A DNA stretch of 35,181 nt from a virus: IMG/VR virus record IMGVR_UViG_3300021962_000325, positions 1 to 35,181 of that record; one strand, written 5' to 3'. Positions 1-35,181 of the stretch are shown here, one piece after another. The notes beneath the pieces are model-generated. The model made no database searches and was not told where the DNA came from. It saw only the letters and a program-made list of their open reading frames with translations. Each line of letters begins with the position of its first letter. Position 1 is the first letter of the stretch. The position numbers and the translations under genes are program-made.

Positions 1-1
1 A

Positions 2-829
2 AATGTAAATTGGAAGTATATGTGGGCATACGCATCTACTATCCTACTTGGAACGATATGGTATGCATGGTTTAATTATGGCGGAGATATATCTTATGAG
101 CGTTTAAATAAAATACCATTTCAAGAGGTTCAGTGGTATCACGCTGCCGCCCCTGCTGTATTGCTTTTATTAACTAGGTTTGGAGTTCCAGTATCAACTT
201 CATTTTTGGTTTTAGCAGCATTTGCCGCACAAAATGTTTTACAATCAGTTTTAATGAAAAGCATTATGGGGTATTTAATAGCAGGAATTACTGCATATAT
301 CCTATGGTTTACCATTACTGCTATGTTTAGGCATTTACCAGTAAATGAAGAGCACGGCAAAAAGTGGAGGATTGCTCAATGGGTATCTACTGGCTTACTA
401 TGGTGGGCTTGGCTATCTCAAGACTTAGCAAATATAGCCGTATTCCTTCCACGTTCTATACCACTAGATATGATGATTGCAATAAGCATTATATTTGTTT
501 CAGGTTTGGCCTTTATGCTCAGAGAGCGTGGAGGCAAGATTCAAAAGCTGGTTCAAAGCAAGCACAACACTAAGTTTGTCAGATCAGCAACAGCAATTGA
601 TTTTGTTTACTTTTTAATTCTTGTATACTTTAAGGAACTAAACGATATCCCAATGTCTACAACATGGGTATTCGTAGGCTTACTTGCTGGTAGGGAATTG
701 GCAATCAGAACCGTAAAAAGAGAAAAGGTTACCAAGGTATTCCCAATAGTTGCTGGGGATTTTAGTAAATTAATGTTAGGTCTACTGGTTTCAGTTACAA
801 TAGTATTATTAGTTGGAATTATTAAATAA
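2..829 (+). CDS. PiT-like inorganic phosphate transporter, 5' end cut by window
   Basis: Integral membrane protein, probably a sodium- or proton-coupled phosphate permease of the PiT family in the host inner membrane. Numbering from the ATG at position 20, it shows GVPVST at residues 55-60, SQDLAN at 133-138 and PMSTTW at 211-216. PiT proteins are an inverted repeat in which each half carries a GANDxAN-type motif followed by a PVSTTH-type motif. Here both PVSTT-like motifs and the second DxAN motif are visible, while the first would lie upstream. The frame is open back to position 2 and the SD before position 20 is poor, so the gene very likely starts outside the window. About six to eight hydrophobic segments are present. 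A tRNA promoter follows. Family assignment rests on motifs only; another permease with PVST loops is the alternative. Confidence 0.6.
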   Translation, partial: NVNWKYMWAYASTILLGTIWYAWFNYGGDISYERLNKIPFQEVQWYHAAAPAVLLLLTRFGVPVSTSFLVLAAFAAQNVLQSVLMKSIMGYLIAGITAYILWFTITAMFRHLPVNEEHGKKWRIAQWVSTGLLWWAWLSQDLANIAVFLPRSIPLDMMIAISIIFVSGLAFMLRERGGKIQKLVQSKHNTKFVRSATAIDFVYFLILVYFKELNDIPMSTTWVFVGLLAGRELAIRTVKREKVTKVFPIVAGDFSKLMLGLLVSVTIVLLVGIIK

Positions 830-833
830 GTAC

Positions 834-862
834 TTTTCAATTCCCACTTTATTTAGTATACT
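834..862 (+). promoter_or_regulatory. Promoter for the tRNA pair
   Basis: A -35-like TTTTCA (834-839) and a -10 TATACT (857-862) are separated by 17 nt, in the gap between the transporter stop and tRNA-Asn. The predicted start, about 869, lies just before the mature tRNA end. Inferred from sequence only. Confidence 0.45.
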
Positions 863-872
863 TATAACATAA

Positions 873-944
873 TGGAACATAGCTCAGAGGCAGAGCGGGA
901 AGCTGTTAACTTCTAGGTCCCAGGTTCGACCCCTGGTGTTCCAG
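873..944 (+). tRNA. tRNA-Asn (anticodon GTT)
   Basis: The full cloverleaf folds by eye. The acceptor stem pairs 873-879 with 937-943 in seven Watson-Crick pairs, the D stem is GCTC/GAGC, the anticodon stem is 898-902/910-914 with loop CTGTTAA (anticodon 905-907 GTT), and the T stem 920-924/932-936 carries a TTCGACC loop. Discriminator base is G at 944, as usual for tRNA-Asn. The 3' CCA is not encoded, so host CCA-adding enzyme would be needed. It lies 6 nt before tRNA-Arg and is probably co-transcribed with it. Confidence 0.95.
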
Positions 945-950
945 CAAGAT

Positions 951-1023
951 CCCTTCGTAGCTCAGAGGATAGAGCGAGGCTCTTCTAAGGCCTGCGTCAC
1001 ACGTTCGAATCGTGTCGAGGGGG
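951..1023 (+). tRNA. tRNA-Arg (anticodon TCT)
   Basis: The cloverleaf is complete. The acceptor stem is 951-957 with 1016-1022 (one T-G pair), the D stem GCTC/GAGC, the anticodon stem 977-981/989-993 with loop CTTCTAA (anticodon 984-986 TCT), and the T stem 999-1003/1011-1015 with loop TTCGAAT. CCA is not encoded. It reads AGA/AGG, codons frequent in these AT-rich phage genes, so supplementing host decoding is the likely role. The stop codon of the convergent gene begins 2 nt after the discriminator base at 1023. Confidence 0.95.
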
Positions 1024-1024
1024 C

Positions 1025-1309
1025 TCAGTTTCTTTCTATTACCATAACTGCAACCTGAGTTGCAGTATTTGGATCTTCTGATATTCCAAAAAGTCTATTT
1101 TTAAATGACATGTTTTCTAAAGTAATTGGTGGGCCATCATGTTCTACCCTAAGCCCGTAGTTTGTGGTTGATACAGATCCATTACCTATAAGGGCATGCT
1201 TATTAGCGCTAGTGTTTGTTATTACTATTGTATAGTGAGAATCTACCTCATCAGTAAATGTTATTTCTACTGGGGTATTATTTAGTGTCACTAGCTTAGT
1301 TCTAATCAT
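1025..1309 (-). CDS. Small beta-rich phage protein, unknown function
   Basis: A 94-residue soluble protein with no signal peptide or membrane segment. Alternating hydrophobic residues and many Thr, Asn and Val suggest a beta-sandwich such as a capsid decoration or fibre-like protein, but I recognise no family. It is transcribed leftward, convergent with the tRNA pair, and its stop lies directly after tRNA-Arg. A TATAAT box ends 6 nt before the ATG and no SD is seen, so the message is probably leaderless and separate from the operon upstream, whose terminator-like hairpin overlaps this promoter. The structural role is a guess from composition only. Confidence 0.7.
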   Translation of the reverse strand: MIRTKLVTLNNTPVEITFTDEVDSHYTIVITNTSANKHALIGNGSVSTTNYGLRVEHDGPPITLENMSFKNRLFGISEDPNTATQVAVMVIERN

Positions 1310-1315
1310 TCTATT

Positions 1316-1344
1316 ATTATACCGCTAAAAAGGACAAAACCCAA
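1316..1344 (-). promoter_or_regulatory. Promoter for the 1309 gene, leaderless type
   Basis: On the - strand a TATAAT (1321-1316) lies 6 nt from the ATG at 1309. A weak -35, TTGGGT (1344-1339), is 17 nt further upstream and falls inside the terminator-like hairpin. No SD precedes the ATG. Confidence 0.5.
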
Positions 1345-1367
1345 TCAGAGGCGGATCCGATTGGGTT
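1327..1367 (-). terminator. Rho-independent-like terminator of the leftward operon
   Basis: On the - strand a perfect 9-bp stem, AACCCAATC with GATTGGGTT (1367-1359 and 1346-1338), has a 12-nt loop and is followed by a T-rich run TTGTCCTTTTT. It lies about 100 nt after the last gene of the 2858-1464 operon. The GC content of the stem is modest, so efficiency is uncertain. Confidence 0.5.
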
Positions 1368-1384
1368 CTGCTGATCTTGCGATC

Positions 1385-1427
1385 ATGTACTGGGAGCAAA
1401 TTTTGTGGGATGCTACAACCAGTACAT
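1385..1427. other. Inverted repeat, 9-bp arms
   Basis: ATGTACTGG (1385-1393) and CCAGTACAT (1419-1427) are perfect complements around a 25-nt loop, with a GATCTTGCGATC element just to the left (1373-1384). It sits in the 154-nt gap after the leftward operon. It could form part of a composite terminator or an RNA-processing hairpin; no T-run follows on the + strand. Confidence 0.45.
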
Positions 1428-1463
1428 ATAGAGTATAAAATAACCTCTATCTAAAGTCAATAG

Positions 1464-1748
1464 TTAGTCCCAGAGACTTTTTTGATTAGGGTCAAAGACC
1501 CATTCTTTTTCTTTATATTTTTCATCTTCAGTCAGGTCGTATAAGATATCCATCAGTGTCTTACATTCATCATGTCTCCACGTAGTACTACATTGTCCAT
1601 TTTCTACGTTTAAACATTTATTTAAATAAGACTCTATTTTTTCTACCATCCACTTCAAAGCTTCAGAGGATTTTGATATGTCTTCGTAATCTGTTTTTTC
1701 CGCCCTATTCATCTTATAGGCTATTTGATCAAGATATAGTTTCTTCAT
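1464..1748 (-). CDS. Small unknown phage protein, 94 residues
   Basis: A charged, probably helical 94-residue cytoplasmic protein with three Cys (CLNVENGQC, then DECK) and several Trp. No family is recognised. Its start overlaps the end of the 1729-1947 gene by 20 nt, indicating translational coupling in the leftward operon behind the lysozyme gene. It is the last gene before the terminator-like hairpin. Likely an early or lysis-associated accessory protein by position alone. Confidence 0.65.
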   Translation of the reverse strand: MKKLYLDQIAYKMNRAEKTDYEDISKSSEALKWMVEKIESYLNKCLNVENGQCSTTWRHDECKTLMDILYDLTEDEKYKEKEWVFDPNQKSLWD

Positions 1749-1947
1749 TTTCGCCTTGTGGTGTAAATGATGGAGACGGTCCTAAAAGGAATCCCTGGTC
1801 ATGATACTGAACCATCTTAGACACATCTTCTGGACCTACCAACTTATTTGCTATTAATGTCAATAAATCATAAATTCTGTGTAGCATAATATAATTTACC
1901 ATAGGCAAATTATCTTCTAAATTCTGTGGTTGCTCATTTTCTGTCAT
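1729..1947 (-). CDS. Small unknown phage protein, 72 residues
   Basis: A 72-residue protein with a Glu/Gln/Asn-rich start, a central amphipathic stretch (VNYIMLHRIYDLLTLIANKL, about residues 17-36) and a Pro/Ser/Gly-rich tail. The central stretch carries charged residues, so it is more likely a helical oligomerisation segment than a membrane span. AGGAAG lies 5 nt before the ATG. Its start overlaps the 40-residue gene upstream by 14 nt. No family recognised. Confidence 0.65.
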   Translation of the reverse strand: MTENEQPQNLEDNLPMVNYIMLHRIYDLLTLIANKLVGPEDVSKMVQYHDQGFLLGPSPSFTPQGENEETIS

Positions 1948-2056
1948 CTGGTCTTCCTAAATCTTCCCAAAACTTCTCACGACCCATTTGGTCTGTTTCT
2001 TTTATTTGTCCGCCGTCAGTATTAATTTGAATCGACGGCTCTTTTGATTTTTCCAT
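1934..2056 (-). CDS. Small ORF, 40 residues, overlapping both neighbours
   Basis: A short hydrophilic protein beginning MEKSKEPSIQINTDGGQIKE and ending in DLGRPDDRK. GGAG precedes the ATG by 4 nt. The gene overlaps the end of the zinc-ribbon gene by 35 nt and the start of the 72-residue gene by 14 nt, filling what would otherwise be a gap in a tightly coupled leftward operon; that spacing and the SD are the reasons for calling it. No function can be assigned. It could also be a non-functional coupling ORF. Confidence 0.5.
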   Translation of the reverse strand: MEKSKEPSIQINTDGGQIKETDQMGREKFWEDLGRPDDRK

Positions 2057-2228
2057 ATAGCTCCAGCCCGATATTGTTTTTATACTGACAAGATAAACAG
2101 TATAGATAAATTATACTCTCATTTGTTTCGTTGCACATTAAAGGGCCCTGATCCATAGGACATTCAAGTCTAGGAACAAGGCCCTTCTCTGCAAGCTGAA
2201 GGTACTTAGACACATATTGTATCTTCAT
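2022..2228 (-). CDS. Small zinc-ribbon-like protein
   Basis: A 68-residue protein with a Cys-rich core: CPMDQG at about residues 23-28, a further Cys at 32, and LYCLSCQYKN at about 42-51. Paired CxxC-like knuckles of this kind in phage proteins usually bind one zinc ion and serve nucleic-acid or protein binding. The first knuckle is not a clean CxxC, so metal binding is inferred. The gene is 12 nt downstream of the lysozyme gene in the same leftward operon and has an SD-like GGAAGG just before the start. Function unknown. Confidence 0.7.
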   Translation of the reverse strand: MKIQYVSKYLQLAEKGLVPRLECPMDQGPLMCNETNESIIYLYCLSCQYKNNIGLELYGKIKRAVDSN

Positions 2229-2240
2229 GTACCTTCCTTT

Positions 2241-2795
2241 CTAACTTGGGAACTTATTTAAAAATTCCTTATATCGATCTCCACCTAATGAAGACCAGGA
2301 TGACCAATCTAAGCCGCCCTTAGTCATATAATACGTTATCTCTGCGTTTATTACTGGGTCAAACAATAAGATGTTTGACTTTAGATCAAATTTTTCTTTA
2401 CGATCAATGCCGAGTTCACCCAACATATTAATCTGAAAAATTCCGTAGGAACTGTCTCCAGTTTTCCTGTTACCATTGTAAGCCATAGGTCTTGAGTTAG
2501 ACTCTGCCTTAACAATAGCCCAAGCCTGTTTAAGGGCTTTTCCTTCAAAGCCAACAGCTGATAGGAGTTCTTTTAGTTCTCCGTCTGTTAGCATCTCAGA
2601 AGGCTTGTACACAGTAGTGCTGTACTTCTCTAAGGTTTCTTTCTTAAGTTGTACTGTTGATTTCACAGGTACTTCTACCTGCAATGCTTGAGTTGCTGTT
2701 GGCCCAGGCTGGACAGTGAACAGAAATAATGTTATCATTCCTATATACGTCCAGTTATGAGCAACTTCGCTCAAACGTTGTTTGATATTCTCCAT
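2241..2795 (-). CDS. Lysozyme-like transglycosylase (endolysin), membrane-anchored N terminus
   Basis: Predicted murein hydrolase of the lysozyme/SLT-like fold, cleaving the glycan strands of peptidoglycan for lysis or entry. Residues 15-31 are hydrophobic (signal-anchor), followed by a Thr/Val/Lys-rich linker. The catalytic domain spans about 65-184, with the likely catalytic Glu98 in AIVKAES and the fold-typical SSYGIFQIN motif at about 115-123. An ATG two codons further out (2801) is only 2 nt from the AAGGAGG SD (2810-2804); the ATG at 2795 is 8 nt away and is preferred. It is the first gene of the leftward operon. The signal-anchor suggests export independent of a classic holin, or a virion-bound enzyme. 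Confidence 0.8.
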   Translation of the reverse strand: MENIKQRLSEVAHNWTYIGMITLFLFTVQPGPTATQALQVEVPVKSTVQLKKETLEKYSTTVYKPSEMLTDGELKELLSAVGFEGKALKQAWAIVKAESNSRPMAYNGNRKTGDSSYGIFQINMLGELGIDRKEKFDLKSNILLFDPVINAEITYYMTKGGLDWSSWSSLGGDRYKEFLNKFPS

Positions 2796-2828
2796 TGGCA
2801 TTTCCTCCTTTAGAGATAACGAACTATA

Positions 2829-2858
2829 ATCATAACATTACTTGACGGTAGGTGTCAA
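2829..2858 (-). promoter_or_regulatory. Strong promoter of the leftward lysis-type operon with operator-like palindrome
   Basis: On the - strand a consensus -35 TTGACA (2858-2853) and a -10 TATGAT (2834-2829) are 18 nt apart. The -35 is embedded in a perfect palindrome, CTTGAC-7 nt-GTCAAG (2841-2859), a plausible operator. On the + strand a TATAAT at 2825-2830 overlaps the -10, possibly serving the divergent glycosyltransferase gene, though without a good -35. Confidence 0.6.
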
Positions 2859-2879
2859 GCCAGTTGACCAGAAACTAAT

Positions 2880-3875
2880 ATGAATATTTCATTGTATATA
2901 CCAAGATCAGGCTTAAATCCAGCAGTGGGTTTTGGTTATGCGGCACAGCATATGGTTAAATCATTACAAACTTTAGGGCATACTGTAAGCTGGTCAAATC
3001 CAAATGCACAAATACAATTAAATTTTACTCAGCCACATTTATACAAAAGACATAAAAATCAATATCAAATTGGATATACACCATGGGAATCAACTGGCAT
3101 GCGACCAGATTGGGTAGATACATTAAATGATTGTGACGAAGTTTGGGCAACTTCAACTTGGAATTCAGAAGTATATAAAAATAACGGCGTTAATAAAGAT
3201 ATAACAGTTTATCCACATGGCATAGAAGAAGTCTGGACCCCGCACAAGAGAGTTCTTGGAAATACATTTAGATTTTTACATGTAGGAGAACCTGCCCCAA
3301 GAAAAAGCGGGCAACTAGTAGTGGATACATTCATTAAGCTATTTGGAAATAATCCAAAGTATCATTTAACAATTAAAGCTCATAATAGTCATACATTAAG
3401 AGTATATGATAGATATGCTAGATTAGTTTCACCAACTGATGTATATAGTAATATAACTATAATTACAGAAGAGTATGAGATAGAGAATTTAGTAAATCTT
3501 TATCACCGCCATCATTGTTTGGTTTATCCCACATGGGGAGAAGGATTTGGCTTTATTCCAGCACAAGCGCTTGCAAGCGGCATGCCAGTAATTACAACTT
3601 ATCCGTGGGCAGAATATAAAGAATTTATAGGACCACTTAAATTAAAGTCTACACTAACCAATGAGACTTTGCCTAAAGCAGTTGGCGATGCACATGTAGG
3701 AAAAATGTTTAAACCAGATGAAATTGATCTAGCAAATAAAATGTTAGATGCTACTGAAAATTTTAAAGCATATTCAGGATATTACTTTGCTCAGTCAACT
3801 GGAATGCATGAAAAGTTTAATTGGATTAAGTTGACTAAGAATGCCTTTGAGCATTTAGAGGAAAAGTTTTCATAA
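2880..3875 (+). CDS. GT4-type glycosyltransferase with altered EX7E motif
   Basis: A 331-residue retaining glycosyltransferase of GT-B fold, probably transferring a nucleotide-sugar residue in the cytoplasm to a phage or host acceptor. The N terminus opens with a Rossmann strand and a Gly-rich loop (AVGFGYA, 15-21). HVGEPAPRKSG at 134-144 matches the start of the donor-binding half, and the donor motif EGFGFIPAQ starts at Glu221. Classical GT4 enzymes have EX7E; here the second Glu is Gln229, followed by the expected ALASGMPVI. An in-frame stop at 2865 limits the start to this ATG, and no SD is visible. It is divergent from the lysozyme operon and lies 78 nt before the reductase gene. Acceptor unknown. 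Confidence 0.8.
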   Translation: MNISLYIPRSGLNPAVGFGYAAQHMVKSLQTLGHTVSWSNPNAQIQLNFTQPHLYKRHKNQYQIGYTPWESTGMRPDWVDTLNDCDEVWATSTWNSEVYKNNGVNKDITVYPHGIEEVWTPHKRVLGNTFRFLHVGEPAPRKSGQLVVDTFIKLFGNNPKYHLTIKAHNSHTLRVYDRYARLVSPTDVYSNITIITEEYEIENLVNLYHRHHCLVYPTWGEGFGFIPAQALASGMPVITTYPWAEYKEFIGPLKLKSTLTNETLPKAVGDAHVGKMFKPDEIDLANKMLDATENFKAYSGYYFAQSTGMHEKFNWIKLTKNAFEHLEEKFS

Positions 3876-3953
3876 CCCCTTCCCCTTTAGATTAAAGTTT
3901 GGTAGAATTGGATTTCAACTCAAAATTTATATAAACCGCAAGGCGGAGAAAAG

Positions 3954-5900
3954 GTGTCACTAAAAATGTCAAAGACTATTGCAAACCCATATGAAAATTT
4001 CATTGCGTTATCTCGTTATGCGAGATGGATTCCAGAGGAAGGTCGTCGTGAAACTTGGGGCGAGACAGTAGATCGATATTTTGATTTTATGCTAGGTCAT
4101 CTAGAAAAGAATCACAACTATAAGCCAACAGATAAATTAGTTGCGGAATTAAAAGAAGCAGTATTTAATAGAAACGTAATGCCATCAATGAGATCAGTAA
4201 TGACTTCTGGTGCAGCATTAGAAAGAGATAATGTGGCAGGCTATAACTGCTCATTTGTCCCAGTAGATAATCCAAGATCATTTGATGAAACAATGTATAT
4301 TTTAATGTGCGGAACAGGTGTAGGGTTTTCTGTTGAATACAAGTATGTTAATAAACTTCCTGCCGTTCCAGACTCATTTGAAAAGTCAGATACAGTAATT
4401 GTTGTAGAAGATTCAAAGCAAGGTTGGGCAAAGGCATATCGTGAACTACTTGCATTGCTTTGGACAGGACACATCCCAGCAATTGATGTTAGTAAAGTTC
4501 GTCCAGCAGGTGCACGTCTTAAGACAATGGGTGGAAGATCATCTGGTCCACAGCCACTGGTAAATCTTTTTGATTTTACAATTGCAAAGTTTAAAAATGC
4601 AGTAGGCCGTCAGTTAAAGCCAATCGAAGCACACGATATTATGTGCAAGATTGGAGAAGTTGTTGTTGTAGGTGGAGTTCGTCGTTCAGCAATGATCTCT
4701 CTTTCTAATATTAATGATATTGAAATGGCAGCAGCAAAGTCTGGTAACTGGTGGGAAAACAATACACAACGTGCATTATCAAATAACTCTGTTGCATATT
4801 CACGCAAGCCAGAGATGGAGCAGTTTATTGCAGAATGGAAAAACCTTTATGACTCAAAGTCTGGCGAACGTGGAATTTATAATGTCGCAGCAGCGCAGGC
4901 GCAGGCAGCTAAATATGGTCGTAGAGACCCTGAAATCCATTATGGAACAAACCCATGTTCAGAAATTATTCTCCGTCCTTATCAGTTTTGTAATCTTTCA
5001 GAAGTCGTATTACGTGAAAAGGACACAGTTGAAGATGTTACAGACAAAGTACGCCTTGCTACAATACTTGGGACTTGGCAAGCAACGCTAACAGACTTTA
5101 AGTATCTTCGTAAAATCTGGAAAGACAATACAGAAGAGGAACGCCTACTTGGAGTTTCTTTAACAGGACAATTCGGACATAAGTTTTTCTCAGGAAAGCA
5201 AGGTCTTGATAAACTAGAAAAGGTCCTTGGAGATTTGCGTGAAGAGGCAAGAGCAATTAACAAAGAAGAGGCAGGGAAAATTGGGATTCCTGAGTCTGCA
5301 GCTATTACATGTGTAAAGCCTTCTGGAACAGTGTCTCAATTGGTCGGGGTATCTTCAGGAATGCATCCATGGCATTCACAGTATTACATTCGTACAGTAC
5401 GTGGCTCAAAGGGAGATCCAATCTCCACATTTTTAAAGGAAGTTGGAATTCCAGTAGAAGATGATGTAATGAAGCCAAATGATACTTACGTATTTTCATT
5501 TCCAGTAAAGGCACCAGAAGGCGCAATTACAAGATCTGATCTTACTGCATTAGATCACTTAAACACTTGGTTAGTTTATCAACGTGCATGGTGTGAACAC
5601 AAGCCTTCAATTACAGTTTCTGTAAAAGAAGATGAGTGGATGGAAGTCGGTGCTTGGGTATACAAGCATTTTGATGAAGTTTCAGGTATTTCATTTCTGC
5701 CTCATTCAGATCATACATATAAGCAAGCTCCTTATCAGGAAGTTTCTAAAGAAGAGTATGAATCTTTGCTTGCAAAAATGCCTAACGATATTCGTTGGGA
5801 AGATTTATCATTCTATGAGACAGAAGATGGCACATCTACAAATGCCACACTTGCGTGTACATCAGACGGAAATTGTGAGATTGTAGACATTTCCGCTTAA
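3954..5900 (+). CDS. Adenosylcobalamin-dependent class II ribonucleotide reductase (monomeric RTPR type)
   Basis: Reduces ribonucleotides to deoxyribonucleotides using a B12-derived thiyl radical, feeding phage DNA synthesis. The 648 residues match the monomeric Lactobacillus leichmannii RTPR type: Cys99 in GYNCSF, the radical site NPCSEI with Cys335 and Glu337, and Cys346 eleven residues after Cys335, the same spacing as C408/E410/C419 in RTPR. The C-terminal redox pair is Cys635 and Cys641 in CTSDGNC. It is somewhat shorter than the 739-residue model enzyme. Start is GTG with GGAG 5 nt upstream; an internal ATG four codons later is less well placed. No cobalamin riboswitch is evident upstream. 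No separate thioredoxin-like gene lies nearby. Confidence 0.93.
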   Translation: MSLKMSKTIANPYENFIALSRYARWIPEEGRRETWGETVDRYFDFMLGHLEKNHNYKPTDKLVAELKEAVFNRNVMPSMRSVMTSGAALERDNVAGYNCSFVPVDNPRSFDETMYILMCGTGVGFSVEYKYVNKLPAVPDSFEKSDTVIVVEDSKQGWAKAYRELLALLWTGHIPAIDVSKVRPAGARLKTMGGRSSGPQPLVNLFDFTIAKFKNAVGRQLKPIEAHDIMCKIGEVVVVGGVRRSAMISLSNINDIEMAAAKSGNWWENNTQRALSNNSVAYSRKPEMEQFIAEWKNLYDSKSGERGIYNVAAAQAQAAKYGRRDPEIHYGTNPCSEIILRPYQFCNLSEVVLREKDTVEDVTDKVRLATILGTWQATLTDFKYLRKIWKDNTEEERLLGVSLTGQFGHKFFSGKQGLDKLEKVLGDLREEARAINKEEAGKIGIPESAAITCVKPSGTVSQLVGVSSGMHPWHSQYYIRTVRGSKGDPISTFLKEVGIPVEDDVMKPNDTYVFSFPVKAPEGAITRSDLTALDHLNTWLVYQRAWCEHKPSITVSVKEDEWMEVGAWVYKHFDEVSGISFLPHSDHTYKQAPYQEVSKEEYESLLAKMPNDIRWEDLSFYETEDGTSTNATLACTSDGNCEIVDISA

Positions 5901-5912
5901 TAGGTATATAAT
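5884..5912 (+). promoter_or_regulatory. Consensus-like promoter for the holin/fibre region
   Basis: TAGACA (5884-5889), 17 nt, TATAAT (5907-5912): five of six and six of six consensus bases. It overlaps the last codons of the reductase gene. The predicted transcript starts near 5919, giving a leader of about 50 nt. The same TAGACA-17-TATA(A/C)T layout recurs at 29998-30026. Confidence 0.65.
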
Positions 5913-5917
5913 AGATA

Positions 5918-5955
5918 TTGGGGTAATACCCAAAATTCCTGGGCACAACGCCCAG
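5918..5955 (+). other. Two hairpins in the leader of the structural transcript
   Basis: TTGGG/CCCAA (5918-5922 and 5929-5933) and CTGGGC/GCCCAG (5939-5944 and 5950-5955) form consecutive stem-loops between the promoter and the SD AGGAGG (5960-5965). The first would lie at the very 5' end of the RNA. Likely an mRNA-stability or translation-tuning leader; no U-run follows, so they are not good terminators. Confidence 0.5.
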
Positions 5956-5970
5956 AAATAGGAGGATCTA

Positions 5971-6195
5971 ATGAAACAAGATCTTAACAATGATGGAAAG
6001 GTAACTATGCAGGAGAAAATTCTCGCAGCATTGTCAAGCTATGGTCGTCACTTTTTGGGTGCAACCATTGCTCTTTACATGACTGGAAACACTGACCCAG
6101 GAGACCTAATTAAGGGCGGAATCGCAGCAGTGCTGCCCGTTATCTTAAAGGCTCTTAATACAAATGAGCCATCTTTTGGCTTCACAAAGAAGTAA
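5971..6195 (+). CDS. Holin-like membrane protein with an EF-hand loop
   Basis: A 74-residue protein. Residues 4-15 are DLNNDGKVTMQE, an exact 12-position EF-hand calcium loop (Asp1, Asn3, Asp5, Gly6, Val8, Glu12). Two hydrophobic stretches follow (about 27-38 and 44-62), with a short Lys-rich tail. Small two-span proteins of this size are typical phage holins, but the lysozyme-like gene is some 3 kb away in a different operon, so a holin role is an inference. AGGAGG lies 5 nt before the ATG. It is the first gene after the strong promoter, and a terminator-like hairpin follows, so it can be expressed alone. Confidence 0.75.
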   Translation: MKQDLNNDGKVTMQEKILAALSSYGRHFLGATIALYMTGNTDPGDLIKGGIAAVLPVILKALNTNEPSFGFTKK

Positions 6196-6217
6196 AAACT
6201 AAAATCAATTAGGACGG

Positions 6218-6247
6218 CTCCTATGCTAAAATGAGCATAGGAGTTTT
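6218..6247 (+). terminator. Rho-independent-like terminator after the holin-like gene
   Basis: A perfect 10-bp stem CTCCTATGCT / AGCATAGGAG (6218-6227, 6234-6243) with a 6-nt loop is followed by TTTTCC. The T-run is short, so partial read-through into the fibre genes is likely. A TG-C-TAAAAT extended -10-like sequence overlaps the loop (6225-6233). Confidence 0.6.
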
Positions 6248-6268
6248 CCTATTTAGGAGATTTGGCAA

Positions 6269-6616
6269 ATGGCAGGACAGAAAAACTGGGAAGTAGATCA
6301 AAATACTACCTTTTCATTTATTTTAGAGTATAAGGATCCTAATGACGATCCGATATCTCTTGTTGGTGCATCTGCAAAGATGCAGGTTCGTGATACAAAG
6401 GGTGGAAGTAAGTTAGCATTTACATTAACTTCACCAACTGGCGGAATCACAATTGACCCAGCCCTTGGCAAATTAACCATTAAGATGACTCCAACTCAAA
6501 CTAATAAATTGTTCTATCCAAAATCTTCATATGACATAATGCTTATAGATTCCAATAGCAATAAAATAAAGTTGCTTGAAGGATTTATTACATTAAGTAG
6601 ATCGGTTACAATCTAA
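6269..6616 (+). CDS. Small Ig-like baseplate or head-tail structural protein
   Basis: A 115-residue all-beta protein. The pattern of a short acidic start, TTFSFILEYKDPNDDPISL and then a strand with AKMQVRDTK resembles a widespread small phage family with an Ig-like fold similar to the N-terminal domain of baseplate upper proteins; that comparison is from memory. AGGAG lies 11 nt before the ATG. Its stop overlaps the next start by one base (TAATG), coupling it to the collagen-containing fibre gene. A role in fibre attachment to the baseplate is inferred from order. Confidence 0.7.
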   Translation: MAGQKNWEVDQNTTFSFILEYKDPNDDPISLVGASAKMQVRDTKGGSKLAFTLTSPTGGITIDPALGKLTIKMTPTQTNKLFYPKSSYDIMLIDSNSNKIKLLEGFITLSRSVTI

Positions 6617-7074
6617 TGCCAATTGTAAATAATGATAGTATTCCTAAAGTTGTAATTACAGAAACCGTTAACGATATTGTAATTTCTACTTCTGGTCCAC
6701 AAGGTCCAAGAGGTAAAACAATATTAAATGGCAATGGAGTCCCAGCAGAAAACCTAGGGCTTGAAGGAGATTTCTATTATGACAAAAATACTACATATTT
6801 TTATGGGCCAAAGCCAAACGACCTTACTTGGGCTGGAGCTACCGCATATCCACTAAGTACAAGCACTCTTACATATCCGTTCTCAATTAATCAGGTCACT
6901 GATCAAGGAACTTACTGGGCTCTTGAGATTACCCATAATATGGGGTATAACCCAAATGTAACTGTCAAAAACAGCGCTGGGGACATATTAGAAACTGGAA
7001 TAGACTATAATAGTATTAACAAAATTACACTGACTATGGCTCAACCATTCGGTGGGACAGCATACCTGTCTTAA
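6616..7074 (+). CDS. Short tail-fibre protein with a collagen-like stretch
   Basis: A 152-residue protein. After about 28 residues comes a brief Gly-X-Y run (GPQGPRG, about 28-34), then the motif NGNGVPAENLGLEGDFYYD (about 38-56), which in phage and bacterial collagen-like proteins follows collagen repeats, then YFYGPKP. A beta-rich C-terminal domain follows with ITHNMGYNP at about 104-112. It is translationally coupled to the preceding gene. The collagen piece would trimerise the fibre. Probably a virion adhesin or fibre connector. Confidence 0.75.
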   Translation: MPIVNNDSIPKVVITETVNDIVISTSGPQGPRGKTILNGNGVPAENLGLEGDFYYDKNTTYFYGPKPNDLTWAGATAYPLSTSTLTYPFSINQVTDQGTYWALEITHNMGYNPNVTVKNSAGDILETGIDYNSINKITLTMAQPFGGTAYLS

Positions 7075-7088
7075 GGGAGAAGTAGAAA

Positions 7089-8294
7089 ATGGCAAGATTA
7101 TTTGTAACTGATATCAATCTTAACAAGAATGAACTTCAGAATGCCCGCATCCAGGGGTTAAGCTCTGCACCATCAGCTGCAGTTACTGGACAAATTTACT
7201 ATGACACATCGAATAACACGATGTACTACTACAATGGACTAGCAGCACCAAATGGTCCATGGGTAGCAATGAATGCTTCTCTAGAAGTAATTACAGACGC
7301 AATTGGGACATATGTAGAAGGCGGAGTTGGTTTAACTAAGACATATGTTGATTCTACAGGAATCACAACAATAGATTTAGATAATACAGCCGTAACACCT
7401 GGTTCATATGGATCAACAACAGAAATTCCTACATTTACAGTAGACGCTCAAGGTCGTTTGACAGCAGCAGGAACTGTAAGCGTAGCAACAACACTTTCAA
7501 TCGCAGGTGATACAGGAACTGACACAGTAAATCTTCTTACAGACACATTAACAGTATCTGGCGGAGAAGGAATTGATGTTGCAGTAACAAATAACACAAT
7601 TACAATTGCTGGTGAAGATGCAAGCACAACTAATAAGGGTGTCGCATCATTTGCAGACGCAGATTTTACAGTAACAACTGGTGCTGTATCTATCAAGAAT
7701 GTAAACCTTGGAACACAGACAACTGGTAACTATGTAGCAACAATTGCTGGAACTACAAATGAAATTACTGTTTCTGGCTCAGGTTCAGAAAATGCGGCAA
7801 TCACAATTGGTTTGCCAGATGATGTAACAATTACCAATAACCTTAACGTTGGCGGAGACCTAAACGTTACTGGTGTAATTAATACAGTAAACTCAACACA
7901 AGTTAATATCTCAGATAATAAGATTAATCTTAACTCTAGTATGCCAGAAGAGAACTCACCCTCTCTTGATGCTGGAATTGTTGTACATCGTGGAACTGAA
8001 GCAGATGCTGAACTTCTATGGAGCGAAACAGCAGATAAGTGGCAGGTAGGACTTGTTGGAGGATCTTATCACGATATAGCTCGTAAATATGTAGCTACAA
8101 TCGGTGACGGAGCAGCTTTAACATACGCAATTACACACAACCTCGGAACTCGTGAAGTTCAGGTTCAAGTTTATGATGCAGCAACATACGATACGGTAGA
8201 AACTGATGTAGTAAGAAATTCTACAAGTCAGGTGACAATAGGATTTACAGCAGCACCTGCTTCTGGAGCATATAAAGTAGTTATCGTAGGATAA
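7089..8294 (+). CDS. Tail-fibre protein, 401 residues
   Basis: A Thr/Val/Asn/Gly-rich, almost Cys-free fibre protein. It opens with MARLFVTDINLNKNEL and a GQIYYDTSNNTMYYY module (about 35-49) shared with other proteins here (compare GDIYYNT in the 8307 gene). A SYGSTTEIPTFTVDAQGRL motif (about 105-123) is typical of environmental phage structural proteins. Later come VTITNNLNVGGDLNVTG repeats and a C-terminal YAITHNLGTREVQVQVYDA domain related to the end of the preceding gene's product. A GGGAGAAG SD lies 8 nt upstream of the ATG. Likely trimeric virion fibre; receptor unknown. Confidence 0.8.
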   Translation: MARLFVTDINLNKNELQNARIQGLSSAPSAAVTGQIYYDTSNNTMYYYNGLAAPNGPWVAMNASLEVITDAIGTYVEGGVGLTKTYVDSTGITTIDLDNTAVTPGSYGSTTEIPTFTVDAQGRLTAAGTVSVATTLSIAGDTGTDTVNLLTDTLTVSGGEGIDVAVTNNTITIAGEDASTTNKGVASFADADFTVTTGAVSIKNVNLGTQTTGNYVATIAGTTNEITVSGSGSENAAITIGLPDDVTITNNLNVGGDLNVTGVINTVNSTQVNISDNKINLNSSMPEENSPSLDAGIVVHRGTEADAELLWSETADKWQVGLVGGSYHDIARKYVATIGDGAALTYAITHNLGTREVQVQVYDAATYDTVETDVVRNSTSQVTIGFTAAPASGAYKVVIVG

Positions 8295-8306
8295 AGGGGG
8301 CAATAA

Positions 8307-8561
8307 GTGTCTGTAAAAAGATTAGTCCCTTTACATGCAGTAGCTTTAGAAGATGATCCAGTATCAGCACGTATTGGAGATATTTATTACAATACAATAT
8401 CGGAAGAGCTAAGATTCTATGATGGAACACAATGGAATCCAGTTAATTCAGGAGCAGTTACAGGACTATTAGATCACGTTCATACATATGATGGATCTCT
8501 GTTCTCTGTAGACTCAGTAGAAATTCCAGCCTCTGGTGTTGTTGACGGCGGTACACCATAA
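8307..8561 (+). CDS. Short fibre-connector-like protein, GTG start
   Basis: An 84-residue protein with an IGDIYYNTISEELRFYDG module (about 23-40), a common phage fibre head or attachment element, and a C terminus ending DGGTP. The GTG is preceded by AAAGGGGG at about 6 nt. Its stop overlaps the start of the next gene by one base (TAATG). A 65-residue protein ending DGGTI lies in the same coupled position before the other Mtd-N-like fibre (16494-16691), so the two pairs are equivalent arrangements. Probably docks or caps the downstream fibre. Confidence 0.65.
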   Translation: MSVKRLVPLHAVALEDDPVSARIGDIYYNTISEELRFYDGTQWNPVNSGAVTGLLDHVHTYDGSLFSVDSVEIPASGVVDGGTP

Positions 8562-10837
8562 TGTCAGTTACAATAAGAGTAAAAAGAGGAACTGCTACAC
8601 AATGGGCGGCCCGTACAACACCATTATTGTCTGGTGAGTTTGGCTATGACTTAACAAATAAAATAACTAAAATAGGAGACGGAACAACTCTATGGGCTAG
8701 TCTTCCTTCTATAGACCCTTCTTCTAATGGTACTAATACTGGAGATATCACATTTGATGGCGTACAGATTATTGGTGCTGGAACAGCATCTGGTGACGGA
8801 TATGGCAATGGAACAATAGAGTTAGTTCCAGATGCAGACATTAATACAGATCAGTATTTAATTATTGATCCTACAGCTCCAAACCACATTCATATTCGTG
8901 GTGGTGGAACTCAAGATGCTTCAGGTGCAGATCTATTTATTGGTGGAGAAAGAAATAATGTTCGTGTATCTGACGGAGCAAGATCTGTATATATTAGTAC
9001 AAGACCAGAAACAATTATTAACACTTATACAAATTTAAACGAAACAAGCAACACTTCTTTTGTAGTTAGCAATACAGCAAATATTTATGTAGGCGATACG
9101 ATGTTTTATCCAGGCGGAGATATAGTCACTGTTGATTCTGTTACAACAGACTCACCAAGTTCTGGTCTACAAACTATTACAGCAAATTTAAATGGAGAAC
9201 CAGCATCATTTGTTGGAGGAGCAGCTCATGTATTTAGTCATGAAGAGTCTTGGGATAATTACTGGCAATTTGGGTCAGATGGAGTTTTACATGGTCCAGG
9301 AGGTGGAACGCTAATTGTTTCTGGAATTAGTGGAGAGCCAGGAGACGATGTGTTTGCTATTGTTGCAGATCAAAACTTAGTATTACAACATGGTGTAGGT
9401 GGAGCATACTTAAATGATTCAACCATTGCAAACAACCATATTGCAACTATGGGAGATATTGCGGATGCAAATGAGTATACAGACCAGGCAGTTGCAGGAT
9501 TAGGTAACTCTCTTCCAGAGAACTATGTGCCAATATCAGATGTTGGCGCAGTAGACGGTGTAGCTTCATTAGATTCAAATGGAAAGATTCCAGACTCAGA
9601 ACTTGCATCAGAAGTTACAAGAAATACTGCGGCTCAAACTTTAACAAATAAAGTAATTGGTCTAGGCACTGGAATTACTTCTATCTCGGCTGTAGATAAT
9701 ATTGAGGGTCTAGCTGGTCAGAATAATATACCAATTTATCAAGCAGGGCTAGACAGAGGCGGAAGAATAAACATTAGCTCCCTTGGCGTTATATCAGTAG
9801 CAACTTCTGGAATTGGATATGTTTCTGGTTTAGCAACAAATGCTGGCGGAACAAGATTTAATATAACTGTAGGCGGAAATGCTATTAGCGGAACATTGGT
9901 AGAATTTAATGCAGCTTTAACAGACGGAGACTTTGCAACAGAGTCTTATGTTTCTACAGCGATATCTAATTTAATAGACACTGCTCCAACAACATTAAAT
10001 ACTTTAAATGAACTCGCAGCGGCTATAAATGATGACGCATCTTTTGCATCTACAGTCACAACGGCATTGGGTGCAAAAGCACCAATTGCTTCACCAACTT
10101 TTACTGGAACAGTTTCAGGTATTACAAAATCAATGGTGGATCTAGGAAATGTTGATAACACTACAGATGCAAATAAGCCAGTATCAACTGCAACACAGAC
10201 AGCATTAGATTTAAAGTTAAACCTATCAGATCCTTCGGTTGATTATTATATTACAAACTCTGGATCTGGAGCTTATCTAGTAAACGGTGTATCTAACGGA
10301 TTAATCACTTTTGAAAAAGGTAAGAAATATAGAATACATGTTAATGCTACAGGACACCCATTCTGGATTCAAACAGTGTCAGGTGCTTATAGCTCAGGCA
10401 ACGTATATTCAACTGGAATAACAAATGGCGGAGCACAAGCAGGTCATATCCTAGTAGAGCTTCCTCAAGATGCCCCAGATAATCTTTATTATGCTTGCCA
10501 GTTCCATTCATCCATGAGTGGATCAATTTCTGTGCAGTCTGATAATACAATAACAATAAATTCTAAATCTGCAGGCTACACTATTTTGCCGATAGACTCT
10601 AATAGACTTATTGAAATGTCTGCAGGCGGAACATTAACAATAACAGATTCCGCTTCTTTCCCTGTAGGATTTACATGCGATATTTTACAGACAGGTGCTT
10701 CACAAGTTACTATAGCTGGAACTTCATTTACTCCTAATGCCACCCCTGGATTAAAATTACGTACTCAGTGGAGCAGCGCTACACTTATTAAACGAGCACT
10801 TAATTCTTGGGTTGTATTGGGCGATCTGAGCGCATAG
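8561..10837 (+). CDS. Long tail fibre: Mtd-N-like head and a cupredoxin-like domain with type 1 copper ligands
   Basis: A 758-residue fibre. Residues 3-50 (VKRGTATQWAA... KIGDGTTLW) match the N-terminal domain of major tropism determinant-type receptor-binding proteins. The middle carries modules also found in the 13996 gene (ANEYTDQAVAGLGNSLPENY; TLNELAAAINDDASF). Residues about 560-665 look like a cupredoxin: His599 in GHPFW, then YYACQFHSSMSG with Cys646, His649 and Met652. The His-Cys gap (47) and C-x2-H-x2-M spacing equal those of plastocyanin and amicyanin ligands respectively. A C-terminal beta domain follows. No reverse transcriptase or variable-repeat pair of a diversity-generating element is seen in the window. 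Confidence 0.8.
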   Translation: MSVTIRVKRGTATQWAARTTPLLSGEFGYDLTNKITKIGDGTTLWASLPSIDPSSNGTNTGDITFDGVQIIGAGTASGDGYGNGTIELVPDADINTDQYLIIDPTAPNHIHIRGGGTQDASGADLFIGGERNNVRVSDGARSVYISTRPETIINTYTNLNETSNTSFVVSNTANIYVGDTMFYPGGDIVTVDSVTTDSPSSGLQTITANLNGEPASFVGGAAHVFSHEESWDNYWQFGSDGVLHGPGGGTLIVSGISGEPGDDVFAIVADQNLVLQHGVGGAYLNDSTIANNHIATMGDIADANEYTDQAVAGLGNSLPENYVPISDVGAVDGVASLDSNGKIPDSELASEVTRNTAAQTLTNKVIGLGTGITSISAVDNIEGLAGQNNIPIYQAGLDRGGRINISSLGVISVATSGIGYVSGLATNAGGTRFNITVGGNAISGTLVEFNAALTDGDFATESYVSTAISNLIDTAPTTLNTLNELAAAINDDASFASTVTTALGAKAPIASPTFTGTVSGITKSMVDLGNVDNTTDANKPVSTATQTALDLKLNLSDPSVDYYITNSGSGAYLVNGVSNGLITFEKGKKYRIHVNATGHPFWIQTVSGAYSSGNVYSTGITNGGAQAGHILVELPQDAPDNLYYACQFHSSMSGSISVQSDNTITINSKSAGYTILPIDSNRLIEMSAGGTLTITDSASFPVGFTCDILQTGASQVTIAGTSFTPNATPGLKLRTQWSSATLIKRALNSWVVLGDLSA

Positions 10838-10838
10838 A

Positions 10839-11474
10839 ATGCGTAGAAGAACTGGCAAATATAAAAGGAGTGGCGTAAGAAAAGTTAATGTCCCTAATTT
10901 GTCAGGACTAACAAGATCTCAAGCAATAACAGCAATTCAAGCAGCTGGACTTAATTATTCAGAATCAACAACAAATACATCAGATTCAGGATTAACAAAT
11001 TATATTCAATCTCAAGATACATCTAGTGAAGATACAGTTTTAATTGGAACTAGCATTTCTTTTGTTTATTATAATTATGTTGCACCCGTTTATTATGCAC
11101 CGCCACAATATTACGCAGCTCCACAATATTATGCAGCACCTCAGTACTACGCTGCACCTCAGTACTACGCTGCACCCCAGTACTACGCTGCACCTCAGTA
11201 CTATGCAGCACCTCAGTACTACGCTGCACCTCAGTACTATGCAGCACCTCAGTACTACGCTGCACCTCAGTACTACGCTGCACCCCAGTACTATGCAGCA
11301 CCTCAGTACTACGCTGCACCAGTTTATTATGCATCTCCAGGATGTACTGTTGGTGGAACCTGTGAAGTAACCGCATCTTGCAGTTTATGTAATTGTTGTC
11401 CAGATCCATGTATAAGACTTGGAAGATATAACTCGTCATGTGCATGTACAAATCTAGGATCATACTTATGTTAA
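10839..11474 (+). CDS. PASTA-domain fibre protein with twelve PQYYAA repeats and Cys-rich tail
   Basis: A 211-residue protein in three parts. A basic start (MRRRTGKYKRSGVRK) precedes a PASTA domain (about 16-78: VNVPNLSGLTRSQAITAIQ, AGLNY, GTSISFVYY); PASTA domains bind peptidoglycan fragments in Gram-positive kinases and penicillin-binding proteins. Residues 89-160 are twelve exact PQYYAA hexapeptides flanked by PVYYA variants. The last 46 residues hold ten Cys (SCSLCNCCPDPC, SCAC), unusual among Cys-poor fibre proteins and suggesting disulfides or metal binding. It starts one base after the previous stop. Function is inferred: a cell-wall-binding or crosslinkable virion filament. It is followed by assembly-like, Cys4 and glycosyltransferase genes. 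Confidence 0.8.
   Translation: MRRRTGKYKRSGVRKVNVPNLSGLTRSQAITAIQAAGLNYSESTTNTSDSGLTNYIQSQDTSSEDTVLIGTSISFVYYNYVAPVYYAPPQYYAAPQYYAAPQYYAAPQYYAAPQYYAAPQYYAAPQYYAAPQYYAAPQYYAAPQYYAAPQYYAAPQYYAAPVYYASPGCTVGGTCEVTASCSLCNCCPDPCIRLGRYNSSCACTNLGSYLC
11103..11318 (+). repeat. Twelve tandem 18-bp repeats encoding PQYYAA
   Basis: Twelve in-register 18-bp units. The first two use CAATAT codons; the rest are near-identical CCTCAGTACTACGCTGCA with only synonymous changes (CCC for CCT, TAT for TAC, GCA for GCT). Such homogeneity indicates recent expansion by slippage or recombination, so copy number may vary between strains. Confidence 0.97.
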
Positions 11475-11483
11475 GGAGAAAAA

Positions 11484-11930
11484 ATGACAATTTATAATAT
11501 GTTTGCTTTAGTTGCAGACGGAGATGTTTTTGATACTTTAGGTCTTCCAGAAGATAACCCAACTGGAATAAAATGGTCTGCTGGATTAAGATCTGGGCTT
11601 ATTTTTAAAAAAACTATTGAATATTCACAATTAAGGAGCGGATGCTTATTTGATGGAGAAAATTTTTATGACCCAGAAGATTTAGAAATGAGGACGCCAT
11701 TACCAAAAAGTCCTATTGACAATCCAGATGTTATAAAGTATGCTGGTATAGTAGGAAATGAAGTAATAGGATTCTATACATTAGATAAAACCATAATGTC
11801 AGAAGATTTTATATCAATGGTATGTGCTGGTTTAGAGTCTAATCCAGATATTATAGAATTTGATTCTTCTTTAAATGTACAGCCTGGGTGGATATGGAAT
11901 GGAACCCAGTTTTTATCTCCAGAGGAGTAG
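11484..11930 (+). CDS. Tail-fibre-assembly-like or fibre-accessory protein
   Basis: A 148-residue acidic protein. The C-terminal GWIWNGTQFLSPEE resembles the GW(x)YDGxxFxPP end found in many phage tail-fibre-assembly proteins and fibre-associated proteins. The N-terminal half (YNMFALVADGDVFDTLGLP) is a beta-rich domain and the middle SGCLFDGENFYDPEDLE is a second similar unit, suggesting an internal duplication. AAGGAG sits 7 nt before the ATG. Being directly after the PQYYAA fibre, it may be its chaperone. Confident as a gene, moderate on role. Confidence 0.65.
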   Translation: MTIYNMFALVADGDVFDTLGLPEDNPTGIKWSAGLRSGLIFKKTIEYSQLRSGCLFDGENFYDPEDLEMRTPLPKSPIDNPDVIKYAGIVGNEVIGFYTLDKTIMSEDFISMVCAGLESNPDIIEFDSSLNVQPGWIWNGTQFLSPEE

Positions 11931-11932
11931 TT

Positions 11933-12175
11933 TTGTCAGAAGAAAAGCTATCGGCTTGGCAACAGTATAAAAAAAATCTTGGCGAATCAAGACCCTGGCA
12001 TGCCCTAAACCCAGATAAATATTTAGAAGACGAGTCTTTGATTGAAGAAAGAATGGGCATATGCAATTCTTGCCCAGAGTTAATTAATTTAACTAAGCAA
12101 TGTAAAAAATGTGGATGCATCATGACTTTAAAAACAAAACTAGAAAACGCAAGTTGTCCTTTAGGTAAGTGGTAA
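11933..12175 (+). CDS. Small Cys4 zinc-ribbon-like protein, TTG start
   Basis: An 80-residue protein with a helical N-terminal half (SAWQQYKKNLGESRPW) and a Cys motif: ICNSCPEL, then CKKCGCIM, then a final ASCPLGKW. This arrangement (CxxC, CxxCxC, CP(L)GKW) is a small phage family that I recognise but cannot name with certainty (possibly DUF6171), often near glycosyltransferases. An ATG at 11888 would overlap the previous gene by 43 nt without an SD; TTG at 11933 has AGAGGAG 5 nt upstream and is preferred. It ends 1 nt before the glycosyltransferase ATG, so the two are coupled. Likely zinc-binding partner; exact role unknown. Confidence 0.75.
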   Translation: MSEEKLSAWQQYKKNLGESRPWHALNPDKYLEDESLIEERMGICNSCPELINLTKQCKKCGCIMTLKTKLENASCPLGKW

Positions 12176-12176
12176 A

Positions 12177-13244
12177 ATGAAAAATGGTTATATTTTTATA
12201 AATGTAGCAGCATATAACGAAGAGGATCTTTTAGATACTTTAAGCACCGCTTTTTCTAAGGCTAATAATCCAGATAATGTTTATGCTGGTGTTGTTATGC
12301 AATATACAGATAATAATTTTCCAGATCTATCAATATTTAAGAATGTAAAATATATAAAAAATAATGAAATGGTTGGGCTAGGTCTTGGAGTAGCACGAGG
12401 ATTAGCATCAACCCTGTACGACGGAGAAGAGTACTATTTACAGATAGATGCCCATACTGTATTTAAAAAAGACTGGGATATTAAATTAATAAATAATCTT
12501 AATAACATAAGAAAGATAGCTGATAAACCAATAATATCAACATATGTTCCATACTACTATAGAGACAGAGTAAGTGGACAAAAACTAACAATGGCACAAA
12601 ATGAAGATTGGGAAGGCGAATATCCAAACTGGTCACTTGTCTCTAAAGATAGCCCAGAGGCTATTGGCATGGAAGATCAAGAAAAATATAAAATGTTTGT
12701 ATATGGTATAGAAGCATTAAATTCACCAGCAGCAGCAAGGGCAAAGTTTGAAAACGCTGATTATGAAAAGCACTATTTAATATCTGGACATTTCTTGTTT
12801 ACGTTAGGTAGTTTTGTAAATGATGTTAAGTATGATCCACAACTTGCCTACCACGAAGAAAATGTCATAGCTATGCTTGCCTGGACAAGAGGCTATAGAA
12901 TATTTAATATAAAAGATCATGTTTTATGGACTAGAGAGATGTATACAATGGGCAGGGATGTTCCAAATTCATGGAAGCAAAAATATTTAGAAAAGAATGA
13001 AAAGGGTATCTCTTTTAGAGATAAGGTTGTTGCTGGAACTCTTAGAAATAAGCAAATATTAACTGGACAAATACTAGGAGAGTATGGCTCTCCAACGATA
13101 GAGTTGTTGAATGAATATGAGAAAGTTTCTGGAATAGATTACAAAAAGTTTTATAAAGATTTAAATAATATTGTTGAACAGACTGGCGATAAGTTCCCAG
13201 CCGCAAAAGCCCTGTATGATTTAGAGAAGAGTTTAAATGCCTAA
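12177..13244 (+). CDS. GT60-type polypeptide GlcNAc-transferase-like glycosyltransferase
   Basis: A 355-residue GT-A-fold enzyme. FINVAAYNEEDLLDTL (8-23) followed by LQIDAHTVFKKDW (88-100) are hallmark motifs of the GlcNAc transferase family (CAZy GT60); Asp91-Ala-His93 is the metal/nucleotide-binding DxH. Eukaryotic GT60 members attach GlcNAc to hydroxyproline of Skp1 or Thr of mucins. The phage acceptor is unknown; the Pro/Tyr-rich PQYYAA fibre encoded three genes upstream is one candidate, host polysaccharide another. It overlaps the next gene by 8 nt, so enzyme and neighbour are probably made together. Confidence 0.82.
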   Translation: MKNGYIFINVAAYNEEDLLDTLSTAFSKANNPDNVYAGVVMQYTDNNFPDLSIFKNVKYIKNNEMVGLGLGVARGLASTLYDGEEYYLQIDAHTVFKKDWDIKLINNLNNIRKIADKPIISTYVPYYYRDRVSGQKLTMAQNEDWEGEYPNWSLVSKDSPEAIGMEDQEKYKMFVYGIEALNSPAAARAKFENADYEKHYLISGHFLFTLGSFVNDVKYDPQLAYHEENVIAMLAWTRGYRIFNIKDHVLWTREMYTMGRDVPNSWKQKYLEKNEKGISFRDKVVAGTLRNKQILTGQILGEYGSPTIELLNEYEKVSGIDYKKFYKDLNNIVEQTGDKFPAAKALYDLEKSLNA

Positions 13245-13950
13245 TACAATTACCTTTTACCCTTGGGATAGAAAAGCTGAAGAGCTCATGCCTCCAGCAG
13301 CAGCTAGAAAAAATATAGCACCCTACTGGAAAGATATGCCAAGATTTCATGGCGACGGAGACCTTGAAAAGTTTAAAAACGGGGAGGCTAATAGAAATAA
13401 TGTATTTCTAAGTATGAAACATTGTATGCCGTATTATGATGCAATGACGGCAGGATACCACTACTTGTTGCATACAGATATTAATGTTAAAATTATAGAT
13501 GGTCTTCCAAGACTATCTTGGAATCATGACATGGAGCCAGTCGCAAATCGAGTCCTTCATGAGATGCCAGTTCCAAGCGGACACTATCAGGCACATTTCG
13601 GATGGCAAATGTATTGGGGCTTTCAAATGCCAGAAGGTTGGTCTGCTATGATCACCCATCCAATAAATAGATACGATTTACCATTTAGTACCGTTTCTGG
13701 TCTAGCAGACTACGATGTGTACCCATTGCCTGGAAACGTGAGCTTCCACATTAAGGATAATTTTGAAGGTGTTATTGAAGCTGGCACTCCAATAATGTCA
13801 ATTATTCCAATAAAAAGAGAAGACTGGGAGGCAGAGATTAATACAGATAGAGAGTTTTTTGAACAGAAGATCGAGTTGATAAAAGAAAAAGAGTCAGTGC
13901 CTATGGCTCACTATAAAAAAGGCTACCGTATTGGCATGACTTCAAGTTAA
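13237..13950 (+). CDS. Conserved phage protein of unknown function, cupin-like fold suspected
   Basis: A 237-residue protein starting MPNTITFYPWDRKAEELMPP. Distinctive blocks: APYWKDMPRF (27-36), MKHCMPYYDAMTAGYHYLL (about 60-78), MITHPINRYDLPF, and FEGVIEAGTPIMSIIPIKRE (about 177-196). I recognise it as a family common in marine and freshwater phages, perhaps DUF6065, with no known activity. The same order of blocks is seen in the 23314-24039 product next to the halogenase. Several His and Asp residues could bind metal, but no canonical 2-oxoglutarate motif is evident. Its start overlaps the GT60 gene by 8 nt. Confidence 0.7.
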   Translation: MPNTITFYPWDRKAEELMPPAAARKNIAPYWKDMPRFHGDGDLEKFKNGEANRNNVFLSMKHCMPYYDAMTAGYHYLLHTDINVKIIDGLPRLSWNHDMEPVANRVLHEMPVPSGHYQAHFGWQMYWGFQMPEGWSAMITHPINRYDLPFSTVSGLADYDVYPLPGNVSFHIKDNFEGVIEAGTPIMSIIPIKREDWEAEINTDREFFEQKIELIKEKESVPMAHYKKGYRIGMTSS

Positions 13951-13975
13951 GATAATAAATAATTTAAGGTATAAT
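13947..13975 (+). promoter_or_regulatory. Promoter for the 13996 fibre gene
   Basis: TTAAGA (13947-13952), 17 nt, TATAAT (13970-13975), in the only gap of this block. The 20-nt stretch between the -10 and the ATG holds GGGAAGAGG, so this transcript would carry a short SD-containing leader, unlike the leaderless sites elsewhere. Confidence 0.5.
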
Positions 13976-13995
13976 TAGGGAAGAGGTATACGTAA

Positions 13996-16494
13996 ATGGC
14001 AACAAATTTCCCAGAGGATTTAGATTCTCTAGTTAACCCGCAATCTACGGATTCGGTACAAGCGGTTTCGCATTCAGCGCAACACGCTAATGCCAACGAT
14101 GCAATTGAGGCCTTGCAGGCTAAGGTAGGCGTCGACGGTTCTGCCGTAGCCACAAGCCTTGACTACAGAGTTGCCGCCCTTGAAGGCGGATCTGTAGATA
14201 CAGAAGCAATACAAGATATAGTCGGTGGAGTTTTAACCGCTGGAACTCATTCTGGAATTACCGTCACATATGACGATGACAATAACAAAATAAACCTATC
14301 TGCAACCTATAGCAACGAAATGGCTATGGATGCAATTGCTACAGCATTAACGGCTGGCACAGGTATAGTAAAATCGTACGATGATGAAGCAAATACAATT
14401 ACCTTATCTGTTGACACATCTTCAATAGCCACACAATCTTATGTAACCACGGCTATATCGAATCTAGTAGATGCTGCCCCAGGGCTTTTAGATACTCTTA
14501 ATGAGATTGCTGCAGCAATTAATGACGATTCAAATTTTGCAACAACAGTTTCTACTGCTATAACAAATGCTATTACAACAGCAAATGAGTATACCGATGA
14601 AGCCGTCGCAAGTCTCGGAAATTCTTTGCCAGATACATATGTACCACAATCAGATGTTGGAAATCCTGATGGAGTTGCTTCTCTAGACGAAAATGGATTT
14701 GTCCCACAAACAGAATTAGATATTGATGAGCGTATTCAAGATACTGCAGCAGCAATTATCACAAATGGAACACATACAAATATAACTGTAGAGTATGACT
14801 CAGTAAATAAAGAATTAAGTTTAACATCAACAGGTGGAACATCTGCTGATATTTCTTCTACCGCTCCAGCTGATCCAAATGTTGGAGATCTATGGCTAGA
14901 TTCAGATACAGCAATACTTTATATTTATGATGGAGCATTCTGGGTAGAAATTTCTGGCTCTGGCGGCGGAGGCGGCGGAGGAACAGGTGGAGGAGTTACA
15001 GTATCTGCAACTGCTCCTGCATTACCCACAGAAGGCGACGCATGGTTTGATACAGTAAATGCAAAATTATATGTGTATTATGATTCATACTGGGTTGAAG
15101 CAGTTGCAACAGGTGCAACAGGTCCTCAAGGTCCAGCATTCCTAGAATATCAAGGGGCCTGGAACTCAGGTGTTTCTTATCTTGAAAACGATGGCGTAAC
15201 ATATCAAGGATCTCTCTGGAGATTAAATGAAGTAAATAGTCCAGCAGGCACAGCTCCATCTACTCCTAATTGGCAACTAGTAATTGAAAAGGGAGATAAG
15301 GGCGATACTGGAGAAATGGAAGTTGGCACAGTAACTACTGTACTATTTGGTGAGCCTCCAACAATTACAAATGTTGGCACAACAACAGACGCAATATTAG
15401 ATTTTGAAATACCAGCAGGCCGTGCTTCAACTATTGAAGTAGGTACAGTAGACACAGTATTATTTGGAAATCCGCCAACAGTAGTAAATAGCGGAGATAC
15501 CAGCGATGCTGTATTCGATTTTGAAATTCCTGCAGGTCGTGCAGCAACCATTGAGGTTGGAACGGTAGAAGATGTTTTATATGGACAGCCTCCAACAGTA
15601 ACTAACTCTGGAGACACATCTGACGCAGTATTTGATTTTGAGATTCCCGCAGGTAGAGCGGCAACAATAGAAGTTGGTGAAGTAACAACTGTATTAGATG
15701 GCAATCCAGCAACTGTAACAAATTCAGGGGACACAAGCGATGCAGTATTTGATTTCCAAATTCCAGCGGGACCGAGATCAACAATTGAAATCGGAGATGT
15801 AGTAGATGTAGATTTTGGTAATCCATCAACTGTTACAAATGTAGGAACTACCAGCGATGCGATATTTGATTTTGAGCTACAGACTGGTCGAGCATCGACC
15901 CTTGCTGTAGGAACTGTAGAAACTGGATCATATTCATCAGATGCTACAATAGAAAATGTTGGAACAACATCTGATGCTATATTTAATTTTTCAATCCCAC
16001 AAGGTATTCCAGGAGATTTTCAGCCTGGCTTAACTCCACCAACAAACCCATTGGCAGGACAAGTCTGGTATAACACAGCAACTGGTCGTGCATATATTTA
16101 TCATGATAGTTTCTGGGTTGAGTTCTCACCAGGATTTACTGGACAGCAAGGCGCAACTGGTCCCGCAGGACCACAGGGTCCAGCTGGTGCTGATGGTGCC
16201 GATGGCTCTTCTATAGTTTCATTAGAAGTTTCATCTAATATCACGCTAGAGTCAGCGCATAGATACTTTGTAGATACAAGTTCTGCTAGAACATTAACTT
16301 TACCAGCATCCCCTGCATTGGGAGATGGAATATATGTATATGATTCAACAGGATCAGCAGCAATTAATAATATAACTTTAAGCTCTAATTCAAATAAAAT
16401 AAATGGAACAGTACAGAATCTCGATATAGACGTGGCATTTGGCGGAGTCTCATTGCTATATTCTGGATCTAGTTACGGATGGAGAGTAGTATAA
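13996..16494 (+). CDS. Long tail fibre with six 39-residue repeats, carbohydrate-binding-like and collagen-like modules
   Basis: An 832-residue fibre. N-terminal 120 residues carry HSQ-like helical repeats (AQHANANDAIEALQAKVG) and VTYDDDNNKINLSA. Residues about 150-250 share TLNEIAAAINDDSNF and ANEYTDEAVASLGNSLPDTY with the 8561 fibre. Two DxxWLDSDTAILYIYDG-type modules follow (about 290-370), then GPQGPAF, then a YQGAWNSGVSYLENDGVTY unit (about 384-425) resembling CBM5/12 carbohydrate-binding modules. Six EVGTV...FDFEIPAGRA repeats occupy 441-674, then GPAGPQGPAGADGADG and a C-terminal beta domain ending GWRVV. The stop overlaps the next start (TAATG). Likely a major receptor-binding fibre. 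Confidence 0.82.
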   Translation: MATNFPEDLDSLVNPQSTDSVQAVSHSAQHANANDAIEALQAKVGVDGSAVATSLDYRVAALEGGSVDTEAIQDIVGGVLTAGTHSGITVTYDDDNNKINLSATYSNEMAMDAIATALTAGTGIVKSYDDEANTITLSVDTSSIATQSYVTTAISNLVDAAPGLLDTLNEIAAAINDDSNFATTVSTAITNAITTANEYTDEAVASLGNSLPDTYVPQSDVGNPDGVASLDENGFVPQTELDIDERIQDTAAAIITNGTHTNITVEYDSVNKELSLTSTGGTSADISSTAPADPNVGDLWLDSDTAILYIYDGAFWVEISGSGGGGGGGTGGGVTVSATAPALPTEGDAWFDTVNAKLYVYYDSYWVEAVATGATGPQGPAFLEYQGAWNSGVSYLENDGVTYQGSLWRLNEVNSPAGTAPSTPNWQLVIEKGDKGDTGEMEVGTVTTVLFGEPPTITNVGTTTDAILDFEIPAGRASTIEVGTVDTVLFGNPPTVVNSGDTSDAVFDFEIPAGRAATIEVGTVEDVLYGQPPTVTNSGDTSDAVFDFEIPAGRAATIEVGEVTTVLDGNPATVTNSGDTSDAVFDFQIPAGPRSTIEIGDVVDVDFGNPSTVTNVGTTSDAIFDFELQTGRASTLAVGTVETGSYSSDATIENVGTTSDAIFNFSIPQGIPGDFQPGLTPPTNPLAGQVWYNTATGRAYIYHDSFWVEFSPGFTGQQGATGPAGPQGPAGADGADGSSIVSLEVSSNITLESAHRYFVDTSSARTLTLPASPALGDGIYVYDSTGSAAINNITLSSNSNKINGTVQNLDIDVAFGGVSLLYSGSSYGWRVV
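15316..16017 (+). repeat. Six 117-bp (39-residue) repeats in the fibre shaft
   Basis: Consensus IEVGTVxxVLFGxPPTVTN then SGDTSDAVFDFEIPAGRAAT. Units two to four are most alike; the last two are degenerate (FELQTGRAS, FSIPQGIPG). This is a known class of phage beta-structured shaft repeats placed next to collagen-like Gly-X-Y runs. Confidence 0.9.
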
Positions 16495-16691
16495 TGACCC
16501 TTAAGTTATCAACATTGTCAGTGGTAAATGCTGGACAATATTCAGAAGATGGAACCATTACAAGTGGTCTCGCCGAGCCTGCCTCTAATACATCTCATGA
16601 CGGTGGAGAGATCGATGGTATCCTTGATAGTGTAGTATATAGTATAATTGCTAGTACAACAACAAATACGTTTGACGGAGGAACAATTTAA
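16494..16691 (+). CDS. Short fibre-partner protein, 65 residues
   Basis: Starts at the ATG overlapping the previous stop by one base (TAATG); an upstream in-frame ATG at 16479 would intrude on the fibre gene and is less likely. The product is Ser/Thr/Asn-rich (TLKLSTLSVVNAGQYSEDGT) and ends FDGGTI, with its own stop overlapping the following Mtd-N-like fibre gene (TAATG). The position and DGGT ending parallel the 8307-8561 gene. No domain is recognised; a connector or fibre cap is likely. Confidence 0.6.
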   Translation: MTLKLSTLSVVNAGQYSEDGTITSGLAEPASNTSHDGGEIDGILDSVVYSIIASTTTNTFDGGTI

Positions 16692-17485
16692 TGTCAGCCA
16701 TTATTCAGCTTAAAAGAGGAACAGCCGCAGCTCTTACCTCTGCAAACCCCGTATTGGCAGCGGGAGAAATGGTATTTGAAACAGATACCAAAAAAACAAA
16801 GGTTGGAGATGGAACTACTGCCTGGACCTCTCTTCCATATACAGCAACAGATGGAGATATTTCTGGAGTTACAGCTGGCACAGGATTAAGCGGTGGTGGA
16901 AATTCTGGATCGGTAACCCTTGCAATTGATTCAACAGTTGCTACATTAACTGGTTCACAAACCCTAACAAATAAAACAATTGATACAGCAAGTAATACAA
17001 TTACTGGTGCTGTAACATTAACAGGAACACAAACTTTAACTAATAAAACTTTAACAAGTCCAGTAGTAAATACAGCAACATTACATAACAATATTTTAAA
17101 AGCACCACAAGAAAGAACTACAGTTTCAGCAACCGCAGCAACTGGTACAATCAATTTTGATGCTTCAACTCAAGGTGTTTTATATTACACAACAAATGCT
17201 TCAGCAAACTGGACACTAAATGTTCGTGGAAGTTCAAGCGCATCTTTAGATTCAATCCTGACAACAGGAGATTCAATCACTGTAGTATTCTTAGCAACTC
17301 AAGGATCTACAGCATATTATCAATCAGCATTTCAAATTGATGGAGCAGCAGTTACTCCAAAATGGCAAGGCGGAACAGCACCATCTGCAGGTAATGCTTC
17401 TTCTATAGATTCATATGCATTTACAATTATTAAGACAGGATCAGCAACCTTTACTGTATTCGGATCACAGACAAAGTTTGCATAA
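16691..17485 (+). CDS. Short tail fibre with Mtd-N-like head
   Basis: A 264-residue fibre. Residues 4-50 (IQLKRGTAAALTSANPVLAA... VGDGTTAWTSLPY) match the Mtd-type N-terminal domain also in the 8561 gene. A low-complexity shaft follows (GSQTLTNKTIDTASNTITG, GTQTLTNKTLTSPVV), and the C-terminal 130 residues form a beta domain (FLATQGSTAYYQSAFQIDG, WQGGTAPSAGNASSIDSYAF) that is also the C-terminal domain of the two 730-residue fibres at 19835 and 26837. It is therefore a mosaic of modules seen elsewhere in this locus. Coupled to the small gene before it. Confidence 0.78.
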   Translation: MSAIIQLKRGTAAALTSANPVLAAGEMVFETDTKKTKVGDGTTAWTSLPYTATDGDISGVTAGTGLSGGGNSGSVTLAIDSTVATLTGSQTLTNKTIDTASNTITGAVTLTGTQTLTNKTLTSPVVNTATLHNNILKAPQERTTVSATAATGTINFDASTQGVLYYTTNASANWTLNVRGSSSASLDSILTTGDSITVVFLATQGSTAYYQSAFQIDGAAVTPKWQGGTAPSAGNASSIDSYAFTIIKTGSATFTVFGSQTKFA

Positions 17486-17495
17486 AGGAGACTAA

Positions 17496-18077
17496 ATGCC
17501 ATTACTGACAACACAGTCTGCTAGATCTTATGGACTTGGAATTTATGTAGCACAAAGTTTGGGATTTGAATCAATTGCTACACAAACTGCATCAGGTTCT
17601 GGAACTACTATTACTTTTAATAGTATTCCTAGTACATATAAATATCTTCAATTACACTCATATTTTGCTTTGACAAATAATGATACAGATCTAAATATTA
17701 GATTTAATGGAGACTCTGGAACTAACTACACAAAGTCTCAGGTCTATTCTAGTGGAACACCAAGCTCTTCTTTACAAGGAACATCTTCAAGTCGTGGCTT
17801 AACTTCTATTGCTGGCCCAGTATGGTATGGAAATAGCACTTCAGGTTTTGTTTCAACAATAACATATATTTTTGATTATGCTGCAAGCGACAAAGTTAAA
17901 ACACACCATACTTTAACTGGAGGCTCTATTGACACCAGCGGAATTGGGCAAGGAATATTTGCTAGAATGGGGCTATGGAATAATTCATCAGATGCTATTA
18001 GCTCTATGGTTTTAACTTCAACTGGTGGAAATATAATTAGTGGGTCACACTTTGCGTTGTATGGAATCGGAGGGTAA
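17496..18077 (+). CDS. Adhesin paralogue 1 of 3
   Basis: A 193-residue beta-rich protein: SIATQTASGSGTTITFNSIP, TYKYLQLHSYF, DLNIRFNGDSGTNYT, and a final DAISSMVLTSTGG ... HFALYGIGG. The same order of blocks is found in the two following genes. AAAGGAGA lies 7 nt before the ATG. The family looks like a lectin-type jelly roll common in phage adhesins, an inference from the strand pattern. Likely a small receptor-binding protein; no catalytic motif. Confidence 0.7.
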   Translation: MPLLTTQSARSYGLGIYVAQSLGFESIATQTASGSGTTITFNSIPSTYKYLQLHSYFALTNNDTDLNIRFNGDSGTNYTKSQVYSSGTPSSSLQGTSSSRGLTSIAGPVWYGNSTSGFVSTITYIFDYAASDKVKTHHTLTGGSIDTSGIGQGIFARMGLWNNSSDAISSMVLTSTGGNIISGSHFALYGIGG

Positions 18078-18081
18078 TTAA

Positions 18082-18576
18082 ATGGCTAGAACATTTGATT
18101 CTTTAGGAACACAAACTATTACTGGAAGTGATAGTAACTCTTTAGAGTTTACAAATATTAGTAATACTTACACTGATTTATATTTAGTTGTTAAAGCAAA
18201 AAGAACTAGTGGCGATGCAGATGTTCGCATTAGGTTTAACAATAATTCATCTGCTGCATATGCTACGGGTTCATTATATGTTACTACTGCTGGCGGTAAG
18301 GGCAGTACTTTTCTTGTTGGCTTGACAAGCGGTTATTTGACAAACTGGGGATATGATAGCCCAAGCTCCTTTGGCTGCCACGAGGTCTATATCTTGAATT
18401 ATGGAAGTAATAAGCATAAGTCATGGTGCAGTGAATCTGGATCTCAAAACGGCAACGACCTGATTCAGGGAATCTGGCAATCAACTTCTGCAATCTCAAG
18501 TATTCAATTATTTGCAACATCTGGTACTTGGGTTGTTGGAACAACGGCTGAATTATATGGGATAAAGGCGGCTTAA
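18082..18576 (+). CDS. Adhesin paralogue 2 of 3
   Basis: A 164-residue relative of the preceding and following products: FDSLGTQTITGSDSNSLEFT, NTYTDLYLVVKAKR, DADVRIRFNNNSSAAY, SAISSIQLFATSGTW, and terminal AELYGIKAA. Identity with its neighbours is low outside these blocks, so divergence is old or driven by selection. GGAGGG precedes the ATG by 7 nt. It is the only one of the three with a central Cys/Trp/His cluster (FGCHEVYILNYGSNKHKSWC), which could shape a distinct binding surface. Confidence 0.7.
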   Translation: MARTFDSLGTQTITGSDSNSLEFTNISNTYTDLYLVVKAKRTSGDADVRIRFNNNSSAAYATGSLYVTTAGGKGSTFLVGLTSGYLTNWGYDSPSSFGCHEVYILNYGSNKHKSWCSESGSQNGNDLIQGIWQSTSAISSIQLFATSGTWVVGTTAELYGIKAA

Positions 18577-18577
18577 T

Positions 18578-19108
18578 ATGGCAATTACTTATGAGTTAAT
18601 CTCTTCATACACAGCAACAGGAACAGTAAGTGCTATTACTTTAAGCAATATTCCGCAAACATATACAGACTTGCAGGTTAGAGTTTCTGCTCGTTCTACT
18701 CATACTGGAACAGGCAACGGTGTTGACTTTTTGTACTGTAGACCAAATAATTATTCAACCACTAACTATACAATGAAAGTACTTTATGGTACTGGTGTCA
18801 ATAACGATATAAATGGGTTTATAGATAGCAATCCTCCCTATGTTCCAATGACTACTGCAGATTCATCGGCAAATACATTTAGTAATGGAAGATTTTATAT
18901 CCCACAGTACACATCTACATCTAATACAAAGTTGATAAAAATTTCTGGTGGAACGGTTCAAAATGGGGCTGACGAATACCGTGGATATTTTGGCGCAAGC
19001 CTATATCCAGAAACAAGTGCAATTACCTCACTTGTATTTAGCTCATATAGAAATGCAAATATTGCAGCAAAAACAACAATTCGTGTATACGGAATAAAGA
19101 AAGCATAA
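18578..19108 (+). CDS. Adhesin paralogue 3 of 3
   Basis: A 176-residue protein with the family blocks ELISSYTATGTVSAITLSNI, QTYTDLQVRVSARST, TSAITSLVFSSYRNANIA and terminal TIRVYGIKKA. It starts 1 nt after the preceding stop. Variable central residues (about 50-120) are unlike the other two, consistent with different ligand specificity. No hydrolase motif is seen. Confidence 0.7.
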   Translation: MAITYELISSYTATGTVSAITLSNIPQTYTDLQVRVSARSTHTGTGNGVDFLYCRPNNYSTTNYTMKVLYGTGVNNDINGFIDSNPPYVPMTTADSSANTFSNGRFYIPQYTSTSNTKLIKISGGTVQNGADEYRGYFGASLYPETSAITSLVFSSYRNANIAAKTTIRVYGIKKA

Positions 19109-19119
19109 GGAGAAATAAA

Positions 19120-19371
19120 ATGAATAAGCTAACAAAATCAGTTATGTGCTGTGGTGGTTGCGATCCAAAATGTGGCAATTGCTTTGTACAAATCGAAGTT
19201 GAATTAACAGATGCTGAAATATCACAGATGGAAGCAGATATTGCAGCTGCTGATTTAGAAAGGGCAGAACGTGAAGCAGAAGAATCTGCTAAAGCAGAAG
19301 CTAAAGCGTCTGCAGAAGCTAAACTGGCTGCTCTTGGATTAACGCCTGAAGAAATAGCAGCATTACGATAA
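19120..19371 (+). CDS. Cys-rich plus coiled-coil small protein
   Basis: An 83-residue protein with six Cys in the first 21 residues (VMCCGGCDPKCGNCFVQIEV), then a Glu/Ala-rich helix (about 33-72; LERAEREAEESAKAEAKAS) ending LGLTPEEIAALR. It may bind metal or form disulfides at one end and oligomerise through the helix. AAGGAG is 8 nt before the ATG. It is the last gene before a non-coding gap with a new promoter. The Cys cluster is reminiscent of the Cys-rich end of the PQYYAA protein. Confidence 0.7.
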   Translation: MNKLTKSVMCCGGCDPKCGNCFVQIEVELTDAEISQMEADIAAADLERAEREAEESAKAEAKASAEAKLAALGLTPEEIAALR

Positions 19372-19396
19372 TCAGTTAAAAAAGGAGGGGGTAGCC

Positions 19397-19465
19397 GTGT
19401 ATATAAATAGTATAATTGCCAGGCTGAGGCCTAGTTATTTTAATATATACCGTGCTATACTTTAG
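19397..19465 (+). CDS. 22-codon ORF with an unusually strong SD
   Basis: GTG at 19397 is preceded by AAAGGAGGGGG (19381-19391), the strongest SD-like run in the window, at a good distance. The reading frame gives MYINSIIARLRPSYFNIYRA followed by IL, then TAG, ending 3 nt before the ATG of the next gene. It overlaps a TATAAT (19411-19416) and the TATACT promoter box. It may be a leader peptide, a coupling ORF, or a small hydrophobic-basic peptide. Supported only by the SD and position. Confidence 0.4.
   Translation: MYINSIIARLRPSYFNIYRAIL
19456..19461 (+). promoter_or_regulatory. -10 box for the first adhesin-module copy, leaderless type
   Basis: TATACT (19456-19461) ends 7 nt before the ATG at 19469, with no SD and no clear -35. 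A second box, TATAAT at 19411-19416, could give a longer leader that includes part of the 22-codon ORF. Confidence 0.45.
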
Positions 19466-19468
19466 ACT

Positions 19469-19831
19469 ATGCCAGCATTAGATTTTCCAGCCAATCCCGT
19501 CGTAGGACAGCTTTTTGCTACCGACGACAGAACCTGGACTTGGAACGGCACAACGTGGGACTCTGTTGCAGGAGAAAGTAGCGGCGGAGGCAATGCAACA
19601 GATATTGGAGTTTTTTACGGTTTTAAAACAAGCAATGATCTTGGAAGGTTATATCTTCAGGTAACAGATGATGGATCTAAAGTAGTTCTTCCACAGAGTA
19701 GTATATATTCGAACGGTATTCGAGTTCGTAAAAATGACGAATACAAAGAGTGGATATTCACGACAATTCCATTACAATTTGAATGGGATACAGAGAATCC
19801 GACACACTTACTAGTAGAGGTAGGAGCATAG
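19469..19831 (+). CDS. Short adhesin-module protein, copy 1
   Basis: A 120-residue protein. LDFPANPVVGQLFATDDRTW then TWNGTTWDSV is the short fibre-head motif also opening the 26028 product. It continues with VFYGFKTSNDLGRLYLQV, and IFTTIPLQFEWDTENPTHLL near the end. The 26526 gene encodes its homologue (SFYGFKYLPVSGQLSLEI, WTFTTRELEFEWSEADKSNL). It begins without an SD behind a TATACT box. Three nt separate it from the 724-residue fibre gene, suggesting they are partners such as fibre base and shaft. Confidence 0.75.
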   Translation: MPALDFPANPVVGQLFATDDRTWTWNGTTWDSVAGESSGGGNATDIGVFYGFKTSNDLGRLYLQVTDDGSKVVLPQSSIYSNGIRVRKNDEYKEWIFTTIPLQFEWDTENPTHLLVEVGA

Positions 19832-19834
19832 CAA

Positions 19835-22009
19835 ATGGCAACACAATTAATCGATTTAGGAAACATTCGCTTCATTTGGAAGGGCGACTGGGTACAGGCA
19901 AACACATACGAACTAAATGACGTAGTTCGTTATAACAATATTGTATGGGTATACATTAATCAAATCCCATCAGCAAATAATCTTATTACAAGTACAGTTT
20001 ATTGGTCACGCATGGTTGAGGGATCAGAAATTCCTCCAACAGAGAATCAAGCAGGTAAGGTTCTTAAGACCGATGGCACACTAACATTTTGGTCTGACTC
20101 ATTTGATACATTCTTAATTGGTGCAGACATTACAGACTTTATTACAGCCGCAGACTTAACCGACGTAGCTCTTGGTATTGAAGGATCCTCTACATCTTTC
20201 GTTCAAACAGCATTGGTTAACACAGGATCTGGTGCATCATCTTCTGCAGACTTTATTGCGTATACATCAAATGGTACAAATGAGTCTGGTTGGATAGACA
20301 TGGGTATTACTAACGGATCATTTAATGATCCAACATTTTCACTTACAGGACCTGGCGACGGATATGTATTTATGTCTGGAGCAATCGCTGGTATAGTCTC
20401 TGTAGATCAGTATAGCGTTGCGGGTTCAAACCTAAACCTTATTACTGATGGTCCACATGCAATGATTGCTGGAGTCATCTTTGATTTAATTCTTCCAGTA
20501 GCTCCAACATTAGAGGGTCGCTATACAGTTGTTTCAGCACCAAGCACAACGCAGATTGTTGTTGCAACACCTGCAGGATATACTTCTGGAAACGTGGCCT
20601 TAACAAACGTTATTAACTCTCAAATAAATAAATTTACAGGCGATGGCAAGCTAGTTTTTGCAACTGATTCAACAGGTCTTTCAAACAACATTGTTATTGC
20701 TTCTGGTGGTTTGACAAGCGGTAACGAACAAATGATTTTTACTCCAGATGATGGAATTGAAATTTATGACGAAATCTTTTTTGGAACTGGCGCAAAAGCA
20801 TTTAATATAAATGCAGAGCTAACTAATGCTGCCGCAGTATTTGAATTAAATGGATCTCCTTATGCTCAAATAGCTATTCATAATAATTCAGCTAACTCTT
20901 CTACAGATTATATTGCATATGCAAATAATGGAGATGACTTATCAGGCTGGATTGATATGGGTGTTACAGGATCTTCATTCAGCCAAGCTACATTCGGCAT
21001 TACGGGTCCAAATGATGGATATATTTTTTATGAAGCACCATCTGGCACAACAGGTGCAGGAAATCTTGTCTTAGCAACAGGTGCCAATGGATCGGAAAAC
21101 AAGATTGTATTTGCAGCAGGCGGATATGATTCTGGTAATGAGCAAATGGTCATTATTCCAGATGAGCGTGTACACATTGAAATTCCAACTCCTTCTACAT
21201 CGCCATCAACAGGTGCATTAACAGTAGTAGGTGGCGTTGGTATTCAAGGCGACGTAAATATTGCAGGCGACATTACGTTTGGAGGCGCTGGAACAACTCT
21301 CACAACGACAACCCTTACAGTAACAGATCCAATCGTTCGTGTAGGATCAGGAAACACATCAGATGCTATAGATCTAGGGCTTGTTGGAGAGTACACATCT
21401 GGCGGTGTAGTTAAATACGCAGGATTAGTACGTGATGCCTCAGACGGTGTAGTAAAGATATTTAAAGATTCAACCGTAGCTCCTTCTGCTGGAGTAGTTA
21501 ACTTCTCAGGTGCAGGACTTGCGTATGCAGATCTGCGAACTGCTGGGATTACAGCAACAACACTTAATACTTCTGGTTTAATTACAGCCCCTGGCGGATT
21601 AACAGCCTCTGGAGCAGTATCATTAAGCGGAACAGTAGATATTCAAGAGATGCGTGAACAAATTGTAGATGTTACATTGGCATCAAACGTAGGAACACTT
21701 GATTGGTCGCTAGGAAACATTTACTATATTGGTACAGCACCAACTGGTAATATGACATTTAATGCAACAAATGTTCCATCAGATTCAGCAAAGGTAATGA
21801 CAATTAACATTGTTGTTACACAGGGATCAACTGGTTATATTCCAACAACATTCCAGATTGCTGGAACTTCTCAGACAATTAGATGGTCAGCAGGTGCGGC
21901 TCCAACTGCAACATCATCTGCTGGTAAACTAGACATATTTACATTTACATTACTTAGAACTTCAGGTGGAGCCTGGATAGTTTTGGGTTCATACAACTTA
22001 AACTTCTAA
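19835..22009 (+). CDS. Large tail fibre of the duplicated module, copy 1
   Basis: A 724-residue fibre. The N-terminal 60 residues (FIWKGDWVQANTYELNDVVR) resemble a carbohydrate-binding module of the CBM5/12 type. Then come NQAGKVLKTDGTLTFW and two copies of a domain with ADFIAYTSNGTNESGWIDMG (about 122-180) and TDYIAYANNGDDLSGWIDMG (about 343-401). Next is STSPSTGALTVVGGVGIQGD, as in fibres with registered N-to-C markers, and a C-terminal VTQGSTGYIPTTFQIAG domain shared with the 16691 product. It is nearly Cys-free. The homologue is at 26837. Likely a structural tail fibre binding host glycans. Confidence 0.85.
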   Translation: MATQLIDLGNIRFIWKGDWVQANTYELNDVVRYNNIVWVYINQIPSANNLITSTVYWSRMVEGSEIPPTENQAGKVLKTDGTLTFWSDSFDTFLIGADITDFITAADLTDVALGIEGSSTSFVQTALVNTGSGASSSADFIAYTSNGTNESGWIDMGITNGSFNDPTFSLTGPGDGYVFMSGAIAGIVSVDQYSVAGSNLNLITDGPHAMIAGVIFDLILPVAPTLEGRYTVVSAPSTTQIVVATPAGYTSGNVALTNVINSQINKFTGDGKLVFATDSTGLSNNIVIASGGLTSGNEQMIFTPDDGIEIYDEIFFGTGAKAFNINAELTNAAAVFELNGSPYAQIAIHNNSANSSTDYIAYANNGDDLSGWIDMGVTGSSFSQATFGITGPNDGYIFYEAPSGTTGAGNLVLATGANGSENKIVFAAGGYDSGNEQMVIIPDERVHIEIPTPSTSPSTGALTVVGGVGIQGDVNIAGDITFGGAGTTLTTTTLTVTDPIVRVGSGNTSDAIDLGLVGEYTSGGVVKYAGLVRDASDGVVKIFKDSTVAPSAGVVNFSGAGLAYADLRTAGITATTLNTSGLITAPGGLTASGAVSLSGTVDIQEMREQIVDVTLASNVGTLDWSLGNIYYIGTAPTGNMTFNATNVPSDSAKVMTINIVVTQGSTGYIPTTFQIAGTSQTIRWSAGAAPTATSSAGKLDIFTFTLLRTSGGAWIVLGSYNLNF

Positions 22010-22020
22010 AGGAGAAATAA

Positions 22021-22944
22021 ATGCCATTTGTAAGCAGCATAAGAGGCTCTTTTGGGCCACAATCAAGATCTAAACGTGTTGGAAGTAAGTTTATGATTTC
22101 TGGTGGTACAATTTCTACCGCTGGCGGTTATAGAACACACACTTTTACATCTGGCACAGAAAATTTTGCTTTAGATTCATACGGCCTTCCAATTAACGCT
22201 GAAATATTTGTTGTTGCTGGCGGAGGCGGCGGAGGCGGAGCACATGGAGGTGGCGGAGGCGGCGGAGGAATTATATATTCAAGCAACTATTCATTAGCTG
22301 CAAATCCGTATTCAGTTGTTGTTGGAGGTGCAACTTCTACTATAAATAGTTATGGTGGTCAGGCTCCTAATGGTAACAATAGTTCTTTTGGAAGTTTAAC
22401 AGCAATTGGTGGCGGTGGAGGTTCTGGAACTAACTCAAATTTACCAGGAGCTAATGGTGGATCAGGCGGTGGAGGCGGAGCATGCTGGTCACCTTGCTCA
22501 GGAAGTGGTCAGAGCGGAGGTTCTGCGATTCAAACATCTCCTGCTGGATTTACTGGTTACGGAAATTCTGGCGGTAGAGGATCAAACCACCCGTCAGCAT
22601 CACAACACGCTTCAGGCGGTGGAGGCGGAGCAGGCGCAGTTGGACAAGCTTATCCAGGTTCTGGTGGCACCAATGGAGCAGGAGGATCTGGTATAGCAAA
22701 TTCTATTTCTGGCTCTAATACCTTTTACGGCGGCGGAGGTGGCGGTGGAGGACATAACGGTGGAGCAAATACTCCAGGAGCAGGTGGAAACGGTGGCGGT
22801 GGAACAGGTCATTCCGAATCCAATAGAACATTAAATCCTCCAAGTAGCAATTTAGGTGGAGGAGCTGGTGGCCAAGGCCACGGCTCTGGAGATATAACAT
22901 CACCTGGTGGATCTGGAGTAGTAATAGTTAGATACCAGATTTGA
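22021..22944 (+). CDS. Polyglycine-rich tail adhesin, copy 1
   Basis: A 307-residue protein that starts MPFVSSIRGSFGPQ, has a beta-rich domain to about residue 70, and then many Gly runs (GGGGGGGAHGGGGGGGG and similar) separated by short variable Ser/Asn/Pro/Ala segments. The end is SGVVIVRYQI. This is the design of polyglycine-II sandwich adhesins such as gp38-type tip proteins of T-even-like phages, in which the loops between Gly helices contact the receptor. A homologue with the same N and C termini but different loops is at 29066. Its stop overlaps a TTG start for the next gene. Confidence 0.85.
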   Translation: MPFVSSIRGSFGPQSRSKRVGSKFMISGGTISTAGGYRTHTFTSGTENFALDSYGLPINAEIFVVAGGGGGGGAHGGGGGGGGIIYSSNYSLAANPYSVVVGGATSTINSYGGQAPNGNNSSFGSLTAIGGGGGSGTNSNLPGANGGSGGGGGACWSPCSGSGQSGGSAIQTSPAGFTGYGNSGGRGSNHPSASQHASGGGGGAGAVGQAYPGSGGTNGAGGSGIANSISGSNTFYGGGGGGGGHNGGANTPGAGGNGGGGTGHSESNRTLNPPSSNLGGGAGGQGHGSGDITSPGGSGVVIVRYQI

Positions 22945-23312
22945 GATTTAAATCTACCTATAACATATTTACTGACTTCGGAGAAGTCTTTGAACCCAGC
23001 TGGATGGATAGTAATACATTGCAACTACCACCTAAAAAAGACTGGGACTATTCTCGTGAACTTACAATTGAAGAAGTAGACATTTGGGAAGTTATATGGG
23101 AGGCAAGCGGAGGACAAGGATTATATGCATCATGGTCTCCATATGCAGAGTTTTATCTCCTTAATATCAATGGACAAATTAATACATTATACGGTCCAAA
23201 TTCACAAAAAGAATTGATAAAAACAATAAAAGAATTAAATCTGCCAATCTCGATAAATAAAATATGGGTGGAGCCAGAAGATATGTGGTTATACTCAGAG
23301 CAAGAAAGTTAA
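22941..23312 (+). CDS. Unknown acidic protein after the adhesin, TTG start
   Basis: A 123-residue acidic, Trp-rich protein (DIWEVIWEASGGQGLYASWS, KIWVEPEDMWLYSEQES). The TTG overlaps the TGA of the polyglycine gene in the 4-base TTGA arrangement, typical of translational coupling; a downstream ATG at residue 22 is an alternative. It has no counterpart after copy 2 of the module, so it may be an adhesin chaperone (analogous in position to fibre-assembly proteins) or belong to the inserted cassette. It is convergent, 1 nt apart, with the next leftward gene. Confidence 0.6.
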   Translation: MRFKSTYNIFTDFGEVFEPSWMDSNTLQLPPKKDWDYSRELTIEEVDIWEVIWEASGGQGLYASWSPYAEFYLLNINGQINTLYGPNSQKELIKTIKELNLPISINKIWVEPEDMWLYSEQES

Positions 23313-23313
23313 T

Positions 23314-24039
23314 TTATAGTAGGTTTTGCTTTATTAGTTTAGCTATTTTTTTATGTCTATTTGAACCTATAAATCTAGAATATAAAGACTCTAGTGATTC
23401 AAAAGACAGAATGTTTTTTGAAGTAATTAAAGCCTGAGTGCAGTAATTATACATATCTTCTGTCAATTCAAATTGTTTAAGAATAACTGGCCTGTTGTCT
23501 AATGTTTCAAACTCTACATAACATAATGGCTCTTTTTCAATAACCTCAATAGAATTATGGTCTTCCCATAAGTTAAATGTTATATTTATTGGCCTAAACC
23601 ATTTATTAATTTCAAATGATCCAGATGCTAGATATCCAGATTTTGAAAAAGCCGTATTATGCATATATGGATGTGTCTCTCTAAGAGTAACCTGCTCTTC
23701 TGAAAAAAAGATCCAGCTAAAATCATAGTCAACAGAGTATCTTTTATCTAAAGAAGCACTTCTAGCATTCCATAGATTGTTATCTGTAGTTAGAAATGGC
23801 TCTTCAAAAGATCCAGATATTTTTAATTTAGATGACAGTGGTGCTGGTATGATGTAAGTATTTTTCATTAAATTTTGAAGAGATCTGCAGTTATGATAAG
23901 ATGCTTTTTTATTAGAAACGGGTGATCCTATTGTGGTTAATACTTTTTTAGGGGGCTCACATAATAGGTTAACATAAGAAACCCTGTGTGGGTTAGAGTA
24001 TGGAGACCAATATACAATCACTGGTTCTTTTTTGCTCAT
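23314..24039 (-). CDS. Unknown protein of the halogenase cassette, related to the 13237 product
   Basis: A 241-residue protein: VIVYWSPYSNPHRVSYVNLL, then NCRSLQNLMKNTYIIPAPL, IFFSEEQVTLRETHPYMHN, KWFRPINITFNLWEDHNS and IEVIEKEPLCYVEFET. The same sequence of blocks (Cys followed by a Tyr-x-(I/L)-x strand, a THP motif, then a strand ending in (A/K)(G/E)xPxxxIxxxx) appears in the 13237-13950 product, so they are probably distant relatives, perhaps both cupin-like. It is last in the leftward operon and overlaps the membrane-protein gene by 4 nt. A role as partner or substrate carrier of the halogenase is speculation. Confidence 0.65.
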   Translation of the reverse strand: MSKKEPVIVYWSPYSNPHRVSYVNLLCEPPKKVLTTIGSPVSNKKASYHNCRSLQNLMKNTYIIPAPLSSKLKISGSFEEPFLTTDNNLWNARSASLDKRYSVDYDFSWIFFSEEQVTLRETHPYMHNTAFSKSGYLASGSFEINKWFRPINITFNLWEDHNSIEVIEKEPLCYVEFETLDNRPVILKQFELTEDMYNYCTQALITSKNILSFESLESLYSRFIGSNRHKKIAKLIKQNLL

Positions 24040-24323
24040 GTTAAAGCCTTAATTATTGCAGCTGATGCTAATATAGACCATCCTATATTAAACAAGATTA
24101 TTGTAGGCAGGGTCTTTACTGTAGAAGACCAAATTAAAGCTAAACTAGAAACTAAAGCAAATATATATAGCCACCACCATTGCTTACCAAATAAAAGCCC
24201 TGGAAATATAATAGAAAGCTTGGTCATAAAAGCAAAAAATTCTACAGTATTTGGCCTATTCCAATATGATCTATCTTTCATTCTAGATAAAGCATATACC
24301 CACTCATACCTATTCTTTGCCAT
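24036..24323 (-). CDS. Small three-span membrane protein of the halogenase cassette
   Basis: A 95-residue protein with a basic/aromatic N terminus (NRYEWVYALSRMKDRSYW) and three hydrophobic stretches at about 29-45, 50-66 and 72-93. It overlaps the halogenase end by 14 nt and the following gene's start by 4 nt, so all three are co-translated. It could anchor the pathway at the membrane, move a product, or act as a superinfection-exclusion factor; no family is recognised. It carries no lysis hallmark. Confidence 0.7.
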   Translation of the reverse strand: MAKNRYEWVYALSRMKDRSYWNRPNTVEFFAFMTKLSIIFPGLLFGKQWWWLYIFALVSSLALIWSSTVKTLPTIILFNIGWSILASAAIIKALT

Positions 24324-25920
24324 AAAATGTGTCCTCTAAAAATTTTTTAAGGCTAGGAGACGATTCTGCAGCCTTATTCCATTTAGCTTTTTTGTTTTCC
24401 CATATTTCAGAAATGGCATCCGCTTCTGATAAGTAGTCACGCTTATATCTATAAGTCATATTTGCAATCCTATTGTCGTTTATCATTTGAAGATTCATTC
24501 CTGTTGCTATATATGTAATACCAGCCATTCCGTATGGATGAAACCATTCTTCCATATAACGCCCAATAATATCATAGAAGGCCCCAGCCTTCGTCCTATT
24601 TGGGGTATACGGATCATTTGAAATTTCATCTTTAAATTCTTTAGTATTAATGTCTTTCCAGTATTCTGTGTCATCTCTATGCGATAGGGCATAGTGAAGG
24701 GCAACAAATTTAGAAAATTGATCAAATAGGTCACGAGTACTTACATTATACATATCCCTATCAAATTGAGATATTTCTCCACGCTGTAGTATGTCTATAA
24801 GATTAAATAAAAATTCATGAACACTAAACAGTCCGTTGCTCTCAAGTGGCTCAATAAAGCCAGCCGATAAGCCAATAGCTACAACATTTTTAACAAAAGT
24901 TCTTTTATGTATTCCAACACGCATAGTTATTTCTTTAAACTCAAGAGCATCTACCTGCTCCTTAGTTCGTGGAATAACCATCTTGTCCGACATTAGATAT
25001 CTTTTAAATTCTTCTTTTGCTTCTTCTGGAGTTACAAATTTATCAGAGTATACATAGCCAGTTCCTATTCTAGACCATAAAGGAATATTCCAGCACCATC
25101 CGTTTTCAATAGCTGTACAGTTAGTAAAACCTTCTAATTCAATATCTTTATTTTCATATTCAATTCTAGTAGCCCAAGCCCTATTGTTTGGTAGCATTTT
25201 GGATAGCGAGTCAAATGGTTCATTTAAAGCCTTATCTAGCAAAAGACTTTTAAAGCCAGTACAATCAATAAATAAATCAGCTTCAACAATATCTTCATTA
25301 TCTAGGACAAGGTGCTTAATTCCGTTTTGGTCGTTTGGTGTTTCTAAAACAGTTGCTATAATATGTTTTACTCCATTAGGAATACAATAGTTTTCTCTAA
25401 GCCACACTCCAAATTTAGTTGCATCAAAATGATACGCAACATCGTTAGCGGCATCAAAGTGATCAAAATCCCCTGAATTATTTAAAGAAAATTTATTGTT
25501 TTCAAATAAAGCCGAAGCTGGGAAAAGGCATCTTACAAAATCCTCAATTGGAGTTTCTGGATAAAAATATTTTTTTAATTGCCAGTCAAAAAATGGATTT
25601 CTATTGTTAATAACATCAGCCTGTCCAAATGGATAATGAAATGACCCGCCATCCTTTTTATAAAAATCTGTAAATTTAATACTTAGTTTTAAAGAGGCAT
25701 CGGTTTGTTTGAAGAAGGTAGATTCATCAAGCCCTATATATCTGGTCCATGTTCTTATTCCACCAATAGTTGACTCTCCTACACCAACAGTAGGAACATC
25801 TTTAGACTCAATGACTGAAATGTCTTTATTCGGAAAAGCTTTAATTAATGTAGCAGCAGTCATCCAGCCAGCAGATCCGCCTCCAACTATTACTATTTTA
25901 TCGGTTTTCATAATATCCAT
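24310..25920 (-). CDS. Flavin-dependent halogenase (tryptophan-halogenase family, viral type)
   Basis: A 536-residue FADH2-dependent halogenase oxidising halide to hypohalous acid that is guided to a catalytic Lys. The FAD site is GGGSAGW (13-19), followed by VGVGEST (45-51). The catalytic Lys78 in ASLKLSIKF corresponds to Lys79 of PrnA/RebH. The family signature WCWNIP (275-280) is intact, and PLES with Glu360 matches the PrnA Glu346 region. All key residues are present, so activity is expected, with a host or separate flavin reductase needed. The cyanophage enzyme VirX1 is a known viral relative that iodinates many substrates. First gene of the leftward cassette, with its own promoter. Start is ATG at 25920; ATG 25911 is possible. 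Confidence 0.9.
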   Translation of the reverse strand: MDIMKTDKIVIVGGGSAGWMTAATLIKAFPNKDISVIESKDVPTVGVGESTIGGIRTWTRYIGLDESTFFKQTDASLKLSIKFTDFYKKDGGSFHYPFGQADVINNRNPFFDWQLKKYFYPETPIEDFVRCLFPASALFENNKFSLNNSGDFDHFDAANDVAYHFDATKFGVWLRENYCIPNGVKHIIATVLETPNDQNGIKHLVLDNEDIVEADLFIDCTGFKSLLLDKALNEPFDSLSKMLPNNRAWATRIEYENKDIELEGFTNCTAIENGWCWNIPLWSRIGTGYVYSDKFVTPEEAKEEFKRYLMSDKMVIPRTKEQVDALEFKEITMRVGIHKRTFVKNVVAIGLSAGFIEPLESNGLFSVHEFLFNLIDILQRGEISQFDRDMYNVSTRDLFDQFSKFVALHYALSHRDDTEYWKDINTKEFKDEISNDPYTPNRTKAGAFYDIIGRYMEEWFHPYGMAGITYIATGMNLQMINDNRIANMTYRYKRDYLSEADAISEIWENKKAKWNKAAESSPSLKKFLEDTFYGKE

Positions 25921-25965
25921 AACTGTATAAGAAGCAAAATATTTAAATTTGTTTGCTAGGCCTTT

Positions 25966-25994
25966 AGTATACCATTTCTATACCCTAGATTCAA
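25966..25994 (-). promoter_or_regulatory. Own promoter of the halogenase cassette
   Basis: On the - strand TTGAAT (25994-25989), 17 nt, TATACT (25971-25966). Predicted start near 25959, leaving a leader of about 40 nt before the ATG at 25920. A TATACA lies just before the ATG but is too close to act as its -10. Confidence 0.5.
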
Positions 25995-26015
25995 TAGATT
26001 TAATGAGAGTTGAGG

Positions 26016-26021
26016 TATAAT
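26016..26021 (+). promoter_or_regulatory. -10 box for the second adhesin-module region, leaderless type
   Basis: TATAAT (26016-26021) ends 6 nt before the ATG at 26028. GAGG lies immediately upstream of the box, too far to serve as SD. No convincing -35 is visible. Divergent from the halogenase promoter in a 107-nt gap. Confidence 0.5.
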
Positions 26022-26027
26022 TAATCT

Positions 26028-26513
26028 ATGACCTCAGCCTTGAATTTCCCGTCAAATCCTACTAATGGACAGCAGGTTACTATTGGTACCCGCACCTTTG
26101 CTTGGGACGGAACGGCATGGCGTATTTATTCAAGCTCTGAAGAAGACCCAGTTTTAACACAGGAAGAGATCCAGGACTTTGTAGCTCCTCTACTAAATCA
26201 CTCAAGTCATACTAATTTAACAGCATCATATGATGACGATAATAATAAAATTTTGCTTACTGGAACTGCCACTATTAGTACTGAGCAAATTCAAGATGCC
26301 ATAGCACCGCTCTTTGAACATGCCAGCCATACAAATATAACAGCGTCCTACGACGATGACAACAATAAGATACTTTTGACAGCGGAAGAGGCGGGATCTA
26401 CAGTAACAGTATCTGAAACAGCCCCTACAAGTCCAATAGAAGGCAATATCTGGTACAATTCTTCTATAGCAAAGTTATTTATATACTACGACGACTTATG
26501 GGTTGAAGTATAA
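26028..26513 (+). CDS. Short fibre protein with two tandem 50-residue repeats
   Basis: A 161-residue mosaic. The N terminus (LNFPSNPTNGQQVTIGTRTF, WDGTAWRI) resembles the 19469 product. Two tandem units follow, HSSHTNLTASYDDDNNKILL (about 64-83) and HASHTNITASYDDDNNKILL (about 100-119), also found as HSGITVTYDDDNNKINLSA in the 13996 fibre. The end, TVSETAPTSPIEGNIWYNSS then LFIYYDDLWVEV, matches the middle of that same fibre. It is therefore assembled entirely from modules used elsewhere here. No SD; TATAAT is 6 nt upstream. Confidence 0.75.
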   Translation: MTSALNFPSNPTNGQQVTIGTRTFAWDGTAWRIYSSSEEDPVLTQEEIQDFVAPLLNHSSHTNLTASYDDDNNKILLTGTATISTEQIQDAIAPLFEHASHTNITASYDDDNNKILLTAEEAGSTVTVSETAPTSPIEGNIWYNSSIAKLFIYYDDLWVEV

Positions 26514-26525
26514 CGGGAGACCAAA

Positions 26526-26837
26526 ATGCCAGTTACTTTTCCAGCAACGCCATCTGTAGGTGACACCTACACTCTTGGCGAAATTGCATGGGAATGGACA
26601 GGCGATTATTGGCAACAGATTCCAGGATCAAATCTTGGATCATTTTATGGATTTAAATATCTTCCAGTTTCTGGACAATTGTCTTTAGAAATTATAGAAG
26701 ATGGAACAACAGAAGTAGTACTGCCAGATCAAAATCGTAGAAGTACTGATTATCGTGAATGGACATTTACAACACGAGAATTAGAATTCGAATGGTCTGA
26801 AGCAGACAAGTCTAATCTTATAGTGAGGGTAAACTAA
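26526..26837 (+). CDS. Short adhesin-module protein, copy 2
   Basis: A 103-residue homologue of the 19469 product. It keeps the opening module (VTFPATPSVGDTYTLGEIAW, then EWTGDYWQQ), the central SFYGFKYLPVSGQLSLEI, the acidic EDGTTEVVLPDQNRR region, and the end WTFTTRELEFEWSEADKSNL. A Gly-rich linker present in copy 1 is missing here, explaining the shorter length. GGGAG is 8 nt before the ATG. The stop overlaps the next start by one base (TAATG), again tying it to the large fibre. Confidence 0.75.
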   Translation: MPVTFPATPSVGDTYTLGEIAWEWTGDYWQQIPGSNLGSFYGFKYLPVSGQLSLEIIEDGTTEVVLPDQNRRSTDYREWTFTTRELEFEWSEADKSNLIVRVN

Positions 26838-29056
26838 TGGCAACGCAAATTATTAATCTTGGATCAATCCGCTTTATTTGGAAAGGGGATTGGGATACTG
26901 AAGTAGAGTATAAGTTAAACGACGTTGTTCGATATAATAATATTGTTTGGATTTATACAAATGAAGTCCCATCAACTGGCGAAGTCATTACAGATACAGA
27001 TTACTGGACACGTATGGTGGAAGGTTCTGAAATCCCGCCAACTGAAGGTCAAGCAGGCAAAGTATTAAAGACAGACGGAACCCTCACATTCTGGTCTGAT
27101 TCTTTCGATACATTTTTAATTGGCGAAGATATTACAGACTTTATTACTGCTGCAGATTTAACAGATGTAGCTTTAGGTATTGAAGGATCTTCAAATAGTT
27201 TTGTTCAAACAGCCCTTGTGAATACAGGAGCTGGTTTATCATCTTCCGCCGACTTCATTGCGTATGCCTCAAATGGTACAAATGAGTCAGGCTGGATCGA
27301 TATGGGTATTACTAATCAATCTTTTAATGACCCTGCATTTTCGTTGACAGGACCTGGCGATGGATATGTATTTATGTCAGGTGCTATTGCGGGAGTTGTT
27401 ACAGTAAGTCAGTATAGCGTTGCGGGCTCAAGCCTAAATCTTATTACTGGAACTCCACATCAAATGATTGCTGGAGTGATCTTTGACTTAATTCTTCCAG
27501 TGGCTCCGACCTTAGAAGGTCGATATACAGTTGTTTCAGCACCAACTTCAACACAGGTTGTAGTTGCAGTTCCCGCAGGATACACAGCAGGAAACATTGC
27601 TTTAACATCAGTTATTAACTCACAGGTTAACAAGTTTACAGGAGATGGCAACCTAGTGCTTGCAACAGATTCTACTGGTTTATCTAATAATATTATTATT
27701 GCGGCGGGTGGACTACAAAGTGGTGCCGAGCAAATTGTTATTTCAACAACAGAAGTAGACTTCTCACAAAACGTAAATATCGTAGGAGATACAGCTCTTA
27801 CTGGAACAGTATATGTAGGTCAAAATGCTAGAACATTTGAAACTTCTGCAGACTTAACAAATCCAGGTGCGGTATTTGAATTAAATGGTGAGCCGTTTGC
27901 ACAGGTTGCAATCCATAACCAATCAGCAAATTCATCAACAGACTTTATTGCTTATGCCGATACTGGAAATGATACCGCTGGCTGGATCGATATGGGTGTT
28001 ACTGGCTCAACATTTTCACAGACAACATTTGGAATAACAGGACCACATGATGGTTATATATTTTATGAAGCACCAGCAATAACTACTGGAGACGGAAATC
28101 TAGTAATTGCTACTGGAGCAAATGGATCAGATAACTCAATTGTTCTCGCAGCTGGAGGATTTGATGATGAAGAAAATGTTCAGGTTGTAATTACACCACC
28201 AAAAACTGGTGTACGTCCTGGCAATATGCATATTGAAATTGCAACACCATCAACTTCACCATCTACTGGTGCAGTAACAATTGTTGGAGGAGTCGGTATC
28301 CAGGGTGATGTAAATATCGCAGGCAATCTTTCCTTCGGTGGATCTGGTTCACAAACTGGTGTACAAACTCTCGAAGTGGCTTTTCCAATCGTATTCGTTG
28401 CTGATGGCAATACAGGAGATGCAATCGATTTAGGACTTGTTGGTGAATACGTGTCAAGCGGAACAAAATACGCTGGAGTATTGCGTGATGCATCAGATGG
28501 AGTATTTAAATTCTTCAAGGGTGCAACAACAAAGCCAACTAATACACTTGACTTCTCCCAGGGTTCATTAACATACGCAGATATTAGAACTGGCGCTATT
28601 ACTTCGGGATCAATTACAGCTACAGGAACAGTAGGAATTACTGGAGGGCTTACAGCTACTGGAACAGTATCTCTTAGCGGTACTGTAGATATTCAAGAAT
28701 TAAGAGAAAATCTAGTTCCTGTTACATTATCTACAAATACAGCTACATGCGATTGGGCACTTGGAAACATTTATTATATTTCAACGGCTCCAACAGGAAA
28801 CATGACATTTAACTTTACTAACATGCCAACAGATAATGATAAGGTTATGACAGTAAACGTACTTGTAACTCAAGGCTCAACTGGATATCTTCCAACAACT
28901 ATTCAGATTAGTGGAACAAATCAAACAATTCGTTGGCCAAATGGTCAGGCTCCGCTACCAACATCTTCTGCAAATAAAATAGATGTATTCTCATTTACTT
29001 TCATTAGATCAGGAAGCAGTTGGATTGTTTTTGCAAACTCAAATCTAAACTACTAA
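26837..29056 (+). CDS. Large tail fibre of the duplicated module, copy 2
   Basis: A 739-residue homologue of the 19835 fibre with the same domain order: an N-terminal FIWKGDWDTEVEYKLNDVVR module, GQAGKVLKTDGTLTFWSDSF nearly unchanged, two SGWIDMG/AGWIDMG domains, a STSPSTGAVTIVGGVGIQGD block and the QGSTGYLPTTIQISG C-terminal domain. Differences concentrate in the centre (residues about 295-330, where copy 2 has VDFSQNVNIVGDTALTGTVY) and the part after DVNIAGN. The near-invariant N-terminal 200 residues suggest a conserved attachment or assembly function. Confidence 0.85.
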   Translation: MATQIINLGSIRFIWKGDWDTEVEYKLNDVVRYNNIVWIYTNEVPSTGEVITDTDYWTRMVEGSEIPPTEGQAGKVLKTDGTLTFWSDSFDTFLIGEDITDFITAADLTDVALGIEGSSNSFVQTALVNTGAGLSSSADFIAYASNGTNESGWIDMGITNQSFNDPAFSLTGPGDGYVFMSGAIAGVVTVSQYSVAGSSLNLITGTPHQMIAGVIFDLILPVAPTLEGRYTVVSAPTSTQVVVAVPAGYTAGNIALTSVINSQVNKFTGDGNLVLATDSTGLSNNIIIAAGGLQSGAEQIVISTTEVDFSQNVNIVGDTALTGTVYVGQNARTFETSADLTNPGAVFELNGEPFAQVAIHNQSANSSTDFIAYADTGNDTAGWIDMGVTGSTFSQTTFGITGPHDGYIFYEAPAITTGDGNLVIATGANGSDNSIVLAAGGFDDEENVQVVITPPKTGVRPGNMHIEIATPSTSPSTGAVTIVGGVGIQGDVNIAGNLSFGGSGSQTGVQTLEVAFPIVFVADGNTGDAIDLGLVGEYVSSGTKYAGVLRDASDGVFKFFKGATTKPTNTLDFSQGSLTYADIRTGAITSGSITATGTVGITGGLTATGTVSLSGTVDIQELRENLVPVTLSTNTATCDWALGNIYYISTAPTGNMTFNFTNMPTDNDKVMTVNVLVTQGSTGYLPTTIQISGTNQTIRWPNGQAPLPTSSANKIDVFSFTFIRSGSSWIVFANSNLNY

Positions 29057-29065
29057 AGGATAAAA

Positions 29066-29995
29066 ATGCCATTTATTAATAGCGTAAGAGGATCATTCGG
29101 CTCCCAAGGCAAAATAAAAAATGCAACCAACAAAGGTCTTGGCGGAACTGGTGGAACAATTACAAACGCTGGAGGCTATAAAATACATACTTTTACAACA
29201 CCTGGAAGCTTTACTTTTAACACAGAAATTTCTGGAGCAATAGAGTATTTAATTGTCGCAGGTGGCGGAGGCGGAGGAGGCCAAGTTGGTGGCGGTGGTG
29301 GCGCTGGAGGGCTTATATATTCTTCACAATATCAAGTAAATACTTCAAATTATTCAATAGTTGTAGGCGCAGGCGGTGTTTCAAGCAATCCAGGACAAGT
29401 AGGAAATTATGGAAATAATTCATCTGCATTTGGTGTAACAGCTATAAGAGGCGGTGGCGGTGGGGCTCATCCTTCAAGCAATAATTATCCACCAGCAACT
29501 GGTAACGACGGACTTGGCGGCGGATTTGGCAGACCTGGCGGTTCAGGTGGTGGAGGCGGAGGAGACGATACAAGTACTGGCAGACCTGGTGGTTCAGGAA
29601 CATCTGGGCAAGGTAACAATGGAGGAGAAGGAAGGCCTGGATCTGGAGGAGACAATTGGTCTGGCGGCGGTGGCGGTGGGGCAGGTAGCGCAGGAACAAA
29701 TGCTAATAACACTGTAACTAATGGCATAGGCGGAGAAGGTGGAAACGGTTTACAGTATTCTATAAGCGGAAGCTCTCAATTTTATGCAGCAGGTGGAGGA
29801 GGATGTGCATCTGGTGGTTCTTGGGTAGGCTCTATGAAAAATGGAATCGGCGGAATGGGATCATCTAACTCTAGTACAAATAGTCAAAATAGAAATGGTA
29901 TAGCAAATACTGGTTCTGGCGGCGGAGGAATTAGAGACTCTGGAACAACAGGCGCTGGTGGATCTGGAATTGTTATAATTCGTTATCCACTTTAA
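29066..29995 (+). CDS. Polyglycine-rich tail adhesin, copy 2
   Basis: A 309-residue homologue of the 22021 product. The start MPFINSVRGSFGSQ and the end SGIVIIRYPL match copy 1, as does the first Gly run (VAGGGGGGGQVGGGGGAGG). The segments between later Gly runs differ almost completely (for example DDTSTGRPGGSGTSGQ here and ACWSPCSGSGQS in copy 1), the expected pattern for receptor-contacting loops of a polyglycine-II sandwich. AAAGGA precedes the ATG by 5 nt. It closes the second module. Confidence 0.85.
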   Translation: MPFINSVRGSFGSQGKIKNATNKGLGGTGGTITNAGGYKIHTFTTPGSFTFNTEISGAIEYLIVAGGGGGGGQVGGGGGAGGLIYSSQYQVNTSNYSIVVGAGGVSSNPGQVGNYGNNSSAFGVTAIRGGGGGAHPSSNNYPPATGNDGLGGGFGRPGGSGGGGGGDDTSTGRPGGSGTSGQGNNGGEGRPGSGGDNWSGGGGGGAGSAGTNANNTVTNGIGGEGGNGLQYSISGSSQFYAAGGGGCASGGSWVGSMKNGIGGMGSSNSSTNSQNRNGIANTGSGGGGIRDSGTTGAGGSGIVIIRYPL

Positions 29996-29997
29996 CA

Positions 29998-30026
29998 TAG
30001 ACATTCATAAAATAATTTGATATACT
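29998..30026 (+). promoter_or_regulatory. Consensus-like promoter for the 30050 gene
   Basis: TAGACA (29998-30003), 17 nt, TATACT (30021-30026), the same -35 and spacing as at 5884-5912. Predicted start about 30033, leader about 17 nt containing a GATAGGAT SD-like stretch before the ATG at 30050. Confidence 0.6.
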
Positions 30027-30049
30027 GACTTTTAAGAGATAGGATAATT

Positions 30050-30319
30050 ATGTCAGAAAATATAGATTCAGTTGAATCAACAGAAGTTGCCGCCCCAGAA
30101 GCGGCGGAAGTAGAAACCGTATTCTTTGTAATCAAAGATAAAGACGGTCAATTTAAAGTAGTAACAGATATTGGGCAAAAGCTAAAGCTTGATAGAGTAG
30201 CAAACATTTCAGATATCCGTATGGGATGCCAAGAAATTTCTCGTGCTCTAGATATTAGGCAGACGGCAGAAACAGTAGTAAACCTACTTAATGCTAAAAA
30301 CACAGCCCCAGCAGAGTAA
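30050..30319 (+). CDS. Small conserved phage protein, unknown function
   Basis: An 89-residue protein. The first 25 residues are acidic and Ala/Glu-rich; the rest forms a compact domain (TVFFVIKDKDGQFKVVTDIG, then KLKLDRVANISDIRMGCQEI and helical SRALDIRQTAETVVNLL). It has its own promoter and stands alone between the adhesin module and the LamG fibre. Similar small proteins occur in phages with no known role. The helix and single Cys give no activity clue. Confidence 0.7.
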   Translation: MSENIDSVESTEVAAPEAAEVETVFFVIKDKDGQFKVVTDIGQKLKLDRVANISDIRMGCQEISRALDIRQTAETVVNLLNAKNTAPAE

Positions 30320-30342
30320 TATACCCAATACCCATTCGTTGG

Positions 30343-30348
30343 TATAAT
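30343..30348 (+). promoter_or_regulatory. -10 box for the LamG fibre gene, leaderless type
   Basis: TATAAT (30343-30348) ends 6 nt before the ATG at 30355 and no SD is present. The stretch GTTGGTATAAT resembles GTTGAGGTATAAT at the 26016 site. Confidence 0.5.
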
Positions 30349-30354
30349 AACAAT

Positions 30355-32100
30355 ATGAGTTATCAATTAAAGGTAATTAAAGACTATCCAATTGGCTTCT
30401 GGCCGTTGGACGAGTCTTCTGGTACCACCGCTTCTGACTCATCAGGGTGCGGCAATAATGGAACTTACGTAGGGTCTCCCGCATCTAATATTCTTCCTTT
30501 AGTATCAGGCGGCGGATCTGGGACAAAGATAACCAATACAGCATATATAACATTACCAGTAACAAAAGATTACTATGGAGCAACAGTCTCATCCTCGTTT
30601 GGAACATCAGATACATCTGATAATGACTTTACACTAGAATGCTGGATTAGCCCATCAATTGAATCAACAGCAGAGACAACGCTATTTGCAGATTCTACAA
30701 ATGATATAGGATTGTTTTGGGACAAAGGACATATTCTTTTCAAGGTCTCTGAAACAGAGTTCGTAATAGCCCCATTATCATATTCAAGAAAGACAACTCA
30801 TCTAGTAGGTAATTACACTGGTGAATCTATATCTCTTTATATTGATGGAGTAGAGGTAGAGTCTAAATCTCTAACTAGTTTTAAATTCACAAATACAGCG
30901 CTATCATTAAGTGTTGGTCCAACTACAACATCTGGAGATACATTTATTGTAGATGCTCCAGCAGCATACAGATATTCTTTGCCATCAAAAACTATTCTAA
31001 GCCATTATATCAATGGCAATGTAACATCCCCAGCAATTCAAGTAGCATATCCAGATGAGGGAGTTTTCTATAGCGGATCAGACGCTAATATGAAAGCTGT
31101 GTTTGATTACTCTTATCCAGTAGATAAGCCATGGACTAATTGGCTAGACGATAATACATATTATGATGTTTTAAATAAACACCTTGGTTTCCTTGAAACA
31201 GAAACGGCGGAATCAAAAACCTTTGTAATCAATGACTTTATATTAGTTCCATCAGAAATGAACCTTATAACATCAAAGGTAGAATGGCGGAATGATTTAG
31301 GAGTTACAGTAGAAACAAGTGTTGACGGAACCACATATGTATCATGTGTAAATGGTCAGCCAGTTCCTCAATATACCAAAGATTCATTTGACGCATCTGG
31401 TAAATTATATATTAGAATAACAATGACAACATCAGATGCTAACAAATATCTACCAAAACTATCATTCTTCTGTATTGCCTTCTATACAAATAAAGATATA
31501 TACGCAGATAATTTCGGGGACAAGATAACATCAAATACAGAATATTATTTAGGATCTTTAAATTATCCTATTCTTTCCAGAAACTATACAAACGGAATTA
31601 GGGCTAAAAATGGAGCAGGATTTAATATCAACACATTGTCTGATATCAAGTCTGTAGAGATGTTCTTCACACCGCTTACGTTGGCTTCTAACACCCTTAT
31701 CTACGGTTCCGACCCTTCTGCTACCAGACTGGCCTGGAACGGCTCTGGAGTGGTCTCTAAGGCCAATATAGCCAAGATCTATGTAAACAATGTAGATGTA
31801 ACTAATCAGACAAACATTAGTTCATATTTAGTTGAAGAAGAACCCCATTATATAGTTGTTGTATTTACTACCCCAATTACAGGTGCTATTCAATTAAATT
31901 ATGAGACGGCAGGCGGACCAAGCAACCTATATAAGAATATTGCTACCTATGAAAAAGAATTAACTTCAGGGCTAGTAGAAACCCATTATGAGCTATATAC
32001 AGGTAGAGCGGTATCTACAATATCAGAACCGTCAGTTACCCTGACAGAATCTGATATTATTGCATACAATAATGACTGGATCGTGCTTCAAAGCGTATAA
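30355..32100 (+). CDS. LamG/concanavalin-fold tail fibre protein
   Basis: A 581-residue protein. Residues about 10-205 form a LamG-like jelly roll: YPIGFWPLDESSGTTASDSS, NDFTLECWISP, HLVGNYTGESISLYIDGVEV. Such domains bind glycans, often with calcium. The rest is beta-rich, with WTNWLDDNTYYDVLNKHLGF and a second jelly-roll-like part near 400-560 (DIKSVEMFFTPLTLASNTLI, EEPHYIVVVFT). Probably a fibre or tail tip protein carrying two lectin domains. ATG without SD, TATAAT 6 nt upstream. It is the last adhesin before the head genes. Confidence 0.82.
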   Translation: MSYQLKVIKDYPIGFWPLDESSGTTASDSSGCGNNGTYVGSPASNILPLVSGGGSGTKITNTAYITLPVTKDYYGATVSSSFGTSDTSDNDFTLECWISPSIESTAETTLFADSTNDIGLFWDKGHILFKVSETEFVIAPLSYSRKTTHLVGNYTGESISLYIDGVEVESKSLTSFKFTNTALSLSVGPTTTSGDTFIVDAPAAYRYSLPSKTILSHYINGNVTSPAIQVAYPDEGVFYSGSDANMKAVFDYSYPVDKPWTNWLDDNTYYDVLNKHLGFLETETAESKTFVINDFILVPSEMNLITSKVEWRNDLGVTVETSVDGTTYVSCVNGQPVPQYTKDSFDASGKLYIRITMTTSDANKYLPKLSFFCIAFYTNKDIYADNFGDKITSNTEYYLGSLNYPILSRNYTNGIRAKNGAGFNINTLSDIKSVEMFFTPLTLASNTLIYGSDPSATRLAWNGSGVVSKANIAKIYVNNVDVTNQTNISSYLVEEEPHYIVVVFTTPITGAIQLNYETAGGPSNLYKNIATYEKELTSGLVETHYELYTGRAVSTISEPSVTLTESDIIAYNNDWIVLQSV

Positions 32101-32101
32101 A

Positions 32102-32122
32102 TTTGTCACATACCTTGACAAA
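32102..32122. other. Operator-like inverted repeat before the head-gene promoter
   Basis: TTTGTCA-7 nt-TGACAAA (32102-32108, 32116-32122) is a perfect palindrome. It begins 1 nt after the LamG stop and lies just upstream of the 32127-32155 promoter. No T-run follows, so it is unlikely to be a terminator. It shares the 7-nt spacer and GTCA/TGAC bases with the palindrome at 2841-2859, but the half-sites point the other way. Confidence 0.4.
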
Positions 32123-32126
32123 AAGC

Positions 32127-32155
32127 TGGACTTAGATTGTAAAGAATGGTAAAAT
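32127..32155 (+). promoter_or_regulatory. Promoter for the portal operon, near-leaderless
   Basis: TGGACT (32127-32132), 17 nt, TAAAAT (32150-32155), 8 nt before the ATG at 32164. No SD is seen. A perfect TTGACA at 32115-32120 has no -10 at a normal distance. Confidence 0.45.
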
Positions 32156-32163
32156 AAAACTAT

Positions 32164-32511
32164 ATGGATATCAAAAGATTAGGCGCAAAGTTTAACGAGG
32201 ACGAAACAACTCTCGGAATCTATGTCTGGGAAATGCCAGATGGTCGCTGGATTGGAGACGATGATGGGAACTTTCTTTCGGTCACGTCAAAAAAAGGCAA
32301 TAGATCCAGAATCGATGCTTTGGCTAGAGAAGTTCGCACATACGGTATATATGAGGGCGGGCCTAAATTTCTTATGGGTAAACGAAAAATCAACGACGAA
32401 GAATTCGAAGAACAGCAAACAAGATTAAAGTGGGGACTTACACCAGATCCTTTAGATATCGGTGAATATAAAGACCAGATGAAGGCTCTTAAAAATGGGG
32501 GAACAAGATGA
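32164..32511 (+). CDS. Small conserved pre-portal protein
   Basis: A 115-residue protein. GIYVWEMPDGRWIGDDDGNF (18-37) is a short beta unit, followed by a basic helical part (SKKGNRSRIDALAREVRTYG) and LKWGLTPDPLDIGEYKDQMK near the end. It overlaps the portal gene by 4 nt (ATGA). I have seen comparable small proteins before portals of actinophage-like genomes, with no assigned function; a head-assembly accessory role is inferred from order. Confidence 0.75.
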   Translation: MDIKRLGAKFNEDETTLGIYVWEMPDGRWIGDDDGNFLSVTSKKGNRSRIDALAREVRTYGIYEGGPKFLMGKRKINDEEFEEQQTRLKWGLTPDPLDIGEYKDQMKALKNGGTR

Positions 32512-34091
32512 TAGAGTTTATTGATGATGAAGGCGGAGAAGAAGTATCAATTTCTAATGTTGCAGACTGGATGAGATTTAATGCTCCAGTAGAATCAAAG
32601 AGTAATGACCCATTTAAAATTCAGGGAGAAGATTTAACAAAAGTATCTGGATTAGGTGCTTCATTCCGTCGTAAGATGAATAGAGATTTGCAAAAGCGTT
32701 TCCAGGGAATTGATGGAACAGAAACACAACAGAATCTTCTTGCACAAGCTATTACTGGCTATGCGATGTTTGACCTTATTGAGCCACCATACAACTTAGA
32801 TTACCTTTCACAGATTTATGAAATTTCACCATACAATTATGCAGCAATTAATGCTAAGGTTTCCAATATTGTTGGCCTAGGCCACGACTTTGTTGAGACA
32901 AGAAAAACACAAGAAGCATTTGATAACATTACAGACGACAAAGCGCTAGAACGTGCACGTCGTAAATTAAATCGTCTTCGTCAAGATCTTTATGATTGGC
33001 TAGAGGAATGCAATGAAGAAGAAACATTTACAGAAACTTTAATTAAGGCTTATACAGATGTTGAGGCAACAGGTAATGGATACCTTGAAATTGGTAGAAC
33101 CTCAGCAGGCAAGATTGGATATGTTGGACATATCCCAGCAAAGACTATGCGAGTTCGCCGTTTGCGTGATGGCTTTATTCAATTGCTTTATGGCAAGGCT
33201 GTTTATTTCCGTAACTTCGGAGATCAAGAAACTCCTAATCCAATTGACGGTGGCCTAGAGCGTCCTAATGAAATTATTCATCTAAAGAAGTACACACCAA
33301 CAAATAACTATTACGGTATTCCAGATATTATTGCATCACAGAATGCGATGGCAGGAAACGAGTTTGCTGGCAAGTACAACCTTGACTACTTTGAAAACAA
33401 GGCGGTTCCAAGATATATTATCACTGTAAAGGGTGCTAAGTTGTCTACAGAATCAGAGCGTAAACTTCTAGAATTTTTCCAGGTTGGGCTAAGAGGAAAG
33501 AATCACAGATCTCTATATATTCCACTTCCACCAGATTCACCAGACTCAAAGGTTGAATTTAAGATGGAGCCAATTGAGGCAGGAACTCAAGAGTCTTCAT
33601 TTAACGTGTATCGTAAATCTAATAGAGATGAAATTCTATTATCTCATCGTGTCCCAATTAATAAGATTGGAACTCCAGAGGGAGTTAACTTGGCGGTGGC
33701 AAGAGATGCTGATAAGACGTTTAGAGAGCAAGTATGTCGTCCAGCTCAAATGAATTTAGAAAAGAAATTAAATAAAATTATTCAGGAAATGACAGATGCC
33801 CTACTTCTTAAATTCAATGAGTTGACCTTGACCGACGAAGATACTCAGTCTAAGATCGATGAGCGATATTTAAGAATGCAGGTAATTACCCCTAATGAAG
33901 TTAGAATTAGAATGGGTATGGTCCCACTTGATGGCGGAGATAAAGTTGTAGAATTAAAGCCGCAGGCCCAGGCAGAGGTTCGGGCACAGGCTGGTAAAAC
34001 TAGAACTAGAGATTCCGAAAGGTCTGCAAATTCACCAGATATTTCTGGGGAAGGCAGAAATGCTCAGGGTGACGGACGACAAGTCGACTAG
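32508..34091 (+). CDS. Phage portal protein
   Basis: A 527-residue portal, the dodecameric ring at one capsid vertex through which DNA is packaged and ejected. Evidence: IYEISPYNYAAINAKVSNIV (about 103-122), the stem/clip region with NEIIHLKKYTPTNNYYGIPD (about 255-274), and DEILLSHRVPINKIG followed by AVARDADKTFREQV. These match the HK97/PBSX (XkdE)-like portal family. The last 50 residues are polar (AQAEVRAQAGKTRTRDSERS), typical of the variable C terminus. Length is normal for the family. ATGA overlap with the gene before. Confidence 0.9.
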   Translation: MIEFIDDEGGEEVSISNVADWMRFNAPVESKSNDPFKIQGEDLTKVSGLGASFRRKMNRDLQKRFQGIDGTETQQNLLAQAITGYAMFDLIEPPYNLDYLSQIYEISPYNYAAINAKVSNIVGLGHDFVETRKTQEAFDNITDDKALERARRKLNRLRQDLYDWLEECNEEETFTETLIKAYTDVEATGNGYLEIGRTSAGKIGYVGHIPAKTMRVRRLRDGFIQLLYGKAVYFRNFGDQETPNPIDGGLERPNEIIHLKKYTPTNNYYGIPDIIASQNAMAGNEFAGKYNLDYFENKAVPRYIITVKGAKLSTESERKLLEFFQVGLRGKNHRSLYIPLPPDSPDSKVEFKMEPIEAGTQESSFNVYRKSNRDEILLSHRVPINKIGTPEGVNLAVARDADKTFREQVCRPAQMNLEKKLNKIIQEMTDALLLKFNELTLTDEDTQSKIDERYLRMQVITPNEVRIRMGMVPLDGGDKVVELKPQAQAEVRAQAGKTRTRDSERSANSPDISGEGRNAQGDGRQVD

Positions 34092-34108
34092 CCCTACTCA
34101 ACCATTAT

Positions 34109-34137
34109 TTGCGTTATAGTGAATAACGCTATAAAAT
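34109..34137 (+). promoter_or_regulatory. Promoter and hairpin before the prohead protease, leaderless type
   Basis: TTGCGT (34109-34114), 17 nt, TAAAAT (34132-34137), 7 nt before the ATG at 34145; no SD. A hairpin GCGTTAT/ATAACGC (34111-34117, 34123-34129) lies inside the promoter spacer, so it may be an operator palindrome or a terminator-like element for the portal transcript. Confidence 0.45.
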
Positions 34138-34144
34138 TAAGCAT

Positions 34145-35181
34145 ATGAATATTGAAAAATCTTTATGGTCTTCACATGGCGATAACATCAGTTTATCTGT
34201 GCCATTCACAAAAGTCAATCGTGAAAAGCGCACAGTTTCTGGTTTTGCGACACTCGATAATCTAGATCAAACAGGCGACGTTGTTTCAGCAGAAGCAAGC
34301 CTAAAAGCATTCGAAAATTTCCGTGGAAACATTCGTGAAATGCACGGATCAAACGCAGTTGGTAAGATGGTTTCATTCAGACCAGAAACATTTTACGATC
34401 CAGCAACAAAAGAATTTTACAATGGAGTTTATGTAGACGCATACATTTCAAAGGGTGCACAAGATACTTGGGAAAAGATTCTTGATGGAACTCTAGCAGG
34501 ATTCTCAATCGGCGGAAAGATTGTAGATTCAGAAAACGAAGTTAACAAGTCAACTGGTAAGACAGTTCGATTTATTAAAGATTACGCATTGATGGAGTTG
34601 TCAGTAGTTGACTCACCAGCAAATGAGCTATGCAACATCTTGTCTGTTCAGAAAATGAACGGGCAGCTAGTATTTAAAGGAATGGCAACAGAAGTTGTAG
34701 CAGAAAATATTTTTTACTGTGCAGACAGTGATTCAGTATTTGTATCAACAGAATCATCATACGATTCCCCAGTTACAGGTAAGCCTGCAACATTGATCGG
34801 TTGGGTAGAATCAAACGATGTTAACAAAGCAAAAGAAATAGATAAGATTCTTGATTTACACAAAAAGTCAAGATTGTCCATGCCTGAAACACAAATTGCA
34901 AAACAGGCAGACATAGAAGGAGGTAAAGAAGTGTCAGAGAATACAGAAAACGTAGTTGCAGAAGATGCAGTAGCACCAGAAGCAGCCGTAGAAGACACAG
35001 CAGCAGTTGCTCCCGCAGAGGAAGCACCAGCTGTTGAAGAAGCTCCTGCAGATGCAGTAGCAGACGCTTCTGCCGAAGTTCTAGAAAAAGCAGCCGACGT
35101 ATCAGAAGTTATGGTTGATGAACCTGATTTTGCAAAGATGCTAGGCGATCTTAAAGGCTTTTTCTCGGATACACTAAGTAA
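34145..35181 (+). CDS. Prohead protease (XkdF/U35-like) with C-terminal scaffold, 3' end cut by window
   Basis: Serine protease that cleaves scaffold and capsid delta-domains during head maturation. Residues 20-160 are the protease: SGFATLDNLDQTGDVV (32-47), GNIREMHGSNAVGKM (61-75) with likely catalytic His67, LAGFSIGGKI (117-126) with likely nucleophile Ser121, and ELSVVDSPAN (151-160). From about 245 the chain is Ala/Glu/Val-rich and acidic (AEDAVAPEAAVEDTAAVAP), typical of scaffold. The frame is open to position 35181. The ATG has no SD and lies 7 nt after a TAAAAT box. It follows the portal as in many siphophages. Confidence 0.85.
   Translation, partial: MNIEKSLWSSHGDNISLSVPFTKVNREKRTVSGFATLDNLDQTGDVVSAEASLKAFENFRGNIREMHGSNAVGKMVSFRPETFYDPATKEFYNGVYVDAYISKGAQDTWEKILDGTLAGFSIGGKIVDSENEVNKSTGKTVRFIKDYALMELSVVDSPANELCNILSVQKMNGQLVFKGMATEVVAENIFYCADSDSVFVSTESSYDSPVTGKPATLIGWVESNDVNKAKEIDKILDLHKKSRLSMPETQIAKQADIEGGKEVSENTENVVAEDAVAPEAAVEDTAAVAPAEEAPAVEEAPADAVADASAEVLEKAADVSEVMVDEPDFAKMLGDLKGFFSDTLS
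34931..35181 (+). CDS. Nested in-frame scaffold protein (internal GTG start), partial
   Basis: Inside the protease gene, in the same frame, AAGGAGGT (34917-34924) stands 6 nt before GTG (34931), codon 263 of the long protein. This is a near-perfect initiation signal. Initiation here would yield a separate scaffold starting MSENTENVVAEDAVAPEA without the protease domain. The arrangement mirrors lambda C/Nu3, where the scaffold Nu3 is translated from an internal start in the protease gene. Evidence is the SD plus a domain boundary at exactly this point; expression is inferred. Confidence 0.65.
   Translation, partial: MSENTENVVAEDAVAPEAAVEDTAAVAPAEEAPAVEEAPADAVADASAEVLEKAADVSEVMVDEPDFAKMLGDLKGFFSDTLS

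Follow-up and report, generated by a model that had tools for sequence, protein, structure and literature searches.

A predicted type 1 copper domain in a phage tail fibre and in the baseplates of ocean cyanomyoviruses

Blue copper proteins are familiar as carriers of electrons and as enzyme domains. The 35,181-base virus record analysed here (the window), which belongs to an uncultured aquatic phage, encodes a 758-residue tail fibre in which four residues near the C-terminus are arranged like a type 1 copper ligand set, which raises the question of whether they mark a metal site and, if so, what a virion would do with one. The earlier note had pointed to His599, Cys646, His649 and Met652 of this fibre, and these residues lie exactly where it placed them, with the His-Cys distance of 47 residues and the C-x2-H-x2-M spacing that it gave both exact; the flanking strands that it quoted are likewise found in the fibre sequence. 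The span assigned to the feature (10340-10540) contains the motif, but the domain proved wider, covering residues 556-660 (Table 1). The whole fibre contains just two Cys, 11 His and six Met, and from its composition 3e-6 occurrences of the exact ligand spacing are expected, while a relaxed cupredoxin pattern arose in 18 of 100,000 shuffles and was absent from the other large open reading frames tested in the window. Because the motif had been chosen post hoc, we placed weight on fold and conservation as the stronger evidence.

The domain lies in a protein that is recognisably a tail fibre. Matches to PHROG tail fibre and minor tail protein families run along residues 371-756, and the sole Pfam match of the fibre is an N-terminal Mtd_N domain, which scores above the family cut-off of 26.3 bits and is probably the attachment end. 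The repeat shaft that precedes the cupredoxin includes stretches 71-76% identical to Microbacterium and Arthrobacter phage proteins. Modelling of residues 548-758 showed the cupredoxin followed by another beta domain, so that it sits between the shaft and a C-terminal knob. This knob resembles the C-terminal domain of the capsid spike of Pseudomonas phage Pa223 (VIA Z 13.0, 1.5 A over 90 residues) and a baseplate-region protein of Klebsiella phage KP1 (VIA Z 9.5), and it was also found in proteins from three other loci (L144, L150 and L151) with no adjoining cupredoxin.

Table 1. Features of the fibre gene, in window coordinates (AF2, AlphaFold2).
Feature	Position	Strand	Evidence
Tail fibre gene, 758 aa, cupredoxin domain near C-terminus	8561..10837	+	ORF; Pfam; PHROG
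N-terminal Mtd_N domain, residues 5-43	8573..8689	+	Pfam PF18454, E 6e-8, 32.8 bits
Tail-fibre repeat shaft, about residues 451-559, before cupredoxin	9911..10237	+	PHROGs 1197, 2631, 454, 3030
Cupredoxin domain, residues 556-660	10226..10540	+	AF2; VIA; Foldseek; profile search against PDB
His599 codon, predicted copper ligand 1	10355..10357	+	lost only with the whole set, one exception
Cys646 codon, predicted thiolate ligand	10496..10498	+	position and conservation
His649 codon, predicted copper ligand	10505..10507	+	position and conservation
Met652 codon, predicted axial ligand	10514..10516	+	conservation; Gln in one relative (L027)
C-terminal knob, residues 662-755, spike/baseplate beta-domain type	10544..10825	+	AF2 of residues 548-758

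An alignment of 41 viral copies of the domain was used as input both for AlphaFold2 and for a profile search of the PDB. The resulting model of residues 556-660 is confident (mean pLDDT 96.6, pTM 0.88) and, together with the PDB matches listed, describes a Greek-key beta-sandwich of about 100 residues. His599 lies in the loop after the strand at 34-40 (domain numbering), Cys646 ends the strand at 86-91, the penultimate one, and His649 and Met652 occupy the loop preceding the last strand, so that the ligand order His...Cys-x(n)-His-x(n)-Met and the loop layout are those of cupredoxins. All 50 of the solved-structure matches listed are cupredoxin-fold proteins; in VIA-align a domain of copper nitrite reductase scored Z 10.7 (1.9 A over 88 residues) and rusticyanin Z 10.6 (2.7 A over 96 residues), and Foldseek gave 1.3e-5 to cupredoxins, with AcoP, rusticyanin and plastocyanin ranking high. 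The profile search returned mainly cupredoxins (9cck, rusticyanins, amicyanin, plastocyanins, auracyanin and azurins) with individually weak E-values, the best being 0.004, and aligned all four fibre residues one to one with the copper ligands of rusticyanin. Only the profile gave such matches, a single-sequence search of solved structures returning none. The Pfam family Copper-bind (PF00127) does not match the fibre protein, and matches six of the 41 relatives with a best E-value of 0.002. Laccase matches in the same profile search were discounted as ligand matches, since their aligned His appears to be the one in a GHxFW stretch, which is not a ligand. The fold check proposed in the earlier note thus came out in its favour on the predicted structure, and residues 556-660 almost certainly adopt a cupredoxin fold; a chance motif is ruled out by fold, profile and conservation. 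Beta-sandwich proteins of Pithovirus LCPAC302 and LCPAC304 and Marseillevirus LCMAC201 also match the model (BFVD A0A481Z6J5, A0A481YVH3 and others); giant viruses may carry relatives.

The ligand set had been described as amicyanin-like, which holds for the Cys-x2-His-x2-Met loop; the fold as a whole is closer to other cupredoxins, the nearest whole-fold relatives among the matches listed being the N-domain of copper nitrite reductase, rusticyanin, AcoP, auracyanin and plastocyanin. Amicyanin was aligned by profile comparison over just the last 26 residues and is not similar over the whole domain, its first His and its Cys are about 39 residues apart as against 47 here, and no gene for its partner, methylamine dehydrogenase, was recognised in the window. 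Plastocyanin shares the cupredoxin fold and the 47-residue His-Cys distance, but its loop is Cys-x2-His-x4-Met and it serves photosynthesis, whereas the fibre domain is embedded in a tail protein. The best whole-domain matches, rusticyanin and the cupredoxin domain of Hyphomicrobium copper nitrite reductase (2dv6), share the His...Cys...His...Met order at 17-20% identity; both act in electron transfer, unlike a domain in a virion, and the Cys-His-Met loop of rusticyanin is longer. The second shell differs from that of azurin and plastocyanin, in which the first His is followed by Asn; the fibre has Pro (Pro600), as do nearly all copies of the domain, and His-Pro is found in multicopper oxidases. 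This residue predicts a high-potential site favouring Cu(I), a property that would suit a tightly bound, static copper no less well than electron transfer.

These likenesses bear on whether the site could be redox-active, cycling between Cu(I) and Cu(II) so that the fibre or baseplate could sense oxidising surroundings, or an electron carrier of the host at the cell surface, and change shape in response. The full type 1 ligand set, the electron-transfer character of the nearest folds among the matches listed and a His-Pro-Phe second shell that recalls high-potential multicopper oxidase sites all speak for such a role. We nevertheless consider it unlikely, as none of the window's genes could be recognised as a redox partner or as handling copper, and as placements as different as a fibre tip, the gp9 connector described below and secreted bacterial proteins are easier to reconcile with a generic module than with a trigger.

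Whether the ligands are maintained was assessed across 174 distinct copies of the domain. Of these, 152 carry the complete set (HCHM), 19 carry FAVM, FATM or FAIM, one is truncated, and partial sets are confined to two copies (one NCHM and one HCHQ). Copies just 18-60% identical to that of the window keep the ligands as a set while most other positions vary, and the His and Cys codons of ligand-bearing copies use both synonymous forms freely. Some seeds of the pattern scans, including ones used for IMG/VR and for the genome collection, contain ligand residues, so the conservation counts from those scans taken alone are inflated; this bias is offset by the phage set found by tblastn and by a search with the ligand-less sequence of RN05-S as query. 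The latter used six seeds, one ending in the Ala that replaces Cys and the others lying away from the ligands, and its copies, together with the window and RN05-S sequences, divide into 21 HCHM and 19 F-A-x-M with no intermediates. When the ligand columns are masked, the tree groups the ligand-less copies in a single nested clade (SH-aLRT 97) whose nearest relatives are the ligand-bearing copies of Bellamy and L223, although the few columns leave overall resolution poor. Hence the ligands do not vary freely, as the earlier note had required of a genuine site, but are kept as a set or, in one clade, lost as a set. At L027, a fibre that bears the ligands is followed by a gene (L027:4940-6313) with a second copy, in which Gln replaces the axial Met as it does in stellacyanin.

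The same pattern allows a further reading to be weighed, namely that the fold was recruited as a metal-free beta scaffold, serving as an Ig-like spacer or glycan-binding module in which the ligands are inherited and idle. The domain is modular, like the Ig-like domains of phages, and the ligand-less clade clearly works without H-C-H: there His, Cys and His are replaced together while Met and the other conserved positions are kept, which points to a structural role independent of the metal site and means that copper is not indispensable. Against this reading stand the retention of the ligands as a set at such low identities and the extensive synonymous turnover at the His and Cys codons. As the pattern is all or none, His, Cys and His behave as a unit, which argues for a working metal site rather than a relic. 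We therefore regard idle ligands as quite unlikely for this fibre, so that the relic raised in the earlier note is disfavoured here, though it seems to describe the ligand-less clade. The members of that clade are cyanophage-type tail fibre repeat proteins (L183 and IMG/VR loci L189-L218).

The domain is not confined to fibres. In all 12 cyanomyovirus genera sampled, gp9, which connects the baseplate wedge to the tail fibre, ends in this cupredoxin domain with all four H-C-H-M ligands kept. The genera are represented by S-SSM5, Syn19, S-RIM8, ACG-2014d, P-RSM4, P-SSM4, P-TIM68, S-CAM8, S-P4, S-8S29, MA01 and Bellamy, the last with a protein that bears the annotation baseplate wedge initiator or tail fibre. 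The C-terminal 105 positions of the cyanophage gp9 family (PHROG 677), which carried no cupredoxin annotation, match the fibre domain with an E-value of 2e-17, and individual gp9 proteins match it by hmmsearch with E-values from 4.6e-18 to 1.7e-33. The two proteins thus share a homologous C-terminal domain but differ ahead of and around it: gp9 has a T4_gp9_10_N head domain (present in the one protein tested, that of S-SSM5), the fibre an Mtd_N domain, repeats and a spike-like knob. A more distant copy of the H...C-x2-H-x2-M arrangement occurs in most of those phages in the gene after gp9 (T4-GC 399, encoding a YHYH protein), for which the whole protein is significant in most phages while some single stretches are weak. 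On its sequence, this stretch is a candidate for a second copper site in the same baseplate. The stretch is of the YYHCAYHRYMSG type, and the gene lies at L171:6331-10488, with its counterparts in other cyanomyoviruses at L172-L180.

More broadly, tblastn, with its limited sensitivity, found the domain in 298 of 50,697 phage records, the phages named in the tallies being those of Synechococcus and Prochlorococcus, marine and Pelagibacter phages and one Actinomycetia phage; nearly all named matches in the phage collection are aquatic. IMG/VR holds at least 538 loci with the domain, and a scan of the genome collection gave 16 loci, mostly from Flavobacteriia and OCS116/Rhodobiaceae, several of which encode proteins with CHRD or secreted-repeat domains. 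No homologue was found in the plasmids searched, and no copper operon among the neighbours of the bacterial homologues. The module is thus carried by tail fibres and baseplate proteins and, in bacteria, by a few secreted proteins; in P-SSM2 it occurs in a protein with collagen repeats, which precede it. We also considered that the domain might be a metabolic gene, a phage plastocyanin, and rejected this because it lies inside structural proteins. Cyanophage PetE corresponds to T4-GC 225 (PMC3037559). A 168-residue gene of Synechococcus phage S-SCSM2R (L169:5803-6309; PQ898602.1) that is annotated as PetE encodes the domain studied here and is likely a false plastocyanin call; its neighbours include large genes annotated as FhaB and peptidase S8 and other non-photosynthetic genes.

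An aquatic distribution, in waters where trace metals are scarce, would suit a decoy, or Trojan horse, in which a host receptor for copper uptake or cuproprotein binding mistakes the loaded domain for its own ligand and so aids adsorption. Such a decoy appears distinctly unlikely, since type 1 sites hold copper tightly and would release it slowly, since the gp9 domain sits in a baseplate connector and not in the fibre tip, and since the window fibre has a knob of its own beyond the domain. Its precedent is iron: T4 gp37 binds it through HxH motifs, and the same has been proposed for marine phage fibres (PMC11705849). Like the site proposed here, those motifs place a metal in a phage tail fibre, but they bind iron by paired His, with neither a cupredoxin fold nor a Cys or Met ligand. 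The window fibre also contains a single HIH (His109 and His111; 8885-8893, + strand), similar to the HxH by which T4 gp37 binds iron.

The site might instead hold another native metal such as Zn(II) in the same pocket, or bind copper merely as a scavenger on the virion. Cupredoxin sites can indeed bind zinc in vitro. The YHYH domain of the adjacent cyanophage baseplate protein is predicted to bind zinc (PMC7824862). However, the axial Met, which a zinc site could do without, is better conserved than any of the other three ligands, and we rate this the least probable of the readings weighed.

The reading that we favour, at a probability of roughly 0.5, is that a type 1 copper-binding cupredoxin has found a second use on the virion, as a beta module locked by metal, as the predicted fold and the ligand pattern suggest. 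Its parts differ in strength: on the same grounds the domain very likely binds a metal, whereas copper is probably, with somewhat less assurance, the native one. Aquatic phages would have placed this mobile module in host-facing tail fibres and baseplate connectors, where a single copper ion would be held by His599, Cys646, His649 and the axial Met652; the shaft is presumably trimeric, which would give three sites per fibre. Host cytoplasm contains almost no free copper, so the simplest order of events would be that the fibre assembles without metal in the cell and takes up copper at or after lysis. Copper would then cross-tie the Cys-His-Met loop to the loop of the first His, stiffening the beta-sandwich and protecting the thiol, which would give the knob a robust stalk outside the cell. 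That stabilisation is what the phage gains from copper is a reasoned guess.

In the open-access literature searched, we found no paper that joins cupredoxins with phage tails, virions or cyanophage tail proteins; the fold family is known, and its virion or tail context is undescribed in that literature. If the reading is correct, a ligand-conserved blue copper domain in virions, including the baseplate connector of well-studied ocean cyanophages, would be new chemistry for phage tails and would tie viruses to copper in the way that the iron hypothesis ties them to iron. Tentatively, aquatic tailed phages, common ocean cyanomyoviruses among them, could be copper proteins with many type 1 sites in baseplates and fibres, serving either stability or a redox-based sensing of the host surface, and could amount to a pool of organically bound copper in water that has gone unrecognised. 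Genes reported as plastocyanin in phage surveys may likewise be structural. The idea is testable now, as cultured phages carry the domain and the natural ligand-less clade offers a ready comparison.

The host of the window phage is probably an actinobacterium, as judged from a portal protein 57-60% identical to those of Streptomyces phages and from a PASTA-domain protein, encoded directly after the fibre gene (10839-11474, + strand), that may bind actinobacterial peptidoglycan; with such a host, the domain would span phages of unrelated hosts. Elsewhere in the window, a tryptophan halogenase gene (24310-25920, - strand; Pfam E 8e-103) lies among the tail genes. Two related glycine-rich proteins (22021-22944 and 29066-29995, + strand) are each encoded directly after a long gene (19835-22009 and 26837-29056), and the products of these long genes share PHROG 5906 at their C-termini, indicating a duplicated two-gene unit.
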